A stretch of 44,943 nucleotides of DNA from Rickettsiales bacterium (GTDB lineage: Bacteria; Pseudomonadota; Alphaproteobacteria; Rickettsiales; SXRF01): the NCBI GenBank assembly GCA_005792635.1, contig SXRF01000107.1, positions 1 through 44,943 of the forward strand, read 5' to 3'. Below the pieces are notes generated by a model. It worked only from the letters and a program-made list of their open reading frames with translations, ran no database searches and had not been told where the DNA came from. The stretch's first letter is position 1; every line of letters begins with the position of its first letter. This document shows, in pieces, positions 1 through 44,943 of the stretch. Both the position numbers and the translations under genes were made by a program.

Positions 1-27
1 ACACCCGCACAGGAAACTACCTATAAC

Positions 28-723
28 CTAAGCATCGCCAGCGAGTTCTTTAAGAGTGGCTTTATCTGGGCGTTTGCCAGCCGTTACATAATAAACCGTT
101 TTGGCAAGGTTGGTGGTATAATCCGCCAATCGCTCGAGGTTTTTAGCAGCAAACACCACCTGAGTGCAAGGCAAAACATTCTCCGCCGCCGCACTCATTT
201 CCTTTTGCATCATCTCAATAACATCGCGGTATAGCGCGTCAATTTCCTTGTCACGCCGCCAGATAACCGCTGCTTTCTGTGTATCTTTTTCGGCAAATGC
301 GATGAGTGCGCCATCCAGCATTTCCACAATAATATCCGCCATTTTCTCCAGCTTCACCGTTGCCGCTTCTGGCGCGAAACCGCCCATCCGCACGCTGCGC
401 TTCACCGTATTTTTGGCGAGGTCACCCGCATGTTCCAACATACCCGTAATTTTGATAATAGAAATCACAAAGCGCAAATCAATCGCCATCGGATTTTGCA
501 AAGCAAGGACAACGGTTGCTTCTTCCTCAATCTGCTGGTCAAGCTCATTTATATGCTTATCCGCAATTTTCGCGTCAACCACCCTGCTCTCCTCGCGCTC
601 GCGGAAAGATTGTTTAGCAGCAATAACAAGGTCACGCACCTCCCCACCCATAGCCAGAATTAGCGAAAGAAGCCGTTGCAATTGCGCGTCATAAGAACGA
701 AGTGTGTGTTGGTTTAGCGTCAT
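28..723 (-). CDS. phoU: Phosphate transport system regulator PhoU
   Basis: 231 aa, the usual PhoU length, made of two repeated all-helical halves. Each half carries an acidic-helix motif of the metal-binding type: ELDQQIEEEATVVLALQNP near residue 60, and the RRDKEIDALYRDV region near residue 155. In known systems PhoU links the PstSCAB transporter to the PhoR/PhoB two-component system and represses the Pho regulon when phosphate is plentiful; it acts in the cytoplasm at the membrane. The start codon is preceded by GAGGAAG four bases upstream, a good ribosome binding site. That site lies inside the arm of a 148-bp inverted repeat (723-870), so its access may depend on folding. The other pst genes (pstB, pstA, pstC) lie 3.5-9 kb away on the same strand, separated from phoU by murJ-cutA-pilin on the opposite strand. 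Confidence 0.93.
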   Translation of the reverse strand: MTLNQHTLRSYDAQLQRLLSLILAMGGEVRDLVIAAKQSFREREESRVVDAKIADKHINELDQQIEEEATVVLALQNPMAIDLRFVISIIKITGMLEHAGDLAKNTVKRSVRMGGFAPEAATVKLEKMADIIVEMLDGALIAFAEKDTQKAAVIWRRDKEIDALYRDVIEMMQKEMSAAAENVLPCTQVVFAAKNLERLADYTTNLAKTVYYVTAGKRPDKATLKELAGDA

Positions 724-870
724 TAGACTTCCTCATAAACTCATTTGGCTGGAAAATTTTCTTGCAAATGAAGCCTCGCAAAATGCTCATGTACGATAGT
801 GTACACTGCGCTTTTGCACTCCATTTGCTTCGCACTTTCCTCAGCCAAATGAGTTTCTGAGGAAGTCTAA
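723..870. repeat. 148-bp long-hairpin repeat, copy 1 (overlaps phoU start)
   Basis: Outer arms 723-751 and 842-870 are 29 bases each and complementary with a single mismatch. Inside, GCAAATG and CATTTGC segments pair again and the tip is TGTAC-GATAGT-GTACA (790-805). The tip recurs at 4135-4152 and 32344-32360 with different outer arms. The phoU ribosome binding site and first start-codon base lie in the left arm. Confidence 0.8.
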
Positions 871-980
871 TTATAAACCTATGTATGTAATTTTATCCGC
901 CCACTCTACTATATGTACTACAAACTGTGTAGTATTTTTTTATATATAATTTATGCACTATTGCTTAAAAGAAAAAATTA

Positions 981-1015
981 CACTAATCACCAATCACTAG
1001 CCACTAGCCACTATA
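981..1015. repeat. Five heptamer tandem repeats upstream of murJ
   Basis: Five consecutive 7-bp units (CACTAAT, CACCAAT, CACTAGC, CACTAGC, CACTATA) end six bases before the murJ start codon. No facing complementary arm is visible. The layout matches other short tandem repeats of the window (18352-18435, 24463-24543 and within polA). The rest of the phoU-murJ gap (871-980) is AT-rich and probably holds the murJ promoter, but no clear -35/-10 pair could be fixed. Confidence 0.75.
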
Positions 1016-1021
1016 ATAAAA

Positions 1022-2569
1022 ATGTCCCTCGTTAAATCCACTGCTACCATCGGTTTTTATACGCTGCTTTCGCGTGTGCTGGGCTTCTTGCGTGATGTGA
1101 CGATTGCCTCCAGCCTTGGCGCGAGCTTTCTGTCGGATGCGTTTTTTGTCGCCTTTAAGCTGCCAAATTTCCTGCGCCGATTATTTGCCGAGGGAGCTTT
1201 TAACTCAGCGTTTGTGCCGCTATTTGCGGGAATGCTGGCGGTGGACGGCAAGGAAAAAGCCCGCGATTTTGCTGGCGAGGCGATGTCTTTTCTGCTGCTT
1301 ATTTTGCTGATTGTGACCGCGGTTTTCATCCTCGCCATGCCATACCTTATGTATGTCCTTGCTCCTGGATTTTCGGATAACCCTGATAAATTCGCGCTTA
1401 CCGTCGCGCTTACCAGCATCACCATGCCCTATATCATCTTTATATCGCTAGTGTCGCTGCTGGGCGGCATTCTCAACAGTGGCGATAAATTCGCGGCGGT
1501 GGCGGCAACGCCTGTGATTATGAATTTATGCTTGATTATTATTCCCTATTTCATTGAAGATTTTACGCCCAACGGGGCGTATGCGCTGGCGATTGCGGTG
1601 ATGCTTTCTGGCGTGGCGCAGTTTTTGTGGCTGGTGCGTTTTTGTCGGCGGCAAAATATGTTGCCAAGGCTTGTGCGCCCACGACTTACGCCTGAAGTCA
1701 AAAAACTCCTCGTGCTGATTGCGCCAGCGGCTCTTGGCGCGGGTGTCGCGCAGATAAATCTATTTATTGACCTGATTATCGCCTCGCAGTTTGATAGTGG
1801 CGTGTCGTATCTTTATTACGCCGACCGCATCAACGAATTGCCATTGGCGGTAATCGGCATCGCAGTCGGCACGGCACTTTTGCCAATGCTGTCGCGGCAA
1901 GTGCGCGAGGGAAAGCGCGAGGAAAGTTTCCGCAGCCAAAACCGCGCCATTGAGCTGGCTTCGTTCCTCAGCATTCCTTCCGCCATCGCGCTGGTGGTTA
2001 TCGCGCAGCCGATTATCAGCGTGATGTTTGAACGCGGCGAATTCACGGCGACCGACACCGCGCAGACTTTTCCCGCGCTCATGGCGTTTGCGCTGGGGCT
2101 GCCAGCTTTTATTCTGGTGAAAATTATCGCACCTGCTTTTTACGCCAATCAGGACACCAAAACGCCGTTCAAAATTGCCACTAGCTGCATCGCGGTGAAT
2201 TTTATTTTGAACCTGATTTTGATGTTCCCCTTGCAGCATGTTGGGCTGGCACTGGCGACTTCAATCGCCAGTTGGCTTAATGTGTATCTTATGACGCGTA
2301 CACTAAAAGCCCGTGGCTGGCTGGTGATTGAAAAACGCCTGTGGGCGCAGCTAACCAGAATTTTGCTCGCCAGCTTCGCCATGGCAATTGCGCTGTGGTT
2401 TTTCATGCCGATACTCACGCCATATATGGTGCATAGCGAGCATAGCATTTACCGCTTCGGCGCACTTATTTTGCTTGCTTGCGCGGGTGCATTTGTTTAT
2501 TTGTCAGTTTCATTTGCTAGCAACACAGCACATCTGCGGACGGCTGTTATACAAAAGCTGAAGAAATAA
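1022..2569 (+). CDS. murJ: Lipid II flippase MurJ (MviN)
   Basis: 515 aa, typical for MurJ of the MOP exporter superfamily. The protein is hydrophobic throughout with about 14 predicted membrane helices. The N-terminal signature (TLLSRVLGFLRDV near residue 15, then FKLPNFLRRLFAEGAFNSAF near 47) is diagnostic. MurJ flips undecaprenyl-PP-MurNAc-GlcNAc-peptide across the inner membrane for peptidoglycan synthesis. It is followed by cutA with a stop/start overlap (TAATG), so the two are translationally coupled. The ATG lies just after a heptamer tandem repeat (981-1015) and has no obvious Shine-Dalgarno sequence, which is unusual among the genes of this window. Confidence 0.95.
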   Translation: MSLVKSTATIGFYTLLSRVLGFLRDVTIASSLGASFLSDAFFVAFKLPNFLRRLFAEGAFNSAFVPLFAGMLAVDGKEKARDFAGEAMSFLLLILLIVTAVFILAMPYLMYVLAPGFSDNPDKFALTVALTSITMPYIIFISLVSLLGGILNSGDKFAAVAATPVIMNLCLIIIPYFIEDFTPNGAYALAIAVMLSGVAQFLWLVRFCRRQNMLPRLVRPRLTPEVKKLLVLIAPAALGAGVAQINLFIDLIIASQFDSGVSYLYYADRINELPLAVIGIAVGTALLPMLSRQVREGKREESFRSQNRAIELASFLSIPSAIALVVIAQPIISVMFERGEFTATDTAQTFPALMAFALGLPAFILVKIIAPAFYANQDTKTPFKIATSCIAVNFILNLILMFPLQHVGLALATSIASWLNVYLMTRTLKARGWLVIEKRLWAQLTRILLASFAMAIALWFFMPILTPYMVHSEHSIYRFGALILLACAGAFVYLSVSFASNTAHLRTAVIQKLKK

Positions 2570-2886
2570 TGTTAAAACTACTATACGCAACTTTTGGAAG
2601 TGAAGAAGAAGCGATAACAATTGCCAAAATTTTACTCGCGGAAAAATTAATCGCCTGTGCGAATGTTTTTGGTGACAGCACCTCAATATATAGTTGGGAA
2701 GGTGATGTAAAACAGCAACAGGAAGTAATTTTATTTGCCAAAACTACAAATGAAAAATATTTGCACGCAATCGAAAAAATAAAAGAATTACATTCTTATG
2801 AATTACCCTGCATAATTATTTTGCCAATAGAAGCAGGGTTTGCGCCATTCATAGAGTGGGTTAAAAACGAAACCGTAAAACAATAA
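2569..2886 (+). CDS. cutA: Divalent-cation tolerance protein CutA
   Basis: 105 aa, normal for the CutA1 family. Family signatures are seen: AEKLIACANVFG near residue 25, IYSWEGDVKQQQEVILFAKT near 44 and HSYELPCIIILPIEAG near 80. CutA forms very stable ferredoxin-like trimers and has been linked to copper tolerance, though its biochemical role is unsettled. The start overlaps the murJ stop by one base, indicating coupling. The nucleotide composition is more AT-rich than murJ. A 185-bp gap follows before the pilin gene, which probably has its own promoter. Confidence 0.93.
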   Translation: MLKLLYATFGSEEEAITIAKILLAEKLIACANVFGDSTSIYSWEGDVKQQQEVILFAKTTNEKYLHAIEKIKELHSYELPCIIILPIEAGFAPFIEWVKNETVKQ

Positions 2887-3023
2887 AATATTTCGCTAAA
2901 ATTTTATGCAAGTCCTGTTGCTCCAAAACAACACAATTTTACACCTCGCTAACTATTTGTTAATAGTTTTTGTGTAGCATCAAAAAATGGTAGCGTGTAT
3001 AGGTCAATAGTTGCTGGCAACCG

Positions 3024-3051
3024 TTGCTTGATTACAAGTTAATGTTATAAA
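3024..3051 (+). promoter_or_regulatory. Putative sigma70-type promoter for pilin A
   Basis: TTGCTT (3024-3029), a 16-bp spacer and TATAAA (3046-3051) lie 21 bp upstream of the pilin start at 3072, which has GGGAG as ribosome binding site. The fit is reasonable but unproven. Confidence 0.4.
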
Positions 3052-3071
3052 CCTAATTTTGGGAGTTACAG

Positions 3072-3941
3072 ATGATTAATATAGCAATTCATGATACAAA
3101 GGCTGAGACAAAAAATCCTAGCTTGATTAAGCAAGTTGGCTTTACTCTAATCGAGTTGTCCATCGTGCTGGTTATTATTGGTTTAATCGTTGGTGGGGTT
3201 CTGGTTGGTCAGGATCTGATTAAAGCTGCGGAAATTCGCGCAACCGTTGGTCAATATGAAAAATACAATGCGGCGATAAACACCTTCCGTACTAAATATA
3301 ACGGTATGCCAGGGGATTTGGTAGCTGCCTCTGCCAATGCCTTCGCAATTGGTACGGCATCTTCTACCATTGGTGATGGTAATAGCTTGATTGAAAGCAC
3401 CTCTGGTGCTGCTTTGCAGGTTGGAGAGCCAACCGTTTTCTGGCAGCATCTGTCTAATTCTAACTTAGTTGATGGTTCTTATGGTGCAAACCTTACAACA
3501 GGTGGTGTGGTTGATGGTACTTCCGCTACAAGCACATATTTCCCTTTAGCTAAGCTAGGTCGCGGCAACTATTGGACTGTTGGTGCTGCATCTGGTCTTA
3601 ACTATTATCTGTTGTCAGCATTTGCAGCCGTTCCTGCTGTTGGTGGCGATGTGAACACTGATGCTGCTCTTACCCCTATTGAATCTTATAACATCGATAG
3701 CAAGGTAGATGATGGTATGCCGAATACTGGTATTGTTCAAGCTCGTGGTGATGCTATAGCTGATACTACTACTGCTTTGGCTACGCTAGGAACTAACGCT
3801 GGTCAGTCTTCTGTTGCAGGTACAACAACTGGCGACTGCTTACAAGGAAGTGCTACAGCTACGACGACTACCAATACTTATGCTCGTAACACAACTGTTG
3901 GGAACTCTCCTAACTGCTCTCTTCGTATGCGTTTTAACTAA
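3072..3941 (+). CDS. Type IV pilin-like protein A (prepilin-type N-terminus)
   Basis: 289 aa. A 23-residue leader ends in Gly, followed by the class III signal FTLIELSIVLVIIGLIVGG with Glu at +5, as expected for processing by prepilin peptidase PilD and assembly into a pilus or pseudopilus. The helix is followed by YNGMPGDL, then FWQHLSNSNLVDG near residue 120 and YNIDSKVDDGMPNTG near 210. Two Cys (25 residues between them) close a C-terminal loop ending CSLRMRFN, like the disulfide-bounded D-region of type IV pilins. The same landmarks are shared with three other pilin-like genes of this window (7957-8859, 37863-38702, 42091-42858). It is expressed alone, between a likely promoter and a strong terminator. 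No pilus assembly genes are in the window, so the system it serves is unknown. Confidence 0.88.
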   Translation: MINIAIHDTKAETKNPSLIKQVGFTLIELSIVLVIIGLIVGGVLVGQDLIKAAEIRATVGQYEKYNAAINTFRTKYNGMPGDLVAASANAFAIGTASSTIGDGNSLIESTSGAALQVGEPTVFWQHLSNSNLVDGSYGANLTTGGVVDGTSATSTYFPLAKLGRGNYWTVGAASGLNYYLLSAFAAVPAVGGDVNTDAALTPIESYNIDSKVDDGMPNTGIVQARGDAIADTTTALATLGTNAGQSSVAGTTTGDCLQGSATATTTTNTYARNTTVGNSPNCSLRMRFN

Positions 3942-3960
3942 GCGTTGTTGTAATACTAAT

Positions 3961-3999
3961 AAAAAACCACCCCACATTAATTTGCGGGGTGGTTTTTTT
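3961..3999 (+). terminator. Rho-independent terminator after pilin A
   Basis: Stem ACCACCCC/GGGGTGGT with a 12-base loop, flanked by A6 before and T7 after, so it can work in both directions. It lies 20 bp after the pilin stop codon. Confidence 0.9.
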
Positions 4000-4037
4000 G
4001 TGGTTACAGTATAGAGTTAGCGACTTGCAAACAACTC

Positions 4038-4227
4038 GTCATGCCCGCTTTATGCGGGCATCTAGGGAAAAAATCACTGTCCGAATTTGTATAGTCTTCC
4101 TACTTTACTTTTCTACGGCGTCAGGCGTCGTCTCGTGTACAAAAGCGTACACTTCGCCTAGCCTTCCTTGTATAAAAGCAAATTAGTTTGACTATAGTTT
4201 CAGATCCCCTCGCAAGGCGGGGATGAC
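4038..4227. repeat. Composite repeat: paired GTCAT/ATGAC hairpins enclosing a TGTAC-tip hairpin (copy 2)
   Basis: The outer pair is GTC + ATGCCCGC/GCGGGCAT hairpin (4038-4061) and ATCCCC/GGGGAT + GAC hairpin (4204-4227), forming terminal GTCAT...ATGAC. Between them, 4090-4196 has arms TATAGTC/GACTATA and the tip GTGTAC-AAAAGC-GTACAC (4135-4152) shared with copies at 723-870 and 32302-32400. The whole 313-bp pilin-pstB gap is terminator plus this composite; no gene is seen there. Confidence 0.7.
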
Positions 4228-4254
4228 GGCTATATTTTTAATCTGGAAATGGTA

Positions 4255-5007
4255 TCAACCATATCTTCCTGTTATATAATCCTGCGTTTGCTGGTGTTTT
4301 GGCGCGGTGAAAATCTGGCTGGTTGCGCCTGATTCAATTATTTTCCCCATGTGGAAAAAGCTGGTTTGCTGTGAAACTCGCGCTGCTTGCTGCATTGAGT
4401 GGGTCACGATAACGATGGTGAATTGCTCACGCAGCTCGTCAATCAATTCCTCAATTTTTGCCGTGGCAATTGGGTCAAGTGCGCTGCACGGCTCGTCCAT
4501 CAGGATAATTTCAGGGTTCACGGCGATGGTTCGCGCAATGCACAGGCGTTGCTGTTGCCCGCCAGAAAGCCCTGTCGCTGGGTCATGCAGGCGGTCTTTC
4601 ACCTCGTCAAACAAGCCAGCTTTTATCAAACATTTTTCCACCAACTCGTCCATCTCCGCCTTGTTATTCGTCAAGCGGTGGATTTTCGCGCCATACGCAA
4701 CATTGTCATAAATTGATTTCGGAAATGGGTTAGGTTTTTGAAACACCATGCCTATCCACGCGCGAAGCTGCACCACATCCTGCGTTCGCGCATTAATGTC
4801 GCGACCATCAACCAAAATCTCACCATCCACGCGGCAACTATCAATCGTGTCATTCATGCGGTTAATACAGCGCAAGAAGGTTGATTTCCCACAGCCAGAA
4901 GGCCCAATAAGCGCGGTAACGCTATTAGCGGGCATGGATATATTTATATCAAACAACGCCTGCTTCGCACCGTAAAACACATTGATATTTTTGGAAATTA
5001 TTTTCAT
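4255..5007 (-). CDS. pstB: Phosphate ABC transporter ATP-binding protein PstB
   Basis: 250 aa from the chosen start [13 protein letters not shown], which has AAGGA upstream; a start 21 bases further up exists but lacks such a site. Walker A is GPSGCGKST, the ABC signature is [13 protein letters not shown] and Walker B is [13 protein letters not shown], followed by the switch His in [12 protein letters not shown]. PstB energises high-affinity phosphate import through PstA and PstC at the inner membrane. The gene is separated from pstA by two lipoprotein genes on the same strand, so the transporter genes are co-oriented but not contiguous. No pstS (periplasmic phosphate-binding protein) lies in the window. 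Confidence 0.96.
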
Positions 5008-5057
5008 TTTTTTCCTTACAAAATCCAATCTTTTGCAAAATATAAAATTAATATTCT

Positions 5058-5582
5058 CTATTTTGCTTCCTCTGGGATCAAGCTACACCAATTTTTTGTT
5101 CCCAGCGGATTTATACCATCTGGCAATGAAGTTTTATACATCACAAAAATTATTCGTGCCAACATAGTTCTTTTGGTTGGATCGTTCTTTGCATATTGTT
5201 CCGTAATCTTATTATCCTCAATCTTCCAACCTATATATCCATTTGCTTTTGCAAATAAATCCGCAGCACAAGCAGTTACAGCTAACAAATCTTTGCTTGT
5301 ATATGGTTCTATTGCCGCTGCTGAAGTTGAATAGGCTTCACCATTTGCACCAAATAATTCTTTCCAATTATTTCTTCCCCCCTGTGTAAATTTTACATCA
5401 GATATTTTATAAATATGTTTCGGAGAAAGTTTGTCGCGTTGGCAGTTTACATCGCACATAACACCATCGTCATAATGTGCAGGCAACACCGTATGCTTAA
5501 CAAAAGAGCTTTCGCAAGCTGTTAATGTATATATGCAAGTTATAAATAATATATATAATGGTAGTTTCTGGATTGTTTGCAT
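5058..5582 (-). CDS. Putative lipoprotein, unknown function
   Basis: 174 aa. The N-terminus has a short basic region, a hydrophobic stretch and a lipobox LTAC with Cys at residue 23, so it is probably lipidated by the Lgt/LspA pathway. The mature part has further Cys residues ([20 protein letters not shown] and NWCSLIPEE), some of which may form disulfides in the periplasm. No known domain is recognised. The gene is AT-rich compared with pstA and pstB and lies 50 bp upstream of pstB and 9 bp downstream of another lipoprotein gene, so the pair looks inserted into the pst locus. Co-transcription with pstB is likely; a role in phosphate uptake is only a guess from position. Confidence 0.7.
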
Positions 5583-5591
5583 AAAATATTC

Positions 5592-6095
5592 CTAATATCT
5601 CCTTTTATAACCAACATCATAACTTTGTACACTTGTTACAGGATTGCCTTTAGAGTCCTCTATCCAAACTTGAAAACTTGGCAACGAAAGATGACCTGTT
5701 TTTAAGTTCACCGCCTTGAAGCTATATCGTTCACCAGCTACTGCATTTAGGACTATTTCAAAATCCGCAGAAACATTGTGACTCAAAGTCGCAGTAATTA
5801 CATGCTTGCCAGCAGTTATCGGATAGGATGTTCCATCCATAGAAGCTGCTGTAGCAATCGGCCCAAGAATTTTTGAAAAACCGCCATTGTCCGTATTTTC
5901 TATATATTTTCCATCTATTGCCTTTACATACACAATACCAACATGTGAGCTATATATTTTAGAATCTATTGCCGCACCCTTGATTGATGCAGGGCTTTCA
6001 TTTGCTGATAAAGGCGTGTATTTATAATATTCCACAGGCTTGTTTGAACATGCAGCCAACAAACAAAAACTAGCCATGTATAGAATTTTTCTCAT
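5592..6095 (-). CDS. Putative lipoprotein, unknown function
   Basis: 167 aa. Residues 1-16 form a lipoprotein signal peptide with lipobox LLAAC (Cys 16). The mature chain is rich in beta-type sequence (GKHVITATLSHNVSADFEIVLNAVAGERYSFKAV), typical of a small beta-sandwich exposed in the periplasm or at the surface; the GKHVITATL...GERYSFKA pattern resembles bacterial lipoproteins whose domain function is unknown. It is AT-rich, 37 bp downstream of pstA and 9 bp upstream of a second lipoprotein gene in the same orientation. Gene identity is secure; function is not. Confidence 0.72.
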   Translation of the reverse strand: MRKILYMASFCLLAACSNKPVEYYKYTPLSANESPASIKGAAIDSKIYSSHVGIVYVKAIDGKYIENTDNGGFSKILGPIATAASMDGTSYPITAGKHVITATLSHNVSADFEIVLNAVAGERYSFKAVNLKTGHLSLPSFQVWIEDSKGNPVTSVQSYDVGYKRRY

Positions 6096-6132
6096 TAAAT
6101 TTTTCCTTTCCTATCAATATTTATCATCATAT

Positions 6133-7395
6133 CTACCACCTCACCTCAAATTTTTTGCGTAAATATATTGCCAGTGCGTTCATGGATATAAGTAGCACGA
6201 GGAGAACAAGAATACCAGCCGCAGTTTTTTCCGCAAAGCCAACCTCTGGGCTGCTCGCCCACAAATAAATCTGCACGGGCATAGCGGTGGCGGGGTCGGT
6301 GAAGCCATACGGAATATCCGCCACGAAAGCCACCATGCCAATCATGAGCAGTGGCGCAGTTTCGCCAATTGCACGCGCCATACCCAAAATCGTCCCCGTC
6401 ATAATTCCGGGCATTGCAAGCGGCAGCGTATGATGCCACACCATCTGCACAGGCGTTGCACCCAGCGCACGCGCCGCGTCACGGATGGAATTAGGGATTG
6501 ATTTTAGCGAGGTGCGCGTAGTGATGATGATAACAGGCAAAATCATCAGCGCGAGCGTCGCGCCACCAACCAAAGCCGCCGAGCGCGGCATTCCCAGCGT
6601 GTTTATATAAACCGCCAGCCCCAGCAAGCCAAAAACGATAGAAGGCACAGCGGCGAGGTTATTGATATTCACCTCAATAAAATCAACAAATCCGCCCTTC
6701 CCTGCAAATTCCTCCAAGTACACAGCAGTTGCCACGCCAAGAGGAAACACGACGATTAGGCAAATCGCCAGCGTCAGAGCCGAGCCAACCATTGCGCCGA
6801 GGAAACCCGCGCTTTCAGGATTGCGCGAATCACCGCGGGTAAAAAATCCCGTGTTGAAAGTTTTTTTAATTTCGCCATTCGCCGATAGTTTATTCAACCA
6901 ATTAATCTGTTTATCCTTGAGTTTTCTGTCGTCTTCTGGCGTATCCGCAGCGATTTTTCCTTTGATAAATAAATCCGCCTGACTGCCCAGCGGAAGCCAA
7001 AGCGTTTTACTTTGTTCCAATAGTTTATGGTCAGCTTCCAATAGTTTTTTAAGTTCTAGCCCAGCATGGCTGCCAATTATTGAATATAACAACCGCAAAT
7101 CTTTTCGTTCACGCACTTCAGGGAAACGCTGCTTTAATGCCTCGCGGATAAGCGGCGTATAGCGCGAAGGCGGCAGCCCGTCTATCTCCTCGCCTTGTTC
7201 CAACTCCAATAACAGCGGGTTAAAATTGATGGTGAGCCGCGCCTCAGTCTGCACAAAGCCCTGCGCCCCTTTGGTAATAAGGCTGCCGATTAGTAGCACC
7301 AACATCAACACCGCCAGCGACAGCGCAAGCTTGCCATAACGCTGGAAGCGAATTTCCGAAGCTAACCGCTTTTTATGCCATTTTTGTTTGTTCAT
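6133..7395 (-). CDS. pstA: Phosphate ABC transporter permease PstA (long form)
   Basis: 420 aa, longer than the roughly 300 aa of enterobacterial PstA because of an N-terminal extension of about 190 residues (one membrane helix at residues 23-45, then a soluble region), a form common in alphaproteobacteria. The permease core begins near residue 195 and contains the EAA-type loop ARALGATPVQMVWHHTLPLA followed by MARAIGETAPLLMIG, both hallmarks of PstA. It forms the inner-membrane channel with PstC and binds PstB. Its start is 2 bp downstream of the toxin gene stop, so the toxin-antitoxin pair reads straight into pstA. Confidence 0.95.
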   Translation of the reverse strand: MNKQKWHKKRLASEIRFQRYGKLALSLAVLMLVLLIGSLITKGAQGFVQTEARLTINFNPLLLELEQGEEIDGLPPSRYTPLIREALKQRFPEVRERKDLRLLYSIIGSHAGLELKKLLEADHKLLEQSKTLWLPLGSQADLFIKGKIAADTPEDDRKLKDKQINWLNKLSANGEIKKTFNTGFFTRGDSRNPESAGFLGAMVGSALTLAICLIVVFPLGVATAVYLEEFAGKGGFVDFIEVNINNLAAVPSIVFGLLGLAVYINTLGMPRSAALVGGATLALMILPVIIITTRTSLKSIPNSIRDAARALGATPVQMVWHHTLPLAMPGIMTGTILGMARAIGETAPLLMIGMVAFVADIPYGFTDPATAMPVQIYLWASSPEVGFAEKTAAGILVLLVLLISMNALAIYLRKKFEVRW

Positions 7396-7397
7396 TT

Positions 7398-7667
7398 TTA
7401 TCCAAATAAATCAGAATGCGAGCCAGTATCCACCAAATATAAAACCCCGTCACTAATATAGTACACAAGCAGCCAATCTGGCTCAATTTTGCACTCGCGA
7501 GTTCCCTTATAATTACCAATTAATGGATGGTCTTTTTGTTTTGCTGGAAGTGGCTGTTCTAAACGCAATATTTCCACTATTTTCTCAGCTTTTGATAGAT
7601 TTTTCCCTCGCTTTTTAGCGAGTTTCATGGATTTATCAAACGCATTGGTGAAAACAACCTCTAACAT
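7398..7667 (-). CDS. Type II toxin, YafQ family mRNA interferase
   Basis: 89 aa, the right size for YafQ of the RelE/ParE superfamily. The C-terminal half matches YafQ closely: DHPLIGNYKGTRECKIEPDW, then LLVYYI and TGSHSDLF. YafQ toxins cut mRNA on translating ribosomes. Residues known to matter in E. coli YafQ are present (Asp-Trp of EPDW, His and Phe of SHSDLF, His of DHPL), but the His of the RECHIEPDW motif is Lys here, which might lower activity. The start overlaps the antitoxin stop by one base. It lies between a pilin gene and pstA within the pst locus. Confidence 0.88.
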   Translation of the reverse strand: MLEVVFTNAFDKSMKLAKKRGKNLSKAEKIVEILRLEQPLPAKQKDHPLIGNYKGTRECKIEPDWLLVYYISDGVLYLVDTGSHSDLFG

Positions 7668-7918
7668 CAGCGATAACGATCGAAAACATCTTTTGCGGTT
7701 TTATAGGTTTTTTTACTTCCGCTTTTTATATTTTTTTCAAGCTCCGCTGTTTCCGCCAGCGCGGATAATAATTTATTGCCTTTGTTTTTTGTGGATTTTT
7801 TGGTTGCATCCGCCAGCTTATCCAAGACAAAATCCTTGATACTCACCCCATATTCAAACGCCATCGCCTTAATTGCATTATGTTGTTCTGGGGTTATTTC
7901 TATACTCAAGCGGCTCAT
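7667..7918 (-). CDS. Type II antitoxin (partner of YafQ-type toxin)
   Basis: 83 aa. The N-terminus MSRLSIEITPEQHNAIKAMA has the beta-strand/helix pattern of ribbon-helix-helix-like DNA-binding antitoxins, followed by VSIKDFVLDKLA and a basic C-terminal tail that probably wraps the toxin. It precedes the toxin with a one-base overlap, the usual antitoxin-first order. GGAG lies upstream of the ATG, and a good promoter sits at 7949-7977. It is clearly paralogous to the orphan antitoxin at 13813-14124 (same SIE-TPEQH-AIK and KDF-LDK motifs). Autoregulation is expected from the family. Confidence 0.85.
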   Translation of the reverse strand: MSRLSIEITPEQHNAIKAMAFEYGVSIKDFVLDKLADATKKSTKNKGNKLLSALAETAELEKNIKSGSKKTYKTAKDVFDRYR

Positions 7919-7948
7919 AATATCTCCATATTATTTATATATAACTGG

Positions 7949-7977
7949 ATTATACATCACTGAAACTTAAAACTCAA
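7949..7977 (-). promoter_or_regulatory. Promoter of the YafQ-type toxin-antitoxin operon
   Basis: On the minus strand TTGAGT (7977-7972), a 17-bp spacer and TATAAT (7954-7949) form a near-consensus sigma70 promoter overlapping the pilin B 3' end. A small palindrome TTATATATAA lies between it and the antitoxin start and could be an operator. Confidence 0.65.
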
Positions 7978-8859
7978 GGCGCAGTTTAAGCCGTTTCCAC
8001 CGTTTTGCGAAAGTGAATAAGTAACAGGGTTTGCAGAATTATTATTATTGTCGTAACAGGTGGTGGATGATGCAGGGATTGCAGAACCACTAGGCATTGT
8101 AGTGGAGTTTGCGGCATCTGCATCAGCATTTGAAAAATACATATTTCCAGTTATTGATGATATGGTTGTAACATTTCCTGAAATTGGCAATCCATCATCA
8201 ACTTTTGAATCAATATTATATGCAGCATTAACGGCAATTCCTGTCGTCCCATAATTCTGTACATTAGAATCAGAATAATTATGCATTTCTGTAACCCTTG
8301 ATATGCTAAAAAAATTATTATTTTTATATCTATAGTTGCTGCTAGCAGCCCAATTATTATCAGCATTTAGAACATATACAAACAACCCACCTTCTATCTT
8401 AGCTTTGGGATAATATTGACTAATTATCGCTAAATCAGTGGTAGTAGCAGCCACATAACCAGCTGGTGTTGCGGTGGAAAAATTCCCATCAATTAAACCA
8501 GCAACACTTAAATCAACCCAAAATTGTTGTGGTTCACCAGATTGGACATGACCTAGTTTATATCCACCACAACAGAACCCTTGTAAGATTCCATTACCAT
8601 CACCTTGTCCATCTGCACTTCCCCTTGCCGCAAAACCAAAAGCACTCGCCGTCGGGTCGGGAATATCTCCTGGTAAATAGCCATATTTAAGCTTAAAAGT
8701 ATTAACGGCAGTGTTGTATTTCTCAATTTGGGATATTTGGCTGCGGATTTCCGCAGCGGCGATTAAATCCTTGCCCACCAACACACCGCCAACCAGCAAA
8801 CCGATTATGACAAGGACAATCGAAAGTTCAATTAGCGTGAAGCCAGATTTTTTAAGCAT
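7957..8859 (-). CDS. Type IV pilin-like protein B
   Basis: 300 aa from the start MLKKSG, chosen because AGGAAG lies five bases upstream; an ATG 18 bases further up has no such site. The leader is only six residues, followed by FTLIELSIVLVIIGLLVGG with Glu at +5. The rest follows the same plan as pilin A: KYGYLPGDIP, FWVDLSVAGLIDG near residue 115, YNIDSKVDDGLPISG near 220, and two C-terminal Cys with 24 residues between them, ending CALSFKFQ. The start overlaps the last codons of pstC by 8 bases, so translation is coupled to pstC: a pilin gene has become part of the phosphate transporter operon. A toxin-antitoxin pair follows directly. Confidence 0.87.
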   Translation of the reverse strand: MLKKSGFTLIELSIVLVIIGLLVGGVLVGKDLIAAAEIRSQISQIEKYNTAVNTFKLKYGYLPGDIPDPTASAFGFAARGSADGQGDGNGILQGFCCGGYKLGHVQSGEPQQFWVDLSVAGLIDGNFSTATPAGYVAATTTDLAIISQYYPKAKIEGGLFVYVLNADNNWAASSNYRYKNNNFFSISRVTEMHNYSDSNVQNYGTTGIAVNAAYNIDSKVDDGLPISGNVTTISSITGNMYFSNADADAANSTTMPSGSAIPASSTTCYDNNNNSANPVTYSLSQNGGNGLNCALSFKFQ

Positions 8860-9814
8860 ATTTCTTCCTATAGCCATTCACGATTTTAAGAGCCACAACA
8901 TTCAGGGCGAGGGTGATGAAAAAGAGAGTAATCCCCAGCGCGAAAGCCGCCATGGTTTTTGGGCTGTCAAATTCCTGATCCCCCACTAATAATGCGACTA
9001 TTTGCACAGTGACCGTCGTCACCGCTTGCAGGGGATTGGCGGTTAAATTCGCGCTCATGCCCGCCGCCATCACCACAATCATGGTTTCGCCAATGGCGCG
9101 GGAAACGGCGAGCAGCACTGCGCCCATAATCCCCGGAAGTGCGGCGGGCAGAACGACTTGTTTAATGGTTTCTGATTTGGTTGCGCCCAGCGCATACGCG
9201 CCATCGCGCAGGTAGCGAGGTATTGCGGTGATAATATCGTCCGATAGTGAGGAAATAAACGGTATAATCATCACCCCCATCACCAAACCCGCCGCCAGTG
9301 CGCTTTCCGACGCCACATCCAGCCCAATAGACGCACCCGCCGAACGCAGAAACGGCGAAAGAAAAACAATCGCAAAATAGCCATAAACCACAGTGGGTAT
9401 ACCCGCCAGAATTTCCAGCGCGGGCTTTAGCAGGTTGCGCGTTGATTTTTTGGCATATTCTGAAAGGTAAATCGCCGAAAACAAGCCAATAGGAATGGCA
9501 ACCAGCATAGCAACCAGCGTAATTAGCAGCGTGCCAAGGAATAGCGGAACTGCGCCAAATGCGCCGCTACTGCCCGCTTGATCCGCCCGCAACGACATCT
9601 GCGGACTCCACTGCAAGCCAAACAAAAAATCGGACAGTGGCACAATGCGGAAAAAGCGCACAGCCTCCAGCAAAACCGAAAAAACAATGGCAGTAGTAAT
9701 CAGGATAGAAGTCGCCGCCGCCAACAGCAAAAGCCCGCGCACCAAAGCATTCAGAAACTTTACGCTTACTGGCAACGGCTGGTCTTTTAGCGATTTTATG
9801 GCGTTTGCGCCCAT
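8852..9814 (-). CDS. pstC: Phosphate ABC transporter permease PstC
   Basis: 320 aa with about six membrane helices (the first near residues 25-50). The core permease signature is DGAYALGATKSETIKQVVLP followed by AVSRAIGETMIVVMAAG. PstC pairs with PstA to form the phosphate channel. Its length matches the short PstC form, not the roughly 450-residue form of many alphaproteobacteria. An in-frame stop lies two codons upstream of the ATG, so no longer N-terminus is encoded in this frame. A small lipoprotein gene ends 10 bp upstream on the same strand. The downstream pilin overlaps it. Confidence 0.94.
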   Translation of the reverse strand: MGANAIKSLKDQPLPVSVKFLNALVRGLLLLAAATSILITTAIVFSVLLEAVRFFRIVPLSDFLFGLQWSPQMSLRADQAGSSGAFGAVPLFLGTLLITLVAMLVAIPIGLFSAIYLSEYAKKSTRNLLKPALEILAGIPTVVYGYFAIVFLSPFLRSAGASIGLDVASESALAAGLVMGVMIIPFISSLSDDIITAIPRYLRDGAYALGATKSETIKQVVLPAALPGIMGAVLLAVSRAIGETMIVVMAAGMSANLTANPLQAVTTVTVQIVALLVGDQEFDSPKTMAAFALGITLFFITLALNVVALKIVNGYRKKYA

Positions 9815-9824
9815 GGTTTAAGCT

Positions 9825-9962
9825 TTACGCGCTGGTATTAACGGCTCTGCGCTCGCAAGGGCTGCCTTCCGCGCCAACACACGGGCTTTTAAGGTCAGGC
9901 TGTGGTCTTGAGCAGGCGGTTAGTGCCATGAATAGGGAAATAACCAAAAATAATTTAGGCAT
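9825..9962 (-). CDS. Small Cys-rich lipoprotein (DUF2706-like)
   Basis: 45 aa gene with GGAG six bases upstream of its ATG. The N-terminus MPKLFLVISLFMALTAC is a lipoprotein signal with Cys 17 as lipidation site. The short mature peptide contains LKSPCVGAEGSPCERRAVN. This LKSPCV...PC-R--VN pattern recalls the tiny lipoproteins of unknown function described in rickettsiae (DUF2706), from memory and not checked. It is only 10 bp upstream of pstC in the same direction and probably heads the pstC operon. The signal peptide, ribosome binding site and tight spacing support a real gene despite its size. Confidence 0.75.
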   Translation of the reverse strand: MPKLFLVISLFMALTACSRPQPDLKSPCVGAEGSPCERRAVNTSA

Positions 9963-10047
9963 AAAAGCTCCATCTTGCAATTTTACTCTAGCATATTAAC
10001 AAAAATAATAGTATCAGCAACAGATATTAGATAGGTTTTTTGCCTGT

Positions 10048-10076
10048 TTGTCATGCTGAATAACCAAGCGTAAAAT
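10048..10076 (+). promoter_or_regulatory. Promoter of infA
   Basis: TTGTCA (10048-10053), a 17-bp spacer and TAAAAT (10071-10076), 11 bp before the infA ATG. The leader would be very short but contains AAAGGA as ribosome binding site. Confidence 0.55.
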
Positions 10077-10087
10077 AAAAGGATACT

Positions 10088-10306
10088 ATGTCAAAAGAAG
10101 AGCTACTAGAATTTACTGGTCATGTGACTGAATTATTGCCCAACGCCACCTTCCGCGTGACGCTGGAAAATGGGCATATGGTGATTGCCCATACCTCTGG
10201 CAAAATGCGTAAAAACCGCATCCGCGTTCTGGCTGGTGATAAGGTTATTGTAGAAATGACGCCTTATGATCTTACCAAGGGGCGTATCAAATTCCGTGAG
10301 AAATAA
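10088..10306 (+). CDS. infA: Translation initiation factor IF-1
   Basis: 72 aa, exact size for bacterial IF-1, an S1/OB-fold protein that binds the ribosomal A site during initiation. The sequence is nearly canonical: [40 protein letters not shown] and [13 protein letters not shown]. The start has AAAGGA upstream and a near-consensus promoter. A palindromic repeat pair (10336-10400) follows, which may end transcription before maf. Confidence 0.98.
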
Positions 10307-10335
10307 TTTTTATGCCAAGCAAAAATCCTTTCAGT

Positions 10336-10400
10336 TGTCACCCCGCTTTCATAGCGGGGTCTGGTTTTTTTACAGATCCCGCAACAAGTGCGGGATGACA
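10336..10400. repeat. Paired-hairpin dispersed repeat (TGTCA...TGACA)
   Basis: Two small hairpins, ACCCCGC/GCGGGGT (10340-10360) and ATCCCGC/GCGGGAT (10376-10396), bounded by TGTCA and TGACA. Same design as 4038-4227 and 27337-27405. It fills the infA-maf gap. Confidence 0.75.
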
Positions 10401-10426
10401 GTCTGTGGATTATGTGGCTATGTAAC

Positions 10427-10987
10427 ATGAGTAATTTAATCCTTGCTTCCTCATCGTCTCGCCGCCTTGCATTGCTCGCGCAGGTGGGTATTACGCCAAG
10501 TAAAATCCACGCGAGCGATATTGACGAAACACCTCGCAAAGACGAACTTCCACCGATATATGCGGCGCGGATGGCACGCGAAAAAGCCCATGTAGCTGCC
10601 ACAATTTACCCAGATGATATTATCCTCGCTGCCGACACGGTGGTTGCTTGCGGACGGCGGATTCTGCCCAAGGCGGAGGACGCGACAACCGCGGAAAAAT
10701 GCTTGCGATTACTAGCTGGACGCAGACACAGAGTCTACACCGCTGTTTGCATAATAAAATCTGGCAGAGAATATGAAGCAACCGCCATCACCCACCTACG
10801 CATGAACCGCCTGAGCGATAAACAAATCGCGGATTATATCGCGGGCAACGAATGGCATGGGAAGGCGGGCGGCTATGCCATCCAAGGCAGCGCGGAAGCC
10901 TTTATTCCGTGGATTTCTGGCTCATATTCCAATGTCGTCGGCTTGCCACTCGCGGAAACATGTAAGTTGTTGGAACGAATAAACTAA
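10427..10987 (+). CDS. maf: Maf-like nucleotide pyrophosphatase
   Basis: 186 aa from the start MSNLILASSSSRR; an ATG 39 bases upstream would begin inside the palindromic repeat and add a non-family leader. Maf signatures are present: LASSSSRRLALLAQVG at the N-terminus, ILAADTVVACG near residue 66 with the catalytic-loop Asp, and GKAGGYAIQGSAEAFI near 145. Maf proteins hydrolyse nucleoside triphosphates including non-canonical or methylated bases, and are linked to septum control. The order infA-maf is common in alphaproteobacteria. The 3' end overlaps the convergent metH-like gene by 4 bp. Confidence 0.92.
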   Translation: MSNLILASSSSRRLALLAQVGITPSKIHASDIDETPRKDELPPIYAARMAREKAHVAATIYPDDIILAADTVVACGRRILPKAEDATTAEKCLRLLAGRRHRVYTAVCIIKSGREYEATAITHLRMNRLSDKQIADYIAGNEWHGKAGGYAIQGSAEAFIPWISGSYSNVVGLPLAETCKLLERIN

Positions 10988-12822
10988 GCCACCATCTCCA
11001 GCGGGCTTCGGCGGTCAAAAATCAAGTCTTCCGCCGCTTCCACCTCGTGTTTCGGGATTTTGTGCAGGGGCATGATTTTGGATACATGGATGATTGCGCC
11101 TGTCATTCCGCGCTTTTGTGCGTGGTCAAGATACACCGAATTCAACACATGGCGGGCGGCGGGGTTTAAGCCAAAGGAAATGTTGGATAAGCCCAAAATA
11201 ATCTGCACTTCGGGCAGTTCCTTTGAAATTCGCTCTATCGCTTCCAGCGTCCATAAACCCAGTTTTCTATCGTCTTCGTTGCCTGTGCAAATGGTGAATG
11301 TCAGCGGGTCAATCAGCAAATCCGCTGGGGGCAGCCCGTGTTTATTGCAACAGAAATCATATAAACGGTGCGCGATTTCAAGCTTTCTATCCACAGTTTT
11401 CGCCATGCCCTGTTCGTCAATGGTCAGCGCAATCATCGCCGCACCATATTTTTTGGCAAGTTCCATGCGCTTGCGGGCTGGCTCTTCGCCGTCTTCAAAA
11501 TTCAGCGAATTGATAATCGCCTTCCCGCCATAAAGTTTTAGCGATGCTTCCAGCACAATCAGCTCGGTAGAATCCAAAACCAGCGGCGCGGTGATGCTGC
11601 CACGCAGGCGGGTTATCATCTCGCTCATATCGCGCACCTCGTCGCGCCCGACAAAGGCTGTGCAGATGTCCAGAGTATGCGACATTTCGCGCACCTGTTC
11701 CTTCGCCATATCCACGCAGGTTTCCCAGTCCTCATTTTCCTGCGCTACGCGGAATTTCTTTGAGCCATTAGCGTTGCAGCGTTCACCGATGGAAAGAATG
11801 GCGTTTTCTTGGCGCAACTCCACATTGGAAAATAAGGAAGCCACGGCTGGCGTGAAATAATGTTTGCGAAGCACTGGTGCAGGGCGCGGTTTTCCAGCTT
11901 CTTGGCGAGCGAGCATAGCGTTTATCGCTGCGATATGGGTTTCGTTTGTGCCACAACAGCCACCGACTATGTTTATGCCGTCTTCCTTCAAAAACCGTTC
12001 CAGCCACTTCGCCATTTCGTCTGGCGAAAGCGGAAAATGCACCTTTCCACAATGCAGCTCAGGCAAGCCAGCATTAGGCAAAACCGAGATTTTCTTCGGC
12101 CAATTTTGCGAGAGATAACGAATATGCTCCGCCATTTCCTGCGGCCCCATCGCGCAGTTTAAGCCCATAACATCAACATCCAGCGCATTGATGATGGTCG
12201 TCGCCGCCGCAATATCCGTCCCCACCAACATCGTGCCTGTGGTTTCCACCGTCACCTGCACCATAATCGGCAGGTGAATTCCAGTCGTCGCGAAGGCTAT
12301 TTTGGCAGCATTGACGGCAGCTTTTATTTGCAAAACATCCTGCGCGGTTTCCACGAGGATGGCATCAGCAGCACCAGCAATCAAGCCCTCCATCTGCGGA
12401 ATGAAAGAAGCCTCCAGCTCGTCATAACCAATATGCCCGAGGCTGGGCAGCTTCGTTCCCGGCCCGACTGAGCCGACCACAAAACGCTTGCGCCCATCAT
12501 GCGCAAATTCGGCAATCGCTTCATGCGCCAGCTCGCAAGCGCGTTTGTTGATTTCAATGGTTTTTTTGGAAAGTCCAAACTCGCCTAGGGTCAACGCCGA
12601 GCCGCCAAAAGTGTTGGTTTCAACCGCGTCTGCGCCTGCCAAAAAATATTTTTTATGTACATCGCGAATAAAATCCGCCCGCGAGAGATTGAGGATTTCC
12701 GAGCAGTTTTCCTGCCCCCAGTAATCCTCCTCTACCTTCAGATCCGCACCTTGTATCTGCGTTCCCATCGCGCCATCAAGCAGCAACACATTATTTTCTA
12801 TAAATTCTAGGAAGTTGGTCAT
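10984..12822 (-). CDS. metH: MetH-like protein: homocysteine and pterin domains only
   Basis: 612 aa covering the first two modules of cobalamin-dependent methionine synthase. Residues 1-320 form the homocysteine S-methyltransferase barrel with zinc Cys ligands in GLNCAMGP (about 222) and GGCCGT (about 289-290). Residues about 340-600 form the methyltetrahydrofolate-binding barrel (LSIGERCNANGSKKFR; LVLDSTELIVLEASLKLYGG; NISFGLNPAARHVLNS). The protein stops at DLIFDRR...LEMVA, where full-length MetH (about 1200 aa) continues into the cap, B12 and AdoMet-reactivation modules. The next gene downstream is maf on the other strand, so there is no remnant. The B12 part must be encoded elsewhere if the enzyme works as a split MetH. 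Confidence 0.9.
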   Translation of the reverse strand: MTNFLEFIENNVLLLDGAMGTQIQGADLKVEEDYWGQENCSEILNLSRADFIRDVHKKYFLAGADAVETNTFGGSALTLGEFGLSKKTIEINKRACELAHEAIAEFAHDGRKRFVVGSVGPGTKLPSLGHIGYDELEASFIPQMEGLIAGAADAILVETAQDVLQIKAAVNAAKIAFATTGIHLPIMVQVTVETTGTMLVGTDIAAATTIINALDVDVMGLNCAMGPQEMAEHIRYLSQNWPKKISVLPNAGLPELHCGKVHFPLSPDEMAKWLERFLKEDGINIVGGCCGTNETHIAAINAMLARQEAGKPRPAPVLRKHYFTPAVASLFSNVELRQENAILSIGERCNANGSKKFRVAQENEDWETCVDMAKEQVREMSHTLDICTAFVGRDEVRDMSEMITRLRGSITAPLVLDSTELIVLEASLKLYGGKAIINSLNFEDGEEPARKRMELAKKYGAAMIALTIDEQGMAKTVDRKLEIAHRLYDFCCNKHGLPPADLLIDPLTFTICTGNEDDRKLGLWTLEAIERISKELPEVQIILGLSNISFGLNPAARHVLNSVYLDHAQKRGMTGAIIHVSKIMPLHKIPKHEVEAAEDLIFDRRSPLEMVA

Positions 12823-12839
12823 GTTTTCATTTCTGTATT

Positions 12840-13697
12840 TTATTTTGTATGTAGGCTACTATTATCTTGCCCATTTGCAATAATATTTTGCCATAATGCT
12901 TTTTGTTCACCCCATTGCGCTTTAATTTCCTCTGGCATATCAGCATGGGATATTGCAAAATTATCTATCGGCATTTTTTCTATTTCTTTGAATTCTAATT
13001 GTGAAGGGTATTTACCATGCCGCACCTTAAAATTCTTGCAGAATTGTTCGGCTTTTTGAATATGGTATTCAATTTCTTCTACAGACGGCCATTGTACAGA
13101 ATCCAAGTTCTTCCAATATTCTAATCGGTTTTTCAAATGCAATGTTTCCTTTGGAGAATATACAGAACTATGAGTATCATCAAGCCCTGCTTTATTTGCA
13201 ATCAATAAATGTTCTGGGGTCTTTTTTAATTGATTAATGTAAAATTTTGTATCCTCATTATACGGTATTTGTTTCTCTATATTTTTTAATTGATCAATTT
13301 TTTCAAGATCTTTATCTGCATAGTGCTGTAATAACGCTTTAATAAAATCAATTGCAATCTGTGCTGCTGATCTTGCATCATTATTATACACCCAGTGTGC
13401 TAAATTTTTTTCTTTAGACATGGAATTGCAAGTCTTTTGTAGAGCTTTATCAAAAGGTTTTGAGTAATACTCTAAAAAAATCTGATATACTAAAGCGATT
13501 GGTTCTACTTCTATACCATTTATTCGGCTTGCTGGGAGGTTTTTCTTGGCATATTCAAAATCCATAACATGATCTGGTTCAGCCAGTGCTGCCATAATAT
13601 GTGCAACTTCGTGCCATATTGGCTCTCCATAAATATAACCGCCATGCTTACTACGCAGATTTATTGCTTTTTGGACTGTAAGAATGTCATCTTGCAT
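12840..13697 (-). CDS. Unknown protein with HEVAH zincin-like motif
   Basis: 285 aa from an ATG with GAGAG upstream; a TTG 15 bases further up is the alternative. Residues 24-33 contain YGEPIWHEVAHIMAAL, a HExxH motif of the zinc metallopeptidase type, with acidic residues (FEYAKK, GIEVEP) downstream that could supply a third ligand. The rest is helical, charged and not recognised. The gene is AT-rich and sits between metH and an orphan antitoxin in the same orientation (115-bp gap), so it is probably acquired DNA. It could be a protease, a toxin partner of that antitoxin, or the motif may be chance. Function is not assigned. Confidence 0.6.
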   Translation of the reverse strand: MQDDILTVQKAINLRSKHGGYIYGEPIWHEVAHIMAALAEPDHVMDFEYAKKNLPASRINGIEVEPIALVYQIFLEYYSKPFDKALQKTCNSMSKEKNLAHWVYNNDARSAAQIAIDFIKALLQHYADKDLEKIDQLKNIEKQIPYNEDTKFYINQLKKTPEHLLIANKAGLDDTHSSVYSPKETLHLKNRLEYWKNLDSVQWPSVEEIEYHIQKAEQFCKNFKVRHGKYPSQLEFKEIEKMPIDNFAISHADMPEEIKAQWGEQKALWQNIIANGQDNSSLHTK

Positions 13698-13812
13698 AAA
13701 TCTCTCAATCAAATAAATCCGCGTTTGGGTTTGTTTCCAGCAAGGTTAAAGGGAATATCAACCTACAAATAAAGCAGAAAGATTTCTATTGCCAGATATT
13801 ATTCTTTCAATC

Positions 13813-14124
13813 CTAACCTCGTAGGGCAGAACTGTATTTTTCTTCAAGCCTAGAAAAAACATCTTCCGCAGAAATGGAAGAGCCACTTTCTATACCACTG
13901 CGGATTTTGGAGCGTAGTTCTTTAAGTTCTATACCCATTTCTGAAAAACTCTCTTTTGTTTTTTTATGTCCATTAGCAGACGATATTTTTGTGGCTGGCT
14001 TATACTCAAATTCTTTTGCGAATTTATCCAATATAAAATCCTTCAAGGTGCAACCATGCGCGAGGGCTGCCATTTTGATAGCAGTATGTTGTTCAGGCGT
14101 AACCTCTATACTAATCCGACTCAT
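13813..14124 (-). CDS. Orphan antitoxin-like protein, paralogue of 7667-7918
   Basis: 103 aa from MSRISIEVTPEQHTAIKMAA, chosen because AGGAG lies eight bases upstream; a longer frame starting 45 bases upstream lacks this. The first 40 residues match the antitoxin of the YafQ-type pair (SIE-TPEQH-AIK, then KDFILDKFA), while the C-terminal half (GIELKELRSKIRSGIESGSS, then AEDVFSRLEEKY) is longer. No RelE/YafQ-like gene follows; the next gene downstream is the HEVAH protein. Either the toxin was lost or a different partner has replaced it. Confidence 0.72.
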   Translation of the reverse strand: MSRISIEVTPEQHTAIKMAALAHGCTLKDFILDKFAKEFEYKPATKISSANGHKKTKESFSEMGIELKELRSKIRSGIESGSSISAEDVFSRLEEKYSSALRG

Positions 14125-14217
14125 AAAAAAATCTCCTATTGAAATTGATGTACAAATGTACAATAGCACAAATGTACATTTAGCGGAATAGAAAAAGCAG
14201 CTTCAATTAGATTCTGC

Positions 14218-15702
14218 CTATAAACCGCGATGGGCGTTTTGGTGGTGTTGGTGGGCGGTGTGAACCCAAGCATCTGGGATTTCTTGCCTGTTTTCCTGTA
14301 TATCCGCCGCAAGTGTCATGGTTTTTGGCTGGATATATTGACCAAAGGGAATATTTACCTCGCGCCCACCAACCTTGATTCCAAGGAAGAATTTGCCAAA
14401 ACCCGCCTGCATCGGCGCGACATGGAACACTAGCTCGCCGTTTTGTGAAATTTCCTCCAGAGGATGGCAGTGTATATAATCCTTCTGGTCGTTGCTAAAC
14501 GCCACCAGATGCCCAGTCGCGCCCATTATCTCCTCAAACCGCGCTGGTTTGCCGCTGGCATCGGTAACGCGCAAGGTGAGGGTTGAGTTCTCGCCAGCTT
14601 TCAGCGGTGGATCGGCGAAAATGGTCATATTAAAACCATCCGCCGAGGCGGCTTGTGAATGGTGAATTGCTGGCTGGATATGGTAATCGCGCTGGGCGGG
14701 AAGCTGATTTTTCAGCACAAAATGCTCGCCACTTTGCAGCTCAAAATCATGCCACGCACTATAGGAATTTTGCATTTTCGGCGTGAATTTTGCGGTGAAA
14801 AGCCCAGTATTTTTATCATATTTCGGGTGGATATGGTGATAATCGGTGAGCGAATTATCAACAATCATCACATGCAGTTTTTGGGTGTGGGTTTCGCGCA
14901 AATCATCCGCCGATAATTGCCGCCCTTTGCCATCAATCAGGCGAAAAGAAAGCTGGCATTCCTGCCCACTGATGATTGGCGCACAGCTTACCACTTCCAT
15001 GCTCATCGCCGTCGTCACCGTCGCCGCCGCCTGCATATCCGCGTGGTTATGGCTATGTTGTTGCTGTTCGTTTTTATCGAGGAACGCCGCCCCAACCGCC
15101 GATAACGCCGCGCCGCCACAGGTGAAAAAATGGGTGAGTAGCGACCCCATCCCCATAACGCCAGAGGCTGTGCCGTGCATCATGCCCATAGAGCCAAGAG
15201 AGCCAACCAGAAAATTGCTAACCGTGGCGGCATAAGGCGTGAACGCAGCGAGATAGCTTAAGCCCACGCTAATGCCCGTAAGCAAGCTAGGCAGAGCGAT
15301 GAGCATAGAGGTGGCAAGGCAGGTGTATTTTATGATTTTGCCCCATGGAATTTTGCTGTCCGCGTCATAATGTTTCTGGATATAATTACCCAGCAACATG
15401 CCGCCAATACCAATTACGCCAGAAATAGCCGCCGCGCCAAACCCGCCTGCACCAAGCGTTTCGCCAACGAGTGGAATATCTTTCAAAAATTCATTAGCGG
15501 ATAAAGCCAAGCCAGACGGTTCGCAAAAGCCCGCCATCATTACATTATTCACATTTTCGCCCAAGCCGAAAAAATTGCCGATATATGGCGCGGAAACCAC
15601 CGAAGCTGTGCCTATACCGCTGGCGAGCAACAGCTTATGCGTCCATGAATCGCTATGTTCTTCGTGGTTATGTTCGCCACTATGTTGTTCGTTTGTATTC
15701 AT
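14218..15702 (-). CDS. Membrane protein with His-rich, YtkA/FixH-like domains
   Basis: 494 aa. A His-rich N-terminus (SGEHNHEEHSDSW) precedes four or five hydrophobic segments (residues about 25-200), followed by QQQHSHNHADMQ and two beta-sandwich-like periplasmic domains: one with VDNSLTDYHHIHPKYD and one with MGATGHLVAFSNDQKDYIHC followed by HPLE. This two-domain HIHP/HPLE layout resembles secreted proteins found near copper-resistance and heavy-metal genes, so a role in metal handling is a reasonable inference; no direct proof is visible. The tail is again His-rich (HTAHQHHQNAHRG). It overlaps the engB stop by one base, so it is coupled to the yidC-engB operon. Confidence 0.7.
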   Translation of the reverse strand: MNTNEQHSGEHNHEEHSDSWTHKLLLASGIGTASVVSAPYIGNFFGLGENVNNVMMAGFCEPSGLALSANEFLKDIPLVGETLGAGGFGAAAISGVIGIGGMLLGNYIQKHYDADSKIPWGKIIKYTCLATSMLIALPSLLTGISVGLSYLAAFTPYAATVSNFLVGSLGSMGMMHGTASGVMGMGSLLTHFFTCGGAALSAVGAAFLDKNEQQQHSHNHADMQAAATVTTAMSMEVVSCAPIISGQECQLSFRLIDGKGRQLSADDLRETHTQKLHVMIVDNSLTDYHHIHPKYDKNTGLFTAKFTPKMQNSYSAWHDFELQSGEHFVLKNQLPAQRDYHIQPAIHHSQAASADGFNMTIFADPPLKAGENSTLTLRVTDASGKPARFEEIMGATGHLVAFSNDQKDYIHCHPLEEISQNGELVFHVAPMQAGFGKFFLGIKVGGREVNIPFGQYIQPKTMTLAADIQENRQEIPDAWVHTAHQHHQNAHRGL

Positions 15703-16322
15703 TAAGGCAAAGCAAATGCAAATAATTCTTCCTGTAGCTCAGCAATTCCGCGCTTATCCGCTGAGCTAGTGGCGATGATGCGCGGATGGGCGGCGGCGTG
15801 TGGCTTTAGGGCTTCCGCTACTTTTTCCAAAGTTTCCTTTGCCTGCGCCGCGGAGAGTGTGTCCATCTTGGTGAGGATTATTTGATAGTTCACTGCGCTA
15901 TCATCCAGCATATCCATAAACGCGTCATCATGCGGCATAACTCCGCGCCGCGCATCCAGCAGCAAACAAGCCCGCTGCAAGGTTGGGCGACCGCAAAGAT
16001 AGCTGGCAATCAGATTGTCCCACTCGCTTTTTTTAACTTTGGAAACCTTGGCATAGCCATATCCCGGCATATCCACCAGCATGATACGCTCGCCGATAAG
16101 GAAAAAATTCAGCTGCTTAGTCACCCCCGGATTTTGCGAGGTTTTGGCAAGTTTATTCTGCCCAACCAGAGCATTAACAAGGCTGGATTTGCCAACATTA
16201 GAACGACCGATAAAAGCAATTTCAGGCTGGCTGAATTCTGGTAATGAGGCAACGCTCGCCGCCCCCGCCATAAAACGGCAAGGCTGACGGAAAAGAACGG
16301 CGGCTGGTGAAATTTCGGTCAT
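15702..16322 (-). CDS. engB: Ribosome biogenesis GTPase EngB (YsxC/YihA)
   Basis: 206 aa, typical size. G1 is GRSNVGKSSLVNAL, G2 GVTKQ, G3 DMPGYG, G4 TKMD and G5 around ATSSADKRG. EngB is an essential GTPase needed for late assembly of the large ribosomal subunit. The gene overlaps yidC by 4 bp upstream and the His-rich membrane protein by 1 bp downstream. The order rpmH-rnpA-yidD-yidC-engB is characteristic of many alphaproteobacteria. Confidence 0.95.
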   Translation of the reverse strand: MTEISPAAVLFRQPCRFMAGAASVASLPEFSQPEIAFIGRSNVGKSSLVNALVGQNKLAKTSQNPGVTKQLNFFLIGERIMLVDMPGYGYAKVSKVKKSEWDNLIASYLCGRPTLQRACLLLDARRGVMPHDDAFMDMLDDSAVNYQIILTKMDTLSAAQAKETLEKVAEALKPHAAAHPRIIATSSADKRGIAELQEELFAFALP

Positions 16323-18112
16323 TTTCCCTTCGCTTTTGCCTTATCAGCTGCGTTTATCTTCGCCCGTTGCGAGCGATGCGTGCCATGACGCAGGGTGATA
16401 ACCTCTTGCTGGGCGATGGAAACAATATTGCTCCACACCCAATAAAGTACCAAGCCAGCAGGCAGTGATGAGAAAATAAACATAAACATAAACGGCAAAA
16501 ACTTCATCATTTTTGCCTGCACAGGGTCAGTAGGTGCTGGCTGTTGCTGCTGTTGGATTAACATGGTTATGCAATATAGAATAGGTAGAATTCCTAAGTG
16601 CAACATGCTCGGCGCATTCCACGGCAACAAGCCAAAAGCGGTAAAAATATTTGATGGGTCATGCGCCGACAAATCTTTAAGCCAGCCGAAAAATGGCGCG
16701 TGGCGCATTTCAATCGTCACATATAACACCTTGTAAAGCGCGAAAAACACTGGCATTTGCAAGAGTATTGGCAAACAACCAGAGGCAGGATTAACGCCGT
16801 GGCGTTTGTATAATGCCATCATTTCTTTGTTCAGCGCGATGCTATCATCATGATATTTTTCGCGGAGTTTCAGCATTTCTGGCTGCAAAATCTTCATTTT
16901 TGCCATGGCTTTATATGATTTATTGGCGAGCGGGAACATGGCAATTTTTACCAGAATCGTCACCATCATAATCGCCAAACCAAAATTTCCAATTAGCATG
17001 TAAAAGAAATTCATCAGAAGGAATAATGGCTTGGTTAGGAAATACAATATTCCAAAATCCACCGCACGGTCAAAGAGTGGGATTGGCGGTAGTTTTTCTG
17101 ATATACTACCAGCTGCATATTTATCCAAAATATTGATTTCCTTCGCACCAGCAAATAGGCGCAATCTTCCGCTAGCATTTCCGCCCGCAGCAACGGTCTG
17201 TGCTTGCCCCAAATAATCAACCTGATAGCGATCTTGGTTGTTTTTGTTATAATGGCTGAAACTCGCCTTAAAACTGCCATCTGGCACTAGAGAAGTCAGC
17301 CAATATTTATCGGTAATACCCAGCCAACCCGAGGCATTATCAACAGTTTTATTGCCTTTTTCCCGCAAATCGCTATAGGCAATTTCGTCAATCGCCCCTT
17401 CCATCACGCCTAGAGGCCCTTCATGCAGAATTCCCATGTGCTGCTGTATGTCAATATGAGCGCGGTTGATATAGCCATAAGGCGCAACGCCAATTTCGCT
17501 TGCGGAATGATTTTCCACGCGCTGGTTAAAACTAAACATATAATCGTTATCAAGCGCGATATTCAGAATGAAGGTCACCCCTGATCCATTGTCCCAGCGT
17601 AAATTCACGCTATCGCCAGCGACAAGCGAGTTTTTATCCGCCTTCCACATGCTTTTACCATCGGGAACTTTAGTTTTTCCGTCAGTCGCCACCCAACCAG
17701 CCTGCGCGAAATATGCCGCCTCATCGCCATTTGGCGTAAGCAAAACCACATCCTTGCTGTCTTTTTCTAGGGTTTCTTTATATTTCGCTAGTGTCAAATC
17801 ATCAAACCGCGCACCTTTGAGAGAGATAGAACCATGCAGTTTATCTGACTTAATGGTAATGCGCGGAGCAGCTGCCAGCCTTTGTTCTCGCGTTAAATTC
17901 GGGTTATATTCCGCGTCCATTTCCTTAGCGATGATTTCCGCAGCTTTTTGTTGTTTTACTTCTTCTTTTTTCACAACTGTAACGCTGTTTAACTGCGCCA
18001 ATTGCTGGCGGCGCGGCCATTCAAAAAACACCTGCCAAGCCATCAGCACCATCGCCGCAAGGAAAATAGCCAGAGTAACGCGCTTATAATCAGGTTCGTG
18101 CAAATTATTCAT
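16319..18112 (-). CDS. yidC: Membrane protein insertase YidC
   Basis: 597 aa of the Gram-negative type: an N-terminal membrane helix (residues 13-27), a large periplasmic domain to about residue 350, then the conserved five-helix core with NKSYKAMAKMKILQPEMLKL, GVNPASGCLPILLQMPVFFA and LPAGLVLYWVWSNIVSIAQQ. YidC inserts and folds inner-membrane proteins, alone or with SecYEG. The C-terminus is basic (RSQRAKINAADKAKAKGK), fitting ribosome contact. It overlaps engB by 4 bp and starts 9 bp after yidD. Confidence 0.96.
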   Translation of the reverse strand: MNNLHEPDYKRVTLAIFLAAMVLMAWQVFFEWPRRQQLAQLNSVTVVKKEEVKQQKAAEIIAKEMDAEYNPNLTREQRLAAAPRITIKSDKLHGSISLKGARFDDLTLAKYKETLEKDSKDVVLLTPNGDEAAYFAQAGWVATDGKTKVPDGKSMWKADKNSLVAGDSVNLRWDNGSGVTFILNIALDNDYMFSFNQRVENHSASEIGVAPYGYINRAHIDIQQHMGILHEGPLGVMEGAIDEIAYSDLREKGNKTVDNASGWLGITDKYWLTSLVPDGSFKASFSHYNKNNQDRYQVDYLGQAQTVAAGGNASGRLRLFAGAKEINILDKYAAGSISEKLPPIPLFDRAVDFGILYFLTKPLFLLMNFFYMLIGNFGLAIMMVTILVKIAMFPLANKSYKAMAKMKILQPEMLKLREKYHDDSIALNKEMMALYKRHGVNPASGCLPILLQMPVFFALYKVLYVTIEMRHAPFFGWLKDLSAHDPSNIFTAFGLLPWNAPSMLHLGILPILYCITMLIQQQQQPAPTDPVQAKMMKFLPFMFMFIFSSLPAGLVLYWVWSNIVSIAQQEVITLRHGTHRSQRAKINAADKAKAKGK

Positions 18113-18121
18113 ATTGTTTAT

Positions 18122-18346
18122 TCAAGCCTTATCATCAGTTGGAATTTTTGGTGGAACGGGATCATACCCCGCTTTAGCAAATGGATGACAACTTGCCAAG
18201 CGTTTAAGTGTGAGCCAACCGCCTTTATATGCGCCGTGCCGCTCTATCGCTTCCTGCGCGTAACATGAACAGGTGGGTGTAAAACGACAATTCACACCGA
18301 GCAAAGGCGAGATGAAGAGTTGGTAAAGGCGGATTAGTAAGAGCAT
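18122..18346 (-). CDS. yidD: Membrane protein insertion efficiency factor YidD
   Basis: 74 aa. The family core is present: [20 protein letters not shown] followed by [20 protein letters not shown] and [13 protein letters not shown], with three of the conserved Cys. YidD assists YidC-dependent insertion at the inner face of the membrane. It lies between rnpA and yidC as expected. An octamer tandem repeat (18352-18435) begins 5 bp upstream of its start and displaces a normal leader. Confidence 0.94.
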
Positions 18347-18351
18347 AAGAT

Positions 18352-18435
18352 GACTAGAGAATTAGAGGACTAGAGGATTAGAGGACTAGAGGATTAGATT
18401 TTTCTGTTTCTCGATTTCTCGAATTATCTAGTCCC
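18352..18435. repeat. Octamer tandem repeat hairpin across the rnpA 3' end
   Basis: Left arm: six 8-bp units (GACTAGAG, AATTAGAG, GACTAGAG, GATTAGAG, GACTAGAG, GATTAGAT; 18352-18399). Right arm: diverged complementary units (CTGTTTCT, CGATTTCT, CGAATTAT, CTAGTCCC; 18404-18435). The right arm and part of the left are translated as the C-terminal tail of RnpA. Confidence 0.8.
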
Positions 18436-18776
18436 CGTATCCGCCTAAAAGCAAACTCCATATCCCGCAGCAAGTCTTTGAAATCACAGTCAAAAGCTTT
18501 ATGACGCGAGATTATAACAAAATCATGCCCAGAAACGCCATGTTTAGCAAGTGATGGGCGGGCTGCCTCGCGCAATCTGCGCTTTATACGGTTGCGAACA
18601 ACGGCATTGCCCATTTTTTTGGTTACCGTAAAACCAACGCGCACAACATCGGCGGGTACAGGATGCCCATCTGCCCGCTTAACCATTTGTAATATAAATG
18701 AATTGACGATAAATTTCTTGCCAGAAGAAGTCGCAGAAAGAAAATCCCTACGCTTTTTTATGGTAATGAATGTCAT
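18378..18776 (-). CDS. rnpA: Ribonuclease P protein component
   Basis: 132 aa. The RNase P protein signature GNAVVRNRIKRRLREAAR is present near residue 57, with the N-terminal LSATSSGKK segment before it. It binds the RNase P RNA and helps mature tRNA 5' ends. The last 20 or so residues (LDNSRNRETEKSNPLVL) are encoded by an octamer tandem repeat, so the tail is probably a recent, non-conserved addition. The start codon follows a small hairpin whose GGGGA could act as the ribosome binding site. Confidence 0.94.
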   Translation of the reverse strand: MTFITIKKRRDFLSATSSGKKFIVNSFILQMVKRADGHPVPADVVRVGFTVTKKMGNAVVRNRIKRRLREAARPSLAKHGVSGHDFVIISRHKAFDCDFKDLLRDMEFAFRRIRGLDNSRNRETEKSNPLVL

Positions 18777-18780
18777 AAAA

Positions 18781-18802
18781 ATCCCCTATCAAATCGGGGG
18801 AT
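18781..18802 (-). promoter_or_regulatory. Hairpin overlapping the rnpA ribosome binding site
   Basis: On the minus strand ATCCCC, nine-base loop (including one extra C/G), GGGGAT, then TTTT and the rnpA ATG. It can act as a weak terminator or as a shield of the GGGGA site, either of which would lower RnpA output relative to rpmH. Confidence 0.5.
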
Positions 18803-18812
18803 AATCAAAAAA

Positions 18813-18947
18813 CTAAGCAGAAAGCTTCTTACGACCCTTAGCGCGGCGAGCATTGATAACGCGGCGACCGCCAACAGTTGCCATACGCGAACGAAAACCA
18901 TGACGACGCTTGCGAACAATGTTACTAGGTTGAAATGTTCTTTTCAT
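18813..18947 (-). CDS. rpmH: Ribosomal protein bL34
   Basis: 44 aa, canonical: [20 protein letters not shown] and then [21 protein letters not shown] longer in-frame start exists upstream but would add 30 residues alien to the family; the inner ATG has AGGA nine bases upstream. It leads the rnpA-yidD-yidC-engB cluster. Confidence 0.98.
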
Positions 18948-19165
18948 AAAAAAATCCTGAAAAATCAATGCCAAAACGACATTAGTTGTTATAAACAGGC
19001 GGCTTTTATAGACCTTGCGAATGTTCGTGTCAAGCACTGCGAGCCAAACAATTCATTATTTTTTATAAAAGTGCATTTTTAGGTAAAATTTCAATCTTTT
19101 ATTAACCAGCCGCGTATTATAGTTGGGAGTATTGAATTCACCATCAAAAACACTAGCTGCATCTT

Positions 19166-20635
19166 ATGTTCGGATATTTGCGTTTATTTTCCATTGTCAG
19201 CTTGCTGGTCGTAGTCGCCCTTACGGCACTGGCTGGCAACTCGCTACGCAATGTCGCCATCGATTATTTAACCAGCATTAGCACAAAAAACAATGTCAGT
19301 ATCGCCGAGGGATATATTTCTGTCGTGTGGAAGCATGACGGCAAAATAGTCGCCACTATAAAAAGCAAAACTCCAGAACAACTACGAAACGACCCAGATA
19401 TTTTGCATTTTTCGCAGGAAACCACCGATTATTTCAGAAAAATGCTCATAATGCGCAGCAATATATATGATTCTTCTGGCACTTTGATTATGTCCACTGA
19501 CGCAGTTAGCGGCAATATTTTATCATCAGGCAAGCCATCTCCTGATGATGATTTTGTGGCGAATCAGTTGCGTGGCATCTCTCCTAGCAGTCAAATTATA
19601 AAAGATGCAAAACTAAAAAATGGAGCAGTTGGCGATGTATTACAAACTATTGTTCCCATAAAACTATCGGATAAAAGCGATGCCAATAACGAGGGAACTC
19701 TAGAAATAATCTCTGATTTAAGCGATCCGCTCTCAAAACTAAAATATGCTCAATGGGTTGCTAGTGCCTATATAGCTGGCGTTTTTTTGATGCTGCTTTT
19801 AATTCTATTTATTATCTCAAAACGCGCCGAAACCATCATAACCAGACAGCATGAAGCCAATGTTGATTTGGCGGCAGCAGCAGCGGCGGCGCAAGCTGAA
19901 AGCCATGATAAATCACAGTTTCTTGCCAATGTCAGCCATGAACTACGAACCCCGCTTAATGCCATTATCGGCTTTTCTGAGATTATAAAAAACAGCACAA
20001 TCTCAGAAGATAATCACCAAAGATTTGAGGGTTATATCAATGATATTCACGCCTCGGGAATTCATCTTTTAAGCCTAATCAATGATATTCTCGATTATTC
20101 TAAAGCCGAGGCAGGAAAGCTTGAGCTGGAAGTGTCGGAGGTGAATGCGAATAAATTAGTGCATAACTGTATTCGCTTGGTTATTCAACGCGCTGAAAAT
20201 TCGCAAGTTCGCCTTGTTGAGTCTCTGCCTAAAGAACAATTAAAAATCATCACCGACAGCAAAAAATTCAAGCAAATCCTTCTAAACCTCCTATCAAACG
20301 CCATAAAATTCACCAATGCTGGCGGCGAAGTCCGCATTTCCGCATGGGCAGATATAAATAATGACAGCTATGTTTTTGAAGTAAAAGACAGCGGAATTGG
20401 CATCGCACCAAAGGATATTTCGCGGGCAATGGCACCTTTCGGGCAGGTTGATAACACTCTAAGTCGCAAATATGAAGGAACGGGTCTTGGGCTGCCACTA
20501 ACCAAAAAATTCGTTGAATTGCTAGGGGGAGAATTCTCAATAACCAGCGAAGTTGGGGTCGGCACAACCATTACCTTCTCACTCCCACGGGAAATTAAGC
20601 CGATGGAAGGCGTAATCATTAAAGAGGCAAATTGA
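19166..20635 (+). CDS. Membrane-bound sensor histidine kinase
   Basis: 489 aa. Two membrane helices (residues about 5-29 and 197-218) enclose a periplasmic sensor region of about 165 residues with no recognised fold. An Ala-rich linker leads to the HisKA domain with phospho-acceptor His in SHELRTPLNAIIGF (about 257). The HATPase domain shows the N box LLNLLSNAIKFT, the G1 box VKDSGIGIAP and the G2 box EGTGLGLPLTK. The arrangement resembles PleC/DivJ-type kinases of alphaproteobacteria. No response regulator is adjacent, so the partner is unknown. The 3' end overlaps the convergent fau gene by 17 bp. No clear ribosome binding site precedes the ATG. Confidence 0.9.
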   Translation: MFGYLRLFSIVSLLVVVALTALAGNSLRNVAIDYLTSISTKNNVSIAEGYISVVWKHDGKIVATIKSKTPEQLRNDPDILHFSQETTDYFRKMLIMRSNIYDSSGTLIMSTDAVSGNILSSGKPSPDDDFVANQLRGISPSSQIIKDAKLKNGAVGDVLQTIVPIKLSDKSDANNEGTLEIISDLSDPLSKLKYAQWVASAYIAGVFLMLLLILFIISKRAETIITRQHEANVDLAAAAAAAQAESHDKSQFLANVSHELRTPLNAIIGFSEIIKNSTISEDNHQRFEGYINDIHASGIHLLSLINDILDYSKAEAGKLELEVSEVNANKLVHNCIRLVIQRAENSQVRLVESLPKEQLKIITDSKKFKQILLNLLSNAIKFTNAGGEVRISAWADINNDSYVFEVKDSGIGIAPKDISRAMAPFGQVDNTLSRKYEGTGLGLPLTKKFVELLGGEFSITSEVGVGTTITFSLPREIKPMEGVIIKEAN

Positions 20636-21194
20636 ATTCACGATATGACAGCTCGGTAGCCACCGCACCTAGCCGCTCATCATGCGCCTCATGCGGGAGG
20701 CTCTCCACTAGCTGCATGCTATACGCCGCACCGATTATTTGCACAGATTTATTTTGCGCCCGAAGCTCGCTAATTGTCGCATCATAATAGCCGCCACCAT
20801 AGCCCATCCGCCATCCCGCCGCATCAAACCCAACCAACGGCGCGATTATAACATCAGGCATGAGGGCGGGCGAATTATCAGGCGGGCATAACACACCATA
20901 TTTCCCCGCGCATAGCGGCGCATCAGGCGACCAAGCAAGAAATTGTAGGATTTTTGTGCCGCCCGCAATAACAGGCAAACAAATTTTATTTCCCCGCGCG
21001 GAAAGTTGGCGCAGTAGCGGCAAAACATCAAGCTCGCCGCGCATCGGATAATAACCCGCCACCACGGCATCTTTTGCAATATGCGGAATTATATTCGCGG
21101 CGATTTTAAGCGCGGCACTGACAGCAATTTCCGCAGGCAAACCCTGCCTTCTGGCGATTAATTCCTCGCGGAGTGCCGATTTTTTATTTTTCAT
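20619..21194 (-). CDS. fau: 5-formyltetrahydrofolate cyclo-ligase
   Basis: 191 aa. Family motifs include YYPMRGELDVLPLL near residue 47 and LVGFDAAGWRMGYGGGYYD near 122, which bind substrate and ATP. It converts 5-formyl-THF to 5,10-methenyl-THF. It lies directly downstream of the 6S RNA gene and zapA, reproducing the zapA-ssrS-fau (ygfA) order known from many proteobacteria. It converges with the histidine kinase gene. Confidence 0.93.
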   Translation of the reverse strand: MKNKKSALREELIARRQGLPAEIAVSAALKIAANIIPHIAKDAVVAGYYPMRGELDVLPLLRQLSARGNKICLPVIAGGTKILQFLAWSPDAPLCAGKYGVLCPPDNSPALMPDVIIAPLVGFDAAGWRMGYGGGYYDATISELRAQNKSVQIIGAAYSMQLVESLPHEAHDERLGAVATELSYREFNLPL

Positions 21195-21211
21195 GCTTAC
21201 CCAGAATTATG

Positions 21212-21390
21212 GGGTTATTACGAACGGAACCACTAAAGCCGTCGGCGAACAAGTCGCATACGACCCGTTTGTTAAGGTGGGCGCCATATGTGCAGGGGCA
21301 AGACCCCCACCAGTGACAGCTCCCAAGCAAAAGAGTATCGGTCCAAGGAACAATGTGCCAAACGCACCAAGCAGAACCGTTCGAGGCTAT
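21212..21390 (-). ncRNA. ssrS: 6S RNA
   Basis: About 180 nt with no gene, between zapA and fau, the standard proteobacterial location. On the minus strand the 5' end CGAACGG pairs with CCGTTCG at the 3' end to close the terminal stem. The middle can fold into the long rod with GGTGGGGG and GCCCCTGC segments typical of 6S. 6S RNA mimics an open promoter and sequesters sigma70 RNA polymerase. The ends are estimated from the terminal stem. Confidence 0.85.
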
Positions 21391-21391
21391 A

Positions 21392-21703
21392 CTAACGGAT
21401 TTCTAAGCTATCCGCAATGTTTTCTATGCGCTCTGCCAATTCATTCAGTGACTGCGCCACCGCGCCGTCATCATAAGCCATATTTTGTGGATTTTCTCGT
21501 TTGCTTTCAATAAGTTCATCCGCCATGGTCAGGGCGACCAGCAAAAGCCCCATCGCCTCGCCCGTTTGCCCGCCCATCCGCGCCGCCAGCGACCGCGCCC
21601 GCTCATCCACCTCATCGGCGAGGAAGCGCAAATGCTCCTCCTGACCATCGTCACAAGCCAGATTATACTCCCGACCATTAACCCGAATCGCCACAATCGC
21701 CAT
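21392..21703 (-). CDS. zapA: Cell division protein ZapA
   Basis: 103 aa. It begins MAIVAIRVNGREYNLACDDG, followed by HLRFLADEVDERARSLAA and a helical/coiled-coil C-terminus (LNELAERIENIADSLEI). ZapA crosslinks FtsZ filaments at the division ring. The 6S RNA lies immediately downstream and is probably processed from or transcribed near this gene. Confidence 0.92.
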   Translation of the reverse strand: MAIVAIRVNGREYNLACDDGQEEHLRFLADEVDERARSLAARMGGQTGEAMGLLLVALTMADELIESKRENPQNMAYDDGAVAQSLNELAERIENIADSLEIR

Positions 21704-21822
21704 ATTTCCTCCGCCATATTTCCTTAGTCTTTACAGACTTTTACCGCAAAAACAGGCGCGAGGCAAGAAAGTTCTCATTCTTCCTCATCAAAGCCACCCA
21801 CTCACCAAAAAAAATGCAATTG

Positions 21823-21865
21823 TCACAAAAACTTCACACAACTTTCTGTTTTTTTAGGGTAGAGT
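21823..21865 (+). promoter_or_regulatory. Shared promoter architecture, copy 1 (TCACA-N6-TCACA ... TAGAGT)
   Basis: TCACA at 21823-21827 and 21834-21838 (11-bp spacing), a T-rich stretch with TTTCTG followed by T7, and TAGAGT at 21860-21865. The same parts in the same order precede the unknown gene at 39903. It drives the 21908 gene, which has AAGGA as ribosome binding site. Confidence 0.55.
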
Positions 21866-21907
21866 AAGGGTATGAAGTAATGCGTATATCGCAAAAAGGA
21901 CGCGAAG

Positions 21908-23800
21908 ATGGCTGATACACAAGATAGACAATTAACCACAGAAGATCGCAGTTTGCTTATATCTGCGATTGCTAATAAGCTGCGTGAACAATCAAAAAGA
22001 GGTACGCAGCAGGAAATAGATCAATGGAATGAGAGATTTTTAATAGATCAGGGCAGGACAATAGAGGATATTGCCGCTGATATTGTTGATAAAGACACTG
22101 TAACTGTAAAAAATATCCAAGGTCTCGCAGAGACTAAACCTGTTGCCGATTTTCTAAGAGAAGATAAATCAATATCAGGAAAAGTCGTAGGTTTTTTAGC
22201 TAATAGCGTAGACTGGAAGCAAAAATTATTAGCAGAAATAAAAGAAAAAGCCAAGGAAGGTCATGAATATACTTCTCTTGCTAAAAAGGCGCAAGAAGAC
22301 GCACCAGATGCTATTCGTCGTGCAGTTGCCGATAAGCTAAAAGAACAGATAGAAAAGAAACTTCCAACCCCAGAAGCACGAAAAGTGATGCTTGGTACTT
22401 TTGGTATAGATACCAAACTTGACGCAAACGGGAAAGAGTGTGACTGGTCTCTGGATATAGCAAATCAGTTGATAGATAATAGAGGGATAACCGTTGATGG
22501 ACAGATTATACCAATTGAGGATTTTGGTAAAAAATTTGGGATAGAAAATCTATCATCCGTTATTCCAGATAAAGAAAAAATAAAAAAAGCAGCAAAAGAG
22601 ATAGGTGCGGCTGTTGATAATAACACCAGCGACTTGACTGAGAGTTTCGGGTTGGGTGGCGCAAGCATCCTTAATATCATCGCTGCTATTTTTGATTGGC
22701 TGGCAGGAAAAGGAAGCTTTGCAGATTGTGTCGCCAATGTAACGGCTGATGGTATAGAAACTGATACACAGCAGAATTTGGTTAAAAACGCTGGTTTTAG
22801 TGAAGAAGCGGCAAAAGAATACGCCGCCGCCGTTAGAAGCAAAGCATTAGAAGGTCACGAAGATTTTAGACCAGCAGCTACAACAGAACAACAACAGCCA
22901 GCAGTAACAGAGCAAGCTACGCAAGCTCCAGCAGAAGTTGTTCCAAGCAATACAACTCAAGATGCTCCAGCTCAAGGTTCTGCAAACGGGAAAGGGAACG
23001 CACCAACAGAAACAGTCGCTCCCGCCGCAGCAGAAAAGCCAGCACCATCCTCTGCTCCAGCAGTTGCAGCAGCGGCAGGTGTAGCGTCTGTGGCAGCCAC
23101 CGCTGCTTCACAACCACAAGACACTCCAAGAAAACCTGCTGCTAACCATAAAGAAATTAGCAATGCTCCAAAAAAAGGACAAAAAGAAATTGCTAAGCCA
23201 GCAAAAGTAGAGACTTTAGCCGAAGAACCCGTAAAACCAACTGCAACACAGCCAAAAGAAACAGAAAAACTCACCAAATCACCTCTCACTATAATAAAAG
23301 GAATGGTGAATAGTTTGATGGGGCGTAGCGATAAAACGCTAGAGCTTGCTACGCTAAATGCTGTAGCAAATTCTCAAGAACTACTCAGTTCTGAAAATAT
23401 GCCTTCCCTTGCTGACAGCGTAGCAACAAAGCTACTGAATAACAAACAAACTCTAGATATAATCGCAACCAATGCACAGCAAAAGCTAGATGAAAGGGAT
23501 GCGAGCTTTCTTGACAAAAAAGCATTTTCTGGTGCATATGGCTTGGCAAAAATTGGACAAATAGATATGATGAAAGATGACGCAGATTATGGAGTAAAAA
23601 TCCAGATTAATACCCTTCTTACTAAAGACGCAGACGGAAACGGAATCGCAGACGGAATAGACCTGAAAAATGCTATGTTGGAGGCGAAAAAGTCTTGTGC
23701 TGTAAGCCTAAACAGCAAAGAATGTAGCCCAGCGCAATTAAGCGATTTTATCCCAAAAAATACAACAACGACATTAGCTTCTAAGGAACGCTATCCCTAA
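21908..23800 (+). CDS. Large unknown protein with EF-hand-like loop
   Basis: 630 aa, not recognised. The N-terminal half is charged and helical; one hydrophobic stretch lies near residues 250-270 (ASILNIIAAIFDWLAG). Residues about 325-440 are a low-complexity Ala/Pro/Thr/Gln linker, as in proteins with separate modules. Near residue 574 is DADGNGIADGID, a good calcium-binding EF-hand loop (acidic at positions 1, 3, 9 and 12). No signal peptide is seen. It could be secreted by a non-Sec route or be cytoplasmic. Codon use is AT-rich. Its promoter resembles that of the unknown gene at 39903, suggesting joint control. It overlaps the convergent esterase gene by 4 bp. Confidence 0.75.
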   Translation: MADTQDRQLTTEDRSLLISAIANKLREQSKRGTQQEIDQWNERFLIDQGRTIEDIAADIVDKDTVTVKNIQGLAETKPVADFLREDKSISGKVVGFLANSVDWKQKLLAEIKEKAKEGHEYTSLAKKAQEDAPDAIRRAVADKLKEQIEKKLPTPEARKVMLGTFGIDTKLDANGKECDWSLDIANQLIDNRGITVDGQIIPIEDFGKKFGIENLSSVIPDKEKIKKAAKEIGAAVDNNTSDLTESFGLGGASILNIIAAIFDWLAGKGSFADCVANVTADGIETDTQQNLVKNAGFSEEAAKEYAAAVRSKALEGHEDFRPAATTEQQQPAVTEQATQAPAEVVPSNTTQDAPAQGSANGKGNAPTETVAPAAAEKPAPSSAPAVAAAAGVASVAATAASQPQDTPRKPAANHKEISNAPKKGQKEIAKPAKVETLAEEPVKPTATQPKETEKLTKSPLTIIKGMVNSLMGRSDKTLELATLNAVANSQELLSSENMPSLADSVATKLLNNKQTLDIIATNAQQKLDERDASFLDKKAFSGAYGLAKIGQIDMMKDDADYGVKIQINTLLTKDADGNGIADGIDLKNAMLEAKKSCAVSLNSKECSPAQLSDFIPKNTTTTLASKERYP

Positions 23801-24453
23801 CCCACCACCATCACCTTCAAAAACTTACTCGCAATTGTGATGCCTTCCATATCTATACTATGACCGAGGAAGGGGCGGGTGTGGGCATCCACGCTAACGC
23901 CGTGGGCGCGTAGAACCTCGGTGGCGTTTGCAAGCGAGGCATAAGGCACGACATCATCCATAGTCCCATGAATCAAACACACTGGCGGGCGAGCGGTGAT
24001 TTCTGCGGGCAGCACTTCTGGCGCAACCAGCATTCCCGAATAGCCAACAAGGGCAGCGATTTGCGGCTTGCGGCGAAGGGCGACATGTAGAGCCGTCATC
24101 GTTCCCTGCGAGAAACCGACAAGGGCAAGGTTTCCATTATCAAGCCCCAGTTCCAGCAATTGCTCGTCAATAAAATCATTCAAAATATCCGCGGCTTTGC
24201 GAATGCCCGCGAGCATGTGGTCGGGCGAGCGATCCATCAGCGAAAACCACTGGAAACCATAAGGGTTCACCTCGCAAACAAAGGGCGCATTCGGCGCAAT
24301 GAAATGCGCATCAGGCAGCGCAGGCGCGAAAGCATCGGCAAGGTCAATCAGATTATAACCATCCGCCCCCCAACCATGCAGGAGGATAACCAGTTGTTTA
24401 GCTGGTTTTCCAGAGGCGGGAGTGCGGTAAGCGGTGGGGGTGAGTTTTGACAT
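23797..24453 (-). CDS. Phospholipase/carboxylesterase family hydrolase
   Basis: 218 aa alpha/beta hydrolase. LVILLHGWGADGYNLIDLAD forms the oxyanion region, GFSQGTM holds the nucleophile Ser (about 114), Asp lies in GTMDDVVPY and His in LGHSID. This matches the carboxylesterase/thioesterase 1 family (YpfH/EstB-like), which cleaves short acyl esters. The true substrate is not visible. It faces away from polA, separated by the heptamer hairpin at 24463-24543. Confidence 0.88.
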   Translation of the reverse strand: MSKLTPTAYRTPASGKPAKQLVILLHGWGADGYNLIDLADAFAPALPDAHFIAPNAPFVCEVNPYGFQWFSLMDRSPDHMLAGIRKAADILNDFIDEQLLELGLDNGNLALVGFSQGTMTALHVALRRKPQIAALVGYSGMLVAPEVLPAEITARPPVCLIHGTMDDVVPYASLANATEVLRAHGVSVDAHTRPFLGHSIDMEGITIASKFLKVMVVG

Positions 24454-24462
24454 GTGGTTATT

Positions 24463-24543
24463 AGTTGTGAGTTGTTAGTTGTTAGTATATGCAATTTACT
24501 AAACGAATAACCCATAACTATCAACCAACAACTAACAACATGA
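24463..24543. repeat. Heptamer tandem repeat hairpin at the polA start
   Basis: Left arm units AGTTGTG, AGTTGTT, AGTTGTT (24463-24483). Right arm units AACTATC, AACCAAC, AACTAAC (24516-24536), then AAC running into the polA ATG. The two arms are mutually complementary around a 32-base centre, leaving polA without an ordinary ribosome binding site. Confidence 0.8.
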
Positions 24544-27326
24544 ACAAAAATTCTCTCCTCCTCATTGACGGCTCTGGTTTTATTTTTCGCGCCTTTCACG
24601 CCCTGCCGCCGCTGACTAACGCGCACGGCGTTCCTGCTGGCGCGGTGGTTGGGTTTATGAACATGCTCACCAAGCTGATGAGCGACTCAAAACATACCCA
24701 CGCGGCGGTTATATTTGATGCGGCGCGGGTAACATTTCGCAACCGATTATACGCCGAATATAAGGCGCACCGCCCGCCCGCGCCTGATGATTTAGTTCCT
24801 CAGTTTCCGCTGGTGCGCGAGGCGACAATCGCTATGAACCTGCCCGCCATTGAGCTTGCGGATTATGAGGCGGACGATATTATTGCTACCTACGCCAAGC
24901 AAGCAGCAGCGCAGGGTTTTGAGGTGACGATTGTCTCATCGGATAAAGATTTGATGCAGCTTATCGGTGACAACATAAAAATGTTTGACGCAATGAAGAA
25001 TAAAGACATTGGCGAGGCGCAGGTGCGCGAAAAATTCGGCGTTGCGCCAGAAAAAGTGCGCGAGGTTTTGTCGCTGATTGGCGATAGCTCTGACAATGTT
25101 CCCGGTGTGGCGGGAATTGGCCAGAAGACCGCCGCCGAGCTGATTAATGAATATGGAGATTTGGAAACTCTTCTTTCTCGGGCGGGCGAAATAAAACAGC
25201 CAAAAAGACGCGAAACCTTGCTTGCATCCGCCGATATGGCTCGGCTTTCCAAGCAATTGGTGACACTCGACGAAAATGTTCCGCTGCCGATTCCGCTGGC
25301 GGATTTGGCGATTAAACAACCAGACACGGAACGGCTAGTGGCGTTTTTGCGCGAGCAGGGCTTCAAAAATTTACTGGCAAAGCTGGAAGGAAAGGCTTCA
25401 GGCTCTAGGCTTCAGGCTACTAGCAATCAAGAAACTCTTGAAGCCCGAAGCCCGAAGCCCGAAGCCAACTATACCACAATCACCACCCTTCCCGCCCTGC
25501 AAGACTGGCTGGCTCATGCGGCGAAGGCTGGGCGCGTGGCGTTTGACACCGAAACCACATCACTCAACGCGCAGGCTGCGGAATTGGTGGGATTTTCACT
25601 ATGCGTGGAGGCGGGCGAGGCTTGTTATGTGCCAGTTGGGCATCAGGCTTTAGGCTCTGGGCTTCTGGCTTCAGATGACCTATTCGCTGCGAAGCCCGAA
25701 CCCAGAAGCCCGAAGCCTATACAAATTCCAACTGCCGATGCCATAGCCGCCATCAAACCACTGCTAGAAGACGCAAGCATCCTGAAAATCGGGCAGAATA
25801 TAAAATATGACCTGCTGATTATGCAAAATTACGGCGTGAATATCGCGCCAATTGACGACACGATGCTCATGTCATATTGCCTGCATGCGGGCGAGCATGG
25901 GCAGGGGATGGACGAACTAGCGCAGAAATATCTCGGCATAAAACCAATTTCCTACGACGAAGTGACAGGCACAGGCAAAAACCGCAAATGTTTTTCCGAA
26001 GTGGAAATTGAAAAAGCGGCTGCTTACGCGGCGGAGGATGCGGATATTACGCTGCGCCTGTGGGAATTTTTCAAGCCGCAACTCGCCGAGCAAAAACTGC
26101 TAACGCTTTATGAAACTATTGAGCGCCCCCTCGTTCCCGTTATCGCGCAGATGGAAACGAATGGTGTCAAGCTTGACCTGCCGCGCCTCGCCGAGCTTTC
26201 AAAGGATTTTGGCACAAGAATGGCAGAGCTGGAGCGCGAGATTCACACACTCGCAGGGCGCGAATTCAATGTCGCCTCGCCCAAGCAGCTGGGCGAAATT
26301 CTGTTTGATGAAATGGGGCTGGCGGGCGGCAAAAAATCCGACAAATCGGGCGCATATTCAACAGGCGTGGAAGTGTTGGAAGAGCTAGCAGAGGAAGGGC
26401 ATGTGTTGCCGCAGAAGGTGCTGGACTGGCGGCAATTCGCCAAACTCAAAAGCACCTATACCGACAGTTTATCGGCGCAAATAAACCCGAAAACAGGGCG
26501 CGTACATACCAATTTTGCCATGGCAATAACCAGCACAGGGCGGCTTAGCTCCAACGAGCCGAATTTGCAGAATATCCCCATCCGTAGCCTTGAAGGCAAA
26601 AAAATCCGCGAGTGCTTTATCGCCGAAAAAGGAAGCGTTCTCCTCGCCGCCGATTATTCACAGATTGAGCTGCGCCTGCTCGCGCACATGGCGGATGTGC
26701 CAGAGCTTAAAACCGCTTTCCGCAACGGCGACGATATTCACGCCATCACCGCCAGCCAAATGTTCGGCGTGCCAGTCGCGCAAGTAAATTCCGACCTGCG
26801 GCGCAAAGCCAAAACCATCAATTTCGGAATTATTTACGGCATCAGCGCACATGGGCTGGCGACACGCCTTGGCATTTCGCGCACCGAGGCGGGCGCGTAT
26901 ATTGAGCAATATTTCAAGCAATATAGCGGCATCCGCGATTATATGGAATCCTGCAAGGAATTCGCCCGCGAACATGGATATGTTGAAACTTTGTTCGGCA
27001 GGCGTTGCCACACCCCCGCCATCAACGATAAAAACGGCGCACGGCGACAATTCGGCGAACGCGCCGCCATCAACGCCCCGCTGCAAGGCACAGCGGCGGA
27101 TATTATTAAACGGGCGATGGTTGCTATCAGTGGTCAGTGGTCAGCAGTCAGCGGTCAGTATAAAATGCTCCTGCAAGTCCATGACGAGCTGGTGTTTGAA
27201 GTGGCGGAAGTTGATGTGGAAGCGGCAAAAACCATCATCAAACCCGCGATGGAAAATGCCGCCAGCATCTCCGTTCCCCTAACCGTTGAAATCGGCACAG
27301 GAAAAAACTGGGGAATGGCTCATTAA
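24540..27326 (+). CDS. polA: DNA polymerase I
   Basis: 928 aa from MNKNSLLLIDGSG. Three domains are present: 5' nuclease (1-285), 3'-5' exonuclease with DTET (about 336), KIGQNIKYD and YAAEDAD, and polymerase with motif A DYSQIELRLLAHM, motif B RRKAKTINFGIIYG and motif C VHDELVFEV. It is therefore predicted proofreading-competent. It fills gaps and removes RNA primers. Three heptamer repeats are read in frame: residues 285-309 in the linker, 368-393 in an exonuclease-domain loop, and 863-874 just before motif C. The third segment keeps the length of the E. coli protein; the others add residues. The start codon is embedded in another repeat arm. Confidence 0.96.
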   Translation: MNKNSLLLIDGSGFIFRAFHALPPLTNAHGVPAGAVVGFMNMLTKLMSDSKHTHAAVIFDAARVTFRNRLYAEYKAHRPPAPDDLVPQFPLVREATIAMNLPAIELADYEADDIIATYAKQAAAQGFEVTIVSSDKDLMQLIGDNIKMFDAMKNKDIGEAQVREKFGVAPEKVREVLSLIGDSSDNVPGVAGIGQKTAAELINEYGDLETLLSRAGEIKQPKRRETLLASADMARLSKQLVTLDENVPLPIPLADLAIKQPDTERLVAFLREQGFKNLLAKLEGKASGSRLQATSNQETLEARSPKPEANYTTITTLPALQDWLAHAAKAGRVAFDTETTSLNAQAAELVGFSLCVEAGEACYVPVGHQALGSGLLASDDLFAAKPEPRSPKPIQIPTADAIAAIKPLLEDASILKIGQNIKYDLLIMQNYGVNIAPIDDTMLMSYCLHAGEHGQGMDELAQKYLGIKPISYDEVTGTGKNRKCFSEVEIEKAAAYAAEDADITLRLWEFFKPQLAEQKLLTLYETIERPLVPVIAQMETNGVKLDLPRLAELSKDFGTRMAELEREIHTLAGREFNVASPKQLGEILFDEMGLAGGKKSDKSGAYSTGVEVLEELAEEGHVLPQKVLDWRQFAKLKSTYTDSLSAQINPKTGRVHTNFAMAITSTGRLSSNEPNLQNIPIRSLEGKKIRECFIAEKGSVLLAADYSQIELRLLAHMADVPELKTAFRNGDDIHAITASQMFGVPVAQVNSDLRRKAKTINFGIIYGISAHGLATRLGISRTEAGAYIEQYFKQYSGIRDYMESCKEFAREHGYVETLFGRRCHTPAINDKNGARRQFGERAAINAPLQGTAADIIKRAMVAISGQWSAVSGQYKMLLQVHDELVFEVAEVDVEAAKTIIKPAMENAASISVPLTVEIGTGKNWGMAH
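25394..25466. repeat. In-frame heptamer hairpin 1 in polA
   Basis: Left arm GGCTTCA, GGCTCTA, GGCTTCA, GGCTACT (25394-25421); right arm TGAAGCC then three CGAAGCC (25439-25466). The arms are complementary and encode the linker between the 5' nuclease and exonuclease domains. Confidence 0.85.
25641..25718. repeat. In-frame heptamer hairpin 2 in polA
   Basis: Left arm CATCAGG, CTTTAGG, CTCTGGG, CTTCTGG, CTTCAGA (25641-25675); right arm GAAGCCC, GAACCCA, GAAGCCC, GAAGCCT (25691-25718). Same unit family as hairpin 1. It encodes an inserted loop in the 3'-5' exonuclease domain. Confidence 0.85.
27126..27160. repeat. In-frame heptamer tandem array in polA near motif C
   Basis: Five units (TCAGTGG, TCAGTGG, TCAGCAG, TCAGCGG, TCAGTAT) with no facing arm. 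They encode ISGQWSAVSGQY between the QGTAADIIKRAM helix and motif C. Confidence 0.8.
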
Positions 27327-27336
27327 TTATTTAATT

Positions 27337-27405
27337 TTCATACCAGCGAAATCTGGTATCTAAAGCAATAGAAAACGCTGGATGCCAACCGAGGCTGGCA
27401 TGACA
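27337..27405. repeat. Paired-hairpin dispersed repeat
   Basis: Hairpins ATACCAG/CTGGTAT (27340-27359) and ATGCCA/TGGCAT (27382-27401), ending in ATGACA. Same design as 10336-10400. It fills the gap between polA and the HTH gene. Confidence 0.65.
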
Positions 27406-27427
27406 ATACTTAAAAATTGAGAGCCCC

Positions 27428-27715
27428 ATGAAAAAAAACGCCGAAATGAACGCTGAGATTGCCGCCTATGACGCGGCGGTGGCGCGCGACGAAGAAGCTT
27501 TTCCTATGTCGCTTTATGACAAGATTGACGCTGGCGAAAACGCTATTTTAGTTTTTCGTAAATATCGCGGGCTTACGCAAACCAAGCTCGCGGAGCTTGC
27601 AGATATAGAGCGCAGCATGTTAAGCGCGATTGAGCATGGTAAAAAAACAGGAAGCGTGGCAAGCCTTCAAGCGATTGCAAGAGTTCTTGAGGTGTCACTT
27701 GACGATTTAGTGTAG
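27428..27715 (+). CDS. XRE-family helix-turn-helix regulator
   Basis: 95 aa. Residues about 40-90 form an HTH_3/XRE domain: FRKYRGLTQTKLAELADIER followed by SMLSAIEHGKKTG and LQAIARVLEVSLDDLV. The N-terminal 35 residues (AAYDAAVARDEEAFPMSLYD) resemble those of HigA-type or prophage-type regulators that sit beside a toxin gene, but no toxin partner is adjacent. It probably binds DNA as a dimer; its targets are unknown. It converges with ugd, with a 6-bp gap. Confidence 0.85.
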   Translation: MKKNAEMNAEIAAYDAAVARDEEAFPMSLYDKIDAGENAILVFRKYRGLTQTKLAELADIERSMLSAIEHGKKTGSVASLQAIARVLEVSLDDLV

Positions 27716-27721
27716 CCTAAC

Positions 27722-29089
27722 TTACGCCGCCCATTCGTCTTCGATATTAAGATCCGCTATGTACGGCTCGCCGCTAATAACATTCTGGCGACCGACGGAA
27801 ACATAGCTAAAGCCGTGTGCTTTCATGTCTTGTCGTTTATATATATTACGCAAATCCACCACCAGCGGCGAACGCAGCAAGGACTTCACTTTTTTCAGGT
27901 CAAGACTGCGGAATTCGTTCCATTCCGTAAGGATAACCAGCATATCCGCGCCAGACATCGCTGCTTCCGCTGTTTCATGGTAAGCAACATTAGCTTTAAG
28001 GAAATGCTTTGCCTCTTTCATACCCTGCGGGTCGTAAGCGTGAATTTCCGCGCCAGCCGCCACCAAGGCAGGGATAATAGAAAGACTGGCACTATCGCGC
28101 ATATCATCGGTTGATGGTTTGAAGGTCAGCCCAAGAACGGCGATTTTCTTGCCGCTCACACTGCCACCAGCCGCCGCGATAATCTTCTCCGCCATACGCT
28201 CTTTGCGCTCGTTATTGCTTTTGATAGTTGCCTCAATCAACTGGCTAGGAACGCCAGCATTGCGCGACATTTGTTGCAGAGCGAGCGTATCTTTCGGGAA
28301 GCAAGAACCGCCATATCCCGGCCCAGCTTGCAGGAATTTATCGCCAATGCGCTTATCCAAGCCCACACCCCGTGCCACATCGCGAATATTTGCGCCAGTT
28401 TTTTCGCATAAATCAGCGATTTCATTGATAAAAGCAATACGCGTGGCAAGCAAGCTGTTGGAAGCGTATTTTATCATTTCCGCGCTTTCAAAGCTGGTGA
28501 AAATCAGCTTCGCGCCATTCATGCAGATTGGCTCATAAAGCTTGTGCATCAGTTCGCGGGCGCGTTTGGAATCCACACCAACCACGATGCGGTCAGGCGA
28601 CATAAAATCTTCAATCGCATTACCCTCGCGCAGGAATTCAGGGTTAGAAGCCACATCAAAATCCGCGTCAGGATTTTCCGCAGAAATAATCTTCGCCACT
28701 GCGCGGTTTGTACCCAGCGGAACGGTGGATTTTGTAACCACCAGAGTATAATCTTTTATTGATTTAGCGATTTCTTTTGCCACGATATTAAGCGCGGTTA
28801 GGTCAGGCATTCCGTCAGTTTCATTCGGCGGCGTTCCCACCGCGATGAACACAAGATCCGCCGCCGCAACAGCTTGTGCGAGGTCAGTAGTGAATGACAA
28901 TCTGCCCGCCTTGCGGTTGCTTTCCACCAATTGCTCCAAACCCGGTTCATAAATCGGCATGATATGCTGTTGCAATTTAGCGATTTTATCGCTGTCGCGG
29001 TCAACGCAGGTTACACGAAAACCAAATTCCGAGAAACACACGCCCGAAACCAACCCAACATAACCCGTTCCCACCACTGCAATTTGCAT
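27722..29089 (-). CDS. ugd: UDP-glucose 6-dehydrogenase
   Basis: 455 aa. N-terminal NAD-binding GTGYVGLVSGVCFSEFG, catalytic Cys in GPGYGGSCFPKD (about 261), and the C-terminal UDP-binding domain with GLTFKPSTDDMRDSASL. It oxidises UDP-glucose to UDP-glucuronate with 2 NAD. It is one base downstream of galU, which makes its substrate, so the pair forms a UDP-sugar operon feeding capsule, LPS or exopolysaccharide. The UXS-like gene at 41107 would be the next step. Confidence 0.96.
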   Translation of the reverse strand: MQIAVVGTGYVGLVSGVCFSEFGFRVTCVDRDSDKIAKLQQHIMPIYEPGLEQLVESNRKAGRLSFTTDLAQAVAAADLVFIAVGTPPNETDGMPDLTALNIVAKEIAKSIKDYTLVVTKSTVPLGTNRAVAKIISAENPDADFDVASNPEFLREGNAIEDFMSPDRIVVGVDSKRARELMHKLYEPICMNGAKLIFTSFESAEMIKYASNSLLATRIAFINEIADLCEKTGANIRDVARGVGLDKRIGDKFLQAGPGYGGSCFPKDTLALQQMSRNAGVPSQLIEATIKSNNERKERMAEKIIAAAGGSVSGKKIAVLGLTFKPSTDDMRDSASLSIIPALVAAGAEIHAYDPQGMKEAKHFLKANVAYHETAEAAMSGADMLVILTEWNEFRSLDLKKVKSLLRSPLVVDLRNIYKRQDMKAHGFSYVSVGRQNVISGEPYIADLNIEDEWAA

Positions 29090-29090
29090 T

Positions 29091-29999
29091 TTATTTTACT
29101 CCGCTGCGTTTATAAACTTCATCCAATTCTTTCAGCATTCTAGCGCGAATTTCCTCGCGTTCAAGCGCAAAAGCAACATTGGCAGCAACAAAACCAACCA
29201 GCCCGCCGCAATCATAGCGCACGCCGTCAAAGCGATAGCCGAAAACATCTTGCTTGCCGATCATGGTGGCGATCGCGTCGGTTAGTTGAATTTCACCACC
29301 CGCGCCCGCCTTTTGCTTGGAAAGCACGCCCATAACCTCTGGCTGCAAAATATAGCGACCAATAATAGAAAGCGTGGATGGAGCATCCTCTGGGGCTGGT
29401 TTTTCCACCAAACCACGCGCTTTTACTAGTTTTCCGTCCTTGGAGGTGGCGGATTTATCAATATCAACAATGCCGTAGCTTGCGGTTTTTTCACGCGGTA
29501 CATCCATAACCCCGAGGACATTTCCGCCGCAATCGTTATATTGTTCAATCATTTGCTTAAGGCAACCAGTTTTAGCAAGCACCATATCATCCGCGAGAAT
29601 TACCGCAAATGGCTCATCGCCAATCATATTACGGGCGCACCACACGGCGTGACCCAAGCCCAGCGGCTCGCACTGGCGGGTGAAAATAATATTTCCCGCT
29701 TCGGGAAGCCAGTTTTTGGTTAGTTCCAGCTCGCGCTTTTTGTTCTTTTTATCAAGGATATTTTGCAGCTCATAAGAATGGTCAAAATGATCGGCAATCG
29801 CGCCCTTGTTTCGCCCTGTGACGAAAATAAATTCCTCAATTCCAGCCGCCTTCGCTTCTTCAAAAGCGTAATGAATCAGCGGCTTATCAACCACAGGCAG
29901 CATTTCCTTTGGCATAGATTTCGTGGCGGGCAAAAAGCGCGTCCCCAGCCCACCAACAGGAAATACTACTTTTCTTATTTTTTTATGTTTTTTTACCAT
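29091..29999 (-). CDS. galU: UTP-glucose-1-phosphate uridylyltransferase
   Basis: 302 aa from MVKKHKKIRKVVFPVGGLGT; an alternative ATG 15 bases upstream has no ribosome binding site. The nucleotidyltransferase motif GLGTRFLPATKSMPKEMLPV is complete, followed by DKPLIHYAFEEA and later ADDMVLAKTGCLKQM. It forms UDP-glucose from glucose-1-phosphate and UTP. Gene order galU-ugd with a one-base gap indicates co-transcription. Confidence 0.95.
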   Translation of the reverse strand: MVKKHKKIRKVVFPVGGLGTRFLPATKSMPKEMLPVVDKPLIHYAFEEAKAAGIEEFIFVTGRNKGAIADHFDHSYELQNILDKKNKKRELELTKNWLPEAGNIIFTRQCEPLGLGHAVWCARNMIGDEPFAVILADDMVLAKTGCLKQMIEQYNDCGGNVLGVMDVPREKTASYGIVDIDKSATSKDGKLVKARGLVEKPAPEDAPSTLSIIGRYILQPEVMGVLSKQKAGAGGEIQLTDAIATMIGKQDVFGYRFDGVRYDCGGLVGFVAANVAFALEREEIRARMLKELDEVYKRSGVK

Positions 30000-30070
30000 A
30001 GCTATAACTTTCATTTTGTGAGTTTTAATGGCGTTTTCCTATAGATAAAGCCCCGCAAAGTCAATATAAA

Positions 30071-31030
30071 TTAACGGCTTTTTCGATATTCTCTGACATT
30101 TTTATTATGAATATCTAAGGTTTCTGCGAAATTATGCCCGCCGCTTCCTGTGGCGACAAAATAGAGTTCCTGTGTATCCAGCGGATGCAGAACCGCCTCA
30201 ATAGCCGCCCGCCCGACATTGCAAATCGGCGTTGGCGGCAGGGCTGGGATAGTATAGGTGTTAAAGGCGGTCGGGGTTTTCAGGTCATCAAGCGTAAGCG
30301 AGCGAGTGAGCGGTTTTCCTGTTTGTTGCTCAATTCCATAAGCTGTTGTTGGGTCGGATTGCAGCTTCATACCACGCCTCAAACGATTGATGAACACCGC
30401 CGCCACTCTTGGTCGCTCCTGCGCCACGCCTGTTTCTTTTTCCACAATGGAGGCGAGGATTAAAGCTTCCATCTGCGTTGCAAATGGCAGCCCCCCTGCC
30501 CGTTTTTCCCAGAGTTCCGCCAGTTCTTTTTGCGCCGCCGCCCGCATTTTTTCTAGCAATTCTTTGCGCGTATCGCCGTAAGTAAAATAATAAGTGTCGG
30601 GACGCAAAGAACCCTCGGCAATGCCATCTGGAACATCACCTTCCAGAATATTTTCTGCTCGCAAAAGCTCCACTACCTCGCGCACAGAAAAACCTTCGGG
30701 TATGGTTATTTTATGCACCACCACCTGTCCAGCAACTAGCATTTGCGCCACTTCTTGCGGAGAAATTCCCATTGGGAAACGATATTCACCCGCCTTCACC
30801 AACCGCGCATCGCCAGTTAGCCAGTTGACTGACTTAAAAAACAACGGATATTTTATAACCTGATTTTCAGCAAGTAAATCAACGCTTTTCACGAAGCCAC
30901 TACCGCGAGGAATAATAACGGTTGTTTCCTTTGAAAGTGCGCTTGGCGAGCGATAGTCATTCCAGAGGAAAATTCCAATAGAGCAAACCGCGACGAAGAA
31001 AAGCAGAAAAATCTGTGTCAGGCGACGCAA
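30071..31030 (-). CDS. mltG: Endolytic murein transglycosylase MltG (YceG)
   Basis: 319 aa. One N-terminal membrane helix (residues 4-24) anchors a periplasmic domain. The catalytic Glu lies in ASIVEKETG (about 196), followed by QSDPTTAYG and the LPPTPICNVGRAAIEAVLHP signature. MltG cuts nascent glycan strands to set their length. It lies 3 bp downstream of fabF, and the order acpP-fabF-mltG is conserved in alphaproteobacteria. Confidence 0.94.
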   Translation of the reverse strand: MRRLTQIFLLFFVAVCSIGIFLWNDYRSPSALSKETTVIIPRGSGFVKSVDLLAENQVIKYPLFFKSVNWLTGDARLVKAGEYRFPMGISPQEVAQMLVAGQVVVHKITIPEGFSVREVVELLRAENILEGDVPDGIAEGSLRPDTYYFTYGDTRKELLEKMRAAAQKELAELWEKRAGGLPFATQMEALILASIVEKETGVAQERPRVAAVFINRLRRGMKLQSDPTTAYGIEQQTGKPLTRSLTLDDLKTPTAFNTYTIPALPPTPICNVGRAAIEAVLHPLDTQELYFVATGSGGHNFAETLDIHNKNVREYRKSR

Positions 31031-31033
31031 AAT

Positions 31034-32290
31034 CTATATCTGCTTAAAGACAAGCGAAGCATTTGTCCCGCCAAAACCAAAGGAATTGGAAAGAACAGCG
31101 CGGATTTTGCGCGGTTTCGCCGTATGCGCCACTAGATCCAGATCGCAGCCATCGGACGGATCGTCCAGATTAAGCGTTGGCGGTGCAATTTGATCGCGCA
31201 TAGCAAGGATAGAGAAAATCGCCTCCACCGCGCCAGCCGCACCGAGCAAATGCCCAATCGCTGATTTGGTTGACGACATGGAAAGCTTATAAGCCGCATC
31301 ACCAAACAGATTTTTTACCGCTTTAAGCTCCAGCTCATCGCCCATCGGGGTGGAAGTTCCATGCGCGTTGATATAGTCAATATCTTCTGGGTTTAGCTGG
31401 GCGCGTTTCATAGCCGCAGCCATCGCCCGCCCCGCACCCTCATGTTCAGGCGCAGGCGCAGTGATGTGGTAAGCATCACCCGACATACCATAGCCAACTA
31501 GCTCAGCGTAAATTTTCGCGCCGCGCTTTTTGGCGTGTTCGTATTCTTCCAATACAACAATACCAGAGCCTTCGCCCATCACAAAGCCATCACGCCCCTT
31601 GTCCCACGGGCGCGAAGCCTTGGTCGGAGTGTCGTTATAACCAGTGGAAAGGGCGCGAGCCGCAGCAAAACCAGCCAGCGCAATCGGGCAAATCGCCGCC
31701 TCTGTGCCGCCAGCAACCATAATATCCGCATCACCACATTGCACAATTCGCGCCGCATCGCCAATCGCGTGTGCGCCAGTGGAGCAAGCAGTAACCACCG
31801 AGTGGTTAGGCCCTTTGAAGCCGTATTTTATGGAGATTTGCCCAGAAGCCAAGTTGATAAGACAGGCGGGAATAAAGAACGGACTAACGCGCCGCGCCCC
31901 TTTTTCCTTCAGCAACAAAGCCGTTTGCTCAATGATATGCAAACCACCAACGCCAGAGCCAATCATAATGCCAGTACGCAGCTTGGTTTCATCGTCAAGT
32001 GACGCAATCCCAGCATCCTCAACCGCCTGCGTCGCTGCGCCAAAAGCGAAATGGATAAAATCATCCATTTTTTTCTGCTCTTTTGGCTCAATATAATCGT
32101 CAGCGTTAAACAGCCCAGCACCAACACCGCGCGGAACTTCACCAGCAACCTTCGCAGGTAGATCCGAAGTGTCACAAAGAGTGACAGCACCAAGACCAGA
32201 GCGAGAGGAAATAATTCCGTCCCACGATTCTTTCACGCCGCAACCAAGCGGAGTAACCAGACCTATACCTGTTACTACTACCCGTCTCAT
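31034..32290 (-). CDS. fabF: 3-oxoacyl-ACP synthase II
   Basis: 418 aa thiolase-fold enzyme. The active-site triad is Cys in VTACSTGAHAIG (about 169), His in NAHGTSTPMGD (about 310) and His in KSAIGHLLGAAGAVEA. FabF condenses acyl-ACP with malonyl-ACP to elongate fatty acids. It is 139 bp downstream of acpP; the gap contains a long hairpin repeat. Confidence 0.96.
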   Translation of the reverse strand: MRRVVVTGIGLVTPLGCGVKESWDGIISSRSGLGAVTLCDTSDLPAKVAGEVPRGVGAGLFNADDYIEPKEQKKMDDFIHFAFGAATQAVEDAGIASLDDETKLRTGIMIGSGVGGLHIIEQTALLLKEKGARRVSPFFIPACLINLASGQISIKYGFKGPNHSVVTACSTGAHAIGDAARIVQCGDADIMVAGGTEAAICPIALAGFAAARALSTGYNDTPTKASRPWDKGRDGFVMGEGSGIVVLEEYEHAKKRGAKIYAELVGYGMSGDAYHITAPAPEHEGAGRAMAAAMKRAQLNPEDIDYINAHGTSTPMGDELELKAVKNLFGDAAYKLSMSSTKSAIGHLLGAAGAVEAIFSILAMRDQIAPPTLNLDDPSDGCDLDLVAHTAKPRKIRAVLSNSFGFGGTNASLVFKQI

Positions 32291-32301
32291 AACTCTTCGT
32301 C

Positions 32302-32400
32302 TTTCATGAATTGGCTTCGTTATCCATCGGTCTCGCCGTACTCATGTACAAAGCGTACATTCCGTGCGCCTCGCCTTGGCTGCCTAGCCAATTAATGAAA
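32302..32400. repeat. Long-hairpin repeat, copy 3 (acpP-fabF gap)
   Basis: Outer arms 32302-32316 and 32386-32400 (14 of 15 bases complementary) and imperfect pairing inward to the tip ATGTAC-AAAGC-GTACAT (32344-32360). The tip and the following CGC-rich bases match copies at 790-810 and 4135-4158, in the same orientation. It may tune acpP versus fabF expression. Confidence 0.75.
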
Positions 32401-32429
32401 TACTTTGAGTGTATTAATACAAACGAAAA

Positions 32430-32672
32430 CTACGCAGCTTTTGCGTGCTGTTGTATGTAATTAACTGCATCTTGCAAGCACAAGATTTTTTCCGCAGCAT
32501 CATCAGGAATTTCAATGTTGAATTCTTCTTCAAAAGCCATAACCAGCTCAACGGTGTCCAAGCTGTCTGCACCGAGGTCATCAATAAAGCTAGCTTCTAA
32601 AACAGCTTTAGATTCATCAACACCCAAATGTTCAACAACGATTTTTTTTACGCGTTCAGCAATGTCACTCAT
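32430..32672 (-). CDS. acpP: Acyl carrier protein
   Basis: 80 aa acidic four-helix protein with the phosphopantetheine Ser in [20 protein letters not shown]. It carries acyl intermediates for FabF and other fatty-acid enzymes. AAGGA lies eight bases upstream of the ATG, and a promoter is proposed at 32732-32759. Confidence 0.98.
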
Positions 32673-32731
32673 GATCTTTTTCCTTCGTTAGTTAACAAAA
32701 TCGTATGGATACAACTTCCACAGAGCTGGCG

Positions 32732-32759
32732 ACAATAAACATCAAAACCAAAAGGTCAA
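32732..32759 (-). promoter_or_regulatory. Putative promoter of acpP
   Basis: On the minus strand TTGACC (32759-32754), a 16-bp spacer and TATTGT (32737-32732). The 312-bp acpP/32994 gap otherwise shows only AT-rich leader sequence and no small gene. Confidence 0.4.
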
Positions 32760-32993
32760 CTGCAAATTGTCATTGGCAAATTATCGGCTCTGCAAATTAT
32801 CAATGCACCACACAAACCATCAAACAGTTATGCGTAATTAGCATATCTATTTTTACTTTGCTAGAAAAAACGGCATTCAAAAAATATGTTTCATTGCATT
32901 ATGCAGGAAATGCTTGAAATTAATTGATTATTAGTGCTATTTATTTAGAGTTGTGTCGCTGAATATTTAATAAAATTAGGGAGCATGTTTATA

Positions 32994-35018
32994 ATGAGCG
33001 CGAAGAATTCATCTGATTATAGTTTAATTGTTACACCGCCAGAAGAAGGCGCACTCGCCGCGTGGGAAGCTCTCAAACCGCTAATTGACATGCTCGGCAT
33101 CAAAATAAAAGAAGCACCGATGGATCTGGCGACCAGAATTCTAACCAACGGCGAAGCAGTGGCAACCGCGATTAAACAAGTGCAGGACGATAAAAACGCT
33201 GTGTATCTCAAAGGGCCAGGGATTACACCATCGGACAAACAAATGCTGGAAACCATAAGCAAATTGGAAGCGGAAAACGCGCTGATTTTTTCTTTGAACA
33301 ACAAGGATGATGAGAAAAAACTAAATGAAAAAGTGGCGGAGCTTCGCGCACAACACTCGCCGCAAAGCTCGGAAGCGAACATGGCAGAATTCGCGCTCGC
33401 GGTTAAAAACTCCCTCGTAAAAATCGGCAGCCCGAATGCCAAATGGCGCGATGATTTGGAAGTTACCCTTGTGCGCGGCGTGTCGGACGCGCTCGCTTCG
33501 CGCTCAACTTATACGCCAGCGCATTGGGACGCGAAAACTCCGTTTGAAACGCTTGCCATGCCCGCCGATGCAAGCAACACAATAAACGGTAAAATTTCTG
33601 GCGGTAAAATGAAAATAATTTACACCGCGCCAGACGGCACAGAAAAAATCACCGAGGAAAAATTGGGCGATGGCAGCAGCGTTTGCCTGTTCACCAGCAG
33701 CGAAAAACAAATTTCTGATTTTCTGGATAAAAATGCCGATAAAATCGCCGCCGCCAAACATATTTTCCACGGCAGTAAAGCCACGGTGATTTCTGGCTAT
33801 GATGTGACGCAGAACCGCTTATTGTCCAACAAGCTGCACGCTATGGGCACTAGCGATAAAATCGTAAATTACGCGCTGGAAAAAGACAAGGCGGGCAATG
33901 TCGTAAAAACCTCGTCGGGCGCACCGCAGATGGCGACAGGTTTTCTGATTGATAATGTTCATGCGATTTTGGCGAATAAAGCACCAGCCGAGCCAACTTT
34001 GATGATTTCGCTCAATCAATCTTATGCCAGCACGGTGAAAGAATTTTGGAATTTGGTAAAGGAAAATGGCGGTTTCAAAGCCCCAGCCGACAGCGCGATT
34101 GTACGCCTTTCCGCCACTAAAGATCATTATAAACCGTTCCAATTTGAGGGCGGAGATGTAAAAATTATTGACGCGAATGGTGCGGAAATTTTGCATAAAA
34201 AACTGGGTGAAGGCGAGTTTGCCCTCGCCACCGTTTTGGATAGAGAGCGCATTCACGGCGCAATCAAGAATGTTTTTGAAGACGCAAAAAACAATAAGAA
34301 AAAAATTGTGTTCGGCTTTGATGATAGCGATTACTACCAAATCGCCCGCGAGGAAGTGGCGAAAATCGCTGCTGGCTATGCAGGTGTTGAGTATGAGCTG
34401 CTCAGCGCGGCGCAGGCAGGAGCGAAATATTTCACAGGTGGCCTGCGCGATACTCTGCTGGTTTGCTCAAATATTATGGGCGATTTCCTCACCGATATTG
34501 AGTTGGCGGGCAAAGGAACTTCATACTCGGTGGGAACACTAGGTGATGGGCGCAAAGCTGTGGAGCTAGGTACGGGCGGCACTGCGCCAGACTTGCTCAA
34601 AAAATGGAAGGAAGACGGCGTTTTGCAATTCAACCCGATGGCATTTGTGGAAGGGCTGTCTTACGGCGTTAAATATTCTGGCGAGCTTATGAAGCGCGAC
34701 GGTGTGGACGCAAGCGATGCGGAAAATATAGCCGCCGCACTGGAAAAAGCCCTGTACGCCACCACCGATAACGGAATTATCCTGCCGATTTCATCTGGCG
34801 CATTCACCATGAAAAACGGCGCGGAGGAAACCAAAGTGGGAACACATACCTTCGCAAAATCCGTTGAGCTGGAAACCTTGCGCGAACTACAAGGAAAACA
34901 CCCAGCCGCAACGGAAGAAAACATTGCCAAAGCTGAAGCCGAGCTGAAACAGATGATTGCACAGGACGAAGATATTTTTGCAAGCATTGCCAGAGATAAA
35001 CTGAAAAAACAGGCTTAA
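32994..35018 (+). CDS. Diverged monomeric-type isocitrate dehydrogenase homologue
   Basis: 674 aa from MSAKNSSDYSL; GGGAG lies ten bases upstream, while the ATG nine bases earlier would be too close to it. The chain follows monomeric NADP-IDH (IDH-II, about 740 aa) along its length: ALAAWEALKPLIDMLGI and MDLATRILTN at the N-terminus, GSKATVISGYDV in the middle, SNIMGDFLTDIELAGKGTS (about 492-510; family NVLRDYLTD...ELGTS) and VELGTGGTAPDLLKKWKEDG (family ETGAGGSAPKHVQQF). The two Asp of the metal-site motif are kept, but its Arg is Gly (residue 496), and the N-terminal REGNSDRR substrate motif is degraded. It may have lost IDH activity or changed substrate. Family assignment is from memory of IDH-II sequences. 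Confidence 0.72.
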   Translation: MSAKNSSDYSLIVTPPEEGALAAWEALKPLIDMLGIKIKEAPMDLATRILTNGEAVATAIKQVQDDKNAVYLKGPGITPSDKQMLETISKLEAENALIFSLNNKDDEKKLNEKVAELRAQHSPQSSEANMAEFALAVKNSLVKIGSPNAKWRDDLEVTLVRGVSDALASRSTYTPAHWDAKTPFETLAMPADASNTINGKISGGKMKIIYTAPDGTEKITEEKLGDGSSVCLFTSSEKQISDFLDKNADKIAAAKHIFHGSKATVISGYDVTQNRLLSNKLHAMGTSDKIVNYALEKDKAGNVVKTSSGAPQMATGFLIDNVHAILANKAPAEPTLMISLNQSYASTVKEFWNLVKENGGFKAPADSAIVRLSATKDHYKPFQFEGGDVKIIDANGAEILHKKLGEGEFALATVLDRERIHGAIKNVFEDAKNNKKKIVFGFDDSDYYQIAREEVAKIAAGYAGVEYELLSAAQAGAKYFTGGLRDTLLVCSNIMGDFLTDIELAGKGTSYSVGTLGDGRKAVELGTGGTAPDLLKKWKEDGVLQFNPMAFVEGLSYGVKYSGELMKRDGVDASDAENIAAALEKALYATTDNGIILPISSGAFTMKNGAEETKVGTHTFAKSVELETLRELQGKHPAATEENIAKAEAELKQMIAQDEDIFASIARDKLKKQA

Positions 35019-35042
35019 AACTTCTATCAATCCGTCAAAGTG

Positions 35043-35130
35043 TTCGTCATTGCGAGCGACTAAAAGGAGCGCGGCAATCCAGCTTGTTGATGGTTTCTGG
35101 ATTGCTTCGGCTTCGCCTCGCAATGACGAA
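35043..35130. repeat. Palindromic dispersed repeat (TTCGTCATTGCGAG type)
   Basis: Outer arms TTCGTCATTGCGAG (35043-35056) and CTCGCAATGACGAA (35117-35130) are perfectly complementary; inner arms GCAATCCAG and CTGGATTGC pair as well. This repeat type is widespread in bacteria, including Rickettsiales. It occupies the gap between two convergent genes and may end transcription both ways. Confidence 0.8.
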
Positions 35131-35162
35131 AGTCAATTACGCCATATTATCGTAAATTCGTA

Positions 35163-36473
35163 CTAAGACAATTTTTTCTTACCAGAGAAATCGCCAAGAT
35201 CTTGGATGATGCGCTTTTTAATCGCGTTGCGGTCAGACGCTGGAATGCCATAACGAATAGCCAGTAATGAATAATCCTCATCCGCCAGAGTGATTGGAAT
35301 TTGTACAGCTTCTTGATGGGCAACAGGCAGCTCAATAATCCGACGAACAACATCCGAAAGGCGCATCTCTCCGCGAATTGCTTCGTCGATAATTTGGTTG
35401 GCAACGCGAAGGTCGCACTCAATTGACTCGTTATCCATACCATTTGCCACATTATTCATAGACTTAAATTCCTGTACGCTGGCAGCTTTATTCGCCGAGC
35501 CAAAACTCACTGCGGCTTCTTTATAATCATGACCATTTGCACCGTAACTTTTAGCTTCACCAGCACTCGCAATATTCATCTGACTATTCTCCTCGTTGTT
35601 GTTTGGTGTTGTTATTGTAGCATTTATAGTTTCTTTATTTTCTTCAGTTTCTTGTAGTTTTTCTGTAGTTTCTTCTTTTATGATTACTGGCTCAAGAGGC
35701 GTGGGCGTTAGATTCGGTAAATCAAACTCCTCAAGCTTTACGACTTCTTTTTCTGGTTCAATGTTTTTTTCTGGCTCAATAATTTTCTCATCAGCAACAA
35801 CCGACTCCGCACCAGAAACCAATCTTATATCTGGATTTTTAGAAAGTGGCATTTCCACATCGGTTATATCATTTGTGCGCCGATAAATAGTTGCGTAGAC
35901 ATCAATGCGCCCGCCAGCATATTTTTCAATTTCAATCGCATGTTCGTTGCTGACGCTGCCGAGAAGAGTATATTGAAATTCTTCGCCAGTTTCCACCTTA
36001 TCCGCACCATCACGGAAATCAGCGCGATGAAAAAACCCGCGCATCCCCTGAATTTCGCGCTTATAATTGCTAACCAGCCAACCTTTCAGTTCTGGCACAT
36101 TGTCCTTGCAGGCTAGTTTGGAAAAATCGTCTTTGGTGGTTATATCTTCAATGGCTTTTTCATCGAAAAGCTTTATGCGCTCGCTTATGGAAAGCTTGCG
36201 GGAAATGGCAAGATATTGCTCGCCCTGTGCATCTGCAACAATCATCGAAACATCTAAGTCATTCGACTGACTAAGAACAAAAGAGGTGAGAACATCCGCG
36301 CCAAACTGGTAGCTATTAACGGCGGTCACAGTGAGCTTTCGCCCACTAAGTGCGACTTGCGGCATAAAGCCAAAACTAAGGACACTGCCTAGCTGTAGCT
36401 CTGAAAGTTTTGCTTTGCCCATAGTTTGCGGCTTTTTTACTGGTTTCCAAAAATCTGCAATTGCTTCCAACAT
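35163..36473 (-). CDS. Unknown protein downstream of smpB
   Basis: 436 aa, no family recognised. Residues 1-210 look like one folded alpha/beta domain (QLGSVLSFGFMPQVALSGRK; LDVSMIVADAQGEQYLAISR). Residues about 215-300 are an acidic, Glu/Lys/Pro/Thr-rich linker. The C-terminal 90 residues are helical (CDLRVANQIIDEAIRGEMRL; DEDYSLLAIRYGIPASDRNA). No signal peptide or membrane helix is present. AAGGTGG precedes the start, and it lies 61 bp downstream of smpB on the same strand. The modular layout with a low-complexity linker recalls the 630-aa protein at 21908, without sequence similarity that I can see. Confidence 0.72.
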   Translation of the reverse strand: MLEAIADFWKPVKKPQTMGKAKLSELQLGSVLSFGFMPQVALSGRKLTVTAVNSYQFGADVLTSFVLSQSNDLDVSMIVADAQGEQYLAISRKLSISERIKLFDEKAIEDITTKDDFSKLACKDNVPELKGWLVSNYKREIQGMRGFFHRADFRDGADKVETGEEFQYTLLGSVSNEHAIEIEKYAGGRIDVYATIYRRTNDITDVEMPLSKNPDIRLVSGAESVVADEKIIEPEKNIEPEKEVVKLEEFDLPNLTPTPLEPVIIKEETTEKLQETEENKETINATITTPNNNEENSQMNIASAGEAKSYGANGHDYKEAAVSFGSANKAASVQEFKSMNNVANGMDNESIECDLRVANQIIDEAIRGEMRLSDVVRRIIELPVAHQEAVQIPITLADEDYSLLAIRYGIPASDRNAIKKRIIQDLGDFSGKKKLS

Positions 36474-36534
36474 TTGTGTTCCACCTTTTTTCCCGTTGTT
36501 ACTATTTTTTATTTTTCTTTTTATTCGTTACCAC

Positions 36535-37044
36535 TTAACCTTTCGCCCGCATTATCCGCGCTTTGTCGCGCTGCCAATCTCGTTGTTTTATTGTATCTCG
36601 TTTTTCATATAATTTCTTACCCATCGCCAGTGCCAATTTTATTTTTGCCAAACCGCGGCTATTAAAATAAATCGACAACGGAACAAGCGTCACCCCTTTA
36701 ACCTTCAGCCTGCCCAGCAATTTTTTAATCTGCTTTTTATGCAGCAATAATTTGCGTGGGCGGTGAGTTTCGTGGTTAAAACGATTCCCACCCTCATATT
36801 CAGCGATATAGGCATTAAACAGCCATATTTCGCCGTCTTTTTCACCAGCATAAGCATCCGATATCTGAACCTTGTTCGCTCGCAGCGACTTCACTTCAGT
36901 ACCAGAAAGCACTATGCCCGCTTCAAACTCTTCCTCCACCGCATATTCAAACCGCGCCTTACGATTAAGGGCGATAGATTTGCTGGCGGATTTACTAGCT
37001 GCTCCAGACTTCGGTTGACTAGTTTGTTTATCTTTTCCTGACAT
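36535..37044 (-). CDS. smpB: SsrA-binding protein SmpB
   Basis: 169 aa. Core motifs are [20 protein letters not shown], then [45 protein letters not shown] and the basic tail [20 protein letters not shown]. SmpB brings tmRNA to stalled ribosomes for trans-translation. The N-terminal 25 residues are a Ser/Lys-rich extension. No tmRNA gene was found in the window. Confidence 0.96.
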
Positions 37045-37221
37045 GGAATTATTCCAATTTGAGTTGCTAATAAATATGAAAAAAAAATTTATAGCAAGCG
37101 CAAATTATTTATTGACTTCATAATAAATATATCACTTAATTTATTTCACATCAAATACTCGAAAAATCAATATAAGTCCAACCTATATAAAATTGCGCAA
37201 CAATTAATTTGCTTTAGTAAT

Positions 37222-37851
37222 ATGAACGGAAAATTTATCTCATTTGAAGGCGGCGAAGGCAGCGGAAAATCAACGCAGTTAAAACTTCTTGCCGCTGCTT
37301 TTGAACGCTCTGGCTTGCCGTTTATTGCCACCCGCGAACCAGGGGGAGTGGCTTCGGCGGAGAGAATTCGCTCACTGCTCGTATCTGGCGATGGTGATGC
37401 GTGGAATCCATTAAGCGAAACTTTGCTTTTTCAGGCGGCACGCAGCGAACATATCAGCAAAAAAATTGCCCCTGCCCTTGCCGATGGAAAGACGATTATT
37501 TGCGACAGATTTGTGGATTCGACAATCGTGTATCAGGGTATCGGTAAAGGGCTTGGTGTTGAATACATCAAAAATCTACACCGCCTTGTCTTTGGAAATT
37601 TTATGCCGCATCTGACCATTATTTTGGATATTGACCCTAATGTCGGCTTGCGAAGGGCGGGCGAACGCCTTAGCGATGAAACCCGCTTTGAGGGCTTATC
37701 TATCGAATTTCATCAAAAAATCCGCGAAGGTTTTCTGCAAATCGCCCAAGATGAAAAATCGCGCTGCGCTGTTCTAAATGCCGCACAAGAGCCAGAAAAA
37801 CTGCATAACGACATTTTGCAGGTGATTTCTGAACGGCTTGGTCTGTTTTAG
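37222..37851 (+). CDS. tmk: Thymidylate kinase
   Basis: 209 aa. P-loop FEGGEGSGKSTQ, TREPGG motif, DRFVDSTIVYQGIGKGLG, and a lid region near RAGERLSDETRFEG. It phosphorylates dTMP to dTDP. In many alphaproteobacteria tmk is followed by holB, but here a pilin gene follows after only 11 bp. Confidence 0.95.
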   Translation: MNGKFISFEGGEGSGKSTQLKLLAAAFERSGLPFIATREPGGVASAERIRSLLVSGDGDAWNPLSETLLFQAARSEHISKKIAPALADGKTIICDRFVDSTIVYQGIGKGLGVEYIKNLHRLVFGNFMPHLTIILDIDPNVGLRRAGERLSDETRFEGLSIEFHQKIREGFLQIAQDEKSRCAVLNAAQEPEKLHNDILQVISERLGLF

Positions 37852-37862
37852 GAGAAAAAAAT

Positions 37863-38702
37863 ATGAGCAAGGAAGCAAGGAAGAAAAATTTTTGGAATAA
37901 CAAATCAGGTTTCACACTAATTGAGCTTTCCATTGTACTTGTGATCATAGGATTAATTGTTGGCGGAGTTCTGGTTGGGCAGGATTTGATTCATGCCGCG
38001 GAAATACGCGCCACGATTAGCCAAAAAGATCAATTCAATGTCGCCACCAATACTTTTCGCCTAAAATATAACTATCTTCCAGGGGACATGCCGAATTCTG
38101 AGGCGGCGGCGTATGGGTTTTATGATACTGGGTTTCTTGACAATGGGAATGGTATTATAGAGGGAATAGATCTTGGTCGTGAACCTCTTTTAAGATGTCT
38201 TGTTGTTGATTTGGGTGGTGAAAGTCTTATTAATGGTGAGGATAGAGTGTTTTTTCGTCATTTATCAGATGCTAAAATGATTTCTGGCAATACTAATCCT
38301 GATGTTGGTGGCAATCCTGTTTATACTGAAAGTGTATTTCCTCGTGCCAAACTTGGAGATAATTTTTATTTTAGGGCTTGTGCCGCCTATGGATTCAATT
38401 ATTTTCAAATTCTTGGTATTACAAATATGCTTGGAAGCCCACAGCCGTTCTTAAAATCTGCTGATGCATACAATATGGACAGTAAGATTGATGATGGATT
38501 ACCAAATTCTGGTCAGGTAAAGATACTCCCTCCTGGTGAAGATTTGGCTCTCGAACCAGACTTTGTAATCTCTTGGTCAGCAAGCGCAGCCGCTGGAAAT
38601 TGCCTTTATGGCGGAGCTTCAAATGAGGATGAGGACGCAGAATATAATATAAACCCATCTTACGCTGGCATGTGCCAAGGGATAATGTTCAAGTTTCAAT
38701 AG
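37863..38702 (+). CDS. Type IV pilin-like protein C
   Basis: 279 aa; AGGAG seven bases upstream fixes the start. A 16-residue leader ends in Gly, then FTLIELSIVLVIIGLIVGG with Glu at +5. Family landmarks follow: YNYLPGDMP, FFRHLSDAKMISG near residue 138, YNMDSKIDDGLPNSG near 205, and two C-terminal Cys (23 residues between) ending CQGIMFKFQ. The N-terminal third is close to pilin A also at DNA level (VLVGQDLI-AAEIRAT), while the middle is different. It is 11 bp downstream of tmk, and a toxin-antitoxin pair with its own promoter follows, mirroring the pilin B locus. Confidence 0.87.
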   Translation: MSKEARKKNFWNNKSGFTLIELSIVLVIIGLIVGGVLVGQDLIHAAEIRATISQKDQFNVATNTFRLKYNYLPGDMPNSEAAAYGFYDTGFLDNGNGIIEGIDLGREPLLRCLVVDLGGESLINGEDRVFFRHLSDAKMISGNTNPDVGGNPVYTESVFPRAKLGDNFYFRACAAYGFNYFQILGITNMLGSPQPFLKSADAYNMDSKIDDGLPNSGQVKILPPGEDLALEPDFVISWSASAAAGNCLYGGASNEDEDAEYNINPSYAGMCQGIMFKFQ

Positions 38703-38708
38703 TTCCTA

Positions 38709-38755
38709 TTGACTAAAATAGCTAAATCGACTAATATAGACGAATTAGCTATTTT
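38709..38755 (+). promoter_or_regulatory. Promoter and operator of the Phd/RelE-type pair
   Basis: TTGACT (38709-38714), 17-bp spacer and TAATAT (38732-38737). A palindrome AAAATAGCTAAATCG / CGAATTAGCTATTTT (38715-38729 and 38741-38755, 14 of 15 pairs) spans the spacer and -10, a layout fitting autorepression by the antitoxin. Confidence 0.7.
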
Positions 38756-38770
38756 GATGGAGGAGTAAAA

Positions 38771-39034
38771 ATGCACATAGAATCAGCAACAACAGTAAAA
38801 AATCATTTTGGGGCGATTATGGATGCGGCTCTGCGCGAGCCTGTGGTTATTCAACGCTCAGGGCGCAATTCTGTGGTTATGATTCCTTATGATAGCTATA
38901 AAGATTATGAGGCTTTCGAAGCACTTTCTGATAAAATATGGGCTGAAAAAGCGATGGAGGCTGAAAGAGAGGGATATTTAGGAACAGATGAAAGCGAAAA
39001 CATTATTCAAAAGTTTCTAAATGCTGATACTTAA
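38771..39034 (+). CDS. Type II antitoxin, Phd/YefM family
   Basis: 87 aa. It begins MHIESATTVKNHFGAIMDAA, followed by EPVVIQRSGRNSVVMIPYDS, the Phd/YefM fold that binds DNA through its N-terminus. The C-terminal 30 residues (EREGYLGTDESENIIQKFL) are the likely toxin-binding tail. GGAGGAG lies upstream of the start. It overlaps the toxin gene by 14 bp. Confidence 0.88.
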   Translation: MHIESATTVKNHFGAIMDAALREPVVIQRSGRNSVVMIPYDSYKDYEAFEALSDKIWAEKAMEAEREGYLGTDESENIIQKFLNADT

Positions 39035-39287
39035 ACTAGATAGAAGTGTCGATAGGTTCTTTGCGCGTGTCAACCCAAAACACGGCAGGCAAATAGCTGA
39101 AAAAATTCAATTATTACGAAATAATCCAAAACCGCAAGATTCCAAGCAACTTTATGGGTACAATTACCTGAGAGCGGATAGCGGTGAGTATAGAATTATT
39201 TATAATTTCACCGAAGATACTTTGTATATTGCACTAATTGGAAAGCGAAATGATGACGAAGTTTATAAACAACTCAAACGGAAATAG
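39021..39287 (+). CDS. Type II toxin, RelE/ParE superfamily
   Basis: 88 aa. The pattern FARVNPKHGRQIAEKIQLLR, then LYGYNYLRADSGEYRIIYNF and LYIALIGKRNDDEVYKQL, matches RelE-type mRNA interferases (GEYRIIY and the KR-DDEVY tail). The antitoxin precedes it with a 14-bp overlap. It runs 38 bp into the start of the carbonic anhydrase-like gene, so that gene is coupled to the toxin. Confidence 0.88.
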   Translation: MLILKLDRSVDRFFARVNPKHGRQIAEKIQLLRNNPKPQDSKQLYGYNYLRADSGEYRIIYNFTEDTLYIALIGKRNDDEVYKQLKRK

Positions 39288-39825
39288 CCCCATAATCCTT
39301 CCGTATCGTGGTGAATATGCGCCTGATGGTGTGTTTCCGCGCATTTCGCCGAAAGCCTTTGTGGCGGCTGGGGCGGCGGTGATTGGCGATGTGGAAATTG
39401 GCGATGATTCAGGCGTTTGGTTTGGCTCAGTGGTGCGCGGGGATGTGAATTTCGTCCGCATCGGCAAACGCACGAATATTCAGGACGGAACGGTGATTCA
39501 TGTCACCCGCAAAACTAACCCAACGATTATTGGCGATAATGTCACCATTGGGCATAGCGCATTACTGCATGGTTGCACGCTGGAAGACGGCTGTTTTATT
39601 GGCATGCGGGCGACTCTGATGGACGGAGTGGTGGTGGAAAGCGGGGCGCAGGTGGCGGCTGGCGCACTGGTAACCCCTAATAAGCGCGTGCCAAAGGGGC
39701 AGCTTTGGGCAGGCAGCCCCGCCAAGTTCTTTCGTGATTTAACCTTGGAAGAACAAAGGTTTATCGATATTTCCGCCGAAAATTATGTGCGTCACGCCCG
39801 CGAATATCTGGCGATGGCAGACTAA
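39250..39825 (+). CDS. Gamma-carbonic anhydrase family protein (YrdA-like)
   Basis: 191 aa from the ATG at 39250 (GGAAAG just upstream; an adjacent ATG at 39253 is equally possible). Left-handed beta-helix hexapeptide repeats run through residues 30-150: VIGDVEIGDDSGVWFGSVVR, then GDVNFVRIGKRTNIQDGTVI, then the zinc-type His residues in HVT, GHSALLHGC. The family binds zinc or iron and ranges from active carbonic anhydrases to proteins of unknown role. The start overlaps the toxin gene by 38 bp. Confidence 0.9.
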   Translation: MMTKFINNSNGNSPIILPYRGEYAPDGVFPRISPKAFVAAGAAVIGDVEIGDDSGVWFGSVVRGDVNFVRIGKRTNIQDGTVIHVTRKTNPTIIGDNVTIGHSALLHGCTLEDGCFIGMRATLMDGVVVESGAQVAAGALVTPNKRVPKGQLWAGSPAKFFRDLTLEEQRFIDISAENYVRHAREYLAMAD

Positions 39826-39836
39826 AACGCAAATCT

Positions 39837-39878
39837 TCACAAAATTGTCACATTTCTTTTGTTTTTTTCATGTAGAAT
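39837..39878 (+). promoter_or_regulatory. Shared promoter architecture, copy 2 (TCACA-N6-TCACA ... TAGAAT)
   Basis: TCACA at 39837-39841 and 39848-39852 (11-bp spacing), a T-rich stretch with TTTTG followed by T7, and TAGAAT at 39873-39878. The distance from second TCACA to the -10 is 25 bases, against 26 upstream of 21908. Confidence 0.55.
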
Positions 39879-39902
39879 GAATAGTGGAAAGGAGTGTCTA
39901 TT

Positions 39903-41075
39903 GTGGCAAATGGTGGAACATTTACAGGAGTTGCACATGAATTAGGCAATGCGGCTACACATTTTGGCGGCGAACAAATTGTGCATATTGCCGCGGAAAC
40001 TGGTAGTGCCACGGCAACGGCTGGGCTTGCTGGTGGCTTTGGTGCTGTGTGGACTTCCACTGGTCTGGGCTTGGCGGCAGTTGCCAGCGCGGTTATTAAT
40101 GTTATAAAATATAGCAATTTGCGCTCTGATGTGATGGACACCTACCGCGAAGAAATTGCTGCAAAATTAGGGAAAAACCCAGCACAAATAACCAAAAAAG
40201 ACATGGACGCAGTGGCAGAAACTAATCCTGTTCTGAATGAAGAATTACAAAAATTAAAAAGAGATAGAAATCTTGGAATAGCAGTCACCGTATTTTCTAT
40301 TCTTTGCGCCCTACCGATTGCTTTTGCGGTCATGCAGTTGCCAGCGATGGTTGCATTATCTGGATTCGCAAATTTTGCCGCCAAGGTAGCTGTTGGTTTT
40401 GTTTGTCACAAACTAGTTGAATATCCCGTTGAAGCGGCGGGCAAAAAAATGTTTGAGATGGAAGGTCACAGCACCCACGAGCGCATAGAGGATTTGATAA
40501 AAGAGCGCGATGCAGGGGTAACTTTAAGCAAAGAACAAGTTCTCGGCGTGTTTGTCAGTGCCAGACCAGCTTTAAGCCAAGCGGTAAAACAAAGCTTTGG
40601 CGAAGAATATGACAAGCTGGATTTACGCAAAAAACAAGCGGTATTTCAACTGTTTGAGCAACATCCCGATCTGCAACATTCTATGAAAATGCTTCAGGAT
40701 TTTACGGCTGGTATCAATGGCAATAATATTCGCGTTAGCGAGTTGGCGTTTGCTGCTGTAGGACAACGCTCAGGGGTTGCACCAGACCCGAACCCAAAAC
40801 CTAGACAGGCGAACGCAGTCGCAAAAACGCTGGGTATGGCGCATCACCTCAAGAAAAAATGTGTGGAGGCGGTGCAGAATATCCGCCACCATAAGCACGA
40901 GCAACTGCAAGACCTTCCGCCGCAAGCTCCGCCTGCCCTTCCTAAACGCAAGGTGGAAATTTATGAGCAAAATGAGCGCAAAGACGGAAAAACTTTTTCA
41001 GGTGTTGAAATGATGCGTAGAAACGCAGGCATAGCACGCAGCCTAGAACCACAAAATTCTTTCTCACCCACTTGA
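39903..41075 (+). CDS. Unknown protein with two hydrophobic regions
   Basis: 390 aa from a GTG start placed eight bases after AGGAG; a GTG nine bases upstream overlaps that site. The first hydrophobic region spans residues about 35-65 (Gly/Ala-rich, GLAGGFGAVWTSTGLGLAAV) and the second about 120-165 (VFSILCALPIAFAVMQLPAM and following). Both could be membrane hairpins; no signal peptide is present. Then comes a charged helical region and a tail with PPQAPPALPKRKV. No family is recognised. Gly/Ala-rich hairpins plus a Pro-rich tail would suit a secreted effector or an inner-membrane protein. It shares its promoter pattern with the gene at 21908. Confidence 0.72.
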   Translation: MANGGTFTGVAHELGNAATHFGGEQIVHIAAETGSATATAGLAGGFGAVWTSTGLGLAAVASAVINVIKYSNLRSDVMDTYREEIAAKLGKNPAQITKKDMDAVAETNPVLNEELQKLKRDRNLGIAVTVFSILCALPIAFAVMQLPAMVALSGFANFAAKVAVGFVCHKLVEYPVEAAGKKMFEMEGHSTHERIEDLIKERDAGVTLSKEQVLGVFVSARPALSQAVKQSFGEEYDKLDLRKKQAVFQLFEQHPDLQHSMKMLQDFTAGINGNNIRVSELAFAAVGQRSGVAPDPNPKPRQANAVAKTLGMAHHLKKKCVEAVQNIRHHKHEQLQDLPPQAPPALPKRKVEIYEQNERKDGKTFSGVEMMRRNAGIARSLEPQNSFSPT

Positions 41076-41106
41076 ATAATCAAAAAATATAAGATAACAA
41101 AGCTTC

Positions 41107-42057
41107 ATGAAAAATATTTTAATTGCTGGTGGCGCGGGTTTTATTGGCTCTCATCTATGTTCAGCGTTAGTGGCGCAGGGGCATCGCGTTGTTGCGTTTG
41201 ATGATTTTTTCACTGGCAAACGCGAAAATGTTGAGCATCTTCTGCAAACTGGGCGTTTCGAATTGTTGGAGCATGATGTCATGCAGCCATTTACCCACAC
41301 TAACGGCTTGGTTTTTGACGAGATTTACAACCTCGCCTGCCCTGCCTCGCCTGTGCATTACCAGCTAAATCCCGTCCGCACTATGATGATTAATATCATC
41401 GGCATGAAAAATCTGCTGGATCTCGCGGTGGCTCATAAAGCGCGGATTTTACAGACCTCCACCAGCGAAGTTTATGGCAATCCCGAAATTCACCCACAGC
41501 CTGAAAGCTATCTGGGCAATGTCAACACCATTGGCCCTCGCGCCTGCTCTGACGAGGGCAAACGCGCCGCCGAAACGCTGTGTTTTGATTATCACCGCGA
41601 GCATGATGTGGATATTAAAATCGTGCGGATTTTCAACACCTACGGCTCGCTAATGCGCTCTGATGACGGGCGGGTGGTTTCCAATTTCATTTGTCAGGCA
41701 CTAGAGGGAAAACCGATTACCATTTACGGCGACGGCTCGCAAACGCGCTCATTTTGTTATATTGATGATTTGGTGGATGGCATCATCCGCATGATGGAAA
41801 GCGCAGGCGGCATCACTGGGCCAATAAACCTCGGCAATGCCGACGAATTCACCGTTGAGGAGTTGGCGGAAAAAGTTATTGAACTAACAGGTAGCAAGTC
41901 GGAAATCATCTTCAAACCACTGCCACAGGACGACCCTCTGCAACGCCAACCAGACATCAGTCTTGCCAAGGAAATTCTCGGCTGGCAGCCAAAAATTGCG
42001 CTGGATCGCGGGCTTGTAAAAACTATTGAATATTTCCAGAAAACTCTTACTGTATGA
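41107..42057 (+). CDS. UDP-glucuronate decarboxylase-like SDR protein (catalytic Tyr replaced)
   Basis: 316 aa extended short-chain dehydrogenase/reductase. The NAD motif [11 protein letters not shown] is complete, and the UXS markers [20 protein letters not shown] and [19 protein letters not shown] are present. UXS converts UDP-glucuronate to UDP-xylose. In the catalytic YxxxK motif, normally CYDEGK, this protein has CSDEGK: Ser 148 replaces Tyr while Lys 152 remains. The nearby FNTYGPRM is FNTYGSLM. Either the enzyme is inactive or altered, or the base is a sequencing error. Its expected substrate is made by the GalU-Ugd pair of the same window. Confidence 0.85.
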
Positions 42058-42090
42058 AGCTATATTCCTAATAATAACCGAGGTTTCATA

Positions 42091-42858
42091 ATGCCTAAAT
42101 ATAGCGATAAAACGACACTAAAATCTGGCTTTACACTGGTAGAAATGTCCCTAGTAATCCTTATTATTGGTCTGCTTATTGGCGGTACATTGGCTGGAAG
42201 GGCTTTGCTTTATTCCGCAAAAGTTCGCTCTGCACTAAAAGATATTGAACAAATACAAACCGCCACCATCACATTTCAAGAAAAATATGAGTGCCTACCG
42301 GGGGACTGCGCCCATGCTACTAAATATTTTAGCGGCGTCACCGATGGAAATGGTGATGAACAAATAGGCGTATATGGTGTTTCAGGATATAGCGAGATGT
42401 GGCAATTCTGGTATCATCTGTCAATGGCTGGGTTATTCAGAGGAAGCTATACAGGAACTCAAGGTTCAGGTGGAGCTAATCACGCAGAGGTCGGGGTAAA
42501 TGTTCCAGCGTCAAAAATTGGTGCTGGTATTGGTTATACCGTGCTAAATTGGAATGGATATACAGATAATTGGAATGGGTGGACTTCTCTTGGAGAAAGA
42601 ACCCTCACCAAACATGCAATTCTATTTGGTAAAAGTTATTTGGATGCATACCCAACATTCGCTCAAGCCTTAACCGTTATGGACGCACTATCAATAGACA
42701 CAAAGGTAGATGATGGGAAACCAGGAACTGGCAACTGGATACATTTATATCCGTTAGTCTATCCAAACTGCGCCACAACACTATCACCAACAACGGCTGT
42801 ATATAATACAGCAACGGCTGGTGAAGCTTGTAATTTTGGAATAAAGACCGATTTTTAG
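42091..42858 (+). CDS. Type IV pilin-like protein D
   Basis: 255 aa, the most diverged of the four. A 13-residue leader ends in Gly, then FTLVEMSLVILIIGLLIGG with Glu at +5. Landmarks are kept: YECLPGDCA (here with an extra Cys pair around PGD), FWYHLSMAGLFRGSY near residue 110, LSIDTKVDDGKPGTG near 200, and two C-terminal Cys (19 residues between) ending CNFGIKTDF. It lies 33 bp downstream of the UXS-like gene in the same direction and converges with nagZ. No toxin-antitoxin pair is attached here. Confidence 0.85.
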   Translation: MPKYSDKTTLKSGFTLVEMSLVILIIGLLIGGTLAGRALLYSAKVRSALKDIEQIQTATITFQEKYECLPGDCAHATKYFSGVTDGNGDEQIGVYGVSGYSEMWQFWYHLSMAGLFRGSYTGTQGSGGANHAEVGVNVPASKIGAGIGYTVLNWNGYTDNWNGWTSLGERTLTKHAILFGKSYLDAYPTFAQALTVMDALSIDTKVDDGKPGTGNWIHLYPLVYPNCATTLSPTTAVYNTATAGEACNFGIKTDF

Positions 42859-42874
42859 ATAAGGCATAAATCAA

Positions 42875-43786
42875 CTAATCTGCTGTAATCCCAGTCATTA
42901 TCGCCCGCATTTCCGCCATATCACCGTTACAGTGCAACACAAGGTCACAACCCGCCGCCAGCACTGCTCGCGCTCTCTCGCTAAAGTCGCCGCGCATCGC
43001 CTTCATTGATAAATCGTCGCTCATCAGCAAGCCAGAAAAACCAAGCTCCTCGCGGATTAGGCGGATAGCTTTTGGCGAAACGGTCGCCATATTCTCCGCG
43101 TCAATGGCGGAAAACAACACATGTGCGGTCATCGCCAGCGGCAAATCCGCAAGTGTTTTGAACGGCACAAAGTCAGTAGCTCGCAGCTCTTCCAAGGCTG
43201 TATGCACCACAGGTAGTTCATGGTGGCTATCGGCAAACGCCCGCCCATGCCCCGGAATATGTTTAAGAACAGGCGTAACGCCTCCTGCTATCAAGCCATC
43301 CGCCATAGCGCGGGCAAGCGTTGCCACTTGCTGCGGGTCGTTGCCAAAGGCGCGGTCACCAATGATTTCATGCGCCCCAGCAATGGGAACATCAGCCAAC
43401 GGGGCGCAATTAACGGTAATTCCTAGCTTTATCAACATATTAGCGATGGAAAGCGCATTGTCATAAACGGCTTTTTTCGCCGCTTCCAAGTCAGTTTCCG
43501 CGAGCTTGGCAAACTGCGCCGCTGGCGGAAAAGCTGGAAAATGCGGTGGTTTTAGCCGCGCCACCCGCCCGCCCTCTTGGTCAATCAGTATTGGCAAATC
43601 ATCGCGCCCTGAAATTTCGCGCAACACAGCGGTCAAGTCCTTTATCTGCTGCGGATTATCACAATTCCGCGCAAATAAGATATAGCCATAAGGCTGCACC
43701 TCACGAAAAAACTCTGTTTCCTCGGCGGTTAGAGTAGTTCCAGCCATGCCAAAAATAACAGGCGATAGGTCTTTAGAAATTGTCAT
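42875..43786 (-). CDS. nagZ: Beta-N-acetylhexosaminidase NagZ
   Basis: 303 aa from MTISKDLSPVIFGMAGTTL, with AGGA eight bases upstream; an earlier in-frame start adds 25 unrelated residues. GH3-family motifs are present: LIDQEGGRVARLKPPHF, then the LKHIPGHGRAFADSHHELPV signature with its Asp-His dyad, and LLMSDDLSMKAM with the nucleophile Asp. NagZ removes GlcNAc from anhydromuropeptides in cell wall recycling. The gene follows xerC with a 22-bp gap. Confidence 0.95.
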   Translation of the reverse strand: MTISKDLSPVIFGMAGTTLTAEETEFFREVQPYGYILFARNCDNPQQIKDLTAVLREISGRDDLPILIDQEGGRVARLKPPHFPAFPPAAQFAKLAETDLEAAKKAVYDNALSIANMLIKLGITVNCAPLADVPIAGAHEIIGDRAFGNDPQQVATLARAMADGLIAGGVTPVLKHIPGHGRAFADSHHELPVVHTALEELRATDFVPFKTLADLPLAMTAHVLFSAIDAENMATVSPKAIRLIREELGFSGLLMSDDLSMKAMRGDFSERARAVLAAGCDLVLHCNGDMAEMRAIMTGITAD

Positions 43787-43808
43787 GTTTTTTTCCTGAT
43801 TTTCTGAG

Positions 43809-44732
43809 TTACGCCCTCGGATGTGCGTTTTTATATGCGGTGAGCAGGCGGTTTTTGTCAACTAATGTATAACGCTGGGTGGTGGATAAATTAACATGCC
43901 CCAACAACTCTTGAATAGAGCGCAAATCCCCACCCGCCGATAGCAAATGCGTGGCAAAACTATGGCGGAAGGCGTGTGGCGTGGTGGTTTCAGGTAAGTT
44001 CAGGCGAACGCGAACACCGCGAATTATGCGCTGAAAAACCGCCGCATCCAACGCCCCTCCGCGCACCCCCAAAAATAGCGGCGTATCCGCGCTAAAACTA
44101 TGCGGACAAGCGGAAATATATTGCTCAACCGCGCTACACACAATCGGCAGAACAGGCAATTTTCGTTGCTTATTCCCCTTCCCTGTCACCACCAGCCCAT
44201 CCATAGTTGGTGCATCCGCATAAGTCAGCGACAACGCCTCACCAATCCGCAGCCCACAACCATAAATCAGCGTGAGCAGCGCGAGATCGCGAGCATTCAC
44301 CCATTCCTCAGCGTGGGTGCTGCCAATTTCCGTTAGTGCGCCTGTGGCTTGCGTTTCCTCAAGTGCGCGGTGCAATGATTTCTTTATTTTCGCGCCACGA
44401 ATGTGAAAAATCGCCGCATTCCTCAATTTTTCTTGCTTTTCTAAATAACGAAAGAAATTTTTAACGCTAGAAAGTGCGCGGGCGTTCGATGCCGCCTCGT
44501 AATCCGCCCCTGCCCTGCTCGCCAGCCAAGCGCGTATGTCCTTCGCCTCCAGCTCTTTCAAATGCGGCAGCGCGACAGCACCGCCAAAATGTTCGGAAAG
44601 AAAAGCAAAAAAGCCCAAAAGATCGTTTTTATATGAGACAAGTGTATATTTCGACACGCGCTTCACATCCGCCAGCCAGCCTTCCCACTCACTTATTAGC
44701 CTTGCTATTGCTGGTGTTATTCGCTCGTTCAT
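43809..44732 (-). CDS. xerC: Tyrosine recombinase XerC
   Basis: 307 aa from MNERITPAIARLISEWEGWL, the usual XerC size. Longer in-frame starts (to 44858) run into a partial tRNA copy and are not credible. Catalytic residues are Arg in GCGLRIGEAL, Lys in VTGKGNKQRKLP, His and Arg in TPHAFRHSFATHLL, His in LLGHVNLSTTQRYT and the nucleophile Tyr in the YTLVDKNRL segment. XerC with XerD resolves chromosome dimers at dif. The N-terminal domain and sequence fit the housekeeping enzyme, not a phage integrase. Confidence 0.92.
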   Translation of the reverse strand: MNERITPAIARLISEWEGWLADVKRVSKYTLVSYKNDLLGFFAFLSEHFGGAVALPHLKELEAKDIRAWLASRAGADYEAASNARALSSVKNFFRYLEKQEKLRNAAIFHIRGAKIKKSLHRALEETQATGALTEIGSTHAEEWVNARDLALLTLIYGCGLRIGEALSLTYADAPTMDGLVVTGKGNKQRKLPVLPIVCSAVEQYISACPHSFSADTPLFLGVRGGALDAAVFQRIIRGVRVRLNLPETTTPHAFRHSFATHLLSAGGDLRSIQELLGHVNLSTTQRYTLVDKNRLLTAYKNAHPRA

Positions 44733-44815
44733 AAATTCCACAATAAATGTTTTTGGTACTTGCATAGTTGTTGCTGATGTGGTTATAATCCACCTCCTCC
44801 GATTTGTGGAGAGTT

Positions 44816-44840
44816 TTTTCGGTGACAGGGTGGAGCAGCC
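44816..44840 (+). repeat. Partial copy of the tRNA-fMet 5' end and its upstream flank
   Basis: TTTTCGGTGAC plus GGGTGGAGCAGCC match the start of the initiator tRNA gene and its 11-bp upstream flank at 44917-44943, except for a 2-base shortening at the tRNA 5' end. It lies 101 bp upstream of the real gene and is not followed by the rest of a tRNA. Confidence 0.7.
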
Positions 44841-44926
44841 TGCCGCAGTTTGCTTCAAGCAAACGGATACTGTTCTAAAAAGAGCTGCTAGGCTGCTTTA
44901 AGTCTGGTAGTTGATGTTTTCGGTGA

Positions 44927-44943
44927 CGCGGGGTGGAGCAGCC
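44927..44943 (+). tRNA. tRNA-fMet(CAU), 5' end only (cut by window end)
   Basis: The last 17 bases match the conserved first bases of bacterial initiator tRNA: acceptor-stem start CGCGGGG, T, GGAGCAGCC of the D arm with the characteristic unpaired first C. The rest lies outside the window. Confidence 0.75.

Follow-up and report, generated by a model that had tools for sequence, protein, structure and literature searches.

On a reading to which we give about even weight, the heptamer arrays in polA of this Rickettsiales bacterium are part of a lineage-specific set of hairpins that would arise at the DNA level and be filtered by protein function. The window analysed here is the whole 44,943-nt stretch of contig SXRF01000107.1. 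Within it, polA (24540–27326, + strand) translates into a 928-aa DNA polymerase I in which a Pfam search finds four domains (5_3_exonuc_N, 5_3_exonuc, DNA_pol_A_exo1 and DNA_pol_A), and with which relatives align from residues 1–6 onwards; a longer listed ORF begins at 24489, inside the hairpin upstream of polA. The first-pass annotation had described two facing pairs of heptamer arrays and one TCAGTGG array, and all three were found where it had placed them. They are indeed read in frame, in a protein that retains its 5′ nuclease, 3′–5′ exonuclease and polymerase domains. Each pair forms one hairpin of about 80 nt, the TCAGTGG array has no second arm, and an element at 24454–24539, the fourth, had been missed. 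Overall, its interpretation is partly supported.

The linker hairpin (25391–25470, + strand; PolA residues ~284–311) lies between the 5′ nuclease and 3′–5′ exonuclease domains and pairs a GGCTTCA-type left arm (25391–25421) with a GAAGCCC-type right arm (25434–25470); the second hairpin (25636–25719, + strand; arms 25636–25674 and 25689–25719; residues ~366–394) occupies a loop of the 3′–5′ exonuclease domain. Fold z is −5.1 as DNA and −5.9 as RNA for the former, and −3.2 and −4.2 for the latter. The proposed placement at tolerated positions, an interdomain linker and an exonuclease loop, agrees with the AlphaFold2 model, where pLDDT falls below 50 in only two segments, 286–305 and 372–390, both hairpin-coded and both probably disordered. 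The TCAGTGG array (27123–27160, + strand; residues ~862–874), located before motif C, codes for the end of a helix (833–869 in the model) and the following loop. It has no facing partner within 120 nt and forms no hairpin (fold z −0.2 as DNA, −0.5 as RNA).

An alignment with PolA of relatives shows neither plain absence nor conservation of the segments; the same slots are occupied again, with heptamer units that change from one species to the next. Similarity between species is lower for the inserts than for the sequences flanking them (0.56 versus 0.65, and 0.55 versus 0.71); for some relatives, the exonuclease-loop slot was compared as protein or via the hairpin detector instead of by reading the DNA. 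Two same-genus species (G001 and G002) have arrays related to the TCAGTGG array, which had been taken for an insert before motif C; the array is present there, but it is about as long as the sequence that array-free relatives already have. Neither this slot nor the exonuclease-loop slot of the window shows more than a slight net length gain over hairpin-free relatives. The missed fourth element, a hairpin with GTTGTTA/AGTTGTT units, fills the gap between polA and a divergent ORF (23797–24453) and ends immediately before the polA start codon. Its 21-nt spacer is inverted relative to G001 and G002: the reverse complement matches them at 19 and 17 positions, respectively, and the forward sequence at 12 in each. 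The gap upstream of polA is flanked by hairpins or facing arrays, with differing units, in several relatives. Elsewhere in the window, the looser of our two detectors found an octamer element of AGAGGATT/AGAGGACT units with a pyrimidine-rich facing part (18340–18432), which falls outside the rows of the stricter detector, and there is a short CACTAGC heptamer array at 985–1016. Rfam gave no match at the elements and one 6S RNA elsewhere.

Such elements recur in the family. In 159.5 kb of the window's genome (for density counts, the window plus loci L131–L140, leaving out the ten hit-chosen G000 contigs L141–L150), we counted nine strict period-7 arrays and five slip-pairing period-7 hairpins, against none of either in one shuffled copy. 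The looser detector also returned five, but found two in the shuffled copy, and yielded a single period-7 element in each of G031 and G016, against zero to five per shuffled single-genome copy. Hairpins with 7-nt-periodic arms reached 11–80 per Mb in sampled stretches of eight family genomes (shuffled control, 0), and sampled stretches of two members with a hairpin-free polA contained none. Across 12 genomes, period 7 stands out with 39 elements, next to 37 at its multiple 14; period 8 also does, more weakly, with 10, and periods 4–6 and 9–13 have two or three each. The 69 other alphaproteobacterial loci (1,123 kb) contain two period-7 elements, compared to 20 over eight other periods together, so that period 7 does not rise above background there. 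Two unit patterns were surveyed more widely: (CCAACTG)n was found in none of the 289 genomes of a class sample made up without G015 and G005, in which this unit was seen, and (GAAGCCC)n was found in 6 of the 398 genomes of a phylum sample, a figure whose control is uninformative, since reversing this unit only gives a rotation of it. Of five (GAAGCCC)n loci from the five other genomes, three had long single arrays in the surrounding sequence examined, one had a facing pair, and one had no hairpin.

The form of the elements is uniform. Their median length is 79 bp (IQR 72–86), and the 5′ arm is the more G-skewed in 67 of 69. This set of 69 includes elements at the polA, pheS, ubiD and pdxJ loci accepted at a threshold of 8.0 instead of 9.5, and is to that extent a biased sample; its units are also partly non-independent, coming in part from orthologous loci such as UbiD of G015 and G005. 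Duplicates of one element and two non-array rows (L212, and L105 at 1997) were removed from statistics on length, arms, units, open frames and loops, L212 being kept in the counts by period, ORF location and density. Among 71 strict period-7 arrays, 43 have a convergent partner, 27 have none within 120 nt (three of these being A+T-rich runs in G008 and G016), and one has a doubtful divergent partner.

The choice of polA as a host gene had been emphasized; it is a genuine host, but one of many. Twenty-five of 49 elements lie wholly within ORFs, and those in pheS, priA, pdxJ, ubiD and a mutY-like gene, besides polA, show that the genes concerned are scattered and unrelated to one another; intergenic copies have the same form. 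Of the six frames, period-7 elements keep a mean of 2.0 open inside ORFs (n = 22) versus 0.4 outside (n = 10). In pheS, a single codon slot has received 63–81 nt of new sequence in three genera, each with a different heptamer, while congeners are without the element, a comparison that suggests repeated gain at tolerated loops, probably by independent events; the genic elements are probably neutral. In G010, the same pdxJ and polA linker slots hold a different palindrome, CGTC-like by appearance and distinct from the heptamer hairpins. For the first UbiD slot, the search pattern was without a match in 6 of 14 sequences.

Comparison of the two arms bears on how the elements were built. Arms fit their own consensus at 86% and that of the opposite arm at 81%, with no consensus difference between arms in 24 of the 69 elements, one in 31, two in 12 and four in 2. 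Departures from the joint consensus concentrate at a single position of the unit (worst-column share 0.45 versus 0.34 expected, reached in 0 of 2000 simulations), while departures within single arms show no such clustering (0.43 versus 0.41, and 0.41 versus 0.41). Thus, both arms look as if they were separately amplified from a single imperfect inverted seed. Variants are not mirrored unit by unit between arms (43 elements, p = 0.16), which would be expected had one arm been copied whole, and we rejected such mirror copying. Copying of whole elements was also rejected, given that loops show no similarity between same-unit copies: similarity is 5.07 for within-genome same-unit pairs (n = 15), 4.81 for other pairs (n = 209) and 4.40 after shuffling, which is near background. 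Nevertheless, identical units make up 15 of 255 within-genome pairs (5.9%) versus 17 of 1456 between-genome pairs (1.2%), a difference reached in none of 1000 label shuffles and a hint of spread in trans. This effect is limited to identical or near-identical units, as the excess is not significant for units matching at five of seven letters (288 of 1000 shuffles), and the within-genome rise in mean unit similarity is weak (equalled or exceeded in 158 of 2000 shuffles).

The best mechanism we can offer, and one whose chances we judge to be roughly even, starts from a short inverted repeat with imperfect pairing, both arms of which lengthen by slippage in steps of 7 or 8 nt, and adds template switches from arm to arm. 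Each arm of the seed would measure some 7 or 8 nt; replication slippage would add one unit per step until each arm held about four copies; and the arms, folding on each other, could trade information via template switching, so that the spacer may flip. The unit would be drawn from the site itself or be one of those frequent in that genome, and form and period would therefore recur while the sequence varied. Within genes, the survivors would be those whose frame stays open and whose position is a tolerated loop or linker, and they would then be translated. This slippage model is supported by the periods of 7 and 8, the separate homogeneity of the two arms, the non-shared loops, the single arms, the inverted spacer, the open frames and the three pheS units, although its slippage and template-switch steps are themselves something we infer. 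The exonuclease-loop spacer codes for DLF, common to relatives in the protein alignment, and its LF also occurs in hairpin-free relatives, which counts for an origin in situ; the argument is weakened because the spacer of the G005 priA element also codes for DLF. Against the model stand the narrow element length, tighter than free slippage suggests, the lack of unit-by-unit mirroring between arms, and the sharing of identical units within genomes with its hint of spread in trans. Nor do the data behind it account for the choice of 7 or 8.

The same narrow size and shared units would be expected of mobile, MITE-like hairpins moved by a transposase that recognizes the hairpin fold and not its sequence, with later re-homogenization of every copy around its own heptamer. 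The new sequence in the pheS slot and the CGTC-like palindrome in the two G010 slots also fit this possibility, which we nonetheless regard as doubtful. Spacers are not shared even by same-unit copies, the listed elements show no common ends or consensus by eye, single-arm arrays exist, and the window's exonuclease-loop and motif C slots have gained little or no length. Two enzyme families were searched as mobilizers, and neither tracks the elements: two of the 16 family genomes, G000 and G009, have a RAYT-type Y1 transposase (PF01797), with none in six others that bear elements, and two of the 16 have a telomerase-like reverse transcriptase (RVT_1); both were rejected. Loss of the SbcD hairpin nuclease was considered as a cause and dismissed, since members in which no element was found are also without it (TIGR00619 in 0 of 16 family genomes, against a signal in 13 of 14 control genomes, eight of them over the cut-off); it is at most permissive.

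That selection maintains the heptamer form because the hairpins work in DNA or RNA (in replication, transcription or mRNA stability) would explain the uniform form with its G-skewed 5′ arm and the hairpins of differing units upstream of polA. We consider it improbable, as the elements are spread over unrelated genes, the pheS element is missing from congeneric species, and the polA-slot inserts vary more between species than their flanks. Ordinary low-complexity protein linkers with chance codon repeats would suit the position of both polA hairpins in a linker and a loop, but the period is 7 rather than 3, 6 or 9, the arms are complementary, and the intergenic copies of the same form contradict this account, leaving it very little credit. 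Least credible are assembly artefacts of metagenome bins: the named element-bearing relatives are draft MAGs, yet the same slots are filled, with readable frames, in MAGs of different origin. In situ slippage with template switching stays our preferred account.

Cyanobacterial short tandemly repeated repetitive sequences (STRR) are tandem heptamers as well, and the parallel that had been drawn with heptamer repeats of other bacteria holds. That with Rickettsia palindromic elements (RPE) holds for the effect on the protein; it breaks down on sequence, the copies here being without a shared consensus. RPEs and CGTC/GTAG-tagged REPs are described as palindromes read in frame within unrelated protein genes, the former as ~150-bp elements that fall into ten families and have a conserved peptide (PMC10969869, PMC3733652). 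REPs are marked by a tetranucleotide tag (GTAG or CGTC) at one end of a consensus palindrome of 20–40 bp. The elements of this family are likewise palindromic and leave reading frames open in polA and further genes, but are set apart by description, with ~79 bp, 7- or 8-nt tandem units and no family consensus. Heptamer arrays of Xanthomonas (GGGAATC) and Nostoc (GGGGA(C/T)T) most often have four units, those of Xanthomonas often forming convergent facing pairs (70 in Xcc, 75 in Xac); the arrays studied are of one unit type and are 89% (Xcc) and 93% (Xac) intergenic, and three heptanucleotides are mentioned for Calothrix (Rehm 2015, PMC4692102). Convergent pairs are also common here, whereas units vary from element to element and about half of the elements lie within ORFs. 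The TAACTGA direct repeats of Beggiatoaceae are of one unit and mostly intergenic, with one inverted case, and the report on them cites earlier work that proposed polymerase slippage as the origin of heptanucleotide repeats, 7 nt possibly being the polymerase contact length (MacGregor 2015, PMC4679880); the reverse complement of their unit, TCAGTTA, is a unit in G015 (L157, 14703). Template switching at yeast inverted repeats is reported to homogenize arms and invert spacers, including in coding DNA, in an abstract that makes no mention of arms built of tandem units such as those seen here (PMC8604942). The closest known parallel to the effect on the protein is offered by RPEs and that to the DNA form by the Xanthomonas pairs, and neither fits fully.

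Heptamer repeats are reported to be over-represented in bacteria and little studied (Rehm 2015, PMC4692102; MacGregor 2015, PMC4679880). With units that vary at a near-fixed period, size and orientation, this family could separate a DNA-level process from sequence-specific function. We tentatively propose, as a possibility that is rather unlikely as it stands, that replication in this family is tied to a process generating hairpins of constant form (steps of 7 or 8 nt, about four units per arm, the G-skewed arm first) around any local sequence, genic or intergenic; what is heritable would then be geometry and step size, not sequence, and core enzymes would go on acquiring unrelated peptides in the same loops. 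Coding frames are a record of which elements are tolerated, and the slots in pheS, pdxJ and polA amount to natural experiments in the addition of peptide segments to core enzymes.

The window's polA (24540-27326; 928 aa, with 5′ nuclease, 3′-5′ exonuclease and polymerase domains) carries heptamer arrays at three places, as the first-pass annotation had stated: two facing array pairs (25391-25470 and 25636-25719) and an unpaired array of TCAGTGG units (27123-27160). Both pairs, read there as facing arms, fold strongly as DNA (z -5.1 and -3.2), whereas the TCAGTGG array does not (z -0.2). When the genome (G000) was searched for the same units, allowing up to two mismatches, GAAGCCC-type arrays appeared on at least ten further contigs and TCAGTGG-type arrays on four. 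Another heptamer hairpin, with a unit unlike those of polA, fills the gap between polA and a divergent ORF (24454-24539); its spacer, which may be promoter DNA, runs in the opposite orientation to that of two species of the same genus (L012 1641-1770 and L011 7331-7485). The window also holds an octamer element (18340-18432), a short CACTAGC heptamer array (985-1016) and, on the minus strand, 6S RNA (21223-21380; Rfam RF00013, 55.6 bits).

PolA was modelled with AlphaFold2 (24 sequences; mean pLDDT 86.6). The only segments of at least three residues with pLDDT below 50 (286-305 and 372-390) both lie within hairpin-coded stretches, which are also the most variable part of the PolA alignment; the low confidence of these two segments is no proof of disorder. 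The TCAGTGG array codes for a helix end and the loop before motif C (pLDDT near 80). Residues D336 and E338 (exonuclease) and D705, H881 and D882 (polymerase), which we take to be catalytic, are among those invariant in the 24 sequences.

Whether relatives lack the inserts, a check proposed in the first-pass annotation, received a divided answer: the slots are reoccupied in several species, but the inserts filling them are less alike than their flanks, with between-species DNA identities of 0.56 versus 0.65 at the linker (21 pairs) and 0.55 versus 0.71 at the exonuclease loop (15 pairs; G015, which has no hairpin there, failed the anchor). The detector finds linker hairpins in G000, G005, G007, G009, G013 and G015, and exonuclease-loop hairpins in G000, G007, G009, G010 and G013; a facing pair is visible by eye in the latter slot of G005, and the protein of a G003 record suggests one too. 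At motif C, the related TCAGYGG-like arrays of G001 and G002 leave the residue number about that of array-free relatives, and a hairpin, found by the detector in G013 and visually in G015 and G005, contributes ~15-20 extra residues. An octamer-like array (AGAGATTC / GAAATTCC) occupies this slot in L111, from a different family of the order (G033). Across the window (spacer at ~25675-25690) and its relatives, the exonuclease loop has (D/N/S)LF, which in hairpin-free relatives often takes the form Q-x-x-LF (QSNLF, QGNLF, QTDLF) and presumably resembles the bacterial sliding-clamp-binding motif; DLF is also encoded by the spacer of a G005 priA element.

Slot reuse extends to other genes. Between HDTFYL and LLRTHTS of PheS, G000, G010 and G013 carry arms of different types (GGCTTCA, GGATGAC and GAGTGGC) in slots of 63, 78 and 81 nt, and the other 10 of 13 sequences have 12-39 nt, eight encoding QGNGDGKT or a close form and two a four-residue turn. 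Congeners of each bearer are element-free there (G001-G003, G005 and G009, respectively), and three independent gains would be the simplest reading of these sequences. The PdxJ slot holds heptamer elements in G015, G013 and G005, and a different palindrome, resembling a CGTC-type repeat, in G010 (L266); a similar palindrome lies in the G010 polA linker (L105), flanked by apparent heptamer arms. In UbiD, G015 and G005 share both slot and unit; the element is absent from six other sequences shown, and six more were unmatched by the slot pattern. A second UbiD slot holds an element in G000, and G005 is also longer there.

In the window and ten contigs chosen blind to hits (159.5 kb of the 1.95-Mb genome), nine strict arrays of period 7 and six of period 8 were found, against none in a resampled copy. 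A second detector, which required the arms of a hairpin to pair in register and again after a shift of one unit, found 39 of period 7, at 11-80 per Mb in eight bearing genomes: G000 (5 in 160 kb), G015 (16 in 200 kb), G005 (4 in 164 kb), G001 (4 in 200 kb), G003 (2 in 178 kb), G009 (4 in 59 kb), G010 (3 in 120 kb) and G007 (1 in 86 kb). It found none in G008 (100 kb), G011 (82 kb), G031 (100 kb) or G016 (100 kb), nor in resampled copies of all 12 genomes. At other periods, the twelve genomes gave 37 hairpins of period 14 (a multiple of 7), 10 of period 8, and 2 or 3 at each of periods 4-6 and 9-13. An initial, less strict detector agreed with this at a higher background (including one hairpin each in G031 and G016), and 69 other alphaproteobacterial loci (1,123 kb) yielded two of period 7 and 20 at eight other periods together. 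In our sample, where beyond polA other families of the order are represented by just two genomes, and G006, G012 and G014 are covered solely at polA and three other genes, the trait is concentrated in one MAG family (labelled Rickettsiales, Pseudomonadota or Alphaproteobacteria bacterium). Genera g4 and g6, without polA hairpins, are nested within the hairpin-bearing clade of a quick PolA tree (SH-aLRT alone, some forks open), which suggests loss; hairpin labels were assigned by eye from polA alone, and G001-G003 are unlabelled yet bear elements elsewhere. In the phylum sample, G673, of another class, gave 134 overlapping (GAAGCCC)n pattern matches, and at its locus L288 a long array is faced by a partner.

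Our curated set comprises 69 elements, 59 of period 7 (median length 79 nt, IQR 72-86; loop 15, each arm 31) and 10 of period 8. The more G-skewed arm is the 5′ arm in 67 of the 69, and in 47/49 of an unbiased set. Units vary from element to element, and identical units are commoner within genomes (15/255 pairs) than between them (17/1456; 0.2% in letter-shuffled units), a difference reached by none of 1000 label shuffles. Arms are individually homogeneous, and their consensuses differ at 0 (24 elements), 1 (31), 2 (12) or 4 (2) positions; departures from the joint consensus pile up at one unit position, whereas within-arm departures do not. No clear loop similarity was seen, even where elements in one genome have the same unit. 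Arrays with like units also face each other at distances of ~0.4-3.3 kb (L186 12548/15873; L223 10854/11252; L228 3456/3874), as if array pairs can also flank long stretches.

These features are best fitted by growth in situ, to which we give about an even chance: slippage in steps of 7 or 8 nt would lengthen the arms of an initially short, imperfect inverted repeat, accompanied by template switching between them. Facing arms, separately homogeneous yet sharing a near-complement, around unshared loops argue for it, as do arms standing alone (among 71 strict arrays, 27 lack a partner) and the one spacer inversion between species upstream of polA. In the accessible text of MacGregor 2015 (PMC4679880), an earlier proposal is relayed that 7 nt may equal the polymerase contact length, and that of Abraham and Hazkani-Covo 2021 (PMC8604942) links template switching to arm homogenisation and spacer inversion. 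Room is left for a mobile hairpin instead, because element size is narrow, units are shared within genomes and variants are not mirrored between arms, but neither Y1 (RAYT-type) transposases nor RVT_1 reverse transcriptases, the two families followed, track the elements, and we consider this origin rather unlikely. Hairpins may be permitted by the absence of SbcD (TIGR00619; no match in 16 family genomes), but bearers and non-bearers are alike in this; a match is present in 13 control genomes, none of them Caulobacter.

The likeness to Rickettsia palindromic elements drawn in the first-pass annotation holds for the in-frame palindrome, but those are characterised, in the accounts available, as consensus families of ~150 bp. 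The GGGAATC repeats of Xanthomonas are likewise heptamers of about four units in convergent pairing but, in the study of Rehm 2015 (PMC4692102), which concerns a single unit type, 89-93% of them lie between genes. Among the open-literature papers listed by our searches, judged by title and abstract start and with subscription papers largely outside, none describes hairpins built of varying heptamers and read in frame within core genes.

Set against ORFs of at least 80 aa, 25 of 49 detected elements lie wholly inside, 10 overlap and 14 lie outside; because ORFs make up 88-94% of the sampled sequence, elements are depleted in genes, yet common there. Ten host ORFs, picked from the element-bearing ones, were identified with Pfam as a class-III aminotransferase, PdxJ, an amidase, UbiD, PriA, PheS, oxoglutarate-dehydrogenase E1, 2-oxoacid dehydrogenase E2, a Mur ligase and a MutY-like HhH-GPD glycosylase with a weak NUDIX_4 match. 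Several of these genes are essential in model bacteria. Period-7 elements within ORFs have on average 2.0 of six frames open (n = 22), against 0.4 outside (n = 10), the pattern that would result from the same elements arising everywhere and being retained in genes only when readable.
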